64,000 nt of DNA from Mycolicibacterium porcinum (GTDB lineage Bacteria > Actinomycetota > Actinomycetes > Mycobacteriales > Mycobacteriaceae), in assembly GCA_001942045.1 (NCBI GenBank), contig MSTD01000029.1, forward strand, positions 11,389-75,388. The letters run 5' to 3'. The position numbers were made by a program, and so were the translations under genes. Positions 1-64,000 of this stretch are shown here, piece by piece. The notes below the pieces were generated by a model. The model made no database searches, was not told the DNA's origin, and saw nothing but the letters and a program-made list of their open reading frames with translations. The stretch's first letter is position 1, and each line of letters opens with the position of its first letter.

Positions 1-1268
1 GGAGCCGGTTGACCGACACTCATACCCGGTTGTGGGGTGCGGCGTTTCGCAGCCGACGCCCTACCGGCGGCCGGGAGCTGACCTGGTTTTCGACCGCCGA
101 GCTCCAGCGGATGCTGTGCTATCTCGACGTGCTGGCCGCCGACGCGGGTAAACCGGTAGTCATCACCCACCCCGATTCCACGATCTCGGTCGTGTCCGGT
201 CTCGGCGATCCGCAAGCGGCCCGGATCTGGCTGCTGCAAGCGTTGACCGGGCGTCGGGCCTCAGAGATTCTGATGCTCGATTACAGTCCACTGCAACCGA
301 TCCCGGGCCACGACCGCCCCGCCGGAGCCACCGACGATCCCGACGGATTCGTGGCCAAACTGCGCTACCAACAGACCAAAGTCGACGGGGTGGTGCCCAC
401 CATCCTCGTCGAGCAGGCCGTGGTCAACGTGATCAGCGAACAGCAAGACTGGATCCGGGCGCGCTACCCGTATTTCGAGCCGAAATACCTGTTCCTCGGG
501 GTGCGCTACCAGCACCAGGGCCAACGACCACGCAGCTATGACTCCTACAGCCGGATCCTCAATCGGCTCGACACCATCCACGGCCTCACCGACACCGCCG
601 GCCACCCGCTGCGGTTCTCCCAGACCCACCGGCTGCGCCACACCCGCGCCACCGAACTGCTCAACGACGGGGTGCCCATCCATGTGGTGCAGCGCTACCT
701 CGGGCACGCCTCGCCGGCGATGACCCTGCGTTACGCGGCGACCCTGCAAGCGACGGCCGAAGCGGAGTTCCTGCGACACAAAAAGATCGGCGCTCATGGC
801 ACCGACATCGCCATCAGCCCGTCTGACATCTACGACATGACCCAACTCTCGGCCCGTACCGACCGGGTGCTGCCCAACGGGGTATGTCTGCTGCCGCCGG
901 TGGCCACCTGCGACAAGGGCAACGCCTGCTTGTCATGCGGGCATTTCGCCACCGACGCCACCCACCTCGACGAACTGGTCGACCAACGCGCCAAGACCCT
1001 GAAGCTGATCGACATCCGCCGCGAGCAGTACCGTGCCCGCACCGGGCGCGAACTCACCGACGACAACGTGTGGATCCACGAACGTCGCCGCGAAATCGCC
1101 TCGCTGGATGCCATCCTCGACCGGCTCCGCCGCGACGACGTGACCGATGGCAGCGTGAGCAGTGTCGCGGGAGCCGGTACCGCCAACCGGGCACCCACCA
1201 TGCGCACCGCGACCCGGGGAAGCCACGAATCCGTGCTGCGCAAGGCCGACCCGGACCCGCCGCGATGA
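1..1268 (+). CDS. Tyrosine recombinase/integrase, N-terminus outside window
   Basis: Site-specific recombinase that would cut and rejoin DNA for the mobile element. The frame is open to the left edge and the visible protein starts in what looks like the middle of a longer integrase, so the TTG at 9 is probably internal. The catalytic pattern is visible: Arg in TGRRASEIL (about residue 82 counted from the TTG), the H-R-L-R box in THRLRHTRATELL, then LGHASPAM and a tyrosine in LRYA. A C-terminal cysteine cluster (ATCDKGNACLSCGHF) resembles the metal-binding tail of Tn554 TnpB-like enzymes. It overlaps the next gene by 4 bp (ATGA), so the two are translationally coupled. Confidence 0.85.
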   Translation, partial: SRLTDTHTRLWGAAFRSRRPTGGRELTWFSTAELQRMLCYLDVLAADAGKPVVITHPDSTISVVSGLGDPQAARIWLLQALTGRRASEILMLDYSPLQPIPGHDRPAGATDDPDGFVAKLRYQQTKVDGVVPTILVEQAVVNVISEQQDWIRARYPYFEPKYLFLGVRYQHQGQRPRSYDSYSRILNRLDTIHGLTDTAGHPLRFSQTHRLRHTRATELLNDGVPIHVVQRYLGHASPAMTLRYAATLQATAEAEFLRHKKIGAHGTDIAISPSDIYDMTQLSARTDRVLPNGVCLLPPVATCDKGNACLSCGHFATDATHLDELVDQRAKTLKLIDIRREQYRARTGRELTDDNVWIHERRREIASLDAILDRLRRDDVTDGSVSSVAGAGTANRAPTMRTATRGSHESVLRKADPDPPR

Positions 1269-1678
1269 GCCGCCCCAAGCCGCCACCGCCCACCCAGAAG
1301 GCACTCGATGCGCTGGCCGAATACCGCCGGGCCCGCAGCGATGAGAAGCGCCGCGACATCGAGAAGGCGATCGCCCACCTGCGCAAGACCAACGCCACCA
1401 TCAACTTCTCCACCGTGTCCCGCCGCGCCAAGGTGTCCCGCAAAACCATCTACAAACACGACGACCTGGTGACCGTCATCGAGCAATACCGCGGCCGGCA
1501 TACCGACCGACAACCGGCATCGACTGGCCGCGAAACCAGCATCCACGCCGCGCTGCGCCACAAACTCGCCGCCAAAGACAAAGAGATCGCCGCACTCAAA
1601 GCCACCGTCGCAGAACAACAATCAACCATCGAGCTGCTCTACGGCCAACTCGACACCCTGCACGAACAGACCCCCTGA
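1265..1678 (+). CDS. DUF6262/TnpC-like transposition partner protein
   Basis: A 137-residue, very basic protein encoded directly behind the recombinase with an ATGA overlap. Such small proteins (DUF6262, TnpC-like) accompany the large recombinases of Tn554-like elements and are thought to help set insertion efficiency or orientation. Visible parts: a Lys/Arg-rich N-terminal half, a helix-turn-helix-like stretch around VSRRAKVSRKTIYKHDDL (residues about 52-70), and a C-terminal helix with heptad-like spacing (KDKEIAALKATVAEQQS) likely to form a coiled coil. The family assignment is by resemblance and gene order; no enzymatic motif is seen. Confidence 0.75.
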   Translation: MSRPKPPPPTQKALDALAEYRRARSDEKRRDIEKAIAHLRKTNATINFSTVSRRAKVSRKTIYKHDDLVTVIEQYRGRHTDRQPASTGRETSIHAALRHKLAAKDKEIAALKATVAEQQSTIELLYGQLDTLHEQTP

Positions 1679-1708
1679 GCCCAGTACGCCCCCCGAGGTG
1701 TGCTGCGG

Positions 1709-1749
1709 TCACGGCCTGGCCCGCCGTGACGGAGGCCTTCCCGGCCTCC
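1709..1749. terminator. Two adjacent GC-rich hairpins after the recombinase operon
   Basis: TCACGGC-N7-GCCGTGA (1709-1729) and GGAGGCC-TTCCC-GGCCTCC (1731-1749) follow one another 31 bp after the DUF6262-like stop. There is no U-tract. Mycobacterial terminators often lack one, so a terminator is likely but unproven. The rest of the 1679-1899 gap shows nothing recognisable. Confidence 0.45.
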
Positions 1750-1899
1750 TGGCCAACTCGTGAGTGCCCGCCCGTGCCCGTCGGCCCGATTGCCAGGTCA
1801 TCGACAAGACCTGGCCCGGCGGGCTGTGGTGGGGAGATCTTTCCAGGGCGTGTCGGTGTCTGCCGATCGGTTGGTCGCTGAACCGGCGGCGGACCGGCG

Positions 1900-2592
1900 T
1901 TAGTCGGCGGTGACCGGCACACCGTTGTCGCCGGGCGGTGTGGGTGCGGTGGGGGTGGTTTTGCGTTGATGCGTGGTGAGGAAGTCGTCGACGATGCGGG
2001 TGGTGTCGTGGGGGGTCATGGTGTGCAGTCCGGTCATGCGGGCGAAGGCGAGCGGCCCGATGAGTTGGCACAACGCGAGGTTCACGTCGAAGTCGTCGAG
2101 TTCGGCGCGGGCTTCTGCGCTTTGCAGGATGGCGTCGAAGGGTTGTCGGTATTGGTCGACGACGCGTGCGCGCAGCGTGCCGGCCGCGTGTTCACCGCCG
2201 GCGTGGTCGGTGGTTGCGGTCGGCCCGAGGGACAGCCAGGCCAGCATGGTGACGTGTAGCGGGGCGTCGGCGAACAGCGCCGCCTGACGGGTGAGCAGTT
2301 CGATGAGGCGTTCGCGCACCGTCCCGCCGGCCGGTGCCGGCGGGGTGACTTGGGGTAGCAGCCGTTCGAAGGTGGCCGCCAACAAGTGCGATGAACTGCC
2401 GAAGTGGCGGTAGAGGGTGGTTCGGGCCACCTTGGAGGCTTTGGTGACCGCCTCGACGGTGACGGCCTCGACACCACCGGTGCTGAGCAGCGCGGCCGCC
2501 GCGTCCAGTAAGCGATTGCGGGACCGGGTGCGGCGGGGGTCGATTTCGTCGTCGTCTTCGTCGTGGACTCGATCCGGCTGGCTGCTGCTCAC
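1900..2592 (-). CDS. TetR family transcriptional regulator of the cargo genes
   Basis: A 230-residue one-domain TetR repressor. The N-terminal helix-turn-helix runs through about residues 20-65 (SRNRLLDAAAALL, then VARTTLYRHFGSSSHLL as recognition helix and following turn). The rest is a ligand-binding helical domain with a disordered Thr/Pro-rich tail. The GTG at 2592 is chosen because AAGGAGA (2599-2605) lies 6 nt upstream; an in-frame GTG at 2598 abuts the Shine-Dalgarno and is too close. It is divergent from the thioesterase gene, with a 35-bp double palindrome in the 108-bp gap. Its recognition helix resembles that of the TetR at 59042 (VTRTKLYRHF), whose promoter carries the same half-site, so I infer this is the protein that reads the cassette operators. 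Confidence 0.9.
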   Translation of the reverse strand: MSSSQPDRVHDEDDDEIDPRRTRSRNRLLDAAAALLSTGGVEAVTVEAVTKASKVARTTLYRHFGSSSHLLAATFERLLPQVTPPAPAGGTVRERLIELLTRQAALFADAPLHVTMLAWLSLGPTATTDHAGGEHAAGTLRARVVDQYRQPFDAILQSAEARAELDDFDVNLALCQLIGPLAFARMTGLHTMTPHDTTRIVDDFLTTHQRKTTPTAPTPPGDNGVPVTAD

Positions 2593-2653
2593 ACTCACTC
2601 TCCTTGCCGCTTCCCCCTTTATGGCCAACGGGTGCCGCCCGCCCGACACTTAT

Positions 2654-2688
2654 GGTACCAACAGTAGCGTTGCGAAACTGGTCGTACT
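2654..2688. promoter_or_regulatory. Cassette operator 1 (tandem GRTAC-N5-GTAYC)
   Basis: Two 15-bp palindrome-like sites, GGTACCAACAGTAGC (2654-2668) and GAAACTGGTCGTACT (2674-2688), are separated by GTTGC. Sites at 3936 and 4497 have the same geometry. This one lies between tetR and the thioesterase gene and ends next to the thioesterase Shine-Dalgarno GGAGG (2689-2693), where a bound repressor would block transcription. Confidence 0.7.
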
Positions 2689-2699
2689 GGAGGTATCGG

Positions 2700-3266
2700 G
2701 TGTCCGAGCATGTGCCGTGTCGGGATGAGGTACCCCACGGTGACCGTGGGGTTGGGTCACCCGCGGAACGGTTGCCCGCCCACACCCCGCACTGTATGGG
2801 CTGCGGCCCGGACAACCCCCACGGCCTGCAGCTGGTGGTGTATCGCTGCGGCGAGCAGGTGTATGCCGATGCGACCTTCGACGAACGCCACATCGGGGCG
2901 CCGGGATTGGCGCACGGCGGCGCGGTGGCGGCCGCCTGCGATGACGTGCTGGGCTTCACGTTGTGGATCGCCGGCACCCCGGCGGTGACACGCAGTCTGA
3001 CCGTCGAGTATCTGCTGCCGGTGCCACTGCACCAACCGCACCGGATCACCGCGCACATCACCGAGCGCAACGGCCGCGCCCTGCATGTCCGCGCGACAGG
3101 CACCGGCACCGACGGCGTCACCCGGTTCACCGCGAGCGCGGTGTTCGTCGTGGTGAGCACCGAGCACTTCGCCGCCCACGGTGATCTGGCGGCCTTCGAT
3201 GGCCTGCTGGAACGGTTCACCCGCAGCAGCCGGGCCCACGCCGATCCGCACGACCCGACATCGTGA
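2700..3266 (+). CDS. PaaI-type hotdog-fold thioesterase
   Basis: A 188-residue hotdog protein likely to hydrolyse an acyl-CoA or related thioester in the cytoplasm. It has the mycobacterial N-terminal signature HCMGCGPDNPHGL (about residues 31-43) and the catalytic-loop motif GLAHGGAVAAACDDVLG (about 66-82), in which the His-Gly-Gly and the acidic pair match the PaaI/YbgC-type active site. The rest gives the beta strands of a single hotdog domain. The GTG start at 2700 is supported by GGAGG 6 nt upstream. It overlaps the following tetR by 4 bp (GTGA), so both come from one mRNA under operator 1. Its substrate may be a lipid handled by the nearby MmpL; that link is inference. Confidence 0.85.
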   Translation: MSEHVPCRDEVPHGDRGVGSPAERLPAHTPHCMGCGPDNPHGLQLVVYRCGEQVYADATFDERHIGAPGLAHGGAVAAACDDVLGFTLWIAGTPAVTRSLTVEYLLPVPLHQPHRITAHITERNGRALHVRATGTGTDGVTRFTASAVFVVVSTEHFAAHGDLAAFDGLLERFTRSSRAHADPHDPTS

Positions 3267-3934
3267 CCGCGACCGACACCGGCGCCCAACCCAAAAGCCA
3301 ACAATCCCAGGCGGATCCGCGGCCGGTGGCACCACACCCGACCGCGCCGCCGCGTCCGCGGACGCCGACGCGTCACCGAGAGGCGATTCTGGATGCGGCG
3401 CTGGTGGTGGCCGCCGCGGGCGGGTATGAGGCGGTGCGGATGCGCACGGTAGCCGAGCGGGCCGGTATCGCGGTCGGCACGCTCTACCGCTACTTCCCGT
3501 CCAAGACCCACCTGCTGGTCTCGGCGCTGGCCCGAGAATTCGGGCGGCTGCAAGCCGCCCAGGACTGGGCCGCCACCGGCACGACACCTCAGCAGCGCCT
3601 GGATCGGCTGACCGGGTATCTGCACGACCGCTGGCAGCGCGACCTTCATCTCACCGAGGCCATGACACGGGCATTCGTCGCCGCCGACAGCACCGCGGCC
3701 GCCGCCCTCGACGAGGCCGCCGCGGTCATCGAGCGCCTGCTCGCCCACACCCTGGGCGGCGACACGCCCGGGCCGCTCGATCAGCCGGTCGCCGAGCTCC
3801 TCGCCGACATCTGGCTGGCGAACCTGACCGCGTTCATCGGCCGGCGGGCCTCGGCGGCCCAGACCCGTGACCGCATCGATCGGGCCAGCCGGCGCATCGT
3901 GGATCGCCTGGCCTCCCTCACCCCCAACAGTTAA
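3263..3934 (+). CDS. KstR-like TetR family regulator
   Basis: A 223-residue TetR protein with a Pro-rich, disordered first 35 residues. The helix-turn-helix (RHREAILDAALVVAAAGG, then AERAGIAVGTLYRYFPSK) and the C-terminal domain look like KstR, the cholesterol/lipid-degradation repressor. It is not expected to be KstR itself because it sits in a mobile cassette and no KstR-type box is seen next to it. It is co-transcribed with the thioesterase (GTGA overlap). Its recognition helix (IAVGTLYRYF) differs from that of the cassette's other TetR, so it may read a different signal or site. Operator 2 begins 2 bp after its stop codon. Confidence 0.85.
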   Translation: MTATDTGAQPKSQQSQADPRPVAPHPTAPPRPRTPTRHREAILDAALVVAAAGGYEAVRMRTVAERAGIAVGTLYRYFPSKTHLLVSALAREFGRLQAAQDWAATGTTPQQRLDRLTGYLHDRWQRDLHLTEAMTRAFVAADSTAAAALDEAAAVIERLLAHTLGGDTPGPLDQPVAELLADIWLANLTAFIGRRASAAQTRDRIDRASRRIVDRLASLTPNS

Positions 3935-3935
3935 C

Positions 3936-3970
3936 GATACTAATAGTATCGCAGCGATACTTACCGTACC
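3936..3970. promoter_or_regulatory. Cassette operator 2 (tandem GRTAC-N5-GTAYC)
   Basis: GATACTAATAGTATC, a perfect palindrome around its central base, and GATACTTACCGTACC are separated by GCAGC. The start-to-start distance is 20 bp, as in operators 1 and 3. The site ends 38 nt before the ATG of the DUF6188-like gene and contains a -10-like GATACT (3956-3961), which suggests direct overlap with the promoter. Confidence 0.7.
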
Positions 3971-4008
3971 CTTCAGATGCGACCCAAAGACGTGTCGAAG
4001 GAGGCGCC

Positions 4009-4443
4009 ATGTTCACCCAATGGATCGAAGACTGCGTCGTGCAACGCGTGTCGCTGCGCGACGGGTTGGTGTTGGACCTCGATGGCTACAGCGAGCTGGT
4101 GATTTCGCGTCCCCTGCGGCTGACGCTGCCGCCCGTCGGGGACTTTCCGGCCGAACAAGTGCTCATCGACCCCAACCGGGTCGCGGTGCACGAACGCCCG
4201 CTGCTCGACCTGGCCGGCGCGGTGTGTACGCACGCCCGGTACGGCGATGACGGCGCGTTGCACCTGGGTTTTTCCCGAGGGCACCGCATCGATGTGGAGG
4301 CCGACGCGCACGCCACGGCCTGGGAGCTCTACGGCAAACGCCACGGATACATGGCCTGCCTGCCGCGTGGCCGGGTCCGGGTGGTCCGCCACGACATCCC
4401 CGACGCCGACGACACCGACGCCGGCGTCGGCGCAGGTCACTAG
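4009..4443 (+). CDS. DUF6188-like protein of unknown function
   Basis: A 144-residue soluble protein beginning MFTQWIEDCVVQRVSLRDG, with an alternating strand-like pattern and a conserved-looking core (AWELYGKRHGYMACLPRGRVR, residues about 108-128). I recognise it as resembling the DUF6188 family common in mycobacteria; no catalytic residues are evident and there is no signal peptide or membrane segment. AAGGAGG lies just upstream of the ATG. It stands alone between operators 2 and 3, 108 bp before mmpL, and its regulation by the same operator type as mmpL is the only clue to its role. Confidence 0.7.
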   Translation: MFTQWIEDCVVQRVSLRDGLVLDLDGYSELVISRPLRLTLPPVGDFPAEQVLIDPNRVAVHERPLLDLAGAVCTHARYGDDGALHLGFSRGHRIDVEADAHATAWELYGKRHGYMACLPRGRVRVVRHDIPDADDTDAGVGAGH

Positions 4444-4496
4444 CGGCCCACAGGCGCGCCGCGCGGCCCCGGCGGACGCGCAGCGCGAACCACTGT

Positions 4497-4531
4497 GGTA
4501 CTGCTAGTAGCGTAGCGATACCGATAGTTCC
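4497..4531. promoter_or_regulatory. Cassette operator 3, in front of mmpL
   Basis: GGTACTGCTAGTAGC and GATACCGATAGTTCC are separated by GTAGC, the same 15+5+15 layout as operators 1 and 2. It ends 20 bp before the mmpL GTG start. Over the six half-sites the fixed bases are G1, A4, C5, G11 and T12, giving GRTAC-N5-GTAYC. Confidence 0.7.
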
Positions 4532-4551
4532 TTTTCTCGGGTGGAGGGGTA

Positions 4552-7500
4552 GTGACCGACAGCGATCCGGATGGTTCGGGCACCGCGATGAATGCTCGGC
4601 GGCGATACCGCCGTTCGGCCGAACCGGCGGATTCCAGCGAGTACAGCGCGCGGTTGGCGGCGCTGGCGAGGTTCACGGTGAGGCACAAGACGCTGGTGAT
4701 CGGCGCCTGGCTCGGCGTCGCGGTGGTGCTGGCACTGCTGTTTCCCCAATTGGAAACCGTGGTGCGCCAGCAATCGGCGGAGCTGCTCCCCCATGATGTG
4801 CCGTCGTTTCAGACAGTGGACCGGATGAGCGCGGCGTTCGGCGAACAAGGTTCCAAGACCATGGTGTTCGTCGCGATGGAAGACCCCGCCGGGCTGACCC
4901 CCGCGACGCGGGAGCGCTACGAGGACCTGGTGGCGCGGCTACGCGGCGACACCGCCCACGTCTTGCTGGTTCAGGACCTGCTGGCCGACCCGATCACCGC
5001 GACGCAGGCGGTCAGCGCCGACCGCAAGGCCTGGTTTCTGCCGGTCGGGGTGGCCGGCACCCTGGGCGATCCCGCCGCCGCCGAATCCGTGCAAGCGGTG
5101 CGCGACATCGCCGCCGACGTGTTCGCCGGCACGTCGACCACCGCGTACGTCACCGGCCCGCCCGCCACGTTCAGCGACCAGATCGCGGCCGCCGAACACG
5201 ACCTGGTGCTGATTTCGATCGCCACCGCCGGCCTGATCGCGGTGATCCTGCTCATCGTGTACCGCTCGGTGTTCACCGCGCTGCTGCCACTGCTGGTGAT
5301 CGCGGTGAGCCTGGTCGTCGGGCGCGGTGTGCTCTCGGCCCTGGGCCAGCTGGGAATGCCGGTCTCGCAATTCACCGTGGCGTTCATGACCGCGATCCTG
5401 CTGGGAGCCGGCACCGACTACACGGTGTTTCTGATCAGCCGCTACCACGAACAGCGCCGCGCACAGGTGCCGCCCGAACAGGCCATCGTGCACGCCACCG
5501 CCAGCATCGGCCGGGTCATCCTGGCCTCGGCGGCCACCGTCGCCTTCGCATTCCTGGCCATGGTGTTCGCTCAACTGAGCGTGTTCGCCGCCCTCGGCCC
5601 GGCCTGCGCGGTGGCCGTCATGTTCGGATTCCTGGCCACCGTGACGCTGCTGCCACCGGTGCTGGCGCTGGCCGCCCGACGCGGCATCGGCGACCCCAAA
5701 CCCGACCGCACCCGCCGCTACTGGAACCGCGTCGCGGTCGCGGTGGTCCGCCGACCCGTGCCCCTGCTGATCGCCAGCCTGGTCATCCTGCTGACCCTGG
5801 CCGCGGCCACAACAACGATGAAGATCAGCTACGACGACCGCAAAGGCCAGCCCGCCACCACCGCCAGCAACCAGGGCTACCAACTACTCGACCGCCACTT
5901 CCCCAAAGACATCGTCATCACCGAATTCCTCGTCGTGGAAAACCCCACCGACATGCGCACCGCAAAAGGGCTCGCCGACCTCGACGAAATGGCCTCCCGC
6001 GTCTCCCAGATCCCCGGCGTCACCACAGTGTCCGGCGTCACCCGCCCCACCGGAGCCCGCCTCGAACAAGCCCAACTCTCCTGGCAGAACGGCCAGATCG
6101 GCGACAAGATGGCCGGCGCCGTCGCCGACGGCAACGCCAGAAAAGACGACCTCGCCAAGCTCACCGCTGGCGCCGACCAACTCGCCGGCGGCCTGGCCCA
6201 ACTCGACACCACCCTGCGCACCGCCCTGACCCCCCTCACCGCGACACTCACCCAAGCCCAGTCCGCCGGCACCCAGATTCAACAGTTCCGGCCCCTGCTG
6301 CAACAACTTTCGGCCACCGCCCCCGGCGTCGACCGCGCCATCCAATCCGGTCCCGGGCTGCGCCCCCTGGCCGAACAAGCCCAACACGCCATCGCCGTCC
6401 TCGACCCCCTCACCGGCGCCCTCAACACCTCCCCGTGGTGTGCCACCACACCCCAATGCGCCCAGATCCGCGACCAAGTCCAGACACTGGTGAGCTTGCG
6501 CGACAGCGGATTGTTCACCCAGATCGCCGAACTCGGCGATCGCTACAACCCCGACACCAACGCCACCGTCGCCGGCACCCTGGCCACCGTCCACACCGCG
6601 GTCACCTCCCTCAACAAAGCCTTCGCAACCCTCGGAGACCCCGCCGACCTGGCCGGCAACATCCGACGCCTCCAAGACGGCATCAGCCAACTCGCCTCAG
6701 GCGCCCAAGCACTGGCCACCGGCGTCCACGCACTGGCCGACAGCAACATCGAAATGCTGTCCGGGATGAGCCAGATCGCCACCCAACTCCAAAACGCCGC
6801 CCGCGCCACCGCCAACTCGGACTCCTCCAGCGGCTTCTACCTGCCCGCCAACACCTTCCAAAACCGCCAATTCACCGATATGGCAAAACAATTCCTCTCC
6901 CCAGACGGAAAAACCGCACGCTTTGCCATCGAAACCAGCCACGACCCCTACAGCGCCGAAGCAACCCGCCTCGCACACGAAATCACCGACGTCGCCAACG
7001 CCGCACGCCCCAACACCTCACTGCACCAAGCCACCGTCTCCGTTGCCGGGTTCCCCGCCGTCAACTCCGACATCCAACGACTGCTGCGAGCCGACTTCAC
7101 CCAACTCGCCCTCGCCACACTGCTCATCGTCGGACTCATCCTCGTCCTACTACTGCGCGCCCTGCTCGCCCCGCTCTACCTGCTCGGCACCGTCGTGCTC
7201 AACTACCTGGCCTCACTGGGCATCGGCGTCCTCATCTTCCAATGGGGACTCGGACACGAAATCGCCTGGCCAGTACCACTACTCGCGTTCATCATCCTGG
7301 TCGCAGTCGGCGCCGACTACAACATGCTGCTCGTCTCACGACTACGCGAAGAATCAGGACACAACATCCGCGTCGGCGTACTGCGCACCGTCGCCAACAC
7401 CGGCTCCGTCATCACCTCAGCCGGCCTCATCTTCGCCGCCAGCATGTTCGGCCTCATGGTCGGCTCAGTGGCCATCATGATCCAAGCCGGCCTCATCATC

Positions 7501-7659
7501 GGCTGCGGACTCCTACTCGACACCTTCCTCGTGCGCACCCTCACTGTCCCCGCCATCGCCACACTCCTACGCGAAGCCAGCTGGTGGCCCCAACGAGCCA
7601 CCCACCGCCCAACAACCACCAGCCACTCCACACCACCACAACTAGCCACCCGCCATTAA
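4552..7659 (+). CDS. MmpL family RND transporter (mobile-element cargo)
   Basis: A 1035-residue membrane transporter of the MmpL group, expected to move a lipid or hydrophobic compound out of the cytoplasmic membrane using the proton gradient. Layout: one N-terminal helix (TLVIGAWLGVAVVLALLF, from about residue 45), a periplasmic domain, a block of five helices with GAGTDYTVFLISRYHE (the proton-relay Asp-Tyr), a long second periplasmic domain rich in helical repeats (about 420-840), and a last helix block with VGADYNMLLVSRLREES (the second Asp-Tyr pair). The GTG start follows GGAGGGG. No mmpS accompanies it. From about 5.7 kb to its end the coding strand becomes strongly C-rich and G-poor, unlike its first third. 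Operator 3 lies just upstream. Confidence 0.93.
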   Translation: MTDSDPDGSGTAMNARRRYRRSAEPADSSEYSARLAALARFTVRHKTLVIGAWLGVAVVLALLFPQLETVVRQQSAELLPHDVPSFQTVDRMSAAFGEQGSKTMVFVAMEDPAGLTPATRERYEDLVARLRGDTAHVLLVQDLLADPITATQAVSADRKAWFLPVGVAGTLGDPAAAESVQAVRDIAADVFAGTSTTAYVTGPPATFSDQIAAAEHDLVLISIATAGLIAVILLIVYRSVFTALLPLLVIAVSLVVGRGVLSALGQLGMPVSQFTVAFMTAILLGAGTDYTVFLISRYHEQRRAQVPPEQAIVHATASIGRVILASAATVAFAFLAMVFAQLSVFAALGPACAVAVMFGFLATVTLLPPVLALAARRGIGDPKPDRTRRYWNRVAVAVVRRPVPLLIASLVILLTLAAATTTMKISYDDRKGQPATTASNQGYQLLDRHFPKDIVITEFLVVENPTDMRTAKGLADLDEMASRVSQIPGVTTVSGVTRPTGARLEQAQLSWQNGQIGDKMAGAVADGNARKDDLAKLTAGADQLAGGLAQLDTTLRTALTPLTATLTQAQSAGTQIQQFRPLLQQLSATAPGVDRAIQSGPGLRPLAEQAQHAIAVLDPLTGALNTSPWCATTPQCAQIRDQVQTLVSLRDSGLFTQIAELGDRYNPDTNATVAGTLATVHTAVTSLNKAFATLGDPADLAGNIRRLQDGISQLASGAQALATGVHALADSNIEMLSGMSQIATQLQNAARATANSDSSSGFYLPANTFQNRQFTDMAKQFLSPDGKTARFAIETSHDPYSAEATRLAHEITDVANAARPNTSLHQATVSVAGFPAVNSDIQRLLRADFTQLALATLLIVGLILVLLLRALLAPLYLLGTVVLNYLASLGIGVLIFQWGLGHEIAWPVPLLAFIILVAVGADYNMLLVSRLREESGHNIRVGVLRTVANTGSVITSAGLIFAASMFGLMVGSVAIMIQAGLIIGCGLLLDTFLVRTLTVPAIATLLREASWWPQRATHRPTTTSHSTPPQLATRH

Positions 7660-7715
7660 GAACCAACACCCGCACCCACCCCCAACAAGTCACCGCACCC
7701 GTCACCGACGGCAGC

Positions 7716-7730
7716 CCGCCATGATGGCGG
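7716..7730. terminator. Small perfect hairpin after mmpL
   Basis: CCGCCAT-G-ATGGCGG is a perfect palindrome 57 bp after the mmpL stop, without a U-tract. It could end the mmpL transcript. The remaining 7660-7890 DNA is C/A-rich and holds no credible gene; it leads to the element boundary. Confidence 0.3.
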
Positions 7731-7869
7731 CGACGAAGCGACGGGCTCCCGAACCATCGCGCCAGCCAGACCGCACCAACCAACCCCTAACCGGAAACAC
7801 CGGCAGCCCAGCCTGTTACCCATCACGCCAAGCCAGGCCAACTCGCCTCAGCGGGAACAACAGTGAACA

Positions 7870-8595
7870 TCAGAATCTGACCCCAGATAACTGCTCGAAT
7901 CCGGCACCCATCTTGTGCACGCTGACCACGCACACATCCGCGCCGGCGTTCATCGCCCACGTCGGCAGGTCTTCGTGGAAGGGCAGATGCGCGCCCCACG
8001 CCTCGTCGACGATCAGCGGCTTGCCCCGGCTGTGGCAGATCTCGGCGATGCCCTCGATGTCGGCGCAGGTGCCGTACGGGCTGGGGCTGACGATCAGCGC
8101 CGCGGCGGCGTCCGGGTGCCGCTGCCAGGCCTGCTCCACCTGCTGCGGCGACGGCGGGTGCGACAGGTGGCGCTCGGCGTCCCATTGCGGGGTGATCCAG
8201 CGCGGCGTCAAGCCCGAGAAGATCAACCCTGCCACCACCGACTTGTGACTGTCGCGGCTGAGCAGCAGGCTGCCGTCACATCCGGCGACGGCCATCATCG
8301 CGGCCTTGACCGAGAGCGAACTTCCGCACGTGGAGAACCACGCCACTCGCGCCCCCACCGCCTCGGCCATCCAGTCCTCGGCCCGCTTGAGATAGCCGTT
8401 GCTCATCCGCCGGTCATCGAGACCGCCGCTGGCCAGAACATCGCTGAAGAACGGCTCACGCCCCAGGACCTGCAGCACCCGCCGGTCGACACCGCGCCCC
8501 TGTCGATGCCCCGGCGGCGAGAACCCGTACCGATTGGAATTGTGGTAGTCGTTTAGCGCGTCAAGCAGCGGTGCCGCGCCCTGGTCGCCGGTCAT
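7870..8595 (-). pseudogene. Orn/Lys/Arg decarboxylase-type PLP enzyme, C-terminal part lost
   Basis: The first 235 residues match the aminotransferase-fold decarboxylase family: NRYGFSPPGHRQGRG near the N-terminus, WFSTCGSSLSVKAAMMA, the substrate/cofactor His in LLLSRDSHKSV, LIVDEAWGAHLPF with the PLP-pyridine Asp, and VVSVHKMGAGFEQ with the Schiff-base lysine (K228). Directly after GFEQ the reading continues with LSGVRF and a stop, where the family would go on for a whole C-terminal domain. The break coincides with the end of the mobile element at about 7890/7891, so the gene was very likely split and is inactive. It overlaps the MFS gene by 35 bp as last gene of the leftward operon. Confidence 0.8.
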
Positions 8596-9706
8596 GGCGC
8601 ATGAGTACCCACATCAACCCGACCCCCACACACGCGGCCGTCATCACGGCGAACGCCGTCGGGAACGAGAACGAGGTGGCCAGCGCCCCGACGGCCAGCG
8701 ACCCCAGCCCGGTGCCCGCGTCGAACCCGACGTTCCAGGCCACGCTGACCGCGCCACGGGCATGCTCCCCGGTGGCGGCGAAGGCCTGCACCAACGTGAG
8801 ATTCTGCAGCGCACCGTAGGCGGTGCCCAGCAGGGCACAGCCGAGGATCACCAACCAACCGCCCGCGGCGATACCCACGGCGATCACCGCCAACCCGACC
8901 GCTCCCACGCCGAGCATCGGGGCGATGAACCCCGCGGGCCCGTGACGATCGGCCACCCCACCGATCAACCACCGCGCCAGTGCCGCCGTGCCCGTCATGG
9001 CGAGCAGCGCACCCAACGCGGTCGTCGCACCACCCAGTTGGGGAGCGAAGGTCAGGATCCCACCGCCGGCCGCGGTGATCACCACGAGCGAGGCGATCGG
9101 ACCAACCAGCCCGCGCGCACCGTCGAGACGATCTTCATGGGGCTCGTCCACCAACGTCGGCGCCGGACGGGTGAACGCCAGCGGCACCGCGAGCAGCGGT
9201 GCCGCAGACAACACGAATACCAGCTGATACCCGATATTCTCGGCCAGCCACGGCGCCAGCGGCGTCAACACGAATTGCGGTGCCGCGATGGACAGTCCGT
9301 ACGCCCCGATCGCACGGCCGCGACGCTCCTGCGAGATCAACGCGGCGATACCCCTGACGCTGCAGACCGTCAGAATGCCGAACCCCAACCCGCGCAGCGC
9401 CGCCAGAAGCAGCACCTGCCAAAGGGATCCGGTCAGCAGATGCGCCACTGCCGGGATGCCCAGCAGCATGAGCCCGAGCGCCTGCGTGGCGGCCCAGCCC
9501 ACCCGCCGCAGCAGCCAGCCGACCATCAGCTGCGCGATGACGGTGAACAGCATGAGCACGCTGTTGACCGCTCCGGCGCCCAGATTGTCGGCGCCGATGT
9601 GCACTGCCCACATCGGGGCGGCCGGCAGTAGCAGGGAAAACCCGGAGAATCCCAGTGCGGCACACGCCAACAACGCCGGCATGCCCGGCACCCGCCACAC
9701 GCTCAC
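8561..9706 (-). CDS. MFS transporter
   Basis: A 381-residue integral membrane protein with about 12 hydrophobic helices. The N-half repeat has LLRRVGWAATQALG in the loop between helices 2 and 3, and there is a second-half equivalent (LIGGVADRHGPAG). It would take up or expel a small solute, plausibly a substrate or product of the surrounding acyl-CoA/amidohydrolase enzymes. The GTG at 9706 is chosen because it overlaps the amidohydrolase stop (GTGA); longer in-frame versions would run far into that gene. Substrate cannot be told from the sequence. Confidence 0.85.
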   Translation of the reverse strand: MSVWRVPGMPALLACAALGFSGFSLLLPAAPMWAVHIGADNLGAGAVNSVLMLFTVIAQLMVGWLLRRVGWAATQALGLMLLGIPAVAHLLTGSLWQVLLLAALRGLGFGILTVCSVRGIAALISQERRGRAIGAYGLSIAAPQFVLTPLAPWLAENIGYQLVFVLSAAPLLAVPLAFTRPAPTLVDEPHEDRLDGARGLVGPIASLVVITAAGGGILTFAPQLGGATTALGALLAMTGTAALARWLIGGVADRHGPAGFIAPMLGVGAVGLAVIAVGIAAGGWLVILGCALLGTAYGALQNLTLVQAFAATGEHARGAVSVAWNVGFDAGTGLGSLAVGALATSFSFPTAFAVMTAACVGVGLMWVLMRHDRRPGRGTAA

Positions 9707-10980
9707 CGTTCGAACACCACCGCACCGCCGACGATGGTGGCCGCCACCAGATCGGCGTCGAGGGCGTCGACCACGCGCTGCGGGGATCCCGCCAGCAGGC
9801 ACAAGTCACCAGGCTCACCGGGACCGATGCGCCGTGGCCGGGACGGATTCTCGGCGCTACCGAGGAACAATGTCAGCGCCCGCCGTCCCGATATCCGCTC
9901 GACCGGGTTGAGCACCGCACCGCCCGGGGTCCGCCGGTGCACGGCCGCCCGCATCGCGGCCCACGGGTCGGAGGCGCCGAACGGTGCATCGGTGGACAGC
10001 GCCACCGGCACACCCGCGGCCAGCAAGGTCGCCAGCCGCCAGAGCTGATCCTGTTCGGCGGCAGGTACATCCATGCGGTATTGGTCTCCCCGCTCGGCCA
10101 CGAAGTTGGGTTGGGTCACCACCGTGATCCCGAGCGCGACGAGGTCCGCGATGCAGTCCTGGGGCACCATCGCGGCGTGCTCGATCCGGTCGGCCGGATG
10201 GCTGCCCGCGTCGCGGAGCGCGGCGATCGTGACGACGAGTTGGGCGGCGGTCACGCAATGCACCGCCACCGGCTCACCGGCCCGGTGCCGTTCGGCGATC
10301 CAGGTCGTCAACTCGTCCAGGTCGAGCCCGTCGTCGTGCAGGATGCGCTTGCCCGGGGCGAGGTAATGCACACGTTGCCGCAGGCCTGTGGGGCGATCGT
10401 CGGGCTGCAGGTCGGGAGTGGCATCGGTGACGCCGGTGACGCCGTAGCGGGCCAGCCGAGTGCTGAACTCTGCGACCGCAGCGGGTCTCCGTTCGAGGGC
10501 CTCCGTCCAGGTTCGATCGGCGCTGCGGAGCCGACCGTCGGGATGATCGTCCAGACCCAGCGCGGCCAGGCCCGGCGAATTCACCGTCCACAACACGCCA
10601 CTGCGATGTTGCACGCGCACCGGCACAGCGGGGGCCAACCGGTCCAACACGCGCCGGTCGAGTGGGCCGGCCACCGCCTCGTGATAGCCCACCGCCCGAA
10701 TCCAGCCGTCACTGCCCACTACTGCGGCCGTCAACACGCTGGACAGGGCGGCCGCGTCGGCCACCTCGGCAGGGCCGACCCGGACCGAATCCTGCTCGGC
10801 CGCAGCCGAGTACACGTGCAGATGATGATCGTGCAACCCCGGAATCACGGTGCCGAACGCGGCGTCGAGCACCCGTTCGCCCGGATCGGGTGTCAGCGCT
10901 TGCGCGACTTCGTCGATGGTGTCGCCGACCCGGATGTCAGCCACCGCGCCGTCCAGCAGAGTCGCTCGACGAATCAGCAT
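9703..10980 (-). CDS. Amidohydrolase (YtcJ-like metal-dependent hydrolase)
   Basis: A 425-residue metal-dependent hydrolase of the amidohydrolase superfamily, closest in look to YtcJ/amidohydrolase-3 enzymes. Visible motifs: the N-terminal strand domain, GLHDHHLHVYS (the HxH metal site, about residues 48-58), a mid-protein AVHCVT histidine, RIEHAAMVP, and LSTDAPFGASDPW with the catalytic Asp. It probably hydrolyses an amide, carbamate or cyclic substrate in the cytoplasm. Its ATG overlaps the end of the CoA transferase gene by 7 bp and it is coupled to the MFS gene by GTGA, so it belongs to the same operon. Confidence 0.85.
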   Translation of the reverse strand: MLIRRATLLDGAVADIRVGDTIDEVAQALTPDPGERVLDAAFGTVIPGLHDHHLHVYSAAAEQDSVRVGPAEVADAAALSSVLTAAVVGSDGWIRAVGYHEAVAGPLDRRVLDRLAPAVPVRVQHRSGVLWTVNSPGLAALGLDDHPDGRLRSADRTWTEALERRPAAVAEFSTRLARYGVTGVTDATPDLQPDDRPTGLRQRVHYLAPGKRILHDDGLDLDELTTWIAERHRAGEPVAVHCVTAAQLVVTIAALRDAGSHPADRIEHAAMVPQDCIADLVALGITVVTQPNFVAERGDQYRMDVPAAEQDQLWRLATLLAAGVPVALSTDAPFGASDPWAAMRAAVHRRTPGGAVLNPVERISGRRALTLFLGSAENPSRPRRIGPGEPGDLCLLAGSPQRVVDALDADLVAATIVGGAVVFER

Positions 10981-12086
10981 GGGGCGTCGATCCGTTCGTC
11001 GACCAACCGGTGGACCACGTCGTTATCGGCGCCCAAGTCCCGGCCGTGTAGGCCCACAGTGGGTCGTACCGGGACGACGCCGACACCATCGTCGTCACCG
11101 GAGCGGTATCCGGCAGCCACCGCCGCCATCGAGAATTCGATCAGTTCACCACCGCCGCGGCCCCGCGACTCCGCCACCGCGGCCGCGGCCTGCAGCCCGG
11201 TGAGCGGGTCTGCGATGGCGTCACCACTGAATACCGGTGTGCCCTGGCGGTATCCGACCAGACCCCCGGAGACCGCGGCGTCGTCGCCGAACGCCACCCA
11301 GTCGGCCCTCTCCCCTTCGGTGCCGTGCCCGGTGATGCGCAGCCAGATCCGTCCGGGCCGGGCTGCGACGACGTCGGGCCCCAGCCCGCGACGGGCGAGG
11401 GCGGCCGGCCGTGAGGCCTCGATCACCACATCGGCCACCTGGATCAGCGCGGCCAGGTCCCGGGAATCGTCGAAATCGACTGCATACGAGAGTTTTCCGC
11501 CGTTCATCCAGTCGAAGAACTGCGGCGCCCCGGCCCGGGTGCCGTCCGGCCGGCTCGAAGTTTCCACCTTGACCACGGTGGCCCCGGCCCGGGCCAGCAG
11601 CTGTCCGCACAGCGGACCGGCCCACATCGACGACAGGTCGGCCACCAGTGTTCCGGCCAGCGAGCCGGTCTGGGTAGGCCACAGTTGGCTCACCGCCGGC
11701 GCCGCGGGCGCGGTTTCCCCCAGCACCCCGACCGGCAATCCGAGCAGACGGGCCCGTCCGGCCAGCTCGGCGGCGGAGTTCCCCGCCGCCCAGCCCTGGA
11801 CCGCGGGCCACGGATCGTCGTCCACCCAATCCACCTGCAGCAGTGCGGGAATCGCCGCGACATCATCGGGACGCGAGAGCGTCAGCGCGCACCACCCGTC
11901 CCGGGTGGCCAGCAGGCGGGTCGCCCCGCCCGCCGACACCTGGCCCTGGGGTGCGATGTTCAGCAGGGCGGCGCGGCCCGTGAGCAGTTCGATGGCGTCG
12001 ACCGCCACACCGGTATGCATGGTGAAATCGTCGGCGACCACCTGGGCCTGCCGCAGCAAGCCCCGGGGAATCGTCAACGGTGTCAT
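10974..12086 (-). CDS. CaiB/BaiF-type (class III) CoA transferase, unusual domain order
   Basis: A 370-residue protein of the formyl-CoA transferase-like family, which moves CoA between carboxylic acids. The family's N-terminal signature (GTLVADLSSMWAGPLCGQLL, then AGATVVKVE) appears only at about residue 163, followed by FFDWMNGGKLSYAVDF and IEASRPAALARRGLG. The preceding 160 residues (GGATRLLATRDGWCAL, AGNSAAELAGRARLLGLPV) resemble the part that normally lies near the C-terminus. The order therefore looks permuted, or this is a remnant of a double-domain form. Translation is coupled to its neighbours: TGATG overlap with the MaoC gene and 7-bp overlap with the amidohydrolase gene. Activity is uncertain. 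Confidence 0.8.
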   Translation of the reverse strand: MTPLTIPRGLLRQAQVVADDFTMHTGVAVDAIELLTGRAALLNIAPQGQVSAGGATRLLATRDGWCALTLSRPDDVAAIPALLQVDWVDDDPWPAVQGWAAGNSAAELAGRARLLGLPVGVLGETAPAAPAVSQLWPTQTGSLAGTLVADLSSMWAGPLCGQLLARAGATVVKVETSSRPDGTRAGAPQFFDWMNGGKLSYAVDFDDSRDLAALIQVADVVIEASRPAALARRGLGPDVVAARPGRIWLRITGHGTEGERADWVAFGDDAAVSGGLVGYRQGTPVFSGDAIADPLTGLQAAAAVAESRGRGGGELIEFSMAAVAAGYRSGDDDGVGVVPVRPTVGLHGRDLGADNDVVHRLVDERIDAPC

Positions 12087-13066
12087 CAGAACTGCAGTGC
12101 GCTGAACCGCCAGTCCAGCACCTGGCGATCGTCACCACCGTCGGGCCCAGCGGCCGCATAGACCAGTGAGCGCAGTGTGAGCACGCCAGCGTCGGCCGAT
12201 TCCACGTGCAGCTCGCTGAACAGGGTGTCGCCCTCGTGCACCGGGCCAGTGTGGTCGCAGGACTCCCAACCCAGCACGGTGGCCAGGTTCGGCAACAGCC
12301 GACTGGCCTGTGCCAGGGCCAGCCCGATGGTGTGCCCGCCGTACACCAGGCGCTCACCACCTACGCGCCGATCATGATGGGTGGCAGCGATGTTCAGCGT
12401 CAGCCGGGCCAGTTCCGGGGCGCTGCTCACCACGTCGGCGGTGCTGTGCAGAACCGCCCCGGCCAGAGCGGGATCGAAGTGAGGGCCAGGCACCCGGGAC
12501 CGGAAAGCCTCCGCATCCCATCCGGCCGTGGGGTTGGGCGCGGTGGCACCGGCCCCGATCGCCGACAGGTCATCGGCGTGTCCGGTGTCGACGTCATCTC
12601 CGGACAGCGGCAACATCGCGCAGCGGTAGAAGTCGAGAACCTTGCGGTCCAACTGGTCGACAGTGGTCATCCGCAGCGCCGCCAGGCCGGTGGCCGCCCG
12701 GCCCGGTTTCGCCGAATTCTGTTTGAGACCAACCACTTCGGTGCGGGTATACAAAGTGTCACCAATCACCGGGTAGCGGTGGAACGCCAGCCCACGGTAG
12801 AACAGGTTGGCCTTCACCCGTTGCGTCACCAACGTGCTCTGACCGATCGCCACGTCGCAGACCAGCGCGGGATGCGCCAGCGGCCCCGGCTCCCCGGTCA
12901 CCGTGGTGGCCAGTTCGGCGTCGAGCGCCAACCGCAGCCGGTCACCGAGGATGGCCTGGTGCGCCGCGGCCGCACCTGCGGTCAGCGTCATCGCCGGTGC
13001 GGTGTCGAATACCTGGCCGACCTGCAGATCGTCGAAGTACGGGCCACCGTGTTTCACATCTCGCAC
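12086..13066 (-). CDS. Double-hotdog MaoC-family dehydratase/hydratase
   Basis: A 326-residue cytoplasmic protein with two hotdog halves, as in MaoC-type enoyl-CoA hydratases and mesaconyl-CoA hydratase-like enzymes. The N-half begins YFDDLQVGQVFDTAPAMTL; the C-half contains the strand and helix region VYGGHTIGLALAQASRLLPN (about 242-261) and HEGDTLFSELHVESADAG. It likely adds or removes water across a CoA-bound double bond in the operon's pathway. The start is uncertain: GTG at 13066 is used and another GTG is at 13057. A 61-bp gap separates it from the crotonase gene, the only sizeable gap in the operon, so an internal promoter is possible. Its stop overlaps the next ATG (TGATG). Confidence 0.85.
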   Translation of the reverse strand: MRDVKHGGPYFDDLQVGQVFDTAPAMTLTAGAAAAHQAILGDRLRLALDAELATTVTGEPGPLAHPALVCDVAIGQSTLVTQRVKANLFYRGLAFHRYPVIGDTLYTRTEVVGLKQNSAKPGRAATGLAALRMTTVDQLDRKVLDFYRCAMLPLSGDDVDTGHADDLSAIGAGATAPNPTAGWDAEAFRSRVPGPHFDPALAGAVLHSTADVVSSAPELARLTLNIAATHHDRRVGGERLVYGGHTIGLALAQASRLLPNLATVLGWESCDHTGPVHEGDTLFSELHVESADAGVLTLRSLVYAAAGPDGGDDRQVLDWRFSALQF

Positions 13067-13127
13067 TATGCCAGTTACCCCCGTTGATCCTGCGGCTAGG
13101 GCGTGGAAGTACGAGAAGGCATCGCCC

Positions 13128-14033
13128 TCACCGCAGAGTCACCGGTACGGGACTCACCTCGTCCACCAAGCCCCAGGCGAGCGCCGTCGCGGCGTCGATG
13201 GTGTGCCCGGAGAGCACGAGGTATGCGGTGCGCCACCGGCCGATGCGTCGCGTGACGCTCACCGTGCCGCCTGCGCCGGGGATCAACCCCAGGGCCAGTT
13301 CGGGCAGGCCGATCGTGGCGTCCGGATGGCAGCTGACCCATCCGCAGTAGCAAGCCATCTCCAGGCCGCTGCCCAGCACTTGACCGTGCACCTCGGCGCG
13401 GCAGCGTCGGCCCAGCCTCTCGGTGAGTTCGTCGAGGACCAGGGCCGGGCTGTGCCTGGTACGGGCCAGATGCGCGCTGGCCGGGTCGGCGAACGAGCCG
13501 AACTCGGCGAGATCTCCGCCGCTGCAGAATGATCGGCCGTTGCCGCCGAGCACCACCTCGTCGACCGACGGATCCAGCCGGGCCACCTCAAGCGCCTCCA
13601 GCAGGGCGCCCCGGGCGTCGGTGGAGAACGCGTTGTGCCGCTGAGGCCGGTTGAACCGGACATGCAGCGTGTTTCCCTCGCGATGTGCCTGCACCGGTTC
13701 GGGCAGCTGCGGGGCGGTGGCCGGCCCGCGTTCGGACAGCCATCGAGCGAACTCCGGTCCGGACTGCAGCGTCGAATACGCCAGCGACTCGGTGATCAAC
13801 CCGGCCCGGGTCGGCCCGTCCGGGTCGAGGGAACGCAACACATCGTCACAGACCGCCGCGGCCTGCGGCCACGTCTGACACCGCTCGGTGAGCTCGCCCA
13901 GTGTCTGCTCGACCGAGGTCACCGTCACCGCCCGCCGATCCTCGGTGGCGTGTTCGGTCAGCGTGAACGTCGCCTCGTCGGTCGGGGTCTCGACCCCGAC
14001 CCGGATCCCCGCGGGCAGTTCCAGGACGGTCAC
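13128..14033 (-). CDS. Enoyl-CoA hydratase/isomerase family protein with N-terminal extension
   Basis: A 301-residue crotonase-superfamily protein. The crotonase core starts near residue 115 (NTLHVRFNRPQRHNAFSTDA) and shows the oxyanion-hole strand (GGNGRSFCSGGDLAEFG) and the second oxyanion segment (LGSGLEMACYCGWV), followed by IGLPELALGLIPGAGGT. The first 110 residues do not look like crotonase and include a helical TLGELTERCQTWPQAAAV stretch of unknown role. The GTG at 14033 is chosen because it forms a GTGA overlap with the upstream acyl-CoA synthetase gene. The reaction on its CoA ester cannot be named from sequence. Confidence 0.85.
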   Translation of the reverse strand: MTVLELPAGIRVGVETPTDEATFTLTEHATEDRRAVTVTSVEQTLGELTERCQTWPQAAAVCDDVLRSLDPDGPTRAGLITESLAYSTLQSGPEFARWLSERGPATAPQLPEPVQAHREGNTLHVRFNRPQRHNAFSTDARGALLEALEVARLDPSVDEVVLGGNGRSFCSGGDLAEFGSFADPASAHLARTRHSPALVLDELTERLGRRCRAEVHGQVLGSGLEMACYCGWVSCHPDATIGLPELALGLIPGAGGTVSVTRRIGRWRTAYLVLSGHTIDAATALAWGLVDEVSPVPVTLR

Positions 14034-15550
14034 GAGTACTTGTTTATCAGCCCCTGCTTGTAGAGCTTGCCGGTGTCGGTGCGGGGCAACTCGGCCTCGA
14101 ACGAGATGGTCCGCGGGCACTTGTAGTGCGTCAGGCGCTCACGCAGCCAGGCCAGCAACTCCTCGGCGAATTCCGGGGTGGCATCGGCCGGGTCCACGGT
14201 CTGCACCACGCCCTTGACGCTCTGGCCCATCTCCTCGTCCGGGATGCCGAACACCGCGGCGTCCATCACCTTCGGGTGCACGACGAGCATGTTCTCGGCT
14301 TCCTGCGGGTAGATGTTCACTCCGCCTGAGATGATCATGTGGTGGCGCCGGTCGGTCAGGTACAGGTAACCGTCCTCATCGAGATACCCGATGTCCCCCA
14401 CCGTCTTCCAGCCGTGCGATTCACGTGAAGACGCGGTCTTCTCCGCGTCGTTGAGGTATTCGAAATCGGCGCCGCCCTCGAAGAAGATCTCACCGGCCTG
14501 GCCGGGCGGCAGCTCCTTGCCGTCCTCGTCGAGGATGTGCACGACACCGTTCATCGGCTTGCCGACCGAGCCCGGGTGCGTCAGCCAGTCCTCGGCGAAG
14601 ATCACCGTCGCACCGATGGCCTCCGAGGAGGCGTAGTACTCGTCGACGATCGGCCCCCACCAGTCGATCATCTGCTTCTTGATCTCGACCGGACACGGGG
14701 CGGCTGCGTGCATGACGCGCCGCAGGCTGGACAGGTCGTACGAATTCCGCACGCTTTCAGGGAGTTTGAGCATCCTGGTGAACATCACCGGAACGAACTG
14801 CCCCTGGGTGACCTTGTGCTTCTGGATCGCCTCCAGGCAGCCTTCGGCGTCGAACTTCTCCAGCACCACCGTGGTGATGCCCGCCGCGTGGGTCTGCATG
14901 GACCACACCGAGGGCGCGGTGTGATAGAGCGGCGCGGGGCTGAGATACACCGAGTCCGGCTGCATCCAGAAACCCACCAACGCCGACATCATGCCGGGTG
15001 TCTCCGACGGCGGCACGTGCGGCAGTTCCCGCTTGATTCCCTTGGGCCGACCCGTCGTCCCCGACGAGTACTGCAACAGGTCCCCGTCCATCTCGTCGTC
15101 GATCGGGGTGTCGGGCAGGTCCGCGACCGCTTCGGGGTACCGCTGCCAGCCGTCCAACTCACCGTCGGCGATCAGCAGGGTGCCCGGCAGGCCGTTCGGC
15201 AACTCCTTGTCGAGGCCGCTCAGGATGTCCTTGAGCACCGCGGAGCCGACGATGGCCTTGGCCCCGCTGTTGTCGATGATGTAGGCCGCCTCGGCCGCGG
15301 TCAGATGGGTGTTGATCGGCACGTAGTACAGGCCGCTGCGCCGCGCCGCCCACATCACCGCGTGAATGTGCTCGTTGTTCTCCATGAGGATCGCGACCAC
15401 GTCGCCCTCCTGCAGTCCCTGCCGGCGGAAGTAATGGGCCAGGCGATTCGCGCGAGCTTCGAGCTCACCGAACGTGACGACGGTGCCCGACGGATGGAGG
15501 ATGATCGCCGGCTTCTCGGGGTTGGCCTCGGCATGCTCGCGGATCTGCAT
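14030..15550 (-). CDS. Acyl-CoA synthetase (FadD-type AMP-binding enzyme)
   Basis: A 506-residue ANL-superfamily ligase that activates a carboxylic acid to acyl-AMP and then acyl-CoA, the entry step of the operon. Motifs: LLQYSSGTTGRPKGIKREL (P-loop, about residues 161-179), the adenine-binding YYASSEAIGAT, GDIGYLDEDGYLYLTDR with the ribose-binding Asp, and near the C-terminus LPRTDTGKLYKQ with the catalytic lysine. Length is normal. The ATG at 15550 lies 6 nt after a TACAGT -10 box, so the mRNA is probably leaderless. M. tuberculosis has fadD4 not far from pckA, but the neighbourhood differs and I do not assign that name. Confidence 0.9.
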   Translation of the reverse strand: MQIREHAEANPEKPAIILHPSGTVVTFGELEARANRLAHYFRRQGLQEGDVVAILMENNEHIHAVMWAARRSGLYYVPINTHLTAAEAAYIIDNSGAKAIVGSAVLKDILSGLDKELPNGLPGTLLIADGELDGWQRYPEAVADLPDTPIDDEMDGDLLQYSSGTTGRPKGIKRELPHVPPSETPGMMSALVGFWMQPDSVYLSPAPLYHTAPSVWSMQTHAAGITTVVLEKFDAEGCLEAIQKHKVTQGQFVPVMFTRMLKLPESVRNSYDLSSLRRVMHAAAPCPVEIKKQMIDWWGPIVDEYYASSEAIGATVIFAEDWLTHPGSVGKPMNGVVHILDEDGKELPPGQAGEIFFEGGADFEYLNDAEKTASSRESHGWKTVGDIGYLDEDGYLYLTDRRHHMIISGGVNIYPQEAENMLVVHPKVMDAAVFGIPDEEMGQSVKGVVQTVDPADATPEFAEELLAWLRERLTHYKCPRTISFEAELPRTDTGKLYKQGLINKYS

Positions 15551-15556
15551 GAGGGC

Positions 15557-15562
15557 ACTGTA
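15557..15562 (-). promoter_or_regulatory. -10 box for the acyl-CoA synthetase operon
   Basis: On the minus strand TACAGT is followed by 6 nt and the ATG at 15550, giving a leaderless start. A TTGACA on the same strand within the palindrome at 15571-15590 is a possible -35, with 19-nt spacing. Confidence 0.5.
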
Positions 15563-15570
15563 ACCGGCAC

Positions 15571-15590
15571 CACTTGACAGGTGTCAAGTG
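15571..15590. promoter_or_regulatory. Perfect palindromic operator upstream of the acyl-CoA operon
   Basis: CACTTGACAGGTGTCAAGTG has two 9-bp arms around GG. It covers the presumed -35 (TTGACA) of the leftward operon, as expected for a repressor site, probably of the TetR type. No regulator gene lies immediately next to the operon, so the binder is unknown. Confidence 0.6.
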
Positions 15591-15684
15591 AGGCGGGGTT
15601 ACAGGCCGCCAGCAGGTGTTTGACTGCAGAAGCACCACCGCCGCCAGGACCGCCAATACCAGGTCAAGCCCAACGCATCGGACC

Positions 15685-15690
15685 TACGAT
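15685..15690 (+). promoter_or_regulatory. -10 box for the cyclase-domain regulator
   Basis: TACGAT followed by 5 nt and the ATG at 15696; a leaderless or nearly leaderless transcript is likely. Confidence 0.4.
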
Positions 15691-15695
15691 GTGCC

Positions 15696-18347
15696 ATGCC
15701 ATCCGGCATCGCCACCTTCCTCTTCACCGACATCGAGGGATCCACCCGCCGGTGGGAAGCCGACGCCGACGCCATGCGTGCCGCCCTCAGCCGACATGAC
15801 GAAGTGCTTCGCACCGCCGTCGAGAGCCACGGCGGGCAGGTGTTCAAACACACCGGCGACGGCATCTGCGCGGTCTTCACGTCGCCGTCTTCAGCCGTCG
15901 ACGCCGCGCTGGCGGCCCAGCTGGCGCTCGAATTGCCGGTCCGGATGGGCGTCGCCACCGGGGAGGCCGAGCGCCGCGACGCCGACTACTTCGGCGTGGC
16001 GCTCAACCGGGCAGCCCGGATCATGGCCGCCGGCCACGGTGGACAGATCCTGCTCGACGGGGTGACAGCAGGCCTGTTGAACGCCGTCGACCTGGTCTCG
16101 TTGGGGTCGAAGCGGCTCCGCGACATCGCGAAACCCGTGGACATCCATCAGGTCCGAGCCGCCGGACTGCGCACCGAGTTCCCGCCGCTGAACACGATCA
16201 ACGCCAGGCTGGGAAACCTGCGGGTTCCCACCACGAGCCTGGTCGGACGCGAGCTGGATCTGGCCGAACTGCACGCGGCCCTGAAGATGCACCGCCTGGT
16301 GACGTTGACCGGGGTCGGCGGGGTCGGAAAGACCCGTCTGGCGCTGGAGGTCGCCGCCCGGTCTGCCGACGCCTTTCCCGATGGCGTCTTCGTGATCGAG
16401 CTGGCCGCGGTCGGGGATCCGGCGGCGGTTCCGGACTCCGTCGCGACGGTGCTGGGAATCACCCAGCAGGCCGGGCTCACCGTTGCCGAGAGCGTCGCCG
16501 CAGCGCTCCAGGGCCGCACGCGGATCCTGGTTTTCGACAACTGTGAGCATGTCCTGAATGCGGCTGCCGACCTGATCGAGACAATCCTCGCCCAGTCGTC
16601 GACCGTCACCATCCTTGCCACCAGCCGGGAAGGCCTGCGGCTCAAGGACGAACAGCTGTGGCCGGTGTCATCCCTGGATATCGACGACGAATTGGGTTCC
16701 ACGGCGACCGCATTGTTCATCGAACGAGCCCAAGCAGTGTCACCTCACGCATCGTTCACCGCGCCGGCGGAGGGCGCCGCGATCGTCGAAATCTGCCGTC
16801 GCCTGGACGGAATACCGCTCGCGATCGAGCTGGCGGCATCCCGCATCGTGTCGATGACGGCAACTGAGATCCGCGAGCGCCTGGACGACCGTTTCCGGTT
16901 GCTGGTGGGGTCGCGCCGAGGGCTGGAACGCCATCAGACGCTTAGCCAAGCCGTGCAATGGTCCTACGATCTACTCGATGCTGATGAAAGGTCCTTACTG
17001 ACAACACTTTCCGTGTTCAACGGCGGGTTCAACCTGGCGGCGGCGTGTGCGGTCGCCGGCTCCGGTGACGAACTGGAGACACTGGACTTGCTCGACGCCC
17101 TCGTCCGCAAGTCGCTGCTGGTGGCAGACCGGACGTCGCCACACACCCGCTTCTCCATGCTGGAGACGATCCGCCAGTTCGCCGAGGGACAGCTCGTCGA
17201 CCACGGGGACGCGCGGGCGGCGCGCAGTGCGCACGCGCACTACTTCGCCGCCATGGAACCCGAAGTCCACGCGTTGTGGGACAGTCCGCGGCAACGCGAA
17301 GCCTATGAGTGGTTCAACCTCGAGTTGGCGAACCTGCGTGCAGGATTTCGCTGGGCTACCGACAACGGTGACCTGGATACGGCTGCCGCGATCGCGGTCA
17401 ACGCCGCAACTCTCGGGTACTACGTCGAGCACTGGGAGCCGATCAGCTGGACCGAGGAACTCATTCCGCCCGCCGAGGCCTGCAAGCATCCGAGGCTGGC
17501 CCAGTTGTACGCCGCCACCACCAATTGTGCTGCGGTAGGGCGGGTGGACGACTTCGCCAGGTACGCGGCAGCCGGGCAGAAGGCAATCGAGAGCGGACAA
17601 TACGACGAGGTGAGCGATGAACTCGCCAGCATGATCGCGGCCGGCTACAGCACGACGGGCCAAGCGGCGCGGGCCATCGAATGGTGCCGGGCGACCATCG
17701 CTCGCATCCCGGAGCCACATACCGGGAGCCTCACGGTGATGGTGGTGGCATTGGCCATCGCCGGCGCGACGTCCGAGGCCTTGGCACAGTCGGAGGGCCT
17801 GCTCGCGCTCGCCGACCATACCGACAACCCCAGCATGGCCGGTGCCGCACTCCTCGGATACGGCTGGGCACGCCGGGACGCCGATCCCGCCGCTGCCTAC
17901 GATGCGCTCCGGCGCGCCCTGGTCGTCGCTGACGACAGCGGAGACCGTCAGCAATCATCAATCGTTGCAGGCCTTCTCACCGGTTTGGCCGCCGGTCGCG
18001 GCGAGTTCGACGATGCCCTCGGCTACATCACCCAAACCATCCGGCACTACCACGACACCGGCACCGTCGAGCTGATGCGCAGCGGTCTGAGTCTGCTCGC
18101 CGCCGTCCTGGACCAGATGGGCCACCACGAATCGGCCGCGACCATCAACGGGTTCGCCGCCTCAGCCCTCGCGCGTGCCAGTTTTCCCGAGATCACTGCC
18201 GCCGTCACGCATCTGAAAGAGGTTCTGGGCGACGAACGCTACCGCTCGTTGTCGATGACCGGTGCAGCCATGACCACCACCGAGATCACCGACTACGCAT
18301 TCGACACCATCACCCGGGCCCGGTCCGAACTGGCCGCCGAGGCCTGA
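15696..18347 (+). CDS. Adenylyl cyclase-domain regulator with NB-ARC-type ATPase and TPR-like repeats
   Basis: An 883-residue cytoplasmic protein. Residues 1-160 form a class III nucleotide cyclase domain: FLFTDIEGSTRRW with metal-binding Asp, the second metal Asp in FKHTGDGICAVF, and the transition-state Asn/Arg in VALNRAARIM, so it may be active. Then comes an AAA/NB-ARC-like NTPase: GVGGVGKTRLAL P-loop at about 208-219, ILVFDNCEHVL Walker B, and GIPLAIELAASRI. The C-terminal half is helical TPR-like repeats. M. tuberculosis has several cyclase-ATPase-LuxR proteins of this kind; this one ends without an obvious LuxR helix-turn-helix, so its output would be cAMP or protein contacts. It converges with the tetR gene, 3 bp apart. 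Confidence 0.85.
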   Translation: MPSGIATFLFTDIEGSTRRWEADADAMRAALSRHDEVLRTAVESHGGQVFKHTGDGICAVFTSPSSAVDAALAAQLALELPVRMGVATGEAERRDADYFGVALNRAARIMAAGHGGQILLDGVTAGLLNAVDLVSLGSKRLRDIAKPVDIHQVRAAGLRTEFPPLNTINARLGNLRVPTTSLVGRELDLAELHAALKMHRLVTLTGVGGVGKTRLALEVAARSADAFPDGVFVIELAAVGDPAAVPDSVATVLGITQQAGLTVAESVAAALQGRTRILVFDNCEHVLNAAADLIETILAQSSTVTILATSREGLRLKDEQLWPVSSLDIDDELGSTATALFIERAQAVSPHASFTAPAEGAAIVEICRRLDGIPLAIELAASRIVSMTATEIRERLDDRFRLLVGSRRGLERHQTLSQAVQWSYDLLDADERSLLTTLSVFNGGFNLAAACAVAGSGDELETLDLLDALVRKSLLVADRTSPHTRFSMLETIRQFAEGQLVDHGDARAARSAHAHYFAAMEPEVHALWDSPRQREAYEWFNLELANLRAGFRWATDNGDLDTAAAIAVNAATLGYYVEHWEPISWTEELIPPAEACKHPRLAQLYAATTNCAAVGRVDDFARYAAAGQKAIESGQYDEVSDELASMIAAGYSTTGQAARAIEWCRATIARIPEPHTGSLTVMVVALAIAGATSEALAQSEGLLALADHTDNPSMAGAALLGYGWARRDADPAAAYDALRRALVVADDSGDRQQSSIVAGLLTGLAAGRGEFDDALGYITQTIRHYHDTGTVELMRSGLSLLAAVLDQMGHHESAATINGFAASALARASFPEITAAVTHLKEVLGDERYRSLSMTGAAMTTTEITDYAFDTITRARSELAAEA

Positions 18348-18350
18348 CGG

Positions 18351-18935
18351 TCAGTCGGCGCCGACGCTCCGCAACAGCAACGTCAGGCTTGTCCCGGCGT
18401 CGTCGAGTGGTTGCAGCGAGCGGGCGCTACGACACTGAATGATGGCGCCCTCGAGAGAACTGACGATGAAGCTGCCGAGCGAGCCCGCGGTCGCGGCGTC
18501 AACACCCTTGGATTCGATCGAAGCGGCGATCACCCTGGCCCAATCAGCAAACACCGTCGCGGAGGCTTCACGCACCGCGAGGGCATCGGGACCGGCCTGG
18601 GCAGCGGCGACGATGGGACACCCGCCACTGAAATCACTGCCGATCAGGTTCTGTTTCCAGCCGGCGATGAAGGCACCGATCACGTCCTCAGCGGGCAGCG
18701 CCTGCGTGAGCTCCTCGATCCTGGCGGTGATGATCCGGCCGGCCTCCAGCGTCGCCTGTTCCATCAACTCTGTTTTTCCGGCCGGAAAGTGCTGGTAGAT
18801 CGAGCCGCGTGCGGTGTTGCTCCGGTCCAACAGATCGCTGAGCCCGGTCGCGTGGACGCCGTACTCGCGCATCAACTCGATTGCGCTCTGGATGAGACGC
18901 TCTCGCGGGCCCGCCACTGCTGTCACTCTCTCCAT
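18351..18935 (-). CDS. TetR regulator (LmrA/YxaF type) divergent from mmpL
   Basis: A 194-residue TetR repressor of the LmrA/YxaF group: helix-turn-helix around GVHATGLSDLLDRSNTARGSIYQHFPAGKTEL, here split as ATGLSDLLDRSN and TARGSIYQHFPAGK, then the C-terminal domain with SGGCPIVAAAQ. The ATG at 18935 is used; a GTG at 18917 has a better-spaced GGAGAG and is an alternative. The upstream gap to mmpL (19003) contains two TAGACC-N4-GGTCTA-type palindromes, a motif I recall from LmrA/QdoR-type repressors, so it most likely represses itself and the transporter and responds to a hydrophobic ligand. Confidence 0.88.
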   Translation of the reverse strand: MERVTAVAGPRERLIQSAIELMREYGVHATGLSDLLDRSNTARGSIYQHFPAGKTELMEQATLEAGRIITARIEELTQALPAEDVIGAFIAGWKQNLIGSDFSGGCPIVAAAQAGPDALAVREASATVFADWARVIAASIESKGVDAATAGSLGSFIVSSLEGAIIQCRSARSLQPLDDAGTSLTLLLRSVGAD

Positions 18936-18943
18936 CGCCCGAA

Positions 18944-18992
18944 TAGACCAGTTGGTCCATCCTAGTCGACTACGCATAGACCGATTGGTCTA
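18944..18992. promoter_or_regulatory. Two TetR operators between tetR and mmpL
   Basis: TAGACCAGTTGGTCCA (18944-18959, one mismatch) and TAGACCGATTGGTCTA (18977-18992, perfect 6-bp arms) start 33 bp apart, about three helical turns. The first is 8 bp from the tetR start and the second 10 bp from the mmpL ATG, so each divergent gene has its own site. Confidence 0.75.
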
Positions 18993-19002
18993 CGATCCGG
19001 GA

Positions 19003-22000
19003 ATGCATGATCTTGCGATCTTCAGCAAACTCACGCGAGCCTGCGTGAAGCATGCTTGGTGGGTGCTCGGTGCCTGGCTGGTCCTGGCCGGTGCACTCAA
19101 CCTGGCGATTCCCCAGTTGGAACACACGGTCGCCGAACGCTCCGCGCCGTTCACCCCGGAAAGCCCGACCACCGAAACCCTGCGGCAGATGTCCCGCGAC
19201 TTCGGCGTCCCCGACACCACCGCGGTCGGCAGCATCGTGGTGTCGAGCGACCGGCAGCTCGGCGCCGCCGACGCCGCCTACTACCGCGACCTGGTGGCGC
19301 GCCTGGTGGCCGACGCCGACGACGTCGCCTACGTGCTGGACACCTACGGCACACCGGGACTGGAGAAACTCGGACTGAGCCCGGACGGCAAGGCCATCCA
19401 CCTGATCGTCGCGACCACCGGCGACGTCGGCTCCACCCGCGCGCACCGGTCCACCGAGAACGTCCGCGCCGCAGTCGATGCGCTACCACGCCCGCCAGGC
19501 GTCGACGTGCACTTCACGGGTGCCGCCCCCACACTGTCGGACCTGTTCTCCGCCATCGACACGTCACTGGCCATCATCACGGTGGTCTCGGTAGTGCTGA
19601 TCACGCTGTTGCTGCTGGCGGTGTACCGCTCACTGCTGACCGCGATGATCCCGCTACTCACCGTGGGCATTTCGCTGGGCGTGGCCCGCCCGGTGGTCTC
19701 ATGGCTCGGCGCCGGCGAGCTGCTGTCGGTATCCAACTTCACCATCGCGCTCGTCACCGCCATGGTGCTCGGGGCCGGCACCGACTACGGCATCTTCCTG
19801 CTGGCGAACTACCACGAGGGCAGACGCAAGGGACTGTCCGTCGACGACTCGGTGGCCCGCTCTGGCGCGCACACCGCCGGCATCGTCATCGCGTCGGCGC
19901 TGACCATCGCCGGTGCCGGAATGGCCATGCTGTTCACCAAGATCGGAATGTTCCGCACCGCCGGACCACCGATCGCACTATCGATCGCCATCACCGTGGC
20001 GGTCAGCCTGACCCTCACCCCGGCCATCATGGCGCTGTGGGGCCGGCGTGGGTACGCCGAACCCCGGCCGCTGGACGAACGGCGCTGGCGCAAGCGCGGC
20101 GCCGCGATCGTGCGCCGGGCACCCGCCCTGGTCGCCGCGTCACTGGTGTTCCTGCTCGCCACCAGCGCTGTGCTGATCACGTTCCAGCCCAACATCGATG
20201 AGAACGCCATGCAATTGCGGTCCACCGACAGCAAGCGCGGCTATGACGCGGTCTACCGGCACTGGAGAGTCAACGAGGCCGCACCTGAATTCGTCACCAT
20301 CCGGGCCGACCACGACATGCGCAATACCAACGACCTGGCCGCGCTGGACCTCATCGCGATGTCGATCGGCAACGTTCCGCAGGTGGCTTACGTCCGGTCG
20401 ATCACCCGGCCCGACGGAAAGCCGTTGCCCGAGACGGCGATCGGATCCCTCACCGCGCGGGTCGGTGACGGCCTGGCCGACGCACACGATCGGGTCGAGC
20501 AGGCCATCCCGCAGCTCAAGCAGCTCGCGGCCGGGGTGACACAGCTGCACGACGGCTCGGCCGGTGCGGCAGACAGGCTGCCCGAACTGGCCAAGGGCGC
20601 GCACGATCTCGTCACCTTGACCCGGAACCTGCTCGGCACCCTCGAATCCGCGAACCGGGTGGTCAACACCGTCTCGGACGGGTCGCTCGATGTGGCCACC
20701 GTGGTGCGCACCATGTCCGGTGCCACCGATGCGCTGGAGGGGGCGGTCGATGAAATCGACGCCACCCGAGACAGATTGGCCGCTCCCACCGCGGCTGTGC
20801 GCGCGGTGTTCGATCCGCTCACGGCAGCCGATCCCGGGCCGGGCTGCGCCGCGGACTGTATGCGGGCGCGGCAGGCCTTCGCCGACCTCAACGCCGCCAC
20901 CGGTGGGCAGGCGCTGCTCGCGATCAACGGTTTGACCCTCGCCGCACCGCTGGTACCCGAGCGTCCGGTGAGCACCGCGCTGAACACCCTGCCCGATCTC
21001 CGTGCGGCCATCAAAGGCCTTCGGACCATGCTCGACCAGTTGGGCACCCGCACGCCCGAGCAGACCCGCGCAGATCTCAATCGGCTCATGTCCGGAATCA
21101 ACGAACTGTCAACGGGTCTGAGTCGCCTCACAGCCGGGCTGGGCCAGGTCAAATCCGGCACCGACACCATGGTGGCGCTGACCACCGAACTCGGTACCGG
21201 GCTCGACCGAGCGTCGGACTTCCTGCACCGCCTGTCCACCGACACCGCCACCGGTGCGGGACGCGGTTTCTACCTACCCGAGGAGGGTCGTGTCGACCGC
21301 AGGTTCACCGCCGGTGAGCGGCTTCTCATCTCACCCGACGGGCACAGCGCCCGGATGATGGTGGTGTGGGCGGTGAATCCGTATGGCGCCGAGGCGATGG
21401 GCGCGGTACCGGATGTCATCGCCGCGGCGAACAACGCGGCGACGGGAACGGTGCTGGAGCACGCCCAGATCGAATCGACCGGCCTGGCCTCACTCTCACA
21501 ACGCCACATCGACCAGACCTGGCGTGACTTCGCGCTTTTCGGCGTGGTCGCGGTCGCTGCCGTATTGCTGGTGCTGATCGTCATGCTGCGCAGTCTGGTG
21601 GCACCCGTACTGATGATCGCGGCGGTGGTGCTGTCGTTCGGCGCGGCGGCCGGAATGTCCACGCTGATCTGGCAACACCTCATCGGAATCAACCTGGACT
21701 GGTCGGTGTTCCCCGTCTCGTTCATGGCCCTGGTCGCCGTCGGCGCCGACTACAGCATGCTGTTCGCCGCCCGCATTCGCGAGGAGTCCCACAGTGGTGT
21801 GATCAGCGGCATCATCCGCGGGTTCGGCAGCACCGGCAGCGTGATCACCACTGCGGGAGTCGTTTTCGCGATCACGATGTTCGCCCTCACCAGCGGAACG
21901 GTGCTCAACCTGGTTCAGATCGGCTCCACGATCGGCATCGGCCTGCTGCTCGACATCACCGTGGTGCGGACGTACCTGGTCCCCGCCGCGATGAGTCTGC

Positions 22001-22035
22001 TGGGCGAGCGCATGTGGTGGCCGGCCCGCGCGTAG
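19003..22035 (+). CDS. MmpL family RND transporter under TetR control
   Basis: A 1010-residue transporter with the MmpL plan: N-terminal helix (WWVLGAWLVLAGALNLAI, about residues 18-35), first periplasmic domain, helices carrying GAGTDYGIFLLANYHEGR with the first Asp-Tyr, a long helical periplasmic domain (about 400-830), and a second helix bundle with VAVGADYSMLFAARIREES. The ATG at 19003 gives the usual short N-terminus; upstream codons would run through the operators. Its substrate is probably a lipid or an amphiphilic drug-like compound; the divergent TetR suggests inducible efflux. No mmpS is adjacent. It ends 5 bp from the convergent phosphotransferase gene. Confidence 0.93.
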   Translation: MHDLAIFSKLTRACVKHAWWVLGAWLVLAGALNLAIPQLEHTVAERSAPFTPESPTTETLRQMSRDFGVPDTTAVGSIVVSSDRQLGAADAAYYRDLVARLVADADDVAYVLDTYGTPGLEKLGLSPDGKAIHLIVATTGDVGSTRAHRSTENVRAAVDALPRPPGVDVHFTGAAPTLSDLFSAIDTSLAIITVVSVVLITLLLLAVYRSLLTAMIPLLTVGISLGVARPVVSWLGAGELLSVSNFTIALVTAMVLGAGTDYGIFLLANYHEGRRKGLSVDDSVARSGAHTAGIVIASALTIAGAGMAMLFTKIGMFRTAGPPIALSIAITVAVSLTLTPAIMALWGRRGYAEPRPLDERRWRKRGAAIVRRAPALVAASLVFLLATSAVLITFQPNIDENAMQLRSTDSKRGYDAVYRHWRVNEAAPEFVTIRADHDMRNTNDLAALDLIAMSIGNVPQVAYVRSITRPDGKPLPETAIGSLTARVGDGLADAHDRVEQAIPQLKQLAAGVTQLHDGSAGAADRLPELAKGAHDLVTLTRNLLGTLESANRVVNTVSDGSLDVATVVRTMSGATDALEGAVDEIDATRDRLAAPTAAVRAVFDPLTAADPGPGCAADCMRARQAFADLNAATGGQALLAINGLTLAAPLVPERPVSTALNTLPDLRAAIKGLRTMLDQLGTRTPEQTRADLNRLMSGINELSTGLSRLTAGLGQVKSGTDTMVALTTELGTGLDRASDFLHRLSTDTATGAGRGFYLPEEGRVDRRFTAGERLLISPDGHSARMMVVWAVNPYGAEAMGAVPDVIAAANNAATGTVLEHAQIESTGLASLSQRHIDQTWRDFALFGVVAVAAVLLVLIVMLRSLVAPVLMIAAVVLSFGAAAGMSTLIWQHLIGINLDWSVFPVSFMALVAVGADYSMLFAARIREESHSGVISGIIRGFGSTGSVITTAGVVFAITMFALTSGTVLNLVQIGSTIGIGLLLDITVVRTYLVPAAMSLLGERMWWPARA

Positions 22036-22040
22036 TGGGC

Positions 22041-22922
22041 CTAGCCACCACGTCCCGGTCGCAACGCCCGGAACGCTTCGAGCTGGCGGGCCTGGTATTC
22101 GGCGTCCTCGGCGTCGATCACCCGCGTGGATGCGGTCGCCCTGTCGTAGGCGACCTCGTCGCGGATGCGCTGCCGGATCAATTGCCGCAGGGCGATTTCG
22201 TCGATTCGACCGGCTGTGCCGCCGGCAGCCAGGTAGTGCTCGACGAATCGCTGCGCGGCGGTCAAGTCGAGGGTGTCGCGGCCGAGGCCCCACTCCCAGG
22301 CCGCACCAGCGAGCTCCGACTCCGCGCTCCCAATGCTCGCCTCATCCCAGTCGATCAGGCCGATGATCCGGCCTTGACGATCTACCAGGACGTTGTCCGC
22401 GTAGAAGTCACCGTGGACGAGTTGTTGTGTCGCAGAACCGAAGCCGGCGAGCCAGTCGTCGAGAGCCGGATCGGACAGGTCGGGGACGGACGCCGCCGGG
22501 GTGTGTCGGACTGGCGCCGGCGGCAGCCGAACCGTTGAGAGTGCCGCGTGCACGCGAGCCAGTAGATCGGCGGCAGCCAGCCGCTGGTTCTCGTCGGTGT
22601 CGTCTCCGGCAAGCCCATCGACGAAGGGCCACACCGTGATTGGGCGGTCGCCGATCCGGACCACGGTGCGACCGTCCACCGCCGGTATCGGGCCGATCGC
22701 CTCGGGTACAGCCTCCGCTGCGGCGCGCGCGACGGCTCCGCACCAGGCCAGATCCTCATCGCGGCGCCACGCTGCACCAACCCTGACCACGTACCTGCCG
22801 ACACGGAACGCTGCCGCCTCCTGCCCGCCGGACAACCGATGTGGGGCTGCCTCATCGGTGATCTCGATCTGCCACGCTGCCAGAACTGCCTCGACCGTGG
22901 CCGCCGGCAATTCGGTCGTCAC
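22041..22922 (-). CDS. Aminoglycoside phosphotransferase-like (APH) kinase
   Basis: A 293-residue protein-kinase-like phosphotransferase. It has FRVGRYVVRVG (ATP-lysine region equivalent), WPFVDGLAGDD, the catalytic loop LVHGDFYADNVLVD (Asp and Asn present) and the metal-binding IGLIDWDEASIG. Such enzymes phosphorylate a small molecule, either an antibiotic or a metabolite; nothing here indicates which. GTG at 22922 yields a natural VTTELPAATV start with GGGG upstream; a TTG at 22952 is possible. A terminator separates it from pckG, so it probably has its own promoter. Confidence 0.82.
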   Translation of the reverse strand: MTTELPAATVEAVLAAWQIEITDEAAPHRLSGGQEAAAFRVGRYVVRVGAAWRRDEDLAWCGAVARAAAEAVPEAIGPIPAVDGRTVVRIGDRPITVWPFVDGLAGDDTDENQRLAAADLLARVHAALSTVRLPPAPVRHTPAASVPDLSDPALDDWLAGFGSATQQLVHGDFYADNVLVDRQGRIIGLIDWDEASIGSAESELAGAAWEWGLGRDTLDLTAAQRFVEHYLAAGGTAGRIDEIALRQLIRQRIRDEVAYDRATASTRVIDAEDAEYQARQLEAFRALRPGRGG

Positions 22923-22959
22923 GAGATAATCCCCAATGTCTCTGGCCTCCAACGCAAAC

Positions 22960-22988
22960 GCGCACCCTCGCCGATCACGAGGGTGCGC
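22960..22988 (-). terminator. Terminator of pckG
   Basis: A perfect 11-bp stem (GCGCACCCTCG / CGAGGGTGCGC) with a 7-nt loop lies 27 bp after the pckG stop and just before the kinase gene. There is no clear U-tract. Confidence 0.65.
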
Positions 22989-23014
22989 GTACTGCTTGTG
23001 CGGTGCGGTGCCGG

Positions 23015-24841
23015 TCAGGCCTCTTCGGCCAGACGGTGCTTGAGGGCGTCGAACTCGTCCTTGATGCCGGTCGGCAGCTTCTCACCGACGAACTCGAACC
23101 ACTCCTCGATCAGCGGGAGCTCGGCCCGCCACTCCTCGGCGTTGACGGCCAGGGCCTCGTCCACATCGGCGGGATCCACGTCGAGCCCGGACAGGTCCAG
23201 GTCGGCCGCGGTCGGCACGATGCCGATCGGGGTGCTCTTGCCGTCGGCCTTGTGCTCGATGCGCTCGATGGCCCACTTCAGCACGCGGCTGTTCTCGCCG
23301 AAGCCCGGCCACAGGAAGCGGCCGTCCTCGCCGCGACGGAACCAGTTGACGAAGAACACCGCGGGCATCTTGGACTCGTCGGCATTCTTGCCGATGTTGA
23401 TCCAGTGCTGGAAGTAGTCACCGACGTTGTAGCCCAGGAACGGCAGCATGGCCATCGGGTCGCGGCGCACGGTGCCGACCTTGCCCTCGGCGGCGGCGGT
23501 CTGCTCGGAACCGAGGGTCGCGCCGATGAAGACGCCGTGCTGCCAGTCGCGGGCCTGCGTCACCAGCGGGACCGTGGTCTTGCGGCGGCCACCGAACAGG
23601 ATCGCCGAGATCGGCACGCCCTGCGGGTCGTCCCATTCCGGCGCCAGCGTCGGGCACTGGGCGATCGGGGTGCAGTAGCGCGAGTTCGGGTGCGCCGCCT
23701 TGTCTTCCGACTCGCGGTACCAGTCGTGGCCCTTCCAGTCGATCAGGTGATCGGGGTCGCCCTCCAGGCCTTCCCACCACACGTCGTTGTCGTCGGTCTT
23801 GGCGACGTTGGTGAAGACGGTGTTGCCCGCGGCGATGGTCTTCATCGCGTTCGGGTTGGAGTCCCAGTTGGTGCCGGGCGCGACGCCGAAGAAGCCGAAC
23901 TCGGGGTTGACGGCATACAGGCGACCGTCCTTACCGAACCGCATCCAGGCGATGTCGTCGCCGACGGTCTCGGCGCGCCAGCCGGGGATGGTGGGCTGCA
24001 GCATCGCCAGGTTGGTCTTGCCACAGGCCGACGGGAACGCCGCGGCGATGAAGTAGGCCTTGTTCTCGGGGGAGATCAGCTTGACGATCAGCATGTGCTC
24101 GGCGAGCCAGCCCTCGTCGTGGGCCATCGCCGAGGCGATGCGCAGCGAGTAGCACTTCTTGCCCAGCAGGGCGTTGCCGCCGTAACCCGAGCCGAAGCTC
24201 ATGATCTCGCGGGTCTCCGGGAAGTGGGTGATGTACTTGGTGTCGTTGCACGGCCACGGCACGTCCTTCTGGCCGGGCTCCAGCGGTGCGCCGATCGAGT
24301 GCAGCGCCTTGACGAAGAAGCCGTCGTCACCGAGCTTGTCGAGCGCGGCCTGGCCCATGCGGGTCATGGTGCGCATCGAGACCACGACGTACTCGGAATC
24401 GGTGATCTCCACACCGAGCTTGGGATCCTCGGCGTCCAGCGGACCCATGCAGAACGGCACCACGTACATGGTGCGACCGCGCATCGAACCGCGGTAGAGA
24501 TCGGTCAGGATCCCGCGCATCTCGGTGGGATCCATCCAGTTGTTGGTGGGACCGGCATCGATCTCACGCTCGGAGCAGATGAAGGTGCGCGACTCGACGC
24601 GGGCGACGTCGGACGGATCGGAGAGCGCCAGGTAGGAGTTCGGCTGCTTCTCTTCGTTGAGCTTCTGGAAGGTGCCTGCCTCGACCAGGTGAGCGGCCAG
24701 GCGGTCGTACTCCTCGGCGGACCCGTCGGCGAAAACCACGCGATCGGGTTGAGTCAGCTCTGCGACCTCCTGGACCCAGGCCAGCAGACCCTGATGTTTC
24801 GTCGGTGCGGTGTCCAGACCCGGAATGGTCGCTGAGGTCAT
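23015..24841 (-). CDS. pckG: Phosphoenolpyruvate carboxykinase (GTP)
   Basis: Converts oxaloacetate and GTP to phosphoenolpyruvate, the gateway from TCA intermediates to sugars, and essential for growth on fatty acids or cholesterol in pathogenic mycobacteria. The 608-residue length fits the GTP-type family. Visible: [15 protein letters not shown], the P-loop with reactive cysteine in [16 protein letters not shown], and [19 protein letters not shown]. The ATG at 24841 is chosen because CAGGAG precedes it; an upstream in-frame start would add 14 residues. In M. tuberculosis the same gene (Rv0211, pckA) follows Rv0209-Rv0210, as here. Two inverted repeats in the 156-bp upstream gap are candidate control sites. 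Confidence 0.97.
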
Positions 24842-24896
24842 CAAATTCTCCTGCGTAGGTTTGTGGAACCCAAGCCACGTCACGACGCGGTCACGG

Positions 24897-24955
24897 CTAC
24901 CCCTTGGGTAGAGGTTAACGCGGGTGACATACCCACGGTGAACCAGTGGTATGTC
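24897..24955. promoter_or_regulatory. Two inverted repeats upstream of pckG
   Basis: CTACCC-CTT-GGGTAG is a perfect 15-bp palindrome at 24897-24911, 55 bp before the pckG ATG. GACATACC (24926-24933) and GGTATGTC (24948-24955) form 8-bp arms 14 bp apart. Both lie where a promoter for the leftward pckG would be. The binding proteins are unknown. Confidence 0.4.
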
Positions 24956-24997
24956 CGATCACTCACAGGAACGATTCAGATCAACGTTATCAGGTGG

Positions 24998-26485
24998 TTA
25001 CTCGCCAGTAGCGTCGCTGTTGCCGTAAAGATCCGACCGGACGGCGAGCAGCGCCTGCCGTAACGGCGGGATCCGCCGGTCCCGCTGGGCCGCCGCCCGC
25101 GCGGTCGCGATGGCATGTTCTCGCAGCTCGGCATCCATCTCGGCGGTCTTCTCGGCCGCCACCGCCGCCTCGGCTTCCTCACGGGCCGCCAGTTCGGTGG
25201 TGAGCGCAGTCTCGGCGGCCAGGATCCGTTTCGCGACGAGCTCTTCAACCGACGAACGCAGCGTGGTGGTGATCTCCCCGACCCAGCGATCCAGCACCGC
25301 CCGGTCGTGCAACAACCCCCGGGTACCGACCACCCAGATCGCCAGCAGCAGCCCCACCACGGCGCCGACCACCAGGCCCGCCACGGCCAGCCCGGGAGCC
25401 GCACCCGCCAGCACCCTGCTGACCGCCACCGCCACGCCCAGCCCGAAGCCGGCCCCCAACACCAGCATCAGCCGGTTCTCCAGGGTCCGGGATTTCAGCT
25501 GCGGCGACGGCAGCTCCGGCACCCGCGCGGGTGCCGGCGGTTCGGGCGCCATCAACTCGAGCTCGGCGGCCATGCCGCGCAGGTGCGCGGTGACGCCCTC
25601 GTCGACCTCGGCGACCACCTCGTCGGCGCGCTGCCGCGCATAGTCCTCGAATGTGTCGATCCGGCGCCGGCTGACGCCCGCGACGTCCTCCTGCAGTTCG
25701 GTACGCACCGAGTTGCACCGGTTGCGGGCGAAGTAGCCGAGTTGAACCCGGGCCTGCTGCAGTTGGCTACGCAACGCGATGCTGCGTTCGGTGCGGGTCA
25801 GCCGGCGGGCCCTAGCCATCTCGGCGCGACGCTCCCGCAAGACCTCCACCCGGGCCTGACGGTCGGCTCCCGAGCCATCTGCCTCATACCGGCCGATCAC
25901 CGCTTCCAGCCGGGTTTCCCAGGCGCGCAACCTGTTCCGTCGCGCAACATCGGGATCGGCCAGTTGACCGGTGAGTAGGTCGACGAGCTCGTCGAGTTGC
26001 GGCTCACCGAGATCGGGGGCAGCCGCCACACCCACCCACGGCATGCGTTCGTAGCGGGCATCGCGCTCGCCCAGGATCTTCGCGTCGGCGTCCCGCACAT
26101 CACGCCAATCCCGGTGCGTATCGATCTTGGACACCACCCCGATCACCAGATCGGTGTATCGCGTTGCCAAATCGACCAGGGCACAATCTGATTCAGTCAG
26201 CGGCGAGGCCGCCGAAACGACGAACACCACCGCGGCCGGGGCCTCACCCGCCACCAGTTCGGTGGATTCCACGAAGGTGGTCTGCGGCATCCGCTCCCGC
26301 AACGCCGCCATCACGCTCGTCGACCCGGCCAGCCACGGACCGGCCACCAGCACCGCGTCGCGGGTCTCCACCCCCGGCGAGTTCAGGCCCGGATCGATCG
26401 CGGCCACCACGGCGTCGGCTTCCGCGATTTTCGCTTCCCGCGTGCGCGCAATATCTGGCTCCCGCGCCGTGTCCACGTCCGTCAT
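24998..26485 (-). CDS. GTPase-like membrane-associated protein (Rv0210 homologue)
   Basis: A 495-residue protein. Residues 1-175 look like a G-domain: GPWLAGSTSVM in the P-loop position but lacking the GKS/T lysine, FVVSAASPLTESD, and VVSKIDTHRDWRDV as a G4-like [NTS]KxD motif. A long helical region follows, then two adjacent hydrophobic helices (LMLVLGAGFGLGVAVAV; AGLVVGAVVGLLLAIWVV, about 355-400) and a basic, coiled-coil-prone tail. The architecture recalls dynamin-like or YfjP-type membrane GTPases. Gene order matches M. tuberculosis Rv0210 next to pckA. ATGA overlap with the upstream partner implies that the two act together. The degraded P-loop makes GTP hydrolysis doubtful. Confidence 0.7.
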   Translation of the reverse strand: MTDVDTAREPDIARTREAKIAEADAVVAAIDPGLNSPGVETRDAVLVAGPWLAGSTSVMAALRERMPQTTFVESTELVAGEAPAAVVFVVSAASPLTESDCALVDLATRYTDLVIGVVSKIDTHRDWRDVRDADAKILGERDARYERMPWVGVAAAPDLGEPQLDELVDLLTGQLADPDVARRNRLRAWETRLEAVIGRYEADGSGADRQARVEVLRERRAEMARARRLTRTERSIALRSQLQQARVQLGYFARNRCNSVRTELQEDVAGVSRRRIDTFEDYARQRADEVVAEVDEGVTAHLRGMAAELELMAPEPPAPARVPELPSPQLKSRTLENRLMLVLGAGFGLGVAVAVSRVLAGAAPGLAVAGLVVGAVVGLLLAIWVVGTRGLLHDRAVLDRWVGEITTTLRSSVEELVAKRILAAETALTTELAAREEAEAAVAAEKTAEMDAELREHAIATARAAAQRDRRIPPLRQALLAVRSDLYGNSDATGE

Positions 26486-27516
26486 CGTCGGCCACCCGTG
26501 GCCCCCAGCAGCCGCAGAGACCCTCGCACGATGTCGTCACCGCACCGGCGATGCAGCGCGTTCACCGGGCCGTCGCGGTAATACCGCCAACGCCGAGCCC
26601 GACAGAGATGGGCCTGGCGATCGTCCCCGGGATCCACCGTCAGCCCTTCGGCCTGCACGACGTCGACGGCGGCCGCCATCACCGCGATCACCGTGTCATC
26701 GGCGGCCAGAAAGCGTCCCACCGCCGAGCCGCCCACCGCCCGCAGCTCCGCCACTGCCCACCGCACCCGCTGGTACCGGACCGGCGCGGCCGCGGCATCG
26801 ATCGCGGCGACCAGCCGGTCCACCTCGCTCAGCCGTCGCCACAGCCCCGGCAACGACCCGGGGTCCGCACCGCGGCTCAACGCCAGCGTGGTGTGGGCGA
26901 TACCGAACCGGTCGAGATGTTCCAGCAGCTCGGTACGCACCGCGGGCGGCACCCCGTGCCCGCCGGCCACGAAGGAGTCGACCGAGGTCAGATCCGCGGG
27001 CTCGGCGGCCAGCAGCCGCAACGCATCCAACAGGTGCGGCGGAAGCTCCCCGGCCACCGCCAGCAGGGCCACCATCGGCACCACCACCGTGCCCGCCCGC
27101 TGCTGCAGCAGCCGCGCCCTGCGGTGCGCCGTCGCGACCGGGCCGCCCGGCCCGGACCCGGCCAGATCAGCCTTGTTGAGCACCACGACCGCCGGCCGAC
27201 CCGCCCGGCTCAGCTCCGCCAGCAGGGCCTCGTCCTCGGGTTTGAGCACCTCGGCGATGACCAGCACCGTCACGTCGCCGTCCTCGGCGACCTCGAGCCC
27301 CACGCCGGCCAGCGCGGAGGCCACGGCGCTCACACCCACGCCTCGACGCCCGCGCACGTCTACACACAGAGGAGCCGAAACCCGCGCACTGATCTGGGCC
27401 AACCGCGCGTCACCGTCACGGTCGGCAAAGCGTGTGAGCTCGTCTGCGAAAATCTGGCAGCCTTCCCTGCGTGGTGACGGGCGCACCCCCGGGTGTCCCA
27501 CGAAAAATCGTGACAC
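26482..27516 (-). CDS. GTPase-like protein (Rv0209 homologue), partner of the next gene
   Basis: About 344 residues; the start is uncertain (GTG at 27516 used, other in-frame GTGs downstream at the N-terminus, no convincing Shine-Dalgarno). It has a G-domain-like N-half: DVRGRRGVGVSAVASAL at the P-loop place, again without GKS/T, and a good G4 motif VVVLNKADLAG. The C-half is helical with Trp/Arg-rich RARRWRYYRDGPV. No membrane segment is seen, unlike its partner. The pair is encoded with a 4-bp overlap and lies upstream of pckG as in M. tuberculosis Rv0209-Rv0210-Rv0211. Function unknown. Confidence 0.68.
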   Translation of the reverse strand: MSRFFVGHPGVRPSPRREGCQIFADELTRFADRDGDARLAQISARVSAPLCVDVRGRRGVGVSAVASALAGVGLEVAEDGDVTVLVIAEVLKPEDEALLAELSRAGRPAVVVLNKADLAGSGPGGPVATAHRRARLLQQRAGTVVVPMVALLAVAGELPPHLLDALRLLAAEPADLTSVDSFVAGGHGVPPAVRTELLEHLDRFGIAHTTLALSRGADPGSLPGLWRRLSEVDRLVAAIDAAAAPVRYQRVRWAVAELRAVGGSAVGRFLAADDTVIAVMAAAVDVVQAEGLTVDPGDDRQAHLCRARRWRYYRDGPVNALHRRCGDDIVRGSLRLLGATGGRR

Positions 27517-27630
27517 GGCCCGGACGGCCTCGCGAACAGAGGTTTAAGTCCGCACAGCTCGAGGCAACTGTTGGGTATCAATCTCTACCACGATGCGGGC
27601 ACCACGCCGCAGATAAGAGACCATGGACGG

Positions 27631-28410
27631 ATGCACCCGTCCAGGTCCGATGTCGGTGGGCCGGCGCCGGCAGATGAAGCGGCCGACGTGCCGCCCGCCC
27701 AGCCGCACCGCTTTCCCCGGGTGACCAGCTTCCGCACCCGGCGCTCGACGCTGTCGCCGGCCCAGCAGCAGACCTGGGACCGGCTGTGGCCCGAGCTGGG
27801 CATTCAGGCCCGCGACGAGGATTCGACGCCCGTCGTCGACCTCGACACCGAAGCCTGGTTCGGACGCTCCGCGCCGCTGATCCTGGAGATCGGGTCGGGC
27901 ACCGGCACCTCCACCCTGGCCATGGCCCAGGCCGAGCCGGATCTCGACGTGATCGCCGTCGAGGTCTACCGCAAAGGCCTGGCCCAACTGCTCAGCGCGA
28001 TCGACCGGACCGCACAGACCGGGTCCCCCGTCACCAACATCCGCATGGTCCGCGGCGACGGTGTGGACGTGCTGGAGCACATGTTCGGCCCCGGGACCCT
28101 GACCGGCGTGCGGGTGTTCTTCCCGGATCCCTGGCCCAAGGCCCGTCACCACAAGCGCCGTCTGCTGCAGCCGGCCACGGTGGCGCTGATCGCCGACCGG
28201 CTGCGACCCGGCGGAATCCTGCACGCGGCCACCGACCACGCCGGGTATGCCGAGCACATCGCCGAGGTCGGTGACGCCGAACCGCTGCTGCGCCGGGTCG
28301 AGCTGGACGCGGATCTTCCCATATCGGTGGAGCGTCCGGTCACCAAGTACGAACGCAAAGCACTGGCCGGTCCCGACGTCACCGAGTTGGTCTGGGAGAA
28401 ACGGCCATGA
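27631..28410 (+). CDS. trmB: tRNA (guanine-N7)-methyltransferase TrmB
   Basis: Uses S-adenosylmethionine to make m7G in the variable loop of tRNAs. The 259-residue protein has the SAM-binding LILEIGSGTGTSTLAMAQ (motif I, about residues 70-87), VIAVEVYRKGLAQLL, the family hallmark VFFPDPWPKARHHKRR (about 152-167), ATDHAGYAEHI, and the C-terminal TKYERKA that contacts substrate. The ATG at 27631 gives a family-like length; an earlier GTG/ATG would add a poorly conserved tail. It is coupled to the next gene by an ATGA overlap, as in Rv0208c-Rv0207c of M. tuberculosis. Confidence 0.95.
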   Translation: MHPSRSDVGGPAPADEAADVPPAQPHRFPRVTSFRTRRSTLSPAQQQTWDRLWPELGIQARDEDSTPVVDLDTEAWFGRSAPLILEIGSGTGTSTLAMAQAEPDLDVIAVEVYRKGLAQLLSAIDRTAQTGSPVTNIRMVRGDGVDVLEHMFGPGTLTGVRVFFPDPWPKARHHKRRLLQPATVALIADRLRPGGILHAATDHAGYAEHIAEVGDAEPLLRRVELDADLPISVERPVTKYERKALAGPDVTELVWEKRP

Positions 28411-29123
28411 GTGTGACCGAAGACATGCGGGACGAGTCCGCGCAGGCAGAGGCCCGATCCGAGGAGTCCCCCGACTCGGCGGCGATCGCCCCCGCGCGAC
28501 GGGTTCTGCTCGTCTGGGACGCCCCCAATCTGGACATGGGATTGGGTGCGATCCTGGGCGGCCGCCCGACCGCCGCCCACCGTCCCCGGTTCGACGCGCT
28601 GGGTCGCTGGTTGTTGGGATACACGTCCGATCTGGTGGCCGAAGCCGGCGACGATGCGGACGTCTCGCTGGAGCCGGAAGCCACCGTCTTCACCAACATC
28701 GCCCCAGGTAGCGCCGATGTGGTGCGGCCTTGGGTGGAGGCGTTGCGTAACGTGGGATTCGCCGTCTTCGCCAAACCGAAGATCGACGATGACAGCGATG
28801 TCGACAGCGACATGCTCGAGCACATCGCCCTGCGCCGCAGCGAGGGGCTGGCGGCGGTCCTGGTGGCTTCGGCGGACGGACAGGCGTTCCGGCAACCGCT
28901 CGAAGAAATCGCCCGTGAGGGCACTCCCGTGCAGGTGCTCGGATTTCGCGAACATGCGAGCTGGGCGCTAGCGTCGGATACCTTGGAGTTTGTCGATCTG
29001 GAGGACATTCCCGGTGTGTTCCGGGAACCGCTGCCACGGATCGGCCTGGACTCGCTACCCGAGCAGGGCGCATGGCTGCAGCCGTTCCGGCCGCTTTCAT
29101 CGCTACTGACCGCGCGTGTGTAA
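28407..29123 (+). CDS. NYN/PIN-like domain protein (Rv0207c homologue)
   Basis: A 238-residue protein with a NYN (PIN-like) nuclease fold. Acidic residues at the three expected places are visible: LLVWDAPNLDMGLG (about residues 34-47), KIDDDSDVDSDMLEHI (about 130-145) and VLVASADGQAF (about 152-162). Such proteins cleave or process RNA; the immediate trmB neighbour suggests an RNA context. The first 28 residues are acidic and disordered. It ends 59 bp before mmpL3 in the same direction, so it may share a transcript with that essential gene. Confidence 0.8.
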   Translation: MSVTEDMRDESAQAEARSEESPDSAAIAPARRVLLVWDAPNLDMGLGAILGGRPTAAHRPRFDALGRWLLGYTSDLVAEAGDDADVSLEPEATVFTNIAPGSADVVRPWVEALRNVGFAVFAKPKIDDDSDVDSDMLEHIALRRSEGLAAVLVASADGQAFRQPLEEIAREGTPVQVLGFREHASWALASDTLEFVDLEDIPGVFREPLPRIGLDSLPEQGAWLQPFRPLSSLLTARV

Positions 29124-29182
29124 CAACTGAAGACCGCGATATTGAAACAGCGGGTCACACAAGTTTTTAGTTAGGAGCCTAA

Positions 29183-32176
29183 GTGTTCGCCTGGTGGGGT
29201 CGAACGGTGTACCAGTTCAGGTACATCGTCATCGGTGTCATGGTGGCGCTGTGCCTAGGTGGCGGGGTCTACGGAGCCAGTCTCGGCCAGCACGTCACCC
29301 AGAGTGGTTTCTACGACGAGGGCAGCCAGTCTGTCCAGGCGTCGCTGTTGGGTGACGAGGTCTACGGCCGTGACCGCACCAGCCACGTCGTCGCCATCCT
29401 GACGCCGCCGGATGACAAGAAGGTCACCGACAAGGCATGGCAGAAGGAGGTCACCGGCGAGCTCGACAAGGTCGTCGAGGACCATCCGGATCAGGTCCAG
29501 GGCTGGGTCGGCTGGCTGAAGGCGCCCGACAACCCCGCGGTCGCGGCGATGAAGACCGAGGACGGGCGCCACACCTTCATCAGCGTTCCCCTTTTGGGCG
29601 ACGACGACGATGCGATCCTGAAGAACTACCAGGCCGTCGAGGACTCCCTGCAGCAGGTGAATGGCGGCGACATCAAACTCGCCGGCCTCAACCCGCTGGC
29701 CAGCGAGCTCACCGGCACCATCGGCACCGACCAGAAGCGCGCCGAGCTCGCGATCGTGCCGCTGGTGGCCGTGGTGCTGTTCTTCGTCTTCGGTGGCGCA
29801 GTCGCCGCGGCGCTGCCCGCGATCATCGGTGGTCTGACCATCGGCGGTGCATTGGGCATCCTGCGGTTCACCGCCGAGTTCGGCCCGGTGCACTTCTTCG
29901 CGCAGCCGGTCGTGACGATGATGGGCTTCGGTATCGCCATCGACTACGGCCTGTTCATCGTGAGCCGGTTCCGAGAAGAGCTCGCCGAGGGCTATGACAC
30001 CGAGGCCGCAGTACGAAGATCGGTGATGACCTCCGGCCGCACCGTGGCCTTCTCCGCCGTGATCATCGTGGCGTCCTCATTGCCGCTGCTGTTGATCCCG
30101 CTCGGATTCCTCAAGTCGATCACCTACGCCATCATCGCCTCGGTCATGCTGGCGGCGTTCCTGTCGATCACCGTGCTGCCCGCTGTTCTGGGCATCCTGG
30201 GTCCGCGGGTCGACGCCCTGGGCGTGACCACGCTGCTGAAGATCCCGTTCCTGGCCAACTGGCCGTTCTCCCGCCGGATCATCGACTGGTTCGCCGAGAA
30301 GACGCAGAAGACCAAGACCCGCGAAGAAGTCGAGCAGGGTTTCTGGGGCCGGTTGGTCAACGTCGTGATGAAACGGCCAATCGCCTTCGCCACGCCGATT
30401 CTGATCGTGATGACCCTGCTGGTCCTTCCCATCGGCTCGCTCACACTGGCAGGTATCAGCGAGAAGTACCTGCCGCCGGACAACGCGGTGCGCCAGTCGC
30501 AGGAGCAGTTCGACAAGCTCTTCCCGGGTTTCCGCACCGAGCAGATCACGCTGGTGATGCAGCGCCAAGACGGCGAGCCGATCACCGACGCCCAGATCGC
30601 CGACATGCGCGCCAAGGCGATGACCGTCAAGGGCTTCACCGATCCGGACAACAATCCGGACGCCATGTGGAAGGAGCGCGCGGCCACCGACAGCGGTTCT
30701 AAGGACAAGTCGGTCCGCGTGATCCAGAACGGCCTGGTCAACCGTGGCGACGCGGCGACGAACATTTCGGACCTGCGGGCGCTGCAGCCTCCACACGGCA
30801 TCGACGTGTTCGTCGGCGGTACCCCGGCCCTGGAACAGGACTCGATCCATAGCCTGTTCTCCCGGCTGCCGCTGATGGTGACGATCCTGGTCATCACCAC
30901 CACGGTGCTGATGTTCCTGGCGTTCGGATCGATCGTGCTACCGGTCAAGGCGGCGTTGATGAGTGCCCTGACGCTCGGTTCGACGATGGGCATCCTGACC
31001 TGGATGTTCGTCGACGGCCACGGTTCAGGGATATTGAACTACACGCCACAGCCACTGATGGCACCGATGATCGGTCTGATCATCGCCGTCATCTGGGGTC
31101 TGTCCACCGACTACGAGGTGTTCCTGGTCTCCCGCATGGTGGAGGCCCGCGAACGCGGCATGTCCACGGCCGAGGCCATCCGCATCGGTACGGCGACCAC
31201 CGGTCGTCTGATCACCGGTGCCGCCCTGGTCCTGGCAGTGGTGGCAGGTGCATTCGCCTTCTCCGATCTGGTGATGATGAAGTACCTGGCGTTCGGTCTG
31301 CTGATCGCCCTGCTGCTGGACGCCACGGTCATCCGAATGTTCCTGGTGCCGGCCATCATGAAGCTGCTCGGCGACGATTGCTGGTGGGCGCCGCACTGGA
31401 TGAAGGTCGTGCAGCAGAAGATGGGTCTCGGCGAGACCGAGCTGCCCGACGAGCGCAAGCGTCCGATGGGTCAGGAGTCCAATGAGGACCCGCGCGCCCT
31501 CGCCGGCGTCGGCGCCCTGCCGGCACCGCGGCCGCACGATCCGACCCATCCTGCCCCGCCCGAGCCCATGCGCCCGCAGATGCCGCGGACCAACGCGCCG
31601 TCGGCCGCAGGCACCGCCCGGATCAGCCCGCCCCAGGCACAGCCGCGCCAGCAGCCCAATCAGGAGCCGGCCACCACGCGGTTCGCCGCGGCCCGCAACG
31701 CCGTGCGCAACGCAGTGAATACGGCGGTCAACACGGTCAACTCCGCGACGGGGAACACCAACGCGAACACCGAGCGCACGCCGCAGCCGACCGGACGTCC
31801 TGCGGGTGGCCCGCCGGCTCCCCCGCGACGCGAAGACCGTGAGATCGAATCGTGGTTGGGTGCGCTGCGCGGCGGTCCGGCCACGGGCGGCCCGTCCAAC
31901 GGCACTCCGCCTCCGCCTCCGCCTCCTGCCCCGGCGCCGCGGCCGTCAGCGGACGCCACCCGAGCGATGCCGCAGCAGCGTCCGCCCGCCGGTGGTGGGA
32001 ATGCGCCGACGACGGCGTTCAACGCACAGCGCCCGGGCCCGGGACCGGGACCGAATCCACGCCAGCGGGATCAGGATCCGTCGACCCAGAAGTTCAATCC
32101 CCGCGACAACGAGCCTCCGCGTCGCGGCGGTGGGATGAGCGCGCAGGATCTGCTGCGTCGCGAAGGCCGACTGTAA
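29183..32176 (+). CDS. mmpL3: Trehalose monomycolate transporter MmpL3
   Basis: Essential inner-membrane RND transporter that moves trehalose monomycolate across the membrane for mycolic-acid cell wall assembly; target of SQ109 and many other inhibitors. The 997-residue protein opens MFAWWGRTVYQFRYIVIG and shows the two proton-relay pairs in GIAIDYGLFIVSRFREE (D254/Y255) and LSTDYEVFLVSRMVEA (D643/Y644). Two periplasmic porter domains are present (about 35-180 and 430-560). From about 750 on is a long Pro/Ala/Gln/Gly-rich cytoplasmic tail, as in other MmpL3s. The GTG at 29183 follows TTAGGAG. Position next to trmB-Rv0207c-like genes and an AI-2E permease matches the Rv0206c locus. Confidence 0.98.
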   Translation: MFAWWGRTVYQFRYIVIGVMVALCLGGGVYGASLGQHVTQSGFYDEGSQSVQASLLGDEVYGRDRTSHVVAILTPPDDKKVTDKAWQKEVTGELDKVVEDHPDQVQGWVGWLKAPDNPAVAAMKTEDGRHTFISVPLLGDDDDAILKNYQAVEDSLQQVNGGDIKLAGLNPLASELTGTIGTDQKRAELAIVPLVAVVLFFVFGGAVAAALPAIIGGLTIGGALGILRFTAEFGPVHFFAQPVVTMMGFGIAIDYGLFIVSRFREELAEGYDTEAAVRRSVMTSGRTVAFSAVIIVASSLPLLLIPLGFLKSITYAIIASVMLAAFLSITVLPAVLGILGPRVDALGVTTLLKIPFLANWPFSRRIIDWFAEKTQKTKTREEVEQGFWGRLVNVVMKRPIAFATPILIVMTLLVLPIGSLTLAGISEKYLPPDNAVRQSQEQFDKLFPGFRTEQITLVMQRQDGEPITDAQIADMRAKAMTVKGFTDPDNNPDAMWKERAATDSGSKDKSVRVIQNGLVNRGDAATNISDLRALQPPHGIDVFVGGTPALEQDSIHSLFSRLPLMVTILVITTTVLMFLAFGSIVLPVKAALMSALTLGSTMGILTWMFVDGHGSGILNYTPQPLMAPMIGLIIAVIWGLSTDYEVFLVSRMVEARERGMSTAEAIRIGTATTGRLITGAALVLAVVAGAFAFSDLVMMKYLAFGLLIALLLDATVIRMFLVPAIMKLLGDDCWWAPHWMKVVQQKMGLGETELPDERKRPMGQESNEDPRALAGVGALPAPRPHDPTHPAPPEPMRPQMPRTNAPSAAGTARISPPQAQPRQQPNQEPATTRFAAARNAVRNAVNTAVNTVNSATGNTNANTERTPQPTGRPAGGPPAPPRREDREIESWLGALRGGPATGGPSNGTPPPPPPPAPAPRPSADATRAMPQQRPPAGGGNAPTTAFNAQRPGPGPGPNPRQRDQDPSTQKFNPRDNEPPRRGGGMSAQDLLRREGRL

Positions 32177-32183
32177 GAACCGG

Positions 32184-33323
32184 CTAATCCCGGTCCGGCA
32201 GGTCGTCGGCAGGGGCCTGGATGAGGACGCTGTCCTCATCCTCCTGCCGGGCTTCTTCGGCGTCCGGGTCCTCGGCCAGCAGCACTCGGGTCGCGCTGTT
32301 GATGAAGGCCACCGTCGGCACCGCGAGGAGGGCGCCGACGATGCCGGCCAGCACGCCGCCGCCCGCGATGGCCAACACCACGGCCAACGGGTGGATCGAC
32401 ACGGCACGGCCCATCACCAGCGGTTGCAGCACGTGGCCTTCCAGCTGCTGCACCGCGATGATCAGCCCGAGAGTGATCAGGGCGTAGACGAACCCCTTGG
32501 CCAGCAGCGCCACCACCACTGCCAGGAATCCGGCGACGACGGCACCGACCAGCGGGATGAACGCGCCCATGAACACCAGCGACGCCAGCGGCAGCGCGAG
32601 TGGGATCCCCATGATGGCCAAGCCCGTGCCGATGCCGACCGCGTCGACCAGGGCCACCAGGAACGTAGCCCGCATGTAGCCGCCCAGCGAGTGAAAGCCG
32701 GCCCGTCCGGCGTCGCGCACCCGGTCCCGCACATGGATCGGGAACACCTTGGTGACGAACGCGAAGATGCTGCGCCCACCCTGCAGCAGGAAGATCAGGG
32801 TGAACAGCACCAGCAGCGCGCCGGTGAGCAGTTCGGTGAGGGTGCCCGCGGTGGACAACGCCCCGGTGGTGAGCTTCTCCTGGTTGCGCTGCAACGCTTC
32901 GATCGCGGTGTTGCCCGCCTGGTCGATCTGTTCCTTGCTCAGCTGGAGCGGTCCGTTGATCAGCCAGTTGCGCAGCCCGTCGATGCTTCGGGTCACCTGT
33001 TCCACGAGTTGCGGTGCACCCTCGATGAATTGGGAGATGACGAAACTCAGGATGCCGCCGACGACGGCGAAACTGGCCAGCAGCACCAGTGCCACGGCAG
33101 CTCCGCGCGGCGCGCCCCGGCGGTCCATGAAGTCGACCGCGGGCAGCAGCAAAGCCGCCACCATGGTGGCCAGAGCCACCGGCACCACGATCACCTCAAG
33201 GCGCTTGACCAGCCACAGCAACGCCACGACCGCGGCCAAGATGACCAGCAGCCGCCATGACCAGGCCGCGACCTTACGTACGAACGGGGTGACGGCCTCA
33301 TCGGCAAAATGATCCGGTGACAT
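32184..33323 (-). CDS. AI-2E family transporter/permease (Rv0205 homologue)
   Basis: A 379-residue membrane protein with about eight hydrophobic helices. It has the family features: the N-terminal helix pair around [18 protein letters not shown], an extended helical middle ([19 protein letters not shown]), and the C-terminal run [35 protein letters not shown] and [20 protein letters not shown]. The acidic tail (ADDLPDRD) is cytoplasmic. The family name is historical; roles include solute/proton antiport and cell-division support, and none can be assigned here. It is convergent with mmpL3, 7 bp apart. Confidence 0.9.
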
Positions 33324-33382
33324 GTCGGTAGCCTAATGCGGCGCGCCGCCACAACCGGCGATGTCCTTGCGACCTGCGCGGT

Positions 33383-33388
33383 TACCCT
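33383..33388 (+). promoter_or_regulatory. -10 box, leaderless start at 33396
   Basis: TACCCT followed by exactly 7 nt and GTG; the spacing expected for a leaderless mycobacterial mRNA. Confidence 0.55.
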
Positions 33389-33395
33389 GTATGGC

Positions 33396-34481
33396 GTGTC
33401 ACACGACGCGCCGGCCGACACGGCTCGGGCCCGGGCCGGCTCCACGCGCGGTAGGTACTGGTGGGCGCGATGGGTGGTCATCGCACTCGCAGTCACCGTG
33501 CTCGCCGTCGAGGTGACCCTGGTCTGGGATCAGCTGGCGAAAGCCTGGCGCAGTCTGCTGACCGCGAACGGCTGGCGGGTGCTGGCGGCGGTCGGCGCCG
33601 CGATGGCGTCGATGCACAGCTTCGCCCAGATCCAGCGGACGCTGCTGCGCTCGGCCGGGGTGCCCGTCAAACAGTGGCGCTCGGAGGCCGCGTTCTACGC
33701 AGGTAACGCCCTGTCGACCACGATGCCGGGCGGGCCGGTGCTCTCGGCGACCTTCGTCTACCGCCAGCAACGCATCTGGGGTGCCTCGCCGTTGGTGGCC
33801 TCCTGGCAGCTGGTGATGTCGGGGGTGCTGCAGGTCGTCGGCCTGGCGCTGCTGGGCCTCGGCGGCGCACTTCTGCTCGGGGCCAGCAAAAACCCACTGT
33901 CGCTGATCTTTTCGCTCGGCGCGTTCCTGGCGATCATCCTGCTGGCCCAGGCCGTGGCCACCAGGCCCGAGCTGATCGACGGCATCGGGGTCAAGGTGCT
34001 GTCGTGGGTGAACTCGTTGCGCGGCAAGCCCTCTGACGTCGGGCTGGCCAAGTGGCGCGAGATCCTGCAGCAGCTGGAATCGGTCAGCCTGGGCCGCCGC
34101 GAGCTGGCGGTGGCGTTCAGCTGGTCGATGTTCAACTGGATTGCCGACGTGGCCTGCCTGGCGTTCGCCTGCTATGCCGCCGGTGGTCATCCGTCACTGG
34201 CCGGGGTCACCGTCGCCTACGCCGCGGCCCGCGCGGTGGGGTCTATCCCGTTGATGCCGGGCGGCCTCCTCGTGGTGGAGGCGGTACTGGTGCCCGGGCT
34301 GGTCTCCTCCGGACTGACGCTGGCCTCTGCCATCTCGGCGATGCTCATCTACCGGCTGGTCAGCTGGATCTTCATCTCGGCGATCGGCTGGGTGGTGTTC
34401 TTTTTCATGTTCCGCACCGAGAAGGACCTGGATCCAGACGCGGGCCCAGGCAAAAATCCCCCTCCCGAATCCCAGCGCTAG
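33396..34481 (+). CDS. Lysylphosphatidylglycerol synthase TM-region/UPF0104 membrane protein (Rv0204c homologue)
   Basis: A 361-residue integral membrane protein resembling the flippase-like transmembrane half of MprF (LPG_synthase_TM, UPF0104), without the synthase domain. Helices start at WWARWVVIALAVTVLAVEV. The conserved loop AFYAGNALSTTMPGGPVLSA (about 97-116) and AYAAARAVGSIPLMPGGLLV (about 283-302) are family signatures. It may translocate a lipid in the inner membrane. The GTG at 33396 is chosen over longer frames because of the TACCCT-N7-GTG leaderless pattern. It is divergent from the AI-2E gene and is followed 9 bp later by an M23-like lipoprotein gene. Confidence 0.85.
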   Translation: MSHDAPADTARARAGSTRGRYWWARWVVIALAVTVLAVEVTLVWDQLAKAWRSLLTANGWRVLAAVGAAMASMHSFAQIQRTLLRSAGVPVKQWRSEAAFYAGNALSTTMPGGPVLSATFVYRQQRIWGASPLVASWQLVMSGVLQVVGLALLGLGGALLLGASKNPLSLIFSLGAFLAIILLAQAVATRPELIDGIGVKVLSWVNSLRGKPSDVGLAKWREILQQLESVSLGRRELAVAFSWSMFNWIADVACLAFACYAAGGHPSLAGVTVAYAAARAVGSIPLMPGGLLVVEAVLVPGLVSSGLTLASAISAMLIYRLVSWIFISAIGWVVFFFMFRTEKDLDPDAGPGKNPPPESQR

Positions 34482-34490
34482 GAGTCGTAC

Positions 34491-35690
34491 GTGCGAATCC
34501 GGTATCCGATCGCAGTGCTCGCCCTGACCTTGGCCGGGTGTTCGTCGGCGCAGACTCCGCAGTCCGAATCCCCTACCACCACCACTCCGCCGCCCGCGGT
34601 CACGCCCGTCGTGGGATCGATTCTGGCAGAACCGGTTCCGGTCGCGGCATCCGATGGCCGCACCCACCTGGCCTACGAGCTGATGTTGACCAACACGTCA
34701 CCGGGAGTGGTCACCCTCAACTCGCTGAGCGCCGCGACGGGCGACCGCAAGTTGCTCACGTTGTCCGGGGACAGCCTCAAGTACTGGACCAGGGCGGTGG
34801 GTAACTCCGCCGTCGGAACCAATGTGCTCGGCCCGGGCCAGAGCGCCTATGTGTGGATGGACGTCGTCGCCGACGATCCCGCGCAGGTGCCGGCAGAACT
34901 CACCCACGAACTCGGGATCACGGTGGCCAAGCCGATGCCGCCGCTGGTCCCGCCGGCTCTTACCGAGTCGGTGGCGCCGGTGGCGGTACAGACCCGCAAA
35001 CCGGTATCCATCACCCCGCCGCTGACCGGCGACAACTGGGTGGATGCGAACAGCTGCTGCGATATGACCCCGCACCGGATGGCACTGAACCCGATCAACG
35101 GAAAAGTCTGGGCCGCAGAACGATTCGCAATCGACTACGTGCAGCTGGGCCCCGACGGCCGGTTGTCCAATGGCGACCGGGCCAAGGTCGCGAGCTACCC
35201 CTACTTCGGCGCGGAGATCCACGCGGTGGCCGACGGACCCGTGGTGGCGGTGCTCGACGGCCTCAACGAGCAGGTCCCCGGCGTCACACCGCACGGCCTC
35301 ACGCTGCAGCAGTACGGCGGCAATCACATCGTGCAGGACATCGGCGACGGCAACTACGCCTTCTACGCCCACCTGCAGCCGAACAGCCTCAAGGTCAAGC
35401 CCGGTGACAAACTCACCGCCGGGCAGGTCATCGGCGCCCTGGGCAACTCCGGCAACTCCGATGCACCACACCTGCACTTCCATGTGATGGACGGCCCGGA
35501 TCCGTTGGCGTCCAATGGCTTACCATTTACCTTCAAATCGTTCCGGCTCGATTCGCGGCTCACCTCGCTGGCCGCCGCCGACGCGCTGTTCGACGGCAAG
35601 CCGGCCGCACGGCAACCGGGCTTCGCCGAGCGCGACCAAACCGACGTCAGCCCACTGGTATTGGATGTGATGAGCTATGCGACGAGCTAG
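34491..35690 (+). CDS. Lipoprotein with M23 peptidase-like domain, one zinc ligand changed
   Basis: A 399-residue exported protein. The first 17 residues form a lipoprotein signal ending in a lipobox (LTLAGC, Cys17), followed by a Ser/Thr/Pro linker. Residues about 50-150 are a beta-rich domain; about 195-345 look like a LytM/M23 peptidase with YAHLQPNSL, GDKLTAGQVIGALGNSGNSD and the metal motif HLHFH. The first metal motif, HxxxD in active enzymes, reads ERFAIDYV, with Arg in place of His. It may therefore be a non-catalytic cell-wall-binding protein, as with EnvC/NlpD-type activators. GTG start with AGGAG 6 nt upstream; likely cotranscribed with the preceding membrane protein. Confidence 0.82.
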   Translation: MRIRYPIAVLALTLAGCSSAQTPQSESPTTTTPPPAVTPVVGSILAEPVPVAASDGRTHLAYELMLTNTSPGVVTLNSLSAATGDRKLLTLSGDSLKYWTRAVGNSAVGTNVLGPGQSAYVWMDVVADDPAQVPAELTHELGITVAKPMPPLVPPALTESVAPVAVQTRKPVSITPPLTGDNWVDANSCCDMTPHRMALNPINGKVWAAERFAIDYVQLGPDGRLSNGDRAKVASYPYFGAEIHAVADGPVVAVLDGLNEQVPGVTPHGLTLQQYGGNHIVQDIGDGNYAFYAHLQPNSLKVKPGDKLTAGQVIGALGNSGNSDAPHLHFHVMDGPDPLASNGLPFTFKSFRLDSRLTSLAAADALFDGKPAARQPGFAERDQTDVSPLVLDVMSYATS

Positions 35691-36042
35691 CGGCACGGCC
35701 TTCCTGGCCGATCTGGTCTGTGTGGTGGTGTTCTGCACGATAGGGCGGCGTAGCCACGCCGAGGGCATCACGTTGGCCGGAGTGGCCGAGACGGCCTGGC
35801 CATTTCTGACCGGGACCGTGGTGGGCTGGTTGCTCTCCCGTGGGTGGCAGCGCCCGACGTCGTTGGCGCCCACCGGGGTGGTGGTGTGGGTCAGCACCGT
35901 GGTGGTCGGCATGGTGCTGCGCAAACTGACCTCGGCCGGGGTGGCGGTCAGCTTCATCGTGGTCGCCTCGCTGGTGACGGCCGTACTGCTGTTGGGGTGG
36001 CGCGCGGTGCTCACCGTGCGCGGGCGCACGCAACAAGCCTGA
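35677..36042 (+). CDS. DUF3054 membrane protein
   Basis: A 121-residue protein with four hydrophobic helices (TAFLADLVCVVVFCTIGRR, WPFLTGTVVGWLLSRGW, VVVWVSTVVVGMVLRKL, GVAVSFIVVASLVTAVLLLGW), matching the small DUF3054 family common in actinobacteria. Its function is unknown. Its ATG overlaps the end of the M23-like gene by 14 bp. The last nine codons are part of a 26-bp tandem duplication that also duplicates the stop codon. Confidence 0.85.
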   Translation: MRRASGTAFLADLVCVVVFCTIGRRSHAEGITLAGVAETAWPFLTGTVVGWLLSRGWQRPTSLAPTGVVVWVSTVVVGMVLRKLTSAGVAVSFIVVASLVTAVLLLGWRAVLTVRGRTQQA

Positions 36043-36068
36043 TGCGCGGGCGCACGCAACAAGCCTGA
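36017..36068. repeat. Perfect 26-bp tandem duplication at the DUF3054 stop
   Basis: The unit at 36017-36042 ends with the DUF3054 stop and is repeated exactly at 36043-36068. The second copy encodes only M-R-G-R-T-Q-Q-A and a stop, so the protein is unaffected. It looks like a recent replication-slippage event. Confidence 0.9.
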
Positions 36069-36082
36069 GCCCTGCGGCGTCG

Positions 36083-37423
36083 TCAATCCGCCTGGGCCGC
36101 ATCCGCTGTCGGCGATATCGCGATCGTCAACGTCGCCCGCAGACCACCAAGGGGTCCGTCGGACAACGTGATCTCGCCGCCGTGCAGATGAGCCTGTTGT
36201 GCCACCAGAGCCAGGCCGAGTCCGGATCCTCCTGCCATCGCGGTGCTTCCCCTGCGGAACCGGCCGAGCACGGTCTCGTGCTCCTCGACCGGTAGCCCCC
36301 GCCCGTTGTCGTCGACGGTGATGATGAGGTGCTCATCGCTCCGGTGGGCGGTCAGGGTGATCCGGGTGGCCTCACCGTGGACGATGGCATTGCGCACCAG
36401 GTTGTCAACCGCGATGCGGAGTCCCCCGGGCCAGCCCATCACCAGGCCGACGTCGTCGGCCACCTGCACGTCGATCGTGACGTGTCCGCTCCCCCGGGCG
36501 CTCTCCCTGACCACCCGGTCGAGCAGGTCGGCGATATCGATCAGTTCGCGGTCCTCGGCCTGGGCCAGTTGCCCCGAGGCCAGTTGGCCGAGCGCGGTGA
36601 TGATCGCCTCCACCCGGCGCTGCGCGCGGGACAGATCGGCCACCACCTCGTCGCGCTCGGATTCGGGCAGGTTGTGGATGCGCAGCGTGTCCAGGTCGGC
36701 ACGCATCGCGGTGAGCGGCGTACGCAACTCATGCGCGGCATTGGCGGCGAAATCCTGAGCGGCCTGAAGGGAATTGGTGGTGGCGCGCTGCGCGGCGGTC
36801 AAGCGGGTCAGCATGCCCGCCATGGCCTCCGACAGATCCTCGGCCTCCCGCACGCCGCGCACCTTCGGCATCGTCTCGGTGCCGCTGTCCAGTTTCGAGG
36901 TGTGCTCGGTGAGTTTGCGCAGCGGTCGGATGGCGGGACCGGCCAACAGCCAACCCAGCCCACCTGCCACCAGCACGGTAGCCACGCCGAAGCCGGTGTA
37001 CAGCGGAATCCTGTTGGGGCTCAACAAGATACTGTCCGCTCGGATGCCGATCGACATCAGCACCCCGCCATGCTGGTCCATGTGGACCGTCCGCACCCGG
37101 TAATCGACTCCGTTGACCTGCACGGTCTCGGTGCCCGGCGGTAGCGCAGGCAGCTGGAAGCCCCGCTGGAACACCACCTGCCCCGTCGAACGCGACCGGC
37201 CGGTGGTCAGCACCCCGCGGGTGGGATCCTGCAGATGCTCGGGGTTGATGCTGGCATCAACGATCGAATCGAGCCTGCGGTCCAACTGGGCGGAATCGTT
37301 GTTGGCCAGCACCACCGAGGTCAGGATGGTGAACACCGCGACCACCGCCGCAGCGGCCAGCGCCGAAGCCACCGCGACCCTGGTGCGCAATGACGCCGAG
37401 CGGATGAAGCCGAAAGTCCGCAC
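36083..37423 (-). CDS. PrrB-like sensor histidine kinase
   Basis: A 446-residue membrane sensor kinase. TM1 is about residues 15-40, an extracytoplasmic sensor domain spans about 41-140, TM2 about 141-163, then HAMP, and the dimerisation box DFAANAAHELRTPLTAM with phospho-His H231. The ATPase domain shows N-box DNLVRNAIVHGEA, VDDNGRGLP and GGSGLGLALVAQQAHLHGG. The sequence is close to M. tuberculosis PrrB in the kinase core but the sensor domain differs, and its position among haem genes is unlike Rv0902c, so I treat it as a paralogue. It is encoded 14 bp after the response regulator gene in one operon. Confidence 0.9.
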   Translation of the reverse strand: MRTFGFIRSASLRTRVAVASALAAAAVVAVFTILTSVVLANNDSAQLDRRLDSIVDASINPEHLQDPTRGVLTTGRSRSTGQVVFQRGFQLPALPPGTETVQVNGVDYRVRTVHMDQHGGVLMSIGIRADSILLSPNRIPLYTGFGVATVLVAGGLGWLLAGPAIRPLRKLTEHTSKLDSGTETMPKVRGVREAEDLSEAMAGMLTRLTAAQRATTNSLQAAQDFAANAAHELRTPLTAMRADLDTLRIHNLPESERDEVVADLSRAQRRVEAIITALGQLASGQLAQAEDRELIDIADLLDRVVRESARGSGHVTIDVQVADDVGLVMGWPGGLRIAVDNLVRNAIVHGEATRITLTAHRSDEHLIITVDDNGRGLPVEEHETVLGRFRRGSTAMAGGSGLGLALVAQQAHLHGGEITLSDGPLGGLRATLTIAISPTADAAQAD

Positions 37424-37437
37424 CTAGCGCTGTGTCC

Positions 37438-38139
37438 TCACGGTTCTTCCCGCAACACGTACCCGATCCCGCGAACGGTATGGATCACCCGCGGCACGTC
37501 GGGCCCTTCGAGCTTGCGCCGTAGGTACGAGATGAAGACGTCGGCCACGTTGGTGTCCACGTCGAAGTCGTATCCCCAGACCAGTTCGAGGAGCCGCTGG
37601 CGCGACAGCACCACCCCGGCGTTCTCCGCGAGCACCGCAAGCAGATCGAATTCCCGTTTGGTCAGGTCGACGCGTTCCCCGCCGACGAACACCAGCCGGC
37701 GGGCAGTGTCGATGGTCAGCGCGCCGACGGTCATGGTGTCCGACTGACGCTCGGCGTGGCTGGCCCGGCGCAGCAGTGCGTTGAGCCGGGCCACGAGCTC
37801 GCCGAGGTCGAACGGTTTGGTCAGGTAATCGTCCGCACCGGCTTCCAGTCCCGCGATGCGGTCGTTGACCGTGTCGCGGGCGGACAGCACACAGATCGGG
37901 ATGTCGTTGCCCAGTGCCCGCAGGGCGGTGACCACGGCGACACCGTCGAGTTCCGGCATCTGGACGTCGAGGACGAGCGCATCGTGCGACTCGTTCGACA
38001 ACAGCCGCAGCGCCTCCTTGCCCGACGCCGCGACCCGGACGTCGAACCCCGAATGCCGCAGTCCGCGGGCAACCGAAGTACGCACATCCGGGTCGTCGTC
38101 GACCATCAGCACCGTGCGGTTAACACTCTCGGGCGTCAC
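37438..38139 (-). CDS. PrrA-like OmpR-family response regulator
   Basis: A 233-residue regulator with a receiver domain (acidic VDDDPD, phospho-acceptor D58 in [12 protein letters not shown], the Thr/Ser-equivalent in CVLSARD, Lys in [13 protein letters not shown]) and an OmpR/PhoB winged helix ([19 protein letters not shown], then [17 protein letters not shown]: [16 protein letters not shown], ending in [14 protein letters not shown]). It is very similar to PrrA in both domains. GTG at 38139 gives a PrrA-like length; a GTG at 38178 is the longer alternative. It lies 43 bp downstream of a haem-binding protein gene and upstream of the kinase gene, so all are likely read together. Confidence 0.9.
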
Positions 38140-38182
38140 GTGTCCTTCGCCGCTGGCGGGGGTTGCTTCCACCCGCACTCGG

Positions 38183-38566
38183 TTACGGGATGGAGGGAGC
38201 CGGAGCTTCGCCGCAGCGGTTCTTCAGGTCTACCAGCGGCTGGCGGATACCGGTCAGCTCGGCCTTCGTCTGGGGGTTCGCCTCAAGGTAGTCGTGCACC
38301 TTGGTCTTGACCTCTTCGCGCGGCAGGCCTTCCAGGCTGGTGAAGAAGTTGTTCACGTCGGGATGGGTGAACAGATACGCCGAGGTTGATGCCGACACAC
38401 CCGAAGCCACGCCGGCCAGATCGGCTGCGCTGCAGTTGGGGGGGTTGTTCGCCGGGTCGTCGGCAAGTGCCGACGGGATGGCGCCGAACAGCATCGCACC
38501 GGCTACGGCGCCGGCGCCGGCCACGCCAGCTACCACGCGCCGCGCATTTCGGGCCGAGAGCAACAT
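38183..38566 (-). CDS. Secreted haem-binding (Rv0203-family) protein, short paralogue
   Basis: A 127-residue exported protein: signal peptide ([18 protein letters not shown], cleavage after SALA, about residue 35), then an all-helical domain with two cysteines (NCSAADLAG and KNRCGEA) that could form a disulfide. The ligand segment [12 protein letters not shown] keeps the Tyr-x3-His pattern of haem binding in Rv0203. The third ligand region reads VHDYLEANP, with Tyr where I recall His89 in Rv0203. AAGGAG lies 7 nt before the ATG. It is probably cotranscribed with the PrrA/PrrB-like genes downstream and likely carries haem through the cell envelope towards MmpL11/MmpL3. Confidence 0.82.
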
Positions 38567-38735
38567 GGTCAAGCTCCTTCATCGGATGGGGAGGCCGTAA
38601 CCCCAAACGGTTAACGGCTGAAGGAAAGCTAAGCAGAATCCTTGACGACTTTCTTGCCTTGCGCGCAAACCGTCGTTCCGGGCGATGAATCCGCAGTTCA
38701 GCGGTGCCATCTCCGGCGACGCGGGAGTGACTGGC

Positions 38736-39290
38736 CTAGCGGGTCGAGGCGGTGGTGGGGCCCGGAAGCGGACCGGAGCCCGCCGTCACCGCCGAGGCCG
38801 GCGCGCGTTGCGCAGGCACCGCGGCACTGGGCACGCCGACGTTCTGTGCCGCGGGCAGCCCGCCGGGCAAACCACTGGTAGCTCCGCCACCCTGCTGCGT
38901 GGCCTGCGCCAGCCCCATCAGTTGCGGCAGGGTCACCGGCAGCTTGCACCGGGTGCCCAGGCTGGCCAGCGGCTGCTGCAGCTGCTGCATGTCCTTGGCG
39001 GCCTGCGGGTTGGCGTCGAAGTAGGCCTTGAGGGAGGCGATCGACTGGGCGCCACCCTGCTGTTGACTGATCGTGGTCAGGGCCTGGTTGGTCTGGGGAT
39101 GCGTGTCCAGATAGTTGCCGATGTTGGTGGCCACACTGCCCGCGGTGCGGGCGACCTCGCTGGCGGCACACGGATCGGTCGCAGCCGTAGCGGACGGGAC
39201 CATGAGCGCGGCCACCACCGCGCCGCCGGCCCCGGTCGCCGCGAGTGCGGCGGCCAGACCGCGGCGCAATCCACCGTTGGTCGGTTGCAT
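38736..39290 (-). CDS. Secreted haem-binding protein, Rv0203 orthologue
   Basis: A 184-residue exported protein with signal peptide (cleavage about after ATAA, residue 37). The following segment DPCAASEVARTAGSVAT is almost that of M. tuberculosis Rv0203, a haem carrier that hands haem to MmpL3 and MmpL11. Y60 and H64 in IGNYLDTHPQTN correspond to the Tyr59/His63 ligands; the His89 position is Tyr here (KAYFDANPQ). A C-terminal extension of about 60 residues, rich in Gly, Pro, Ala and Gln, is absent from Rv0203. AAGGAG precedes the ATG. It is divergent from mmpL11, as in M. tuberculosis. Confidence 0.88.
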   Translation of the reverse strand: MQPTNGGLRRGLAAALAATGAGGAVVAALMVPSATAATDPCAASEVARTAGSVATNIGNYLDTHPQTNQALTTISQQQGGAQSIASLKAYFDANPQAAKDMQQLQQPLASLGTRCKLPVTLPQLMGLAQATQQGGGATSGLPGGLPAAQNVGVPSAAVPAQRAPASAVTAGSGPLPGPTTASTR

Positions 39291-39400
39291 GGAGTACTCC
39301 TTCAGGGTGGGCCCCGGCGCACACGTCAGCCGGGGTCGTCCTTAGCTACTTCGCCGGGTCGGGCGATTCCGTTAGCCGCGGCCGCGTCAAACGCTACGGA

Positions 39401-39433
39401 TCTCAGCTGTGAGATGTCTCAGCGTGATCTCAG
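39401..39433. promoter_or_regulatory. TCTCAG repeats and palindrome between haem gene and mmpL11
   Basis: TCTCAG occurs at 39401, 39417 and 39428, and the middle copy is part of the palindrome TGAGA-TG-TCTCA (39410-39421). The cluster lies in the 258-bp divergent gap, 110 bp from the haem-binding gene and 116 bp from mmpL11. It could be a shared operator. A further inverted repeat GAGAGCG/CGCTCTC is at 39442-39479. Nothing else is recognised in this gap. Confidence 0.4.
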
Positions 39434-39548
39434 AACCGGAAGAGAGCGAGCCACATTACACCGGTGGAGGTACGCTCTCGCTGGTACGAGCCAGGACACG
39501 CCCAGCCATGTTGGGGGGAGAAAGCGGGGAAGTCGCATCCAGCAGTTC

Positions 39549-42407
39549 ATGATGCGCTTGAGCAGCTATCTGCGCAGATTCCGCTGGGCGGTTTTCGCGA
39601 CTTGGTTGTTGCTTCTGGTGCCCTCCATCTACCTCGCGATCAACCAGTCGTCGAATCTGACCGGCGGCGGGTTCGACGTCGAGGGTTCGCAATCGCTCCA
39701 CGTACAACGCCAACTTGAGGAGCACTTCCCCGATCAGGGCGCGTCCCCGCTTGCCCTGATCGCGGCGCCCCGCGCCGACGCCTCCTTCCAGGACATGAAC
39801 GCCGCGGTGGTGTGGCTGGAGAAGATCGCGGGCGAGGTGCCCAGCGTCAAGATCGTGCCGAATCCGCAACAGCCGGCCCCGCAGCCCGATCGGCCCTACG
39901 TCATCACGCTGCAACTGGACTTCAACAACACCGGCGCGGTGGACGTGGCCAAGCAGCTGCGCCAGAAGGTCGGTGTGCACGGCGAAGAGCCGGGCGAGAG
40001 CGAGAACGGCAAGGTCAAGTTCTACGTCATCGGGCAGGGCGCTCTCGGTGCCGCGGCCACCCAGGCCACCAAGCACGACATCGCCGCGGCCGAGAAGTGG
40101 AACCTGCCGATCGTGTTGATCGTGCTGCTGGCGGTGTTCGGTTCGCTGGCCGCCGCGGCGCTGCCGCTGGTGCTCGGCATCTGCACGGTCGTGGTGACCA
40201 TGGGCCTCGTCTACCTGCTGTCGATGTACACGCAGATGAGTGTGTTCGTGACGTCGACGGTGTCGATGTTCGGCATCGCCCTGGCCATCGACTACTCGCT
40301 GTTCATCCTGATGCGGTACCGCGAGGAGCTGCGCGCCGGCCGTGATCCGGCCGATGCGGTGGACGCGGCGATGGCCACTTCCGGCCTGGCGGTGGCCCTG
40401 TCCGGGCTCACCGTCATCGCCTCGGTCACCGGCATCTACATCATCAACACGCCGGTGCTGGTGTCGATGGCCACCGGCGCGATCCTGGCCGTCGCGGTCG
40501 CGGTGCTGACCTCCACCACGCTGACCCCGGCCGTGCTGGCGACGTTCGGCAAGGCGGCGGCGAAGCGCTCGTCGTACCTGCACTGGTCCCGGCGCGCCGA
40601 GGCGACCCAGTCGCGGTTCTGGACCCGCTGGACGGGCGCGGTGATGCGCAGGCCGTGGGCCTCGGCCAGCGCCGCGGCGATCCTGTTGTTGGTCCTTGCC
40701 GCACCGGCGTTCGGAATGGTGCTGGGCAACAGCATGCAGCGCCAGTTCGAGCCGACGCACGAGATCCGCGGCGGGGTGAACGCCGCGGCCGACGCGTTGG
40801 GCCCCGGGGCACTGGGCCCGGTCCGGGTGCTGGTGACATTCCCCGAGAGCAACGCCGACAGTCCCAAGTCCACCGCCGCCCTCGACGCGGTGCGCCAGGA
40901 GATGACCCGGGCGCCGAACGTGCAAACCGTGCAGCCGCCGGTGTTCGCCGACAACAACACCAGCGCGCTGCTGTCGGCTGTGCTGTCGGTGGACCCGGAG
41001 GATCTGGCCGCCCGCGAGTCGATCGACTGGATGCGGGACAAGCTGCCGCAGGCTGCCGGCTCGAACGCACGCGTCGACGTGGGCGGTCCGACCGCACTGA
41101 TCAAGGATTTCGACGACCGGGTTTCCAGTACCCAGCCGCTGGTGTTTCTGTTCGTCGCGTTGATCGCCTTCGTGATGCTGCTGGTGTCGATCCGGTCGGT
41201 GTTCCTGGCGCTCAAGGGCGTGCTGATGACCGTGCTGTCGGTGGCCGCGGCCTACGGCAGCCTGGTGGTGGTCTTCCAGTGGGGCTGGTTCGAGGGGCTG
41301 GGGTTCGAGAAGATCAGCTCGCTCGACAGCACCGTCCCGCCGCTCGTCCTGGCGATGACGTTCGGCCTGTCGATGGACTACGAGATCTTTCTGCTCACCC
41401 GGATCCGGGAGCGGTTCCTCCAGACCAACAACACCCGCGACGCGGTCGCGTACGGCGTCAGCACGAGCGCGCGCACCATCACCAGCGCGGCACTGATCAT
41501 GATCGCGGTGTTCATCGGGTTCGCTTTTGCCGGCATGCCGCTGGTGGCGCAGCTCGGGGTGGCGTGTGCGGTGGCGATCGCCGTCGACGCGACCGTGGTC
41601 CGGCTGATCCTGGTGCCGGCCCTGATGGCCATGTTCGACGAATGGAACTGGTGGCTGCCGCATTGGCTGGATCGGTTGCTGCCCGAGGTCGATTTCGAGA
41701 AGCCGCTGCCCAAGGTCGAGGTCACCGATCTGGTGATCATCCCCGACGACATCTCCGCCCTGGGGCCGAGCGGATCGGACCTGCGCATGATGGTGCGCAC
41801 CGCGGCACGCATGAAAACCCTTGCCCCGCAAACGATCATCGTCACGGATCCATTGGCGTTCAGCGGCTGCAGCAAACCGTCGTCCCGGCTCGCGGCGCGG
41901 CGGCCCGGCGGCCCGAAGCGGTGCCCCGGGGTGCATCCGGTGACCATGTGGCGGGGCAGGCTCTCGGTGGCGGTGGATGCTCTGGAGACCGAGGCCGACG
42001 GGCAGCTCACCCAGATGGAGCGGCTCGGCCCGGTGGAGACCACGAATGTGCAACTGCCGACCGGTGATCGGCTGCAGATCCCGACCGGCGCCGAAACGCT
42101 GCGGCTGAAAAGTTATCTGATCATGTGCCGCAACAGCACGAAAGACTTTGAGGAGTTTGCTGATCTCGTTGATTCGGTCGAAACCGAGACAGCAGCTCTG
42201 GTGTTGTCGGGCATGGACCGGTATTACTGTGGGCAGAACCCGAAGAGCAGATGGGTCGCCACGCAACTGGTGCGGCGGCTGGCCGATCCGCAACCGTCCG
42301 ACGAACACGACTTCGTGATGTCGGACCCGGATGCGGCTGCCGAATGGGAGAAGGTCAGGCAGCGCTGCCTGTCAGTTGCGGTAGCAATGCTGGAGGAGGC
42401 GAAGTGA
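39549..42407 (+). CDS. mmpL11: MmpL11 lipid transporter
   Basis: A 952-residue RND transporter that in M. tuberculosis and M. smegmatis exports monomeromycolyl diacylglycerol and mycolate wax ester for biofilm and envelope function and takes part in haem uptake. It starts MMRLSSYLRRFRWAVF. Proton-relay motifs are FGIALAIDYSLFILMRYREE and FGLSMDYEIFLLTRIRERF. The C-terminal cytoplasmic domain from about 720 has PTGDRLQIPTGAETLRL, nearly as in M. tuberculosis MmpL11. The ATG at 39549 is chosen because it aligns with the known N-terminus; the frame is open far upstream but that stretch has no similarity. Its stop overlaps the next start (GTGA). Confidence 0.97.
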   Translation: MMRLSSYLRRFRWAVFATWLLLLVPSIYLAINQSSNLTGGGFDVEGSQSLHVQRQLEEHFPDQGASPLALIAAPRADASFQDMNAAVVWLEKIAGEVPSVKIVPNPQQPAPQPDRPYVITLQLDFNNTGAVDVAKQLRQKVGVHGEEPGESENGKVKFYVIGQGALGAAATQATKHDIAAAEKWNLPIVLIVLLAVFGSLAAAALPLVLGICTVVVTMGLVYLLSMYTQMSVFVTSTVSMFGIALAIDYSLFILMRYREELRAGRDPADAVDAAMATSGLAVALSGLTVIASVTGIYIINTPVLVSMATGAILAVAVAVLTSTTLTPAVLATFGKAAAKRSSYLHWSRRAEATQSRFWTRWTGAVMRRPWASASAAAILLLVLAAPAFGMVLGNSMQRQFEPTHEIRGGVNAAADALGPGALGPVRVLVTFPESNADSPKSTAALDAVRQEMTRAPNVQTVQPPVFADNNTSALLSAVLSVDPEDLAARESIDWMRDKLPQAAGSNARVDVGGPTALIKDFDDRVSSTQPLVFLFVALIAFVMLLVSIRSVFLALKGVLMTVLSVAAAYGSLVVVFQWGWFEGLGFEKISSLDSTVPPLVLAMTFGLSMDYEIFLLTRIRERFLQTNNTRDAVAYGVSTSARTITSAALIMIAVFIGFAFAGMPLVAQLGVACAVAIAVDATVVRLILVPALMAMFDEWNWWLPHWLDRLLPEVDFEKPLPKVEVTDLVIIPDDISALGPSGSDLRMMVRTAARMKTLAPQTIIVTDPLAFSGCSKPSSRLAARRPGGPKRCPGVHPVTMWRGRLSVAVDALETEADGQLTQMERLGPVETTNVQLPTGDRLQIPTGAETLRLKSYLIMCRNSTKDFEEFADLVDSVETETAALVLSGMDRYYCGQNPKSRWVATQLVRRLADPQPSDEHDFVMSDPDAAAEWEKVRQRCLSVAVAMLEEAK

Positions 42408-43288
42408 CGTTGGCGCCCGACGTCCGGGAGTCGAGGGACGCGCGCACTGCGCGTCGCGAAGAGATTCAGCCGGTGCAATCGTCTACCCGCCGTCCTGCCG
42501 GACAACGCGTCCAGGGCGCCCAGCCGCAACGCACCGCCACACAACGGACCCCAGCCCAGCGGGCGGGCCAACGCCCCGCCCCGGCCCAACGGACCCCGGG
42601 CACGCCGCGCGCGACGACGCCACGCACATCCGCACAAAGCAATTCGGCGCAACGTAGTTCGGCACAACGCCCCCAGAAAGCGCCCGCCCAGGTACAACGG
42701 ACTCAGGAGCAACGCGCTCCCGGACAGGAAACCAAGGCAGCACGCACACAGGGGCAGGGCACGCAGACACCACGCACACCGGTACAGCGTTCGCAGCCGG
42801 CACAGCCGCGACAACCACGTCAGGCCAAGGCCGCGCCGCAGCGCCAACCCGCATTCGACGACCGGCCGGTCGAGTACTGGCCGACCGCCGCGATCCGCGC
42901 GGCCTTGGAGACCGACGACATGGCGGTCTGGCAGCGGATCGTCGCCGCCATCAAGCGGGATCCGTACGGCCGCACCGCCCGCCAGGTCGAGGAAGTGCTG
43001 CAGACCGCCCGCCCCTACGGGGTGTCCAAGGCGCTGTCGGAGGTGCTGGTGCGCACCCGTGAGCACCTCGAGGCCACAGAGCGTGCCGAGGTCGCCCGCC
43101 AGATCCAGGCCATGCTGCGCCGTTCCGAATTGCAGGCGCCCGAGTTCGCTTCGCGGGTCGGGGTGTCCAACGAGTCCTTCGCCGACTATCTGGAAGGCAC
43201 CGTCAGCCCGCCGGCCTCGCTGCTGCTGCGCATGCAGCGGCTCTCGGACCGGTTCGCGAAACTGTCCGCGCAGCGCTCCGCGAAGTAG
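42404..43288 (+). CDS. Rv0201c-like protein with long disordered region and HTH-like C-terminus
   Basis: A 294-residue protein translationally coupled to mmpL11 (GTGA overlap). Residues about 20-145 are low complexity, dominated by Gln, Arg, Pro, Thr and Ala with recurring T/Q-Q-R units, and must be disordered and strongly basic. The C-terminal half is helical: EYWPTAAIRAALETDDMAVW (about 156-175), a middle region ending RAEVARQIQAMLRR, and FASRVGVSNESFADYLEGTV, which resembles a XRE-type helix-turn-helix. A nucleic-acid-binding role is plausible. M. tuberculosis Rv0201c at the same place is, as I recall, much shorter, so the repeat-like region looks expanded here. Function unknown. Confidence 0.8.
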   Translation: MTLAPDVRESRDARTARREEIQPVQSSTRRPAGQRVQGAQPQRTATQRTPAQRAGQRPAPAQRTPGTPRATTPRTSAQSNSAQRSSAQRPQKAPAQVQRTQEQRAPGQETKAARTQGQGTQTPRTPVQRSQPAQPRQPRQAKAAPQRQPAFDDRPVEYWPTAAIRAALETDDMAVWQRIVAAIKRDPYGRTARQVEEVLQTARPYGVSKALSEVLVRTREHLEATERAEVARQIQAMLRRSELQAPEFASRVGVSNESFADYLEGTVSPPASLLLRMQRLSDRFAKLSAQRSAK

Positions 43289-43300
43289 TCGCCGCCGCAC

Positions 43301-43711
43301 ATGACGTCTCAGTCGGCCGCGACGGTGCAGCGCGTCCTGCGGGCGACCCGCTCGGTGGCCATCGTCGGCGCCTCGGCCAACCCGGCCCGAGCCAGCCACG
43401 AGGTCTGGACGTACCTGAAAGCGGCCACCGACTACACGCTCTACCTGGTGAACCCGACGATCACCGAAGTGGACGGCACTCCTGTCTATCCCAGCCTGGC
43501 CGCGCTGCCGGAAGTACCCGACCTCGTCGACGTGTTCCGTCGCCGCGAAGAGCTGCCCAACGTGTGCGCCGACGCGATCGCGGTCGGGGCCAAGACCTTG
43601 TGGCTGCAATTAGGGCTGCGCGACGACCAGGTGGCCCGCGACGGCGCCGCGGCCGGCCTCACGGTCATCCAGGACCTCTGCCTCAAGGTCGAGTACGCCC
43701 GGTTCGGCTAA
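43301..43711 (+). CDS. CoA-binding (YccU-type) protein
   Basis: A 136-residue Rossmann-fold protein of the CoA_binding family (as YccU). Motifs are SVAIVGASANPARASHEV near residues 18-35 for nucleotide/CoA binding, YLVNPTITEVDGTPVYPSL, and LWLQLGLRDDQVA and GLTVIQDLCLKVEY at the end. Its cellular role is not known, though members are sometimes linked to CoA-thiol redox. It lies 12 bp after the Rv0201c-like gene and converges with omamB. Confidence 0.88.
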   Translation: MTSQSAATVQRVLRATRSVAIVGASANPARASHEVWTYLKAATDYTLYLVNPTITEVDGTPVYPSLAALPEVPDLVDVFRRREELPNVCADAIAVGAKTLWLQLGLRDDQVARDGAAAGLTVIQDLCLKVEYARFG

Positions 43712-43722
43712 GGCCCCGTCGC

Positions 43723-44412
43723 CTAACGCGAGTGCAACGGGGTGACGTTGTCGACGAGCCAGCGCCCGTCGGCCTTGCTCAGCGCCACCCGCAGCGCCAT
43801 CACCGCGTTGTCGGTGGGTTTGCCCGGCGCACTCTGGGTTCCGCGCAGGACGACGGCGACGCTGGCCACCTGCGGACCAAGCGCCTCCACTCCGGCCGAG
43901 ATGGTGGCGGCGGTGGCCGATACGTTCTTGCTGGCCAATTCCTTTGCCACATTGGCGAATTCGTTCTTGAACTGCTCGGCCTGCTGCGGCGACATCATCG
44001 CCGTGGCGCGGTCGATCGAGGAGGTCGGGCTCTGCGGGCTGAAGGTAGCGGTGGCCTCCGAGACGCTGCTGGCGATGCGCACCACCTCGTCACGGTCGTT
44101 GTTGAAGGTGCGGTCGGGCCCGGTCCAGCGCAGGTAACCCACCGTCACCGCGGCGACGAGGGCCGCGGCCGCCACCCCGGCGACGGCCAGCCGCAGCCCG
44201 GGAGCGTCGTCGTCGGTGCCCAGCGTCACGCCGTCCCGGCGCGCCAGCACGACGTTGACGATGACGCCCTGCACGATCAGCAGGCACAGCACCGAGCACA
44301 GCGAGACCCACCACAGCGGCCAGGCCAGTGCCAGGCCGATGTAGAGCAGCGCCACGATCGCGGCCAGCGGCGCCGCCACGTCAAAAGCCAGGACCCGCAA
44401 CCGGTTTCTCAT
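43723..44412 (-). CDS. omamB: Mce-associated membrane protein OmamB-like (Rv0200 homologue)
   Basis: A 229-residue membrane protein with an N-terminal pair of helices (APLAAIVALLYIGLALAW, SLCSVLCLLIVQGVIVNVVL), a third helix about residues 72-92, and an extracytoplasmic Mce-associated-like domain (NTF2-like) with FNNDRDEVVRIASSVSEATATF and LVDNVTPLHSR at the end. In M. tuberculosis the neighbouring Rv0199/Rv0200 pair are orphaned Mce-associated proteins that support Mce lipid importers. It is the second gene of the pair (ATGA overlap). The symbol rests on gene order and fold resemblance. Confidence 0.75.
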   Translation of the reverse strand: MRNRLRVLAFDVAAPLAAIVALLYIGLALAWPLWWVSLCSVLCLLIVQGVIVNVVLARRDGVTLGTDDDAPGLRLAVAGVAAAALVAAVTVGYLRWTGPDRTFNNDRDEVVRIASSVSEATATFSPQSPTSSIDRATAMMSPQQAEQFKNEFANVAKELASKNVSATAATISAGVEALGPQVASVAVVLRGTQSAPGKPTDNAVMALRVALSKADGRWLVDNVTPLHSR

Positions 44413-45026
44413 CGGATCGGCTCCAACCGCGAGACCATCAGGGTGCCGTCGACGTCGGACACGTCCAGCCGCAGGGTCCAGCGCACGGTCTGAGGCTTGT
44501 CGGTGCCGGCATTCTCACTGACGGAGGTGGCCACCACCAGCACCGTGTCGGTACGGGACACCATCCCGGCCAACTCCGGCTTGGGCGCGGGCACCGGCCG
44601 TCCGTCCGGGCCTGGCGGCGGGTGGTAGAGCGATTCGATGGCCACCGAGTCGATCTGCCCCGTGGTGCGGGCCTGCAGTCGCTGCACGAGGTCGCGGTAG
44701 GGCTGCACGGCGGCGTCGAAGTCGGCGTTGAGCTGCCCGACGGTCCCCTCGCGCAGCTTCTGCATACCGGCCTCGACGGAGTCCTTGTTGATGTTGATCA
44801 GGACGTTGGTCCAGTCGGCCGCGGTCCTCAGCACCCGGGTCTGGTACGCGCGCTCGTCGGTCTCGCTGCGGTGGCCGGACCACACCATGACGCCCAGGAC
44901 CACCGCGACGACCGCGATCAGGCCCGCGACCGCCGAGGCGAAGCCGAAGCCGGTGAGGACGCCATCGGAGTGACCGTCGGTGCTGTCCTTGCTGTCGGTG
45001 CTGTCCTTGCTCGGCGCCTCTGGCAT
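44409..45026 (-). CDS. omamA: Mce-associated membrane protein OmamA-like (Rv0199 homologue)
   Basis: A 205-residue protein: acidic Asp/Ser/Lys-rich cytoplasmic start, one membrane helix (ASAVAGLIAVVAVVLGVMVW, about residues 31-50), then an extracytoplasmic domain with ADWTNVLININKDSVEAGMQ and GTVGQLNADFDAA typical of Mce-associated proteins. In M. tuberculosis OmamA (Rv0199) stabilises the Mce ATPase MceG and is needed for cholesterol import. The ATG at 45026 is supported by TACCCT-N7-ATG, a leaderless start. It is divergent from zmp1 and coupled to the downstream omamB-like gene. Confidence 0.8.
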   Translation of the reverse strand: MPEAPSKDSTDSKDSTDGHSDGVLTGFGFASAVAGLIAVVAVVLGVMVWSGHRSETDERAYQTRVLRTAADWTNVLININKDSVEAGMQKLREGTVGQLNADFDAAVQPYRDLVQRLQARTTGQIDSVAIESLYHPPPGPDGRPVPAPKPELAGMVSRTDTVLVVATSVSENAGTDKPQTVRWTLRLDVSDVDGTLMVSRLEPIR

Positions 45027-45033
45027 GGCCGTG

Positions 45034-45039
45034 AGGGTA
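45034..45039 (-). promoter_or_regulatory. -10 box of the omamA-like gene
   Basis: Minus-strand TACCCT followed by 7 nt and ATG (45026); leaderless pattern identical to that at 33383. Confidence 0.55.
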
Positions 45040-45091
45040 CCGGCCGCGAAACCAGCCCGGCGCACCCGCGGCCTTCTGGAAGAATGTCGGG

Positions 45092-47077
45092 GTGACGGTA
45101 GAAGCGATCAAGTCGGGTATCGACCTGAGCCATGTCGACCCGCAGGCCCGCCCGCAAGACGACCTGTTCGGCCACGTCAACGGCCGGTGGTTGACCGATT
45201 ATGAGATTCCCGCCGACCGCGCCACCGACGGCGCCTTCCGGCTCCTGCACGACCGCGCCGAGGAGCAGATCCGCGATCTGATCACCCAAGCGGCCGATTC
45301 CGGCGCCGCCGACGGCACCGACGAGCAGCGCATCGGCGATCTGTACGCCAGTTTCATGGACGAGCAGACCATCGCCACGCGTGGCCTCGCGCCGCTGCTG
45401 GCCGAGCTGGCGCTGATCGACGGTGCTGCCGACAGCGATGCGCTGGCGGCCGTGCTGGGCGGGCTGGAGCGCACCGGGGTGTCTGGCGGGGCCGGGGTGT
45501 ACGTGGACACCGACTCCAAGGATTCGACGCGCTACCTGTTACACATGAGCCAGTCCGGGCTCGGCCTGCCCGACGAGTCCTACTACCGCGACGAGCAGCA
45601 CGCCGAGATCCTGGCCGCCTACCCCGGCCATATCGCCCGGATGTTCACGTTGGTCTACGGCGACACGGCCGGTGATCCCGCCGATATCGCCGCCCGGATC
45701 GTGGCGCTGGAGTCCAAGCTGGCCGCCGCGCATTGGGACGTGGTCAAGCGCCGCGACGCCGACCTGACCTACAACCTGCGCACCTTCGCCGACCTGTCCG
45801 GCGATGCCCCCGGCTTCGACTGGACCGGCTGGCTCGGCGCCCTCGGCACCACCCCCGAGAAGGTCTCCGAGCTGGTGCTGCGTCAGCCCGACTACGTGAC
45901 GGCGTTCGCCGCGCTGTGGGCCAGTGAGGACCTGGAGGACTGGAAGGCCTGGACCCGCTGGCGCCTCATCCACTCGCGTGCCGGGCTGCTGACCGAGGAG
46001 CTCGTGGCCGAGAACTTCGATTTCTACGGCCGTACCTTGAGCGGCACCGAGCAGAACCGCGACCGCTGGAAGCGTGGGGTGTCGTTGGTGGAGGGCCTGA
46101 TGGGCGACGCCCTGGGCAAGCTCTACGTGGCGAAGTACTTCCCGCCCGAGGCCAAGGCCCGGATGGACGAGTTGGTGGCCAACCTGCGCGAGGCCTACCG
46201 GGTCAGCATCAACGACCTGGACTGGATGACGCCGGAAACCAGGGCCAAGGCGCTGGTGAAGCTCGACAAGTTCACCCCCAAGATCGGTTATCCGGCCCGC
46301 TGGCGGGACTATTCGGCGCTGGTGGTGGAGCGCGACGACCTGTACGGCAACTACCGCCGCGGCCATGTGGTCAACTCCGACCGCGAGCTGGCCAAGCTGG
46401 GCGGACCGGTGGACCGCGACGAGTGGTTCATGACCCCGCAGACGGTGAACGCCTACTACAACCCGGGAATGAACGAAATCGTCTTCCCCGCAGCCATTCT
46501 GCAGCCGCCGTTCTTCGACGCCGAGGCCGACGACGCGGCCAACTACGGCGGTATCGGCGCGGTGATCGGCCACGAGATCGGTCACGGATTCGACGACCAG
46601 GGCGCCAAATACGACGGCGACGGCAATCTGGTGGACTGGTGGACCGACGCCGACCGCGCTGAATTCGGGGTCCGCACAAAGGCTTTGATCGATCAGTACG
46701 AGAAGTTCAGCCCGCGCGGGCTGGACCCCTCACACCACGTGAACGGTGCGTTCACGGTCGGGGAGAACATCGGGGACCTCGGTGGGCTGTCCATCGCCCT
46801 GCTCGCCTATCAGCTGTCACTGAAGGGCGAGGAGGCTCCGGTGATCGACGGGCTGACCGGTATTCAGCGCGTCTACTTCGGCTGGGCGCAGGTGTGGCGG
46901 ACCAAATCCCGTGAGGCCGAGGCCATCCGGCGCCTGGCGGTGGACCCCCACTCGCCGCCGGAGTTCCGCTGCAACGGCGTCATCCGCAACATCGACTCGT
47001 TCTACGAGGCGTTCGAGGTGTCCGACAGCGACGAGCTGTACCTGGAGCCGGCCGAACGCGTGCGCATCTGGAACTAG
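45092..47077 (+). CDS. zmp1: M13 family zinc metalloprotease Zmp1
   Basis: A 661-residue neprilysin-like endopeptidase; in M. tuberculosis Zmp1 dampens inflammasome activation and phagosome maturation. The zinc site is intact: GAVIGHEIGHGFDDQGAKYD (H494, E495, H498) with the downstream zinc ligand Glu in GAFTVGENIGDLGG. NAYYNPGMNEIVFPAAILQP and the C-terminal CNGVIRNIDSFYEAFEV are family segments. There is no classical signal peptide, which is normal for Zmp1. The GTG at 45092 lies close behind an AGAATGT -10-like box, so it is probably leaderless. Gene order with the omamA-like gene matches Rv0198c-Rv0199. Confidence 0.96.
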   Translation: MTVEAIKSGIDLSHVDPQARPQDDLFGHVNGRWLTDYEIPADRATDGAFRLLHDRAEEQIRDLITQAADSGAADGTDEQRIGDLYASFMDEQTIATRGLAPLLAELALIDGAADSDALAAVLGGLERTGVSGGAGVYVDTDSKDSTRYLLHMSQSGLGLPDESYYRDEQHAEILAAYPGHIARMFTLVYGDTAGDPADIAARIVALESKLAAAHWDVVKRRDADLTYNLRTFADLSGDAPGFDWTGWLGALGTTPEKVSELVLRQPDYVTAFAALWASEDLEDWKAWTRWRLIHSRAGLLTEELVAENFDFYGRTLSGTEQNRDRWKRGVSLVEGLMGDALGKLYVAKYFPPEAKARMDELVANLREAYRVSINDLDWMTPETRAKALVKLDKFTPKIGYPARWRDYSALVVERDDLYGNYRRGHVVNSDRELAKLGGPVDRDEWFMTPQTVNAYYNPGMNEIVFPAAILQPPFFDAEADDAANYGGIGAVIGHEIGHGFDDQGAKYDGDGNLVDWWTDADRAEFGVRTKALIDQYEKFSPRGLDPSHHVNGAFTVGENIGDLGGLSIALLAYQLSLKGEEAPVIDGLTGIQRVYFGWAQVWRTKSREAEAIRRLAVDPHSPPEFRCNGVIRNIDSFYEAFEVSDSDELYLEPAERVRIWN

Positions 47078-47083
47078 CCTGGG

Positions 47084-47125
47084 ATACAACAAAACCCCTG
47101 CCGTCGGGCAGGGGTTTTGTTGTAT
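47084..47125. terminator. Strong bidirectional terminator between zmp1 and L,D-transpeptidase
   Basis: A perfect 19-bp stem (47084-47102 with 47107-47125) around a GTCG loop. The stem has a GC core flanked by A-rich and T-rich arms, so each strand gives a hairpin followed by a U-rich run. It serves both convergent genes. Confidence 0.9.
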
Positions 47126-47134
47126 GCGTCGGCG

Positions 47135-48145
47135 TTAGAACATCTGCCAGTCGGAGGCACCGTCCGGGGTGTTGTACCAGCCGCCGCCGGTGTTCTTGAT
47201 GACGACCGGGTCGCCGCTGCCGAAGTTGTCGTAGAACCACTTGGCGTTCTCGGGGCTGAGGTTGATGCAGCCGTGGCTGGTGTTGCTCTTGCCCTGCTGA
47301 GCGACGGACCACGGGGCGCTGTGCACGAACACGCCGCTGTTGTCGATGCGGACGGCGTCCTGCACCTTCAGCTTGTAGCCCTCCTTGGAGTCCACCGGCA
47401 CACCGTAGGTGGAGGAATCCATGATGATGTCGGGGAACTTCTCCAGCACGTAGTAGGTGCCGTTCTTGGTCTCATGCTTGCCGTCGGGCTTACCCATCGA
47501 CACCGGGAAGGTCTTCTCCAGCTTCCCGTTGCGCATGATCTCCATCTGGTGGGCCTTGTCGTCGACCGTGGCCACCAGGTAGTCGCCCACGCGGAAGCTC
47601 GACTTCGTGCCGGCCGCGTCGATGTTCACCACGGTGTTGGACGGCCAGAAGTCCTGCGGGCGCCAACGCAGCTGCGTGTCGGTGACCCAGTAGAACCGGC
47701 CCGCCACCGGTGGGTTCGAGGTGATGCGGATGGCGTCCTGGGCCATCTGCCGGTTGGCGATCGGCCGCTGGAAGTTGATGTAGATGGGCTTGGCTACACC
47801 CACCATCGACCCGTTGACCGGGTTGAACGACGGCGGCAGGAACGGGGCCTCACCGGTGAACGGCTCGGAGTTCTGTCCGGGCGCGTTGCCCTCGGTGAAC
47901 GGGACCGTCGGGGAGCCGTAGTTGATGATCGGTGCGGGTGTCGCCGGGGCGGCGGCCGCCGGCGCCGCCGGGTCGGCGGGCAGCGGGGGGATGTACGCGC
48001 CCGGCGGAGGACCGGGGACTGCGGGGTCGACGGGTGCCGGCGGCACCTCGGGATCCGCGTACGCGGATGGGCTGAGCACCATTCCACCGACCACTCCCGC
48101 GGCCACGAACATGGTGATCAGTCGACGTTTTGCCGATTTCGGCAT
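47135..48145 (-). CDS. L,D-transpeptidase (YkuD domain, Rv0192 homologue)
   Basis: A 336-residue exported enzyme forming 3->3 peptidoglycan cross-links. A signal peptide (about residues 1-30, AYA-D) and a Pro/Ala-rich linker precede an Ig-like domain ([19 protein letters not shown] to about 180). The YkuD catalytic domain carries [11 protein letters not shown] and the active-site motif SHGCINLS with Cys293. In M. tuberculosis the matching gene Rv0192 encodes LdtMt4. GGAGG precedes the ATG. The mature N-terminal linker is long and may span the wall. Confidence 0.93.
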
Positions 48146-48287
48146 GAGTAACCTCCAGACAGCACAACTCGCTCCAGTGTCTCACAGCGCGGTGACCAGC
48201 TACTGCCGCGAGAAGCCGTCATCCCCCGACAACCACCGTTTCCACGGCGCTGAACTGCGATGTTTATCGACTGTGAGCGTGCTCGCG

Positions 48288-49535
48288 TTACTTCTCTGTG
48301 GTAGCGCAGGAAACTGTGAACACGCCGCGAGTCAACGCAACGCCACTCAACGCCACGATGATCAGCACCGCAGCCGCGCTGACGGTCGGCGCAGCGCCGC
48401 CGTGGTCGTAGATCGCGCCGCCGATCAGCGCACCGCCCATGATGCCGACCTGGAAGGCCGCGACGTACCGGCCTGACGCGCCGTCAGGGTCGTCCGGCGA
48501 GGTGCGCATCGCCGAGGCCTGCAACATCGGCGGCAAAGCCGTCGATGCCGCACCCCAGACCACCACCGCCACCGCCCCGAGCACCACCACCGCCACCCCG
48601 GACCACGATTCGACGGCCAGCACCGACAACGTCAGCAGGGCAGCGGCCAGCGCGGCCAGACAGCCCAGCACCGAGGCCTTGGGCCACAGGTCCAGCGGCC
48701 GGGCCATGGCGGCCATCCCGGCCAGACCGGCGACCCCGAACCCGGCCAGCAGCCACGCCAGGTGCGGCCCGTGAATCCCGACCACGTCCCGAATGATCAC
48801 CACGATGAAGGTGAACGCGATGAAATGCCCGGTGACGCCGATCAGGGTCAGGACCGACAGGGTGAGCAACCGGCGGTTACGCCGGTGGCCGTGCCTCGCC
48901 GCCGCAGCCTGAGTCACGCCCGAGATGGGCGCGAGCGGTGGCAGCAGGATCCACGCGGCCAGGGCCACCACGGCCGCGGCCACCGCGATGACCGCAACGG
49001 CCTGCCGCCAGCCCCACATCGCGCTGAGCGCCGCGGCGAGCGGGTTGCCCACCACCAGGGCCAGCCCGGTGCCCACATAGACCGCGGCGGTGGCGCGGCC
49101 GGCGTGGCTGGCCGGGACCAGCCTGGCCCCGATCGGTGCGATCACCGACCACATCAGCCCGTGCGCCAGCGCGCACAGCACCCGGCCGCCGGCCAGCACC
49201 GCGAAGTTCGGCGCGAGCGCGGAGATCACCTGGGAGACGGTCAGGCACACCAGGGTGGCGACCAGCGTCCGGCGTCGCGGCCAGCGGGCCGTCAGCCGCA
49301 CAAGCGCGACCGTGGTCAGTGCGGCGACCAGGGCATAGCTGGCCATCAGGGTGGCGACCAGGCCCTCACTGACCTCGAGGTCGGTGGCGATCGCCGGCAG
49401 CGCACCGACCGGAAGCATCTCGGCGGTGACGTAGACGAACGCCGCCGCCGCGAGGACGGCGAGTTGCGTGGCAACGCGTGGTGTCCACGGGCTGGTGTGG
49501 GCGGGGAGCGATTCGCCGGTGACGCTGAAGGTCAT
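48288..49535 (-). CDS. MFS efflux transporter, DHA1 type (Rv0191 homologue)
   Basis: A 415-residue 12-helix transporter of the drug:H+ antiporter-1 family. The first helix contains VYVTAEMLPVGALPAIATD, with the acidic residue in helix 1 typical of AraJ/Cmx-type chloramphenicol and arabinose exporters, followed by RLTARWPRRRTLV (motif A loop) and APIGARLVPASHAGRATA. The M. tuberculosis gene Rv0191 at this place has been linked to chloramphenicol efflux. The ATG at 49535 is chosen; one at 49559 would add eight residues and is also possible. Confidence 0.88.
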   Translation of the reverse strand: MTFSVTGESLPAHTSPWTPRVATQLAVLAAAAFVYVTAEMLPVGALPAIATDLEVSEGLVATLMASYALVAALTTVALVRLTARWPRRRTLVATLVCLTVSQVISALAPNFAVLAGGRVLCALAHGLMWSVIAPIGARLVPASHAGRATAAVYVGTGLALVVGNPLAAALSAMWGWRQAVAVIAVAAAVVALAAWILLPPLAPISGVTQAAAARHGHRRNRRLLTLSVLTLIGVTGHFIAFTFIVVIIRDVVGIHGPHLAWLLAGFGVAGLAGMAAMARPLDLWPKASVLGCLAALAAALLTLSVLAVESWSGVAVVVLGAVAVVVWGAASTALPPMLQASAMRTSPDDPDGASGRYVAAFQVGIMGGALIGGAIYDHGGAAPTVSAAAVLIIVALSGVALTRGVFTVSCATTEK

Positions 49536-49599
49536 GCTGGGATGCCACGGTAGTGCCATAACGTTGCCGTGCGTGGTTGCCGAACCGAGAGGAGGCGCA

Positions 49600-49989
49600 A
49601 TGGTTGCAGTGCCTGATGGTTATGAGGATCTTTTGACGAGGCCGCTGTTCGGTCATCTCGCCACCACGAGACCCGACGGGACCGTGCAGGTGAATCCCAT
49701 GTGGTTCGAATGGGACGGCACGCATCTGCGCTTCACCCACACCACCAAGCGCCAGAAATACCGCAACGTGACGGCGCACCCCGAGGTCGCGATGTCCATC
49801 CACGATCCGGACAACCCGTACCGCTACCTGGAGGTCCGTGGCGTGGTCGACGAGATCGTGCCCGATCCCACCGCGGCGTTCTTCCTGGCACTCAACGACC
49901 GCTACAGCGGGTCGTTGAACGAGGTGCCGCCGGACGCCGCCGACCGGGTGATCCTTCAGGTGCGTCCGACGGTGTTCAGCAAGCACTGA
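49600..49989 (+). CDS. PPOX-class F420/flavin-dependent oxidoreductase-like protein
   Basis: A 129-residue split-barrel flavin-fold protein with [20 protein letters not shown] (residues about 17-36), [20 protein letters not shown] and [14 protein letters not shown], the signature of mycobacterial F420-dependent PPOX-class enzymes. It probably binds F420 or FMN and reduces a small molecule. GAGGAGG precedes the ATG. It is divergent from the MFS gene and 25 bp before the next gene. Confidence 0.9.
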
Positions 49990-50014
49990 CCGGCCAGAGC
50001 GCACAATCGAATCC

Positions 50015-50314
50015 GTGATTGTCGCCTTCAGCATCAGCCCGGCCGGCGGGGACGAGTCCGGCAGTGTCAGCGCAGCGGTGGCCGAAGCCGTGCGGGTGGT
50101 GCGGGCCTCGGGCCTGCCCAACGAAACGAACGCCATGTTCACCAACGTCGAAGGTGAATGGGACGAGGTGATGGCCGTGGTGAAACAGGCCGTGGAGGTG
50201 GTTGCGGCGGTATCCCCACGGGTCAGCCTGGTGTTGAAGGCCGACATCCGTCCCGGCTACACCGGGCAGCTCACCGCGAAGGTCGAGCGGATCGAGCAGG
50301 CGCTGGGCGGTTAG
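50015..50314 (+). CDS. MTH1187/YkoF-type thiamine-binding-like protein
   Basis: A 99-residue ferredoxin-like protein. The N-terminal [40 protein letters not shown] and [15 protein letters not shown] match the small MTH1187/YkoF family, which binds thiamine or related ligands. The GTG at 50015 lies 7 nt after CACAAT, so the message may be leaderless. It converges with ricR, overlapping it by 4 bp at the stop codons. Confidence 0.8.
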
Positions 50315-50616
50315 GAGCGGACCAGGCGGGCGATGGCGGCCGACGCCTCGGCCAGCTTGGCTTCGGCCTGGGCCCCGCCTTCGGAGACGGCCTGCGTCAC
50401 GCAATGGCCGAGGTGCTCATCGAGGAGGCCGAGCGCTACCGACTGCAGCGCACTGTTGACGGCGCTGATCTGGGTGAGGACGTCGATGCAGTACTTGTCC
50501 TCGTCGATCATCTTGGCGATGCCCCGGACCTGGCCTTCGATCCGGCGCAGCCGTTTGGCGTAGTTGTCCTTCTGCGCCGAGTAGCCGTGTGCACCCGAGT
50601 TGTCAGCCGCGTCCAT
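50311..50616 (-). CDS. ricR: Copper-sensing repressor of the CsoR family (RicR)
   Basis: A 101-residue all-helical CsoR-type repressor. The copper ligands are in place: C43 in [10 protein letters not shown] and H68/C72 in [13 protein letters not shown]; the core [20 protein letters not shown] is diagnostic. It releases DNA when Cu(I) binds. In M. tuberculosis the gene next to ilvD (Rv0190) is RicR, controlling mymT, mmcO, lpqS and itself. The ATG at 50616 is used because longer frames cross the operator. A RicR-type box lies 17 bp upstream, consistent with autoregulation. Confidence 0.92.
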
Positions 50617-50632
50617 GACCCCAGTATACCGG

Positions 50633-50647
50633 TACCCCACCGGGGTA
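50633..50647. promoter_or_regulatory. RicR box upstream of ricR
   Basis: TACCCC-ACC-GGGGTA, a perfect palindrome within GTACC-N7-GGTAT. It is between ricR (start 50616) and the divergent small membrane protein gene (start 50715), so it could control both. Confidence 0.75.
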
Positions 50648-50701
50648 TGCATGTCGATTTGACCGGGCGAAATAGTGCCACCGGGCCGCCCCGGTGACCG
50701 A

Positions 50702-50707
50702 TACGCT
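50702..50707 (+). promoter_or_regulatory. -10 box, leaderless start at 50715
   Basis: TACGCT followed by 7 nt and ATG; this fixes the start of the small membrane protein. Confidence 0.5.
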
Positions 50708-50714
50708 CGACGCG

Positions 50715-51170
50715 ATGTCACAGCCTCCCTGGCCTGGCCCTTACGGCGAGTCGCCGACCTATCCGCCACCCAGCTGGCCGGTTCCACCGCAGCCCCCGGC
50801 CGCGGAACCGGGTGGCCGCTCCGGGTTGGGTACCGCCGTCACCGTCGTCAGCATCATCGTCACGATCGCGCTGTGGATCGTGGCCGTGCTCGGCGCCGCC
50901 GCTGCGGCGTGGCTGTCGCTGTTCTTCGGCATGTCGACCGACACCTGCCATGCGACCTGTGGTCCCACCCCCTATGACGATCAGGTCTATCCCACGATCT
51001 TCGGCTGGATTGGCGGCGGGCTGGCCGCCGGCGTCGTGGGAAGCATCGTCATGGTGTTCTTCACCCGCAGGTGGTTGTGGCTCTGGCCGGTGGTGTCGAT
51101 CGCCTGCACGATCGTGGGATTCCTGTTGGGGCTCGACCTGACCATCAAGTCGAGGGAGTGGACCGGCTGA
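50715..51170 (+). CDS. Small membrane protein with CHATC loop, next to ricR
   Basis: A 151-residue protein I cannot assign to a characterised family. Residues 1-38 are Pro/Ser/Gly-rich and probably cytoplasmic. Three hydrophobic segments follow: about 40-70, IFGWIGGGLAAGVVGSIVMVFF, and WLWLWPVVSIACTIVGFLLG. The loop after the first segment holds TDTCHATCGPTPYDD, a Cys-His-x2-Cys arrangement that could bind metal. A RicR-type box lies on each side of the gene, and it separates ricR from ilvD, which I recall as adjacent in M. tuberculosis. A copper-related role is a hypothesis only. The start at 50715 rests on the -10 spacing. Confidence 0.7.
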   Translation: MSQPPWPGPYGESPTYPPPSWPVPPQPPAAEPGGRSGLGTAVTVVSIIVTIALWIVAVLGAAAAAWLSLFFGMSTDTCHATCGPTPYDDQVYPTIFGWIGGGLAAGVVGSIVMVFFTRRWLWLWPVVSIACTIVGFLLGLDLTIKSREWTG

Positions 51171-51173
51171 GCC

Positions 51174-51190
51174 ATACCCCCTACAGGTAT
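51174..51190. promoter_or_regulatory. RicR-like box upstream of ilvD
   Basis: ATACC-CCCTACA-GGTAT has the same 5+7+5 layout as GTACC-N7-GGTAT at the ricR promoter, with a less symmetric centre. It lies 46 bp before the ilvD ATG. It may make ilvD copper-responsive. Confidence 0.5.
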
Positions 51191-51236
51191 AGAAAGAATT
51201 TGGGTGGCTAACTAACCGGGAGGCATACTTACCTGC

Positions 51237-52937
51237 ATGTCTTCCCACCAGCCCGATATCAAGCCCCGCAGCCGCGACGTCACCGACGGCCTGGAGAAGG
51301 CCGCCGCCCGCGGAATGCTCCGCGCGGTAGGTATGGGGGACGACGACTGGGTCAAGCCACAGATCGGCGTCGGATCGTCATGGAACGAGATCACGCCGTG
51401 CAACATGTCGCTGCAGCGGCTCGCCCAGGACGTCAAGGACGGCGTGCACGAGGCCGGGGGCTACCCGCTGGAGTTCGGCACCATCTCGGTGTCCGACGGC
51501 ATCTCGATGGGCCACGAGGGCATGCACTTCTCCCTGGTTTCCCGCGAGGTGATCGCCGACAGCGTCGAGACCGTGATGCAGGCCGAGCGCCTCGACGGCT
51601 CGGTGCTGCTGGCCGGCTGTGACAAGTCGATTCCCGGCATGCTCATGGCCGCGGCCCGCCTGGATTTGGCCTCGGTGTTCTTCTACAACGGCTCGATCAT
51701 GCCCGGCGTCGCCAAGCTCACCGACGGCACCGAGAAGGAAGTCACCATCATCGACGCCTTTGAGGCCGTCGGCGCGTGCGTGCGCGGGTTGATGTCACGC
51801 GAGGACGTCGACATCATCGAGCGGGCGATCTGTCCGGGCGAGGGCGCGTGTGGCGGCATGTACACCGCCAACACCATGGCGTCGGCGGCCGAGGCGCTGG
51901 GTATGTCGTTGCCGGGCAGCGCATCTCCGGTGGCCGTGGACAAGCGCCGCGGCGAGTTCGCCCGTCGCTCGGGCGAGGCGGTCGTCGAGATGCTGCGCCG
52001 CGGCATCACCGCGCGCGACATCCTCACCAAGAAGGCGTTCGAGAACGCCATCGCGGTGGTGATGGCGTTCGGTGGGTCCACCAACGCCGTGCTGCACCTT
52101 CTGGCCATCGCCAAGGAGGCCGAGGTCGAGCTGACGCTGGCCGACTTCACCCGCATCGGCAACAAGGTGCCTCACCTGGCCGATGTGAAACCCTTTGGCC
52201 GCCACGTGATGAAGGACGTCGACGAGATCGGCGGCGTGCCGGTGGTCATGCGCGCACTGCTCGATGCCGGCCTACTGCACGGCGACTGCCTGACCGTCAC
52301 CGGCAAGACCATGGCCGAGAACCTCGCCCACATCGCTCCCCCGGATCCGGACGGCAAGGTGCTGCGGGCGATGAACAACCCGATCCACCCCACCGGCGGC
52401 ATCACCATCCTGCACGGGTCACTGGCCCCCGAGGGCGCCGTGGTGAAGTCCGCAGGGTTCGAGTCCGACGTGTTCGAGGGCACCGCAAGGGTTTTCGAGC
52501 GCGAGCGGGCGGCCCTGGACGCGTTGGAGGACGGCACCATCACCCACGGCGACGTCGTGGTCATCCGCTACGAAGGCCCCAAGGGCGGCCCGGGCATGCG
52601 CGAGATGCTGGCCATCACCGGCGCCATCAAGGGTGCCGGGCTGGGCAAGGACGTGCTGCTGATGACGGACGGCCGGTTCTCCGGCGGGACGACGGGCCTG
52701 TGCGTCGGGCATATCGCTCCGGAGGCCGTCGACGGCGGGCCCATCGCCTTCGTCAAGGACGGTGACCGGATCCGCCTGGACGTGGCGAACGGGACGCTCG
52801 ACGTGCTGGTCGACGAGGCCGAGTTCGAGGCCCGCAAGGTCGGGTTCGAGCCGCTGCCGCCGCGCTACAAGACCGGCGTGCTGGCCAAGTACACCAAGCT
52901 GGTCCAGTCCGCCGCCGTCGGAGCGGTCTGCAACTAA
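51237..52937 (+). CDS. ilvD: Dihydroxy-acid dehydratase
   Basis: Iron-sulfur enzyme of valine, isoleucine and pantothenate synthesis (dihydroxy-acid to 2-keto acid). The 566-residue protein has the cluster-ligating cysteines in [16 protein letters not shown] and [16 protein letters not shown], and the C-terminal [18 protein letters not shown] with the catalytic serine region. Length is normal. A GGGAGG lies 13 nt upstream, rather far, and TACTT/TACCT -10-like bases lie close to the ATG, so translation could be leaderless. A strong terminator follows. Its Fe-S cluster is of a type known to be damaged by copper, which makes the adjacent RicR-like box notable. Confidence 0.97.
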
Positions 52938-52941
52938 CCGG

Positions 52942-52990
52942 GATTTGTGCACGATTTTCCGCGCTGACCGCGGAAAATCGTGCACAAATC
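52942..52990. terminator. Bidirectional terminator between ilvD and the LuxR-type gene
   Basis: A perfect 22-bp stem with loop CTGAC, containing ATTTTCCGCG/CGCGGAAAAT. Its right end overlaps the stop codon of the convergent regulator gene. AAATC/GATTT at the stem ends gives A- and U-rich flanks on both strands. Confidence 0.88.
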
Positions 52991-55586
52991 ACCGACCGCG
53001 ACGGATGATCGCGGCGAGCTGCTCACGTGAGCTCGCGCCCACCCGTTGACAGGCCCGGTACAGGTGGCCTTCCACGCTGCGCACCGACATCACCAGACGC
53101 TCGGCGATCTGCTTGTTGGACAGGCCGGCGACCACGAGTTCGACGATCTCACGCTGCCTTCCGGTCAACGGCTGACCGGCCGGGTTGCGCAGCGCCGGGG
53201 TACAGAGCCCGCCGCATTCGTCGGCGCTCTCCTGCGCCAGCGCTGCCGCATACGCACTGCGCTTGGCTTGCCCGTGGCGGCCGAACGCGACCGCGGCCTG
53301 CGCGGTGGTGTCGGTGGCGGTGGCCCGGTCGCCGAGCGCTCGATACTCCCCTGCCGCAGCGAGCAATCCGTTGCCGTCATCGGCTGCCAAGGCCTCGATG
53401 TGGTGGGCAACTGTTTCGGCCAGCGGCAGTTTCAGGGTGTCGGCAAGCTCCCGCGCCCGTTTGGCGCCTGACGTGTCGCCCCACTGTGCGGCGGTCTGCA
53501 GACACAGTAGTTCATGTGTCGGCTGTTCGTATTTCGCCGCGTCCCGGGCCGCTTCGCGGACCACCTCGATGGCGTCGGTCAGCGCACCACCGGCCGCCAG
53601 CGTCCACCCGGTGGCCACCGACATCGCGGTTTGTACGAACACGTAATCGCCGGGCACCATCTGGCCGACTCCGGCCAGAGCCTCGGTCGCGGCGTCGGCC
53701 TGGCCGAGTTTGGCGTATGCCTCGGCGAGGGCGAAACGACTTGCGATGCGCAAACCTGTTGTTATCGCATGTGTTTCGGCTCCCGCGCACGCCTCATGCA
53801 GGTGTTTGACGGCAGCGGGCAGATCGGCCCTGGCCAGTTCGGCGTGGCCGAGCAGGTTGGCGAGATTGGCGTAGACGAGGCCTGGAACGTCGCGCGCCGA
53901 CTCGTCGAGCCGCACTGCCATCGCCGTGACTTCGTCGATCCGGCCGGTCAGCCGGCAGGCGCGGCCGTGGACTGCGCCGAACCAGAACCGCATCGGCGAG
54001 GATTCGAAAGAGGTGGTGGCCCGTTCGATGGCCTGCTCGGCGACGGAGTCGATGTCGTCGACGTGCCCCAGCGCACCGAAGGCCATCATCAACGCGATCG
54101 AGGCCATCATGGCGTGGAGATCTGGCAGTCCACCCGAATCCAGGGCGGTCCTGGCGTTCTCCTCGGCGCTCGCGCAGTGTCCGAGCACCGCATCGACACA
54201 GGCTTGGATGGCCAGTCGCTCCATCCGCTGTGCATCGGATTCCGCTGTGTCGGAGAGCTTTTCCAGGATCGCGTGCGCGTCGAGCGGGCGGCTGAGCATC
54301 CAGGCCAGATTCGCTGCCCGGATCGTGGCCCAATGGTGGCGGTCGGGTCTGCCGTCTGCACTGATCTCGCGCAGAACCGTCTCGGCTTCGTCACCGCGGC
54401 TCAACAGCACCAACGTCATGGCCCGCATCGGTGCGGCCTCGGGTGCGCCGCATTCGTCTGCGGCAGCGGCGAATCGGTTCGCCGCGTCGGGATCGAGCAG
54501 GACCGCGGCGCACCGGGCCGCGGTCAGATACAGCTGCGGATCAGGTGGCAGATCGGAGTGCAGCGCCAGCAGTGCCCGGCGCACCGTAGCGCGCATGTCG
54601 CCGTCAGGTTCCGACGCCAGCCGGCTGGCGAGCTTCCCGCGGATCTTCGACAGGTGCATCTCACCGGCTGTGGCCCTGCGTAATTCGCCGTATAAGGGAT
54701 GTGCCAGGGTCGCCACGAGGCCGCGCCCGGCCCGGTCGATCCGGACCAGATGCATCTGCTCAGCAGCCTCCAGATCGGCGGGCTCGACCAGGTCGACCAG
54801 GACGTCGACACTGAGCGGTTCGCACTGCGACAGCGTGTCGAGTACCAACGCCATACCAGGCTCGAGTTGACCGAGGCGGCGCCCGACCATGTCGGTGATG
54901 CTCTGGGACACAGCCACATCGCCGTCCCACATCCACACCCCGGCGGATTTGCGCATCCGCCCGGCGGCGATCTGGTCTTTCACCAACTGCAGCAGGTACA
55001 GGGCGTTGCCTCCGGTGAGCTTCCAGAAGCGGCGCGTGCTACGGCTGTCGACCGGCCCGCCGACTGCGGACTCGATCAGGGTCGCAGCCGCCGTGGCGGA
55101 AAGTGGTTCGAGGTCGATCCGGTCGAGCAGGCTGTCCTTCCACAGGGCGGTCACCGCGTCGGGTTCCGGGCCGCCGGACCGCGCGGTGACGACGAGGCGC
55201 ACCCCCTGCGTCTGTGCCAGTTGGTGCACGACGTGCGCGGACAGCGGATCGAGCAGGTGGGCGTCGTCGATGCCGATGACGACCTTGCCCATGCGCTGCT
55301 GGGCCACGAAGGAGTCGATCACGCGCCGTACGTCCGGCAGCGGGTCGCACATGCTCTGGCTGATCGATCCGGTGAAGGCTCCCAGCGGAATCTCCCGCGC
55401 GGATTCGGTCCCGACGAACCAATTGGTTCGATGTCCGGACGCGGCGGCGTGGGTGAGGGCCTCCCGGGCCAACCGGGTTTTGCCGACGCCGGCACTGCCG
55501 ACGATCACCACACCGTGATGGGTTCCCGGCCCACCAAGGGAGCGACGGATCGCCGCCAGTTCTTCTTCCCGCCCCGCCAGCTTCAT
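52989..55586 (-). CDS. LuxR-family transcriptional activator with AAA ATPase domain
   Basis: An 865-residue MalT/LAL-like regulator. The N-terminal ATPase has Walker A GSAGVGKTRLAREAL (about residues 30-44), Walker B VVIGIDDAHLLD (about 101-112) and VVTARSGG. A long helical TPR-like middle follows. The C-terminal LuxR helix-turn-helix is LTGRQREIVELVVAGLSNKQ followed by IAERLVMSVRSVEGHL. Such proteins activate target promoters after binding ATP and an inducer. It stands alone with its own promoter; no target is obvious. Shares a terminator with ilvD. Confidence 0.92.
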   Translation of the reverse strand: MKLAGREEELAAIRRSLGGPGTHHGVVIVGSAGVGKTRLAREALTHAAASGHRTNWFVGTESAREIPLGAFTGSISQSMCDPLPDVRRVIDSFVAQQRMGKVVIGIDDAHLLDPLSAHVVHQLAQTQGVRLVVTARSGGPEPDAVTALWKDSLLDRIDLEPLSATAAATLIESAVGGPVDSRSTRRFWKLTGGNALYLLQLVKDQIAAGRMRKSAGVWMWDGDVAVSQSITDMVGRRLGQLEPGMALVLDTLSQCEPLSVDVLVDLVEPADLEAAEQMHLVRIDRAGRGLVATLAHPLYGELRRATAGEMHLSKIRGKLASRLASEPDGDMRATVRRALLALHSDLPPDPQLYLTAARCAAVLLDPDAANRFAAAADECGAPEAAPMRAMTLVLLSRGDEAETVLREISADGRPDRHHWATIRAANLAWMLSRPLDAHAILEKLSDTAESDAQRMERLAIQACVDAVLGHCASAEENARTALDSGGLPDLHAMMASIALMMAFGALGHVDDIDSVAEQAIERATTSFESSPMRFWFGAVHGRACRLTGRIDEVTAMAVRLDESARDVPGLVYANLANLLGHAELARADLPAAVKHLHEACAGAETHAITTGLRIASRFALAEAYAKLGQADAATEALAGVGQMVPGDYVFVQTAMSVATGWTLAAGGALTDAIEVVREAARDAAKYEQPTHELLCLQTAAQWGDTSGAKRARELADTLKLPLAETVAHHIEALAADDGNGLLAAAGEYRALGDRATATDTTAQAAVAFGRHGQAKRSAYAAALAQESADECGGLCTPALRNPAGQPLTGRQREIVELVVAGLSNKQIAERLVMSVRSVEGHLYRACQRVGASSREQLAAIIRRGR

Positions 55587-55719
55587 CTCAGCAGTTCGTA
55601 CCCGCCATCGCCGTCATGGAAGTCCTGCGATTGCCCACAATATGGCGCAATTCCCGGCCCGGGGACCAAATTGACGCATCGTGTGATTCGCGGGGCGCTC
55701 CCGGCACGCAGGTATCCCT

Positions 55720-55740
55720 ACCAGCCGGAGTCCGGCTGGT
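55720..55740 (-). terminator. Hairpin terminator of the SPW-repeat gene
   Basis: ACCAGCCGGA-G-TCCGGCTGGT is a perfect 10-bp-arm palindrome 23 bp after the SPW gene stop. The rest of the 55587-55763 gap shows no further feature. Confidence 0.55.
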
Positions 55741-55763
55741 CCGTCGGCTTCGCCTACCGCACC

Positions 55764-56204
55764 TCAGGCGTGCCGCGCTTCAGAATTGCGCACCCGCATG
55801 CCGAAGTACATCGCGTTGAAGCCCAGCACCATCACGAGTGCACCGCTGACCACGTGCGACCAGATCATGCCGGCGGTCGGTCCACTGACGAACACCCACG
55901 GCGAGATGATCAGCCACACACCGAAGATCGGCAGTGTCCAGGTCATGCCGTGCGCGCGGTCCAGCGCGAAGCTGAAACACATCGACAGGAATGCGATCGC
56001 CCCTCCGACGATGAGGTCGTTGACCGTCAGCCTGTTGAAGGAGTCGAAGCCGACGATCCAGGGGGACAGCGCGACGTACATCGCCGTCAGCAACGTCAGG
56101 CCGAAGGTGACCTGCGCGGCCATCGACTCTGCGACCCGGTCATAGCCCGCCCGCAGGGCCATAATGTCCGGGTGTAGGTCGATTGATGAATGGACTGTAC
56201 TCAT
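55764..56204 (-). CDS. SPW-repeat membrane protein
   Basis: A 146-residue integral membrane protein with four hydrophobic helices and two SPW signatures (YVALSPWIVGF, about residues 43-53, and WLIISPWVFVSG, about 96-107), the mark of the SPW repeat family. Function unknown; such proteins are common in actinobacteria. AAGGA lies just before the ATG at 56204. It is divergent from the HTTM-like gene. Confidence 0.88.
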   Translation of the reverse strand: MSTVHSSIDLHPDIMALRAGYDRVAESMAAQVTFGLTLLTAMYVALSPWIVGFDSFNRLTVNDLIVGGAIAFLSMCFSFALDRAHGMTWTLPIFGVWLIISPWVFVSGPTAGMIWSHVVSGALVMVLGFNAMYFGMRVRNSEARHA

Positions 56205-56327
56205 TTCTTGTCCTTTCCGTTACACGGCAAGGCGTTTGGGCCCTACCGCACCCATCCATCGCTTCCCAGATTACGCCGTATGTCCGGCGTCGGCGGCGGC
56301 CGTCGGCGACCGTCGACGGCCGCCAAG

Positions 56328-56333
56328 TACAGT
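56328..56333 (+). promoter_or_regulatory. -10 box, leaderless start at 56341
   Basis: TACAGT followed by exactly 7 nt and ATG. Confidence 0.55.
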
Positions 56334-56340
56334 CATCTCA

Positions 56341-57864
56341 ATGCGGTGGCGCAGCAACGCCCGAACAGAAGATCCCACCGGCGCACGTCAGCAACTCGGC
56401 TGGTTCGCAACGCTCTTCGCGATGGCGTTGGTGTTCCACTACTCCGACAGTCAGCCCCTCGCGGTGCTGCCTGCGTTGCTGGCCGGCCTGCCCGCGCTGA
56501 TCTTTCCCGGCTCGGTGGCTGCCGCCGGCCTGGCGGTGGCGGCCGGAGCCGTCGTGGCCGTGCTGAATCTGCCTGCCGCGTCGAACCATCTCGTGCTGAG
56601 CCTGCTGGTCGCCATCGCGCTCGGGACCGCCGCGCTGTGGGCGTTGGTCGTTCGGAAGCGGCCCGACACCTCGAGCAGCTTCGTCGACCGCTGGCTGGAA
56701 GCGGCGCGCAGCCCGGTCGGGCTGGTGTTGCTCGTGGTCTATCTGTTCACGGTGTTCGACAAGTTGAACACCGCGTACTTCGCCCCGGAAACCTCGTGTG
56801 GTGGCGAGCTGTTCGGACAGCTCATCTGGCTCAACGGCTTCGAGGATGCGGTGCCGGGGCCGTCGGTCGGCCAGTTCGTCGCCGTCGTCGCGGTCGTGAT
56901 CGAGGCCGCCATCTTCGCGTTGCTGGCGGTGCCGAAACTGCGGTTCTGGGGCGTGCTGCTCGGTGTGGGCTTCCACTCGATATTGGCGTTGGCCTCGTTC
57001 TACGACTTCGCCACGGTCGTCTTCGCGGTGTACGTGCTGCTGGTCCCGACCGAGGTGTTCGCCACCCTGTCGCCCCGGCACCGCGAGCGTGCGTGTCTGC
57101 CGCCCGACACACCGCGAAACGTCAGCATTTTGGGCACGCTCGCAACGGTCGGGCGACCGCGGGGCCTGGCGCTCACCGGTTTCGCGGCCCATGTGCTGGT
57201 GAGTCTGGTATCGAGCTCGGCCGACTCGCCGGACAGCCCGATCGGCCTGCCGTGGCACACCCTGCTCGTGCTCACGTGGGCCGTCGCGGTGATCCCGTTC
57301 ATGATCGCGCTGTTGCGGGCCTACCGTGCTGCCGAGTTGGCCGGCGTCCGCGCCCCGAATTGGCAGCTACGCCCCCTGATCCTGCTGATCGCACCGCTGC
57401 TGGCGTTAGCCAACGGGGTCACGCCGTACGTGGGGCTCAAGACCGTGGCGAATTTCTCGATGTTCAGCAACCTGCACACCGAGGAGGGCAGCTCCAACCA
57501 CCTGTTGCCCGGCGTCACGGCCATTCAGTTGGCCGATTACCAGCGGGACACCGTCACCCTGGTCGGACTGGAATTGCCCGAGCCTACCGGCGACATGACG
57601 CAACTTCGCCGGCAGACCCGCTGGCTGTCCGAAGACCCTCCGGTCCGCATCCCCTGGCTCGAGCTGCGCCGCACCGTGCTGCTGTGGCGCGACGCGGGGC
57701 TGAGCGGCATCCGCATCGCCTACCTGCACGGCGGGCCTCCGCAGGTGGCGAACGACGCGACGAACGACCCCGTCCTCGCGGCACCGCTGCCGTGGTGGCA
57801 GCGCCATCTCCTCGCGTTCCGCGCCGTCGACTCCGGGTCCGGCGCCGGCGTCTGCCGCTGGTAG
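56341..57864 (+). CDS. HTTM-like membrane protein with an internal repeat insertion
   Basis: A 507-residue membrane protein with about ten helices that resembles HTTM/vitamin-K-carboxylase-like membrane proteins: LFTVFDKLNTAYFAPETSCG (about residues 136-155), AVVAVVIEAAIFALLAVPKL and GVLLGVGFHSILALASF. The C-terminal 100 residues are soluble (NLHTEEGSSNHLLPGV onwards). Between about residues 246 and 268 a 66-bp hairpin repeat found twice more nearby is read through in frame (RERACLPPDTPRNVSILG). The ATG is set by TACAGT-N7-ATG. Enzymatic activity is not proven for such bacterial proteins. Confidence 0.75.
   Translation: MRWRSNARTEDPTGARQQLGWFATLFAMALVFHYSDSQPLAVLPALLAGLPALIFPGSVAAAGLAVAAGAVVAVLNLPAASNHLVLSLLVAIALGTAALWALVVRKRPDTSSSFVDRWLEAARSPVGLVLLVVYLFTVFDKLNTAYFAPETSCGGELFGQLIWLNGFEDAVPGPSVGQFVAVVAVVIEAAIFALLAVPKLRFWGVLLGVGFHSILALASFYDFATVVFAVYVLLVPTEVFATLSPRHRERACLPPDTPRNVSILGTLATVGRPRGLALTGFAAHVLVSLVSSSADSPDSPIGLPWHTLLVLTWAVAVIPFMIALLRAYRAAELAGVRAPNWQLRPLILLIAPLLALANGVTPYVGLKTVANFSMFSNLHTEEGSSNHLLPGVTAIQLADYQRDTVTLVGLELPEPTGDMTQLRRQTRWLSEDPPVRIPWLELRRTVLLWRDAGLSGIRIAYLHGGPPQVANDATNDPVLAAPLPWWQRHLLAFRAVDSGSGAGVCRW
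57078..57143 (+). repeat. Hairpin repeat, copy A (inside coding sequence)
   Basis: A 66-bp unit starting GCACCGCGAGCGTGCGTGTC and ending GGGCACGCTCGC. It is read in frame inside the HTTM-like gene. Copies B and C are at 57870 and 58966. Confidence 0.75.
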
Positions 57865-57869
57865 GCCAC

Positions 57870-57934
57870 GCACCGCGACCGTGCGTGTCTGTCGGCCGCC
57901 ACGCCGTAAAACGTCGGCAGTTTGCGCCCGCTCG
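57870..57934 (+). repeat. Hairpin repeat, copy B (intergenic)
   Basis: The same unit as copy A, about 65 bp, 5 bp after the HTTM-like stop; its outer arms are less perfect (GCGACCGTGCG / CGCCCGCTCGG). It shares the core GCCACGCCGTAAAACGTCGG with copy C. Confidence 0.75.
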
Positions 57935-57963
57935 GGCCGACCCAGATGGCGCAGAATCGCGGA

Positions 57964-58945
57964 ATGGACATCGCAGATCGGCTGAAACTCGATGTGCCCG
58001 TGGTCCAGGCGGGCATGGCCGGCGGTATCGCGGGTGCGCCACTGGCCGCCGCGGTGGCAGCGGCCGGCGGGCTGGGCACATTGGGGCTCCTACCGCCCGG
58101 GCAGCTGAAGGCGGCCATCGCGACGGTCCGCGACCAGGTGCCCGGCCGCGCCGTTGCGGTCAATCTGTTGATGCCGTTCCTCCGCCGCTCACATATCGAG
58201 GTCTGCCTCGAAGCGAGGATCGACATTGCGGTGATGGCGTTCGCGATCGATCGAAATCTGATCCGACGACTGTCAGACGGCGGCGTTTTCGTCTTGGTGA
58301 TGGTCGGCACCCAAGCGCAGGCCGTCGAGGCGCTGGCCTACGGAGCCGACGGATTGATCGCACAGGGCCGGGAGGCAGGCGGACATCTGGTCGGCACCCA
58401 GGCGCAGGCGGATTTCTTGCCAAAAGCCTTGACCCTGGCTGGTTCCCGCCCCATCTTCGCCGCGGGTGGCATCGCGACGGCCGCCGACACCCGTGCGGCG
58501 CTCGCCGCAGGGGCCTCGGGTGTGGTGGCGGGCACGCGGTTCCTGCTCACCCACGAATCCGGCGCCCACCCGGTTTACCGGCAGCGGATCATCGACGCGG
58601 ACAGCACGATCGAGACGACGGCGTTCGGCCTGGCCTGGCCGGAACGACATCGGGTTCTCCCGAACGCCATGACAATGCGCTGGTGCCACCCGGACGGGCG
58701 CACACGCCGACTGCCCGCGGCGATCAACAAGTACAGCGGGCCGTTGTCCCGGATCCCCGACCGTGGCGACGGCGCGCTCCTGCGCCTTCAGCACCCCGCG
58801 CTGCCGCTCCTCACCCCGAATCACGCTCACCGCAGACATGCCCGCGAAATGGGTGGACCGCGCCGCGCTCTATGCCGGTGAGACCGCGCTGCGGTTGGAC
58901 CGGGTCACGTCGGCCGCACAGGCTGTGGCCGATCTCGCGCCGTAG
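57964..58945 (+). pseudogene. Nitronate monooxygenase-like flavoprotein, frameshifted near the 3' end
   Basis: A 2-nitropropane dioxygenase/nitronate monooxygenase TIM-barrel protein. It begins MDIADRLKLDVPVVQAGMAGG and shows VFVLVMVGTQAQAVEAL, GADGLIAQGREAGGHLVGT (FMN loop, about 125-143) and IFAAGGIATAADTRAALAAG, then INKYSGPLSRIP. The frame reads family-like sequence up to LLTP at about 58818, then becomes unrelated and stops at 58881. The +2 frame resumes ITLTADMPAKWVDRAALYAG up to a stop at 58945. One extra A in CCGAATC (58819/58820) explains it. Either a real mutation or a sequencing error; the truncated form would lack the last 40 residues. Confidence 0.75.
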
Positions 58946-58965
58946 TGCTTGCACTCTCGCGCGTC

Positions 58966-59031
58966 GCGAGCGTGCGCAAAATGCCGACGTTTTGCGGCGT
59001 GGCGGCCAGCAGACGCGCACGCTCGCGGTGC
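58966..59031 (-). repeat. Hairpin repeat, copy C (intergenic, inverted)
   Basis: A 66-bp unit in the opposite orientation. The outer arms GCGAGCGTGCG (58966-58976) and CGCACGCTCGC (59016-59026) are perfect, with an inner CAAAA-N8-TTTTG. It lies between two convergent genes and probably acts as a terminator. Confidence 0.8.
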
Positions 59032-59041
59032 AAAAGAAGCC

Positions 59042-59752
59042 TCAGGGGCCGACGCGGTCCGGGTCGCGGTAAGTCTCGGCCTGCGCGGCGATCACCTCGG
59101 GTGTCGGTAGCGGCTCGGCACGATCCACGTACACACCGCCGGCCCGCAGGGTGTCGTCGACCAGTAGCCAGATCCACCGCACCAAGTCGGCCACCAGCCG
59201 GTCCTGCTCGGTGGAGCCGGGTTGGTCGAGCCACCGGCCGGTCGTCGATTCGACCAGCCCGACGATGGCGAAGGCCAACGGCTCTGGATCCGTGGAGACA
59301 CCAAAAGCGTTGAGGTACACCGTGAACAGCACGCCGAGCTGGGTCCCGATGGTCTGCCGGATGTCGGCGATGGCGTCAGGCGTCGCGGCGTCCTCGCCGA
59401 GTGAGCACCGCGCCAGGTAGCGGTACAGGTTGCGGTGCTCGACGAGGAATCGCACGTGGGCGCCGACGCTGGCCTCGATGATCTGGGCCATCGAACCGTG
59501 CGGGGTCCACAGCGGCGCGAGCTCGGCCTGGAGCATCTCGGCGGCGCGCTGCGCGATCGCGCGCTGCAGGTCGCCGGCACCGGCGAAGTGCCGGTAGAGC
59601 TTGGTGCGGGTGACGCCGACGTGGGCGGCGATCTGTTCGGTCGAGGTCTGCGGACCGTGTTCGGCGATCGCGGCCAGCGCGGCATCGACGAACTCGGCCC
59701 GTCGGCGTTCCCGCTGGCCTGCCCATCGGCCGCGCCTCACGGCTGGTTCCAC
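59042..59752 (-). CDS. TetR family regulator divergent from DUF2236 gene
   Basis: A 236-residue TetR repressor with helix-turn-helix around EFVDAALAAIAEHG, EQIAAHVGVTRTKLYRHFAG (residues about 20-56) and a C-terminal ligand domain. The GTG at 59752 is the likely start. Two GGTAC-N5-GTACC palindromes lie between it and the divergent DUF2236/aldehyde dehydrogenase operon, which it presumably represses together with itself. The half-site and recognition helix resemble those of the mobile cassette TetR at 1900, so the two may cross-bind. Confidence 0.9.
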   Translation of the reverse strand: MEPAVRRGRWAGQRERRRAEFVDAALAAIAEHGPQTSTEQIAAHVGVTRTKLYRHFAGAGDLQRAIAQRAAEMLQAELAPLWTPHGSMAQIIEASVGAHVRFLVEHRNLYRYLARCSLGEDAATPDAIADIRQTIGTQLGVLFTVYLNAFGVSTDPEPLAFAIVGLVESTTGRWLDQPGSTEQDRLVADLVRWIWLLVDDTLRAGGVYVDRAEPLPTPEVIAAQAETYRDPDRVGP

Positions 59753-59774
59753 GACTACACCCTAGCCAATCAAG

Positions 59775-59818
59775 TGGTACATGTCGTACCATTCACCTAA
59801 CTGGTACGTCCTGTACCA
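59775..59818. promoter_or_regulatory. Two TetR operators, TGGTAC-N5-GTACCA
   Basis: TGGTACATGTCGTACCA (59775-59791) and TGGTACGTCCTGTACCA (59802-59818) start 27 bp apart. CAAG before the first and CTTG after the second extend the overall symmetry. They sit between the divergent tetR (59752) and DUF2236 (59843) starts. Confidence 0.8.
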
Positions 59819-59842
59819 CTTGATTTCGAAGGGACGACGCAG

Positions 59843-60928
59843 ATGGACGCGTTGATCGCAGTTCGCAAAGCGGCAGGCCTGCCGGCAGTCGCCGACCCCT
59901 TGGCACCCGCCGAGGACTACGGCTTCTTCGGCCCGGATTCGATCACCTGGAAGGTGTGGAGCTACCCCACCTCACTGCTGATCGGCTTCTCCCGGGCGGT
60001 GACCATCGAACACCTCGACCCGTTCCTGGCCGCCGCGGTCGACGCCACCGGACAGGTCTACGCCCGCACCCGCCTGCGCTACGACCGGACCATGCAGTAC
60101 TTCGCCCTGGTCGCCTTCGGCGACGCCAAGTCCGTCCTCGACGCGTCCGAGATCCTGGTCAAGATCCACTCGAAGGCCATCGGCACCGAACCGATCACCA
60201 AGCGCCCGTTCGACGCCAACGACCCGCACTCGCAGCTGTGGATCCACCTCACCGCGTGGCACTCGATCCTCTACAGCTACGAGATGTTCGGCCCCGGCAA
60301 GCTGACAGCGGCCGAGGAGAGCCAGTACTGGGAGGAATGCGCGCGGGCGGCGGAGTTTCAGACCATCAACCCCGACGATGTGCCACGCACCCGCGAGGGC
60401 ATCCGGGAGTACTTCGAGAGCTTCCGACCCGATCTCGTCGGCTCCGAGGTGGCCCAGCGGATGATGGACTACCTGGTCGACCTGGGCTACCACATCCTGC
60501 CCGAGCGGATGCCGCGCTGGATGCGTAAGGCGTTCAACATTCCGATGCGCGCCGCCATCATCGCCACCATGCCGCAGTGGATGCGCCTGCTGGGCGGCAT
60601 CCCCCAGCGCCGGTTCGCCGACGTCGCGGCGCGGGCCGTGGTGCGCCCGTTCCTCAGGGTCGTCGCCGCGAATCCGCGCCTCGAGCTGGCCGTCCTGGAC
60701 CTCACCACGCCGCACACCACGCCGATCGTCGGCCCGACCCTGATGGGTATCCCGGCCAAGAACACCGTGACGTACACCCCGGCCGAGGCCAGGGCCAAAT
60801 GGGACCGGACCACTCCGTTCGAGCAGTACGCTGCGATCGTGGCCAAGCGGGAGGCGGGCCAAGGCCCCACCCCGTACGTCCATAACCATCACGACGCACT
60901 GATGCAATTCGACAAGAGCGTGAGCTGA
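59843..60928 (+). CDS. DUF2236/MpaB-type oxygenase-like protein
   Basis: A 361-residue, mainly helical cytoplasmic protein of the oxygenase MpaB family (DUF2236), members of which include latex-clearing-like and mycophenolic-acid pathway haem oxygenases. It has FFGPDSITWKVWSYPTSLLI (about residues 28-47), the conserved ARTRLRYDRTMQYFALVAFG (about 74-93) and LWIHLTAWHSILYSYEMFG (about 132-150), whose histidines are potential haem or metal ligands. GAAGGGA precedes the ATG. It is in an operon with an aldehyde dehydrogenase (1-bp gap), so it may create an aldehyde by oxidative cleavage; that is inference. Confidence 0.85.
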   Translation: MDALIAVRKAAGLPAVADPLAPAEDYGFFGPDSITWKVWSYPTSLLIGFSRAVTIEHLDPFLAAAVDATGQVYARTRLRYDRTMQYFALVAFGDAKSVLDASEILVKIHSKAIGTEPITKRPFDANDPHSQLWIHLTAWHSILYSYEMFGPGKLTAAEESQYWEECARAAEFQTINPDDVPRTREGIREYFESFRPDLVGSEVAQRMMDYLVDLGYHILPERMPRWMRKAFNIPMRAAIIATMPQWMRLLGGIPQRRFADVAARAVVRPFLRVVAANPRLELAVLDLTTPHTTPIVGPTLMGIPAKNTVTYTPAEARAKWDRTTPFEQYAAIVAKREAGQGPTPYVHNHHDALMQFDKSVS

Positions 60929-60929
60929 C

Positions 60930-62621
60930 ATGACCGAAACGCAGATCAACGAGGCCCTCGAGGAACTCGTAGAGGGCGAAAAGACCTGGGCCTCACTATC
61001 ATTGGCGGCCCGCCGCGGATTGCTCGACGAGGTGCGCGCGCTGACCGTGCGCCACGCCGCCGAGTGGGTGGACGCCGCGGTCGGCATCAAGCAACTGGAC
61101 CCGTCCTCACCGCTGGTGGGCGAGGAATGGATTTCCGGTCCGTACTCACTGGCCGCCGGCCTGGGCGCGCTCTCGGAGAGCCTGGCCAAACTCGAAGCCG
61201 GCCGCAGCCCGCTCGACGGCGCCGAGTTCGGTTACGCGCCGGGTGGCCGGACCACGGTAAAGGCCTTGCCGCTCAACACCTTCGACCAGCTACTGATGTC
61301 CGGGTTCAGCGCCGAGGTGTGGCTGCAGCCCGGTATCGAGAAGGCCGAGGCAATTCGGGCAGCCGGCCTGGCTCAACGCGACCCGTCCCGCACCAACGGC
61401 GTGGGCGCGGTTCTGGGCGCGGGCAACATCTTCTCGATCGCCCCGCTGGACACCATCTACGAGCTGTACGCCAACAACCGGGTGGTGGCCCTCAAGCTCA
61501 ACCCGATCACCGATCCGCTGCTGCCCGTGCTCACCAAGGTGCTGGCCCCGTTCATCGCGATCGGCGCGGTGCGGATCCTGACCGGCGGAGCCGAGGCCGG
61601 GACATACCTGGTGCGGCACAAGCTCGTCGACCATGTGCACATGACCGGCAGCGCGCTGACGTATGACGCCATCGTGTTCGGTACCGGGGAGGACGGTGCG
61701 CGACGCAAGGCCGCGGACGAACCGGTCCTCGACAAGGAGATGACCGCCGAGCTCGGCGGGGTGTCCCCGACCATCGTGCTGCCCGGCGCCTGGAGCAAGT
61801 CCGACATCGAGTTCCAGGCCAATCACGTTGCCACGCAACGCTTGCACAACAACGGCTACAACTGCGTGGCCGCGCAGGTGGTGGTGCTGCCCAAGCGTTG
61901 GGCGCAGCGCGAGGAGTTCATCGCCGCGATCCGCAAGGCCGTCAACGACGCACCGGCTCGGCCCGCCTATTACCCTGGCTCCGACGTCCGGGTGGCCAGC
62001 GCGGACGCGTCGTATCCGGAAGCACAGCATCTGGGTTCGAGGGGTGCCCGGGTGCTGGTGGTCGATCCGGCCGACCGGGATGCGTTGTTGCGCACCGAGT
62101 ATTTCGGTCCGGTGCTCGGGGTGATCGAACTCGACGTCCCTGACGACAAATTTGCCGAAGAGGCCGTGCGGGTCGCCAACCACGAGTTCGTCGGCACTCT
62201 GGGGGTGAACATCATCGCCCACCCGGACACCCTTGCCGGTCTCGGCGAGAAGTTCGACCACCTCGTCGAGCAGTTGCGCTACGGCACCATCGCGATCAAT
62301 GCCTGGACCGGCGTCGGCTACCTGACCCCGACGGCCACCTGGGGAGCGTTCCCCGGTCACAAGCGCAATGACATCCAGAGCGGAACCGGCGTGGTGCACA
62401 ACGCTTTTCTGCTCGACCGCCCGGAGCGCACGGTGGTCCGCGGACCGTTCCGGCCCGCGCCGCGGTCAGTGGTCCACGGGGAGTGGTCGTTGTCGCCCAA
62501 GCCGCCGTGGTTCGTCAACAACCGCACCGCGGCGACGACGGGCCGGTTGCTGGTGGACTTCGCCGGGGCACCCGGCTGGGGCAAGCTTCCTGCGATCTTT
62601 GCGTCGGCCCTGCGGGGTTGA
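60930..62621 (+). CDS. Aldehyde dehydrogenase family protein
   Basis: A 563-residue NAD(P)-dependent aldehyde dehydrogenase-like enzyme. The general-base glutamate is in MTAELGGVSPTIVLPG (E274) and the catalytic cysteine in NNGYNCVAAQVVV (C312); FGPVLGVIEL and GTLGVNIIAHP follow as in the family. The N-terminal half departs from standard ALDHs and the protein is longer than the usual 480-500 residues, with a tail ending FAGAPGWGKLPAIFAS. It is translated right after the DUF2236 protein and under the same TetR operators. Converges with tetR at 62622 without a gap. Confidence 0.88.
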   Translation: MTETQINEALEELVEGEKTWASLSLAARRGLLDEVRALTVRHAAEWVDAAVGIKQLDPSSPLVGEEWISGPYSLAAGLGALSESLAKLEAGRSPLDGAEFGYAPGGRTTVKALPLNTFDQLLMSGFSAEVWLQPGIEKAEAIRAAGLAQRDPSRTNGVGAVLGAGNIFSIAPLDTIYELYANNRVVALKLNPITDPLLPVLTKVLAPFIAIGAVRILTGGAEAGTYLVRHKLVDHVHMTGSALTYDAIVFGTGEDGARRKAADEPVLDKEMTAELGGVSPTIVLPGAWSKSDIEFQANHVATQRLHNNGYNCVAAQVVVLPKRWAQREEFIAAIRKAVNDAPARPAYYPGSDVRVASADASYPEAQHLGSRGARVLVVDPADRDALLRTEYFGPVLGVIELDVPDDKFAEEAVRVANHEFVGTLGVNIIAHPDTLAGLGEKFDHLVEQLRYGTIAINAWTGVGYLTPTATWGAFPGHKRNDIQSGTGVVHNAFLLDRPERTVVRGPFRPAPRSVVHGEWSLSPKPPWFVNNRTAATTGRLLVDFAGAPGWGKLPAIFASALRG

Positions 62622-63203
62622 TCAGCCGGAGGCGACGGGCGTGGCCGGTGCGCGCAGCAACCGCTGCGCGCAGTCCAGCAGGACCCGGTGCAGCTCTTCG
62701 TCGGTGACGTCGTTGAGCGCCGGGTCGGTCGCGCTGCCATAGACGCCGGCGGCGAGCACCGACATACAAATCCGGCTGGCCGCGTCGGGGTCGGGACCGA
62801 GCAGGATCCCGGTCAGCCGTTCGATGGTGTCCTGAAGTTCGGCGCGGCTGTGCACGAGGCCGTCGATGACGGGATCGCCGTGGAACACCGCGGTCACCCG
62901 CCGGTGCCGGACCGCCATCTCCACCATGCCGCTGACGGCGGCCTCGCGCCGGGCCTCGGGCGTGGACATGGCCTCGGCGATTCGGACCAGCCGCATCATG
63001 TCGTCGAAGACCGGTTGGATGACCGCCAGCACGATGTCGTCCTTGGAATGGAATTGGTAGTAGACGGCAGCCTTGCTGACGCCGAGACGGTCGGCGATCA
63101 TCTGCAGCGACGTGCCGTTCACACCGTGCTCGGCGAACAGGCTCAACGCCGCTTCCAGCACTCGTTCGCGGGCAAAGCCACGCGGCGCAACAGCCTTCGC
63201 CAC
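62622..63203 (-). CDS. TetR family regulator
   Basis: A 193-residue TetR repressor: FARERVLEAALSLFAEHG and MIADRLGVSKAAVYYQFHSK form the helix-turn-helix (residues about 10-57), followed by a ligand domain. GTG start at 63203 with AAGGGA upstream. It is divergent from the methyltransferase-mmpS genes, and a CTAACTT-N5-AAGTTAG palindrome lies between, so it may regulate an MmpS/MmpL export system that continues past the window. Confidence 0.88.
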   Translation of the reverse strand: MAKAVAPRGFARERVLEAALSLFAEHGVNGTSLQMIADRLGVSKAAVYYQFHSKDDIVLAVIQPVFDDMMRLVRIAEAMSTPEARREAAVSGMVEMAVRHRRVTAVFHGDPVIDGLVHSRAELQDTIERLTGILLGPDPDAASRICMSVLAAGVYGSATDPALNDVTDEELHRVLLDCAQRLLRAPATPVASG

Positions 63204-63266
63204 ACCTGTCCCTTCGTCGCGCTGAGCGTACCCAAGGGTGCTAGATCACACCGTAAATTAAACGTA

Positions 63267-63285
63267 CTAACTTGATTGAAGTTAG
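63267..63285. promoter_or_regulatory. Palindromic operator between tetR and the methyltransferase-mmpS genes
   Basis: CTAACTT-GATTG-AAGTTAG, perfect 7-bp arms, 64 bp from the tetR start and 58 bp from the ATG at 63343. The region is unusually AT-rich for this genome and probably contains the promoters. Nothing else is seen in the gap. Confidence 0.6.
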
Positions 63286-63342
63286 CCGACTGTATAGGTT
63301 TCACTTTACATCCGGCAAGGAAATCCGCGGGGAGGTGTACTG

Positions 63343-64000
63343 ATGCCGACTTCATGCTTGGCGCCCTTGGCAGACCTCCTCGACACCTATCTCTTGGCAG
63401 CCGCCGAAACCGGCGTCGAGCAGGTCGTTTTCCTCGCCTCCGATCTGGACCCGCGTCCTTATCAACTGCCCTGGCCCGTCGGCACCACCGTGTACGTCGT
63501 CGACAACCCCGCGATCCTCGAGGTCAAGACCGACGCACTCGCCGGCACCACACCGACGGCCGTCGTCCGCGGCGTCCCTGCCGACATCAGCGGAAACTGG
63601 CCCGCCGCACTCATCCAAGCCGGGTTCGACGCCGAACGGCCGACCCTGTGGAGTGTGGAAGGCGTACTACCCTTCGTTCCATTGGATGAGCAGCGTCGGC
63701 TCGTCGTCGACATCACCGCCGTGAGCGCGCCGGGCAGCCGGCTGATCTCGGAGATGTCGGTCAGTCCCTTCGGGGACGATTCCGGCGGGGAACTCGCCGC
63801 GGATGTCGACGTAGAAAGATGTTGGCGGGAATCCGCCGACGCCGACATGATCACGAAGTGGCAATGGAGCTGCGCAGCTAGCCGGTACGTCACCGCGTAC
63901 CTGACCTCCGAAAGGCCGACCAGCGAATATGAAGCTGTTGAGACGGTTCTGGATTCCGTTGATCATCATGGCCGTGGTCGTGGTCGGCGGATTCACGGTG
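63343..64000 (+). CDS. N-terminally truncated PPM-family SAM methyltransferase-like protein
   Basis: Starts at ATG 63343 behind a strong GGGGAGG. The protein begins in what is normally the middle of the mycobacterial leucine-carboxymethyltransferase-like (PPM) family: LLDTYLLAAAETGVEQVVFL, then ASDLDPRPYQLPWPVGTTVY and LWSVEGVLPFVPLDEQRRL, VSAPGSRLISEM. About 80 N-terminal residues are missing and the SAM-loop glycine (ASGLD in the family) is Asp. The frame has no stop before the window edge and runs through the start of mmpS, so its 3' end also looks disturbed. Probably a decayed gene, though the good ribosome site suggests that it is still translated. Confidence 0.55.
   Translation, partial: MPTSCLAPLADLLDTYLLAAAETGVEQVVFLASDLDPRPYQLPWPVGTTVYVVDNPAILEVKTDALAGTTPTAVVRGVPADISGNWPAALIQAGFDAERPTLWSVEGVLPFVPLDEQRRLVVDITAVSAPGSRLISEMSVSPFGDDSGGELAADVDVERCWRESADADMITKWQWSCAASRYVTAYLTSERPTSEYEAVETVLDSVDHHGRGRGRRIHG
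63929..64000 (+). CDS. MmpS family protein, N-terminus only
   Basis: The last 72 bases encode MKLLRRFWIPLIIMAVVVVG followed by GFTV, the typical MmpS beginning: a basic start and the single membrane helix that anchors this periplasmic partner of MmpL transporters. GAAAGG lies 14 nt upstream. The gene continues beyond the window; an mmpL gene is likely to follow. It overlaps the methyltransferase-like frame. Confidence 0.7.
   Translation, partial: MKLLRRFWIPLIIMAVVVVGGFTV

Follow-up and report, generated by a model that had tools for sequence, protein, structure and literature searches.

The locus considered here, a gene cassette in a 64,000-nucleotide stretch of Mycolicibacterium porcinum DNA (the window), raises the question whether three copies of one double operator place its genes under a single regulator and, if so, which of the two TetR-type proteins encoded among them that regulator would be. 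The three sites originally read from the letters were recovered by computation: with up to three mismatches allowed, GRTAC-N5-GTAYC-N5-GRTAC-N5-GTAYC is matched three times in the 64-kb window (with 3, 0 and 2 mismatches for operators 1, 2 and 3, respectively; see the table) and never in 100 shuffles. The strict 20-bp period held as well: among the spacings from 12 to 40, only 20 joins three high-scoring pairs of 15-mers in the window, with two such pairs at 29 and at 38 and at most one at any other spacing. The original prediction that each 15-mer fits GRTAC-N5-GTAYC was too strict (the fit is exact in two of the six, both in operator 2), and the 5-bp GYWGC that it placed between the 15-mers as a spacer is more plausibly made up of the ends of two half-sites that abut and have the central A/T in common. 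The three units named as preceded by a site (thioesterase-tetR2, DUF6188 and mmpL) indeed are, and tetR1 also faces operator 1, which makes four genes or operons. The start codons lie 11-61 bp from the sites: operator 1 is found 61 bp before tetR1, on the opposite strand, and 11 bp upstream of the codon at which the thioesterase likely starts, and operator 2 begins directly after the stop codon of tetR2. A simple scan found no sigma-70-like promoter, and an overlap of operator and promoter therefore remains putative.

Table. Features of the cassette and of the end of the element that carries it (positions in the window)
Feature	Position	Strand	Remarks
Tyrosine recombinase, long, C-terminal part	1..1268	+	PF00589; starts before the window; 746 aa in a near-identical plasmid copy
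DUF6262 protein	1265..1678	+	PF19776; putatively TnpC-like from position and order
tetR1, TetR/AcrR regulator, TetR_N + TetR_C_11	1900..2592	-	GTG start 2592 as annotated in the plasmid copy
PaaI-like hotdog thioesterase	2700..3266	+	4HBT; GTG 2700 chosen behind GGAGG 2689-2693
tetR2, KstR-like TetR, TetR_N + TetR_C_20	3263..3934	+	Pfam / NCBIfam
DUF6188 protein	4009..4443	+	PF19686
MMPL-family RND transporter (mmpL)	4552..7659	+	PF03176, TIGR00833; NCBI start corresponds to 4588
Putative operator 1	35-bp core 2654-2688, extended 41 bp 2651-2691	+	between tetR1 and thioesterase; kept in relatives
Putative operator 2	core 3936-3970, extended 3933-3973	+	38 bp before DUF6188; pattern match
Putative operator 3	core 4497-4531, extended 4494-4534	+	20 bp before mmpL; kept in relatives
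Right end of mobile element	7890	.	inside Orn/Lys/Arg decarboxylase-like gene 7870-8595 (-), OKR_DC_1

The protein encoded by tetR1 is assigned to the TetR family by PF00440 (E 6e-12) and, just above the cut-off of 32, by PF16859 (32.4 bits). For the thioesterase, the NCBI annotation of the plasmid copy places the start at 2796 instead of 2700; the G-rich stretch behind operator 1 is kept in relatives. The predicted structure of the DUF6188 protein is confident and mostly beta (mean pLDDT 87), and structure comparison returned no confident or telling fold match for the model. Going by family knowledge, a thioesterase combined with an MMPL transporter under TetR control suggests that a lipid-like or toxic hydrophobic compound is exported.

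Positions 1-7890 of the window are 99.98% identical over 7,890 bp to plasmid NZ_CP020810.1 of Mycobacterium dioxanotrophicus, with a sharp stop, and a M. peregrinum locus (L082) is 95.8% identical and ends at 7892; the right end of the element thus agrees in three copies, and the left end lies outside the window. Identity of the whole window with the M. dioxanotrophicus plasmid was ruled out, as the genes beyond 7.7 kb differ and the match ends at 7890. The host is Mycolicibacterium-like: the CoA-transferase of the window is 84-88% identical to those of the five nearest relatives listed, of which M. porcinum and M. vulneris are the named ones. By its sequence, a Tn554-like element carries the cassette as cargo: in the plasmid copy two tyrosine-type recombinases (the second of 746 aa) are followed by DUF6262, a set of which the window itself holds the end of the long recombinase gene and DUF6262, and in which gene order points to DUF6262 as the TnpC. 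Tn554-related actinobacterial elements have been described, and the recombinase set found here fits them (PMC3414803).

We then scanned 84,980 species genomes with the exact degenerate pattern and recovered at least 119 stretches, with edges set at 8-kb borders, from Mycobacteriaceae, Nocardia, Gordonia, Williamsia, a MAG labelled Nocardiaceae, one Rhodococcus and one Microbacterium. These yielded 107 distinct 35-mers, or 94 after removal of reverse-complement duplicates; the sites of Microbacterium (L109) and Rhodococcus (L113), which look like chance, and those within 20 bp of a stretch end were left out. Among the matches listed, conservation in the 94 35-mers extends beyond the search pattern to positions -3 to 0 and 37-38, and is flat further out. 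In addition, 38 regions upstream of TetR1 and 17 upstream of paralogs were collected, picked by protein and spread over identity rather than at random. A pair of 15-mers at spacing 20 was found at p<=0.01 in 34 of the 38 TetR1 regions (one unit being degraded in L212) and in none of the other four (L197, L207, L209, L210), and 20 was the best spacing in 32.8 of the 38, with ties shared. The half-site frequencies (36 of the 38 regions) give W R C G V T A C T; sites were chosen with the help of core letters 1-5 and independently of letters -3 to 0 and 6 to 9. Because these flanks are conserved too, the operator unit is, on the letters, a palindrome of 21 bp; two units overlap by one base pair, the central W of GYWGC, and together make up about 41 bp with a 20-bp repeat. 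Such a repeat corresponds to about two helical turns and would place two dimers on one face of the DNA. At the DUF6188 gene the distance from site to ATG is 31-43 bp (median 39; 35 distinct sites, the window included), and its operator is the most regular of three recurring promoter-specific variants; in the thioesterase operator the third half-site is consistently GAAAC, and the mmpL operator has GCTACAT..TGTAGC as its first unit at many sites. These variants could represent graded affinity.

The unit could also be drawn differently, with one dimer on the centre GTAKC-GYWGC-GMTAC and accessory outer pentamers, or with overlapping dimers that approach the DNA from opposite sides, like those of CprB and QacR. 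This centre is palindromic and highly conserved, but the search pattern included it, and its conservation is therefore partly a result of selection. The TetR family has known cases of an operator with one dimer on each side of the DNA (PMC4150764). Single 15-mers are found beside relatives in L221, L231 and L232 of the paralog set and in L209 of the TetR1 set; together with L212 these are cases with a degraded neighbour, and they favour the 15-mer as the unit, so that we consider a centre-bound or overlapping arrangement rather unlikely.

The original prediction had left open which of the two TetRs is the regulator. In a sample of 248 genomes of one genus, the site (counted at <=1 mismatch) is present in 113; the reversed control pattern gave 5 matches. 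Orthologs of TetR1 (best E<1e-60) form a separate group among the matches listed, with E 2.7e-73 or better against 6.4e-54 or worse for the others, some of which are TetR1 fragments. Site and TetR1 ortholog occur together in 110 genomes, the site alone in 3, TetR1 alone in 3 and neither in 132 (Fisher 1e-62, a value that overstates independence because the genomes share ancestry). In two of the TetR1-only genomes (G085, G211), tetR1 is preceded by a site with 2 mismatches; in the third (G223) the best TetR1 copy (L210) lacks a 20-bp pair, and the 2-mismatch site follows the 3' end of a different tetR1 copy, one that contains a stop. Of the site-only genomes, G010 contains a TetR1 fragment, and G096 and G206 carry a 1-mismatch site with no TetR1 ortholog found.

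The KstR-like TetR2 follows the site less well. It is encoded inside the cassette, and 72 of the 73 TetR2-positive genomes have the site (72 both, 41 site only, 1 TetR2 only, 134 neither), but 41 of the 113 site-positive genomes have no TetR2 match, 39 of these with TetR1, at a threshold (E<=1e-53) that was set so as to keep KstR out and at which diverged TetR2 may be lost as well. In the wide survey, among the matches listed, a tetR2 match lies <=300 bp from 52 and <=3 kb from 112 of at least 171 sites, vs 82 and 134 for tetR1, and the Nocardia and Gordonia stretches combine the site with tetR1 and have no tetR2 match. By equivalog score tetR2 is not KstR itself (195 bits vs a cut-off of 280), though it matches KstR with E 1e-48 in a PDB set and has the recognition-helix stretch AVGTLYRYFPSK in common with it. 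KstR binds its motif, TnnAACnnGTTnnA, as one dimer (PMC1995591), and that motif is unlike the sites here. Scanned with at most one mismatch, TNNAACNNGTTNNA has no match within positions 1-7890 of the window, and TnnAACnnGTTnnA has 6 one-mismatch matches in the whole window, as expected by chance (mean 4.99). Control of the three sites by TetR2 is therefore improbable, and the comparison favours the TetR at 1900: tetR1 is most likely the regulator of tetR1 itself, thioesterase-tetR2, DUF6188 and mmpL, because site and tetR1 co-occur and tetR2 fits worse.

Joint action of both proteins, for instance with one 15-mer bound by TetR1 and its neighbour by TetR2, or competition between them, would account for two TetR genes beside two 15-mers per site and for the deviating third half-site of the thioesterase operator. 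It has an equally small chance, as Nocardia loci in which tetR1 is the sole cassette gene retain both 15-mers at spacing 20. Such loci belong to a larger group: tetR1 was found in 98 of the 119 listed stretches and is the only one of five cassette proteins in 21 of the 119, Nocardia among them. It is absent from another 21, many of which are cut by the 8-kb borders. Ten genomes in which it is missing or weak in the stretch were checked genome-wide: in seven a full-length ortholog is encoded elsewhere, G010 contains a TetR1 fragment and a paralog, and the two genomes of L109 and L113 have no TetR1 ortholog. A role of the repeats as components of the mobile element (its ends, or repeats for attachment or replication), as the location of the window cassette on a Tn554-like element might suggest, has a negligible probability, since in Nocardia and elsewhere the sites are found with tetR1 next to an MFS gene, and since they are placed at start codons and not at the element end.

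Plasmids show the same association. The second M. dioxanotrophicus plasmid (two copies), M. chubuense pMYCCH.01 and pMu0050 have the pattern at all three places known from the window. M. abscessus pGD69B-1 has it at two of them (no third site was found before mmpL), M. aubagnense has it before DUF6188, and pMyong1 and pP2-4a have it before mmpL. All six further plasmid records that were searched whole contain a tetR1 homolog, with 2, 2, 5, 2, 3 and 4 distinct places at <=3 mismatches and none for the reversed control. In pMyong1 and pP2-4a, about 18 kb separate mmpL from tetR1, each of which has its own site, and these two sites are the only ones per plasmid at <=3 mismatches. The 35-bp pattern is not widespread away from the cassette, an outcome on which the prediction depended: the 8.1-Mb M. 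dioxanotrophicus genome (G100) has 12 places at <=2 mismatches, three in each of four cassette copies, and no control matches. Contigs 2 and 3 of G100 gave positions identical to those on the two plasmids, by which the genome was recognised as M. dioxanotrophicus. Other genomes contain single stray sites, e.g. on contig 3 of G103 (1 mismatch), contig 82 of G010 and contig 1 of G085 (2 each). In M. dioxanotrophicus, tetR1 is intact on plasmid 1 and split by about 2.7 kb on the chromosome; of the two copies on plasmid 2, one is in two reading frames and the other is open and lies about 2.7 kb from its operator. With two of the four copies broken, cassettes with a broken regulator are likely controlled in trans. 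The claim that one regulator serves the whole cassette, DUF6188 included, is thus supported by the comparison across related genomes, and a single regulator very probably governs these genes via three copies of one site.

Relatives of TetR1 keep the same 20-bp ruler. Upstream of paralogs that are 43-51% identical to TetR1, RAGAC-N5-GTCTY pairs at spacing 20 were found in 12 of 17 regions (p<=0.01); of the other five, three have a single 15-mer and two have none. The half-site of the paralogs reads GAGAC where the TetR1 operators read G(A/C/G)TAC, and the two forms are largely separate: the GMTAC form reached p<=0.01 in 3 of the 17 paralog regions, and the GAGAC form in 3 of the 38 TetR1 regions, yet 20 is its best spacing in 8.4 of these 38. 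We compared the DNA-binding helices of 68 TetR1-clade and 10 paralog sequences, split at 52% identity and without matches that contain stops or do not cover residues 25-190. The differences S53A, K54N (K in 64 of the 68) and T58A in the helix-turn-helix (230-aa numbering) are near-invariant within each group and different between the groups; other, less conserved positions also differ between the two.

The genes around the paralogs were inspected in five loci (L235-L239). In all five, MftF and/or MftG, i.e. mycofactocin genes, are close to the paralog, and an MFS gene or part of one is present in four (L235, L237, L238 and L239; none was called in L236). L235 also contains the gene for ribosomal protein L3, and its MFS protein is nearest to the SmvA and EmrB/DHA2 efflux models of NCBIfam, below their cut-offs. 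MFS transporters are typical TetR targets, and an MFS gene is also divergent from tetR1 itself in Nocardia (L012, L013, L065, L116), a Mycolicibacterium MAG (L115), L241 and Williamsia (L010, L068). The protein of L012, the one of these that was scanned with NCBIfam, is SmvA/LfrA/DHA2-like, below cut-off; in L068 a thioesterase follows the MFS gene and mmpL is on the other side with its own site. The likely history is that of an efflux-pump regulator whose operator got copied to further genes. More tentatively, and at slightly less than even odds, a clade of TetRs in Mycobacteriales may have kept the 20-bp ruler between abutted palindromes while the letters switched (G(A/C/G)TAC with S53-K54-T58, GAGAC with A53-N54-A58), a mobile element may have spread the first version, with three promoter-specific variants of the operator, onto new transporter genes, and the regulators may act across replicons on cassettes with a broken tetR1.

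The reading that joins the computed features (the sites, their conservation, the tetR1 link and the 20-bp ruler), and to which we assign a probability of roughly 0.8, is that the three sites are TetR1 operators, each consisting of two head-to-tail 21-bp palindromes. What it says about binding, stoichiometry, repression and ligand would run as follows. Each operator would consist of two palindromes W-R-C-G-V-T-A-C-N5-G-T-A-B-C-G-Y-W, head to tail with a 20-bp repeat, on which two TetR1 dimers would sit, most likely as neighbours on the same face of a stretch of about 41 bp. The bound protein would block transcription of tetR1, thioesterase-tetR2, DUF6188 and mmpL until a lipophilic ligand would release the dimers from the operators.

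By this proposal, a TetR clade that is present in 113 of the 248 sampled genomes gains a concrete putative operator and a small defined regulon, and the DUF6188 family would be placed in a transporter circuit. As the cassette is found on chromosomes and plasmids, the link between regulator and operator could explain how arriving copies are silenced from the start. TetR1 and its paralog form a matched regulator pair with the same spacing and different letters that may be useful for studying the choice of DNA by TetRs, and the ruler that is kept while the letters switch would be the most novel aspect of the regulon. In the literature searched, no description of the TetR1 clade, its operator and its cassette was found.

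Among the known systems, EthR is a mycobacterial TetR that octamerizes cooperatively on its operator; the operator sequence, the spacing and the target genes differ from those here. Its motif is described as larger, more complex and present in multiple copies (PMC4482099). What is already known is a TetR at MmpL genes (MAB_4384; PMC5895659) and operators that take up two dimers (PMC4150764). The latter form the class of QacR, CgmR, Ms6564 and CprB, with two dimers on one long operator (that of QacR at an efflux gene) of 22-32 bp for the QacR type, and with the CprB dimers on opposite sides of the DNA. The conserved stretch found here, of about 41 bp, falls outside that range and differs in that two complete palindromes are abutted at a 20-bp repeat; two-dimer occupancy as in the QacR type would follow here from this fixed repeat. 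Closest in layout is MAB_4384 with MmpS5-MmpL5 of M. abscessus, where a TetR repressor gene is divergent from the MmpL locus and the intergenic palindromic operator takes up two dimers in the authors' model; that operator is found at one place and measures 27 bp, with two degenerate 13-nt inverted sequences and a 1-nt spacer (PMC5895659). Here, in contrast, the TetR is another one, no mmpS gene is present, and three 41-bp tandem palindromes lie on one cassette.

The cassette is the cargo of a Tn554-like element, as seen from window positions 1-1678 and 7890, and the right end of the element, at the latter position, disrupts an Orn/Lys/Arg decarboxylase-like gene. In M. dioxanotrophicus, cassettes at loci L178 and L179 have kept all three operators next to broken copies of tetR1, one split by an insertion and the other lying across two reading frames, and their mmpL copies are likewise broken. 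A broken second tetR1, with its own operator copies, is present on the M. chubuense plasmid pMYCCH.01 (NC_018022.1, 433748-436158).

A further GGTAC-N5-GTACC palindrome pair, with a spacing of 27 bp, occurs within the window at 59776-59817, between another TetR gene and a gene on the plus strand, and probably represents a separate operator.

Coordinates of the associated genes in the window
Feature	Position	Strand	Remark
Orn/Lys/Arg decarboxylase-like gene	7870-8595	minus	disrupted by right end of Tn554-like element
TetR gene (TetR_N + TetR_C_46)	59042-59752	minus	flanks palindrome pair
Gene on other flank of pair	59843-60928	plus	

In region L210, which precedes a TetR1 homolog of genome G223, the 15-mers pair best at a spacing of 14, not at 20. 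The mycofactocin-linked TetR paralogs (upstream regions L218-L234; loci L235-L239) are accompanied by putative GAGAC-N5-GTCTC operators with a 20-bp spacing. All or part of an MFS gene lies near the paralog in four of the five loci examined.
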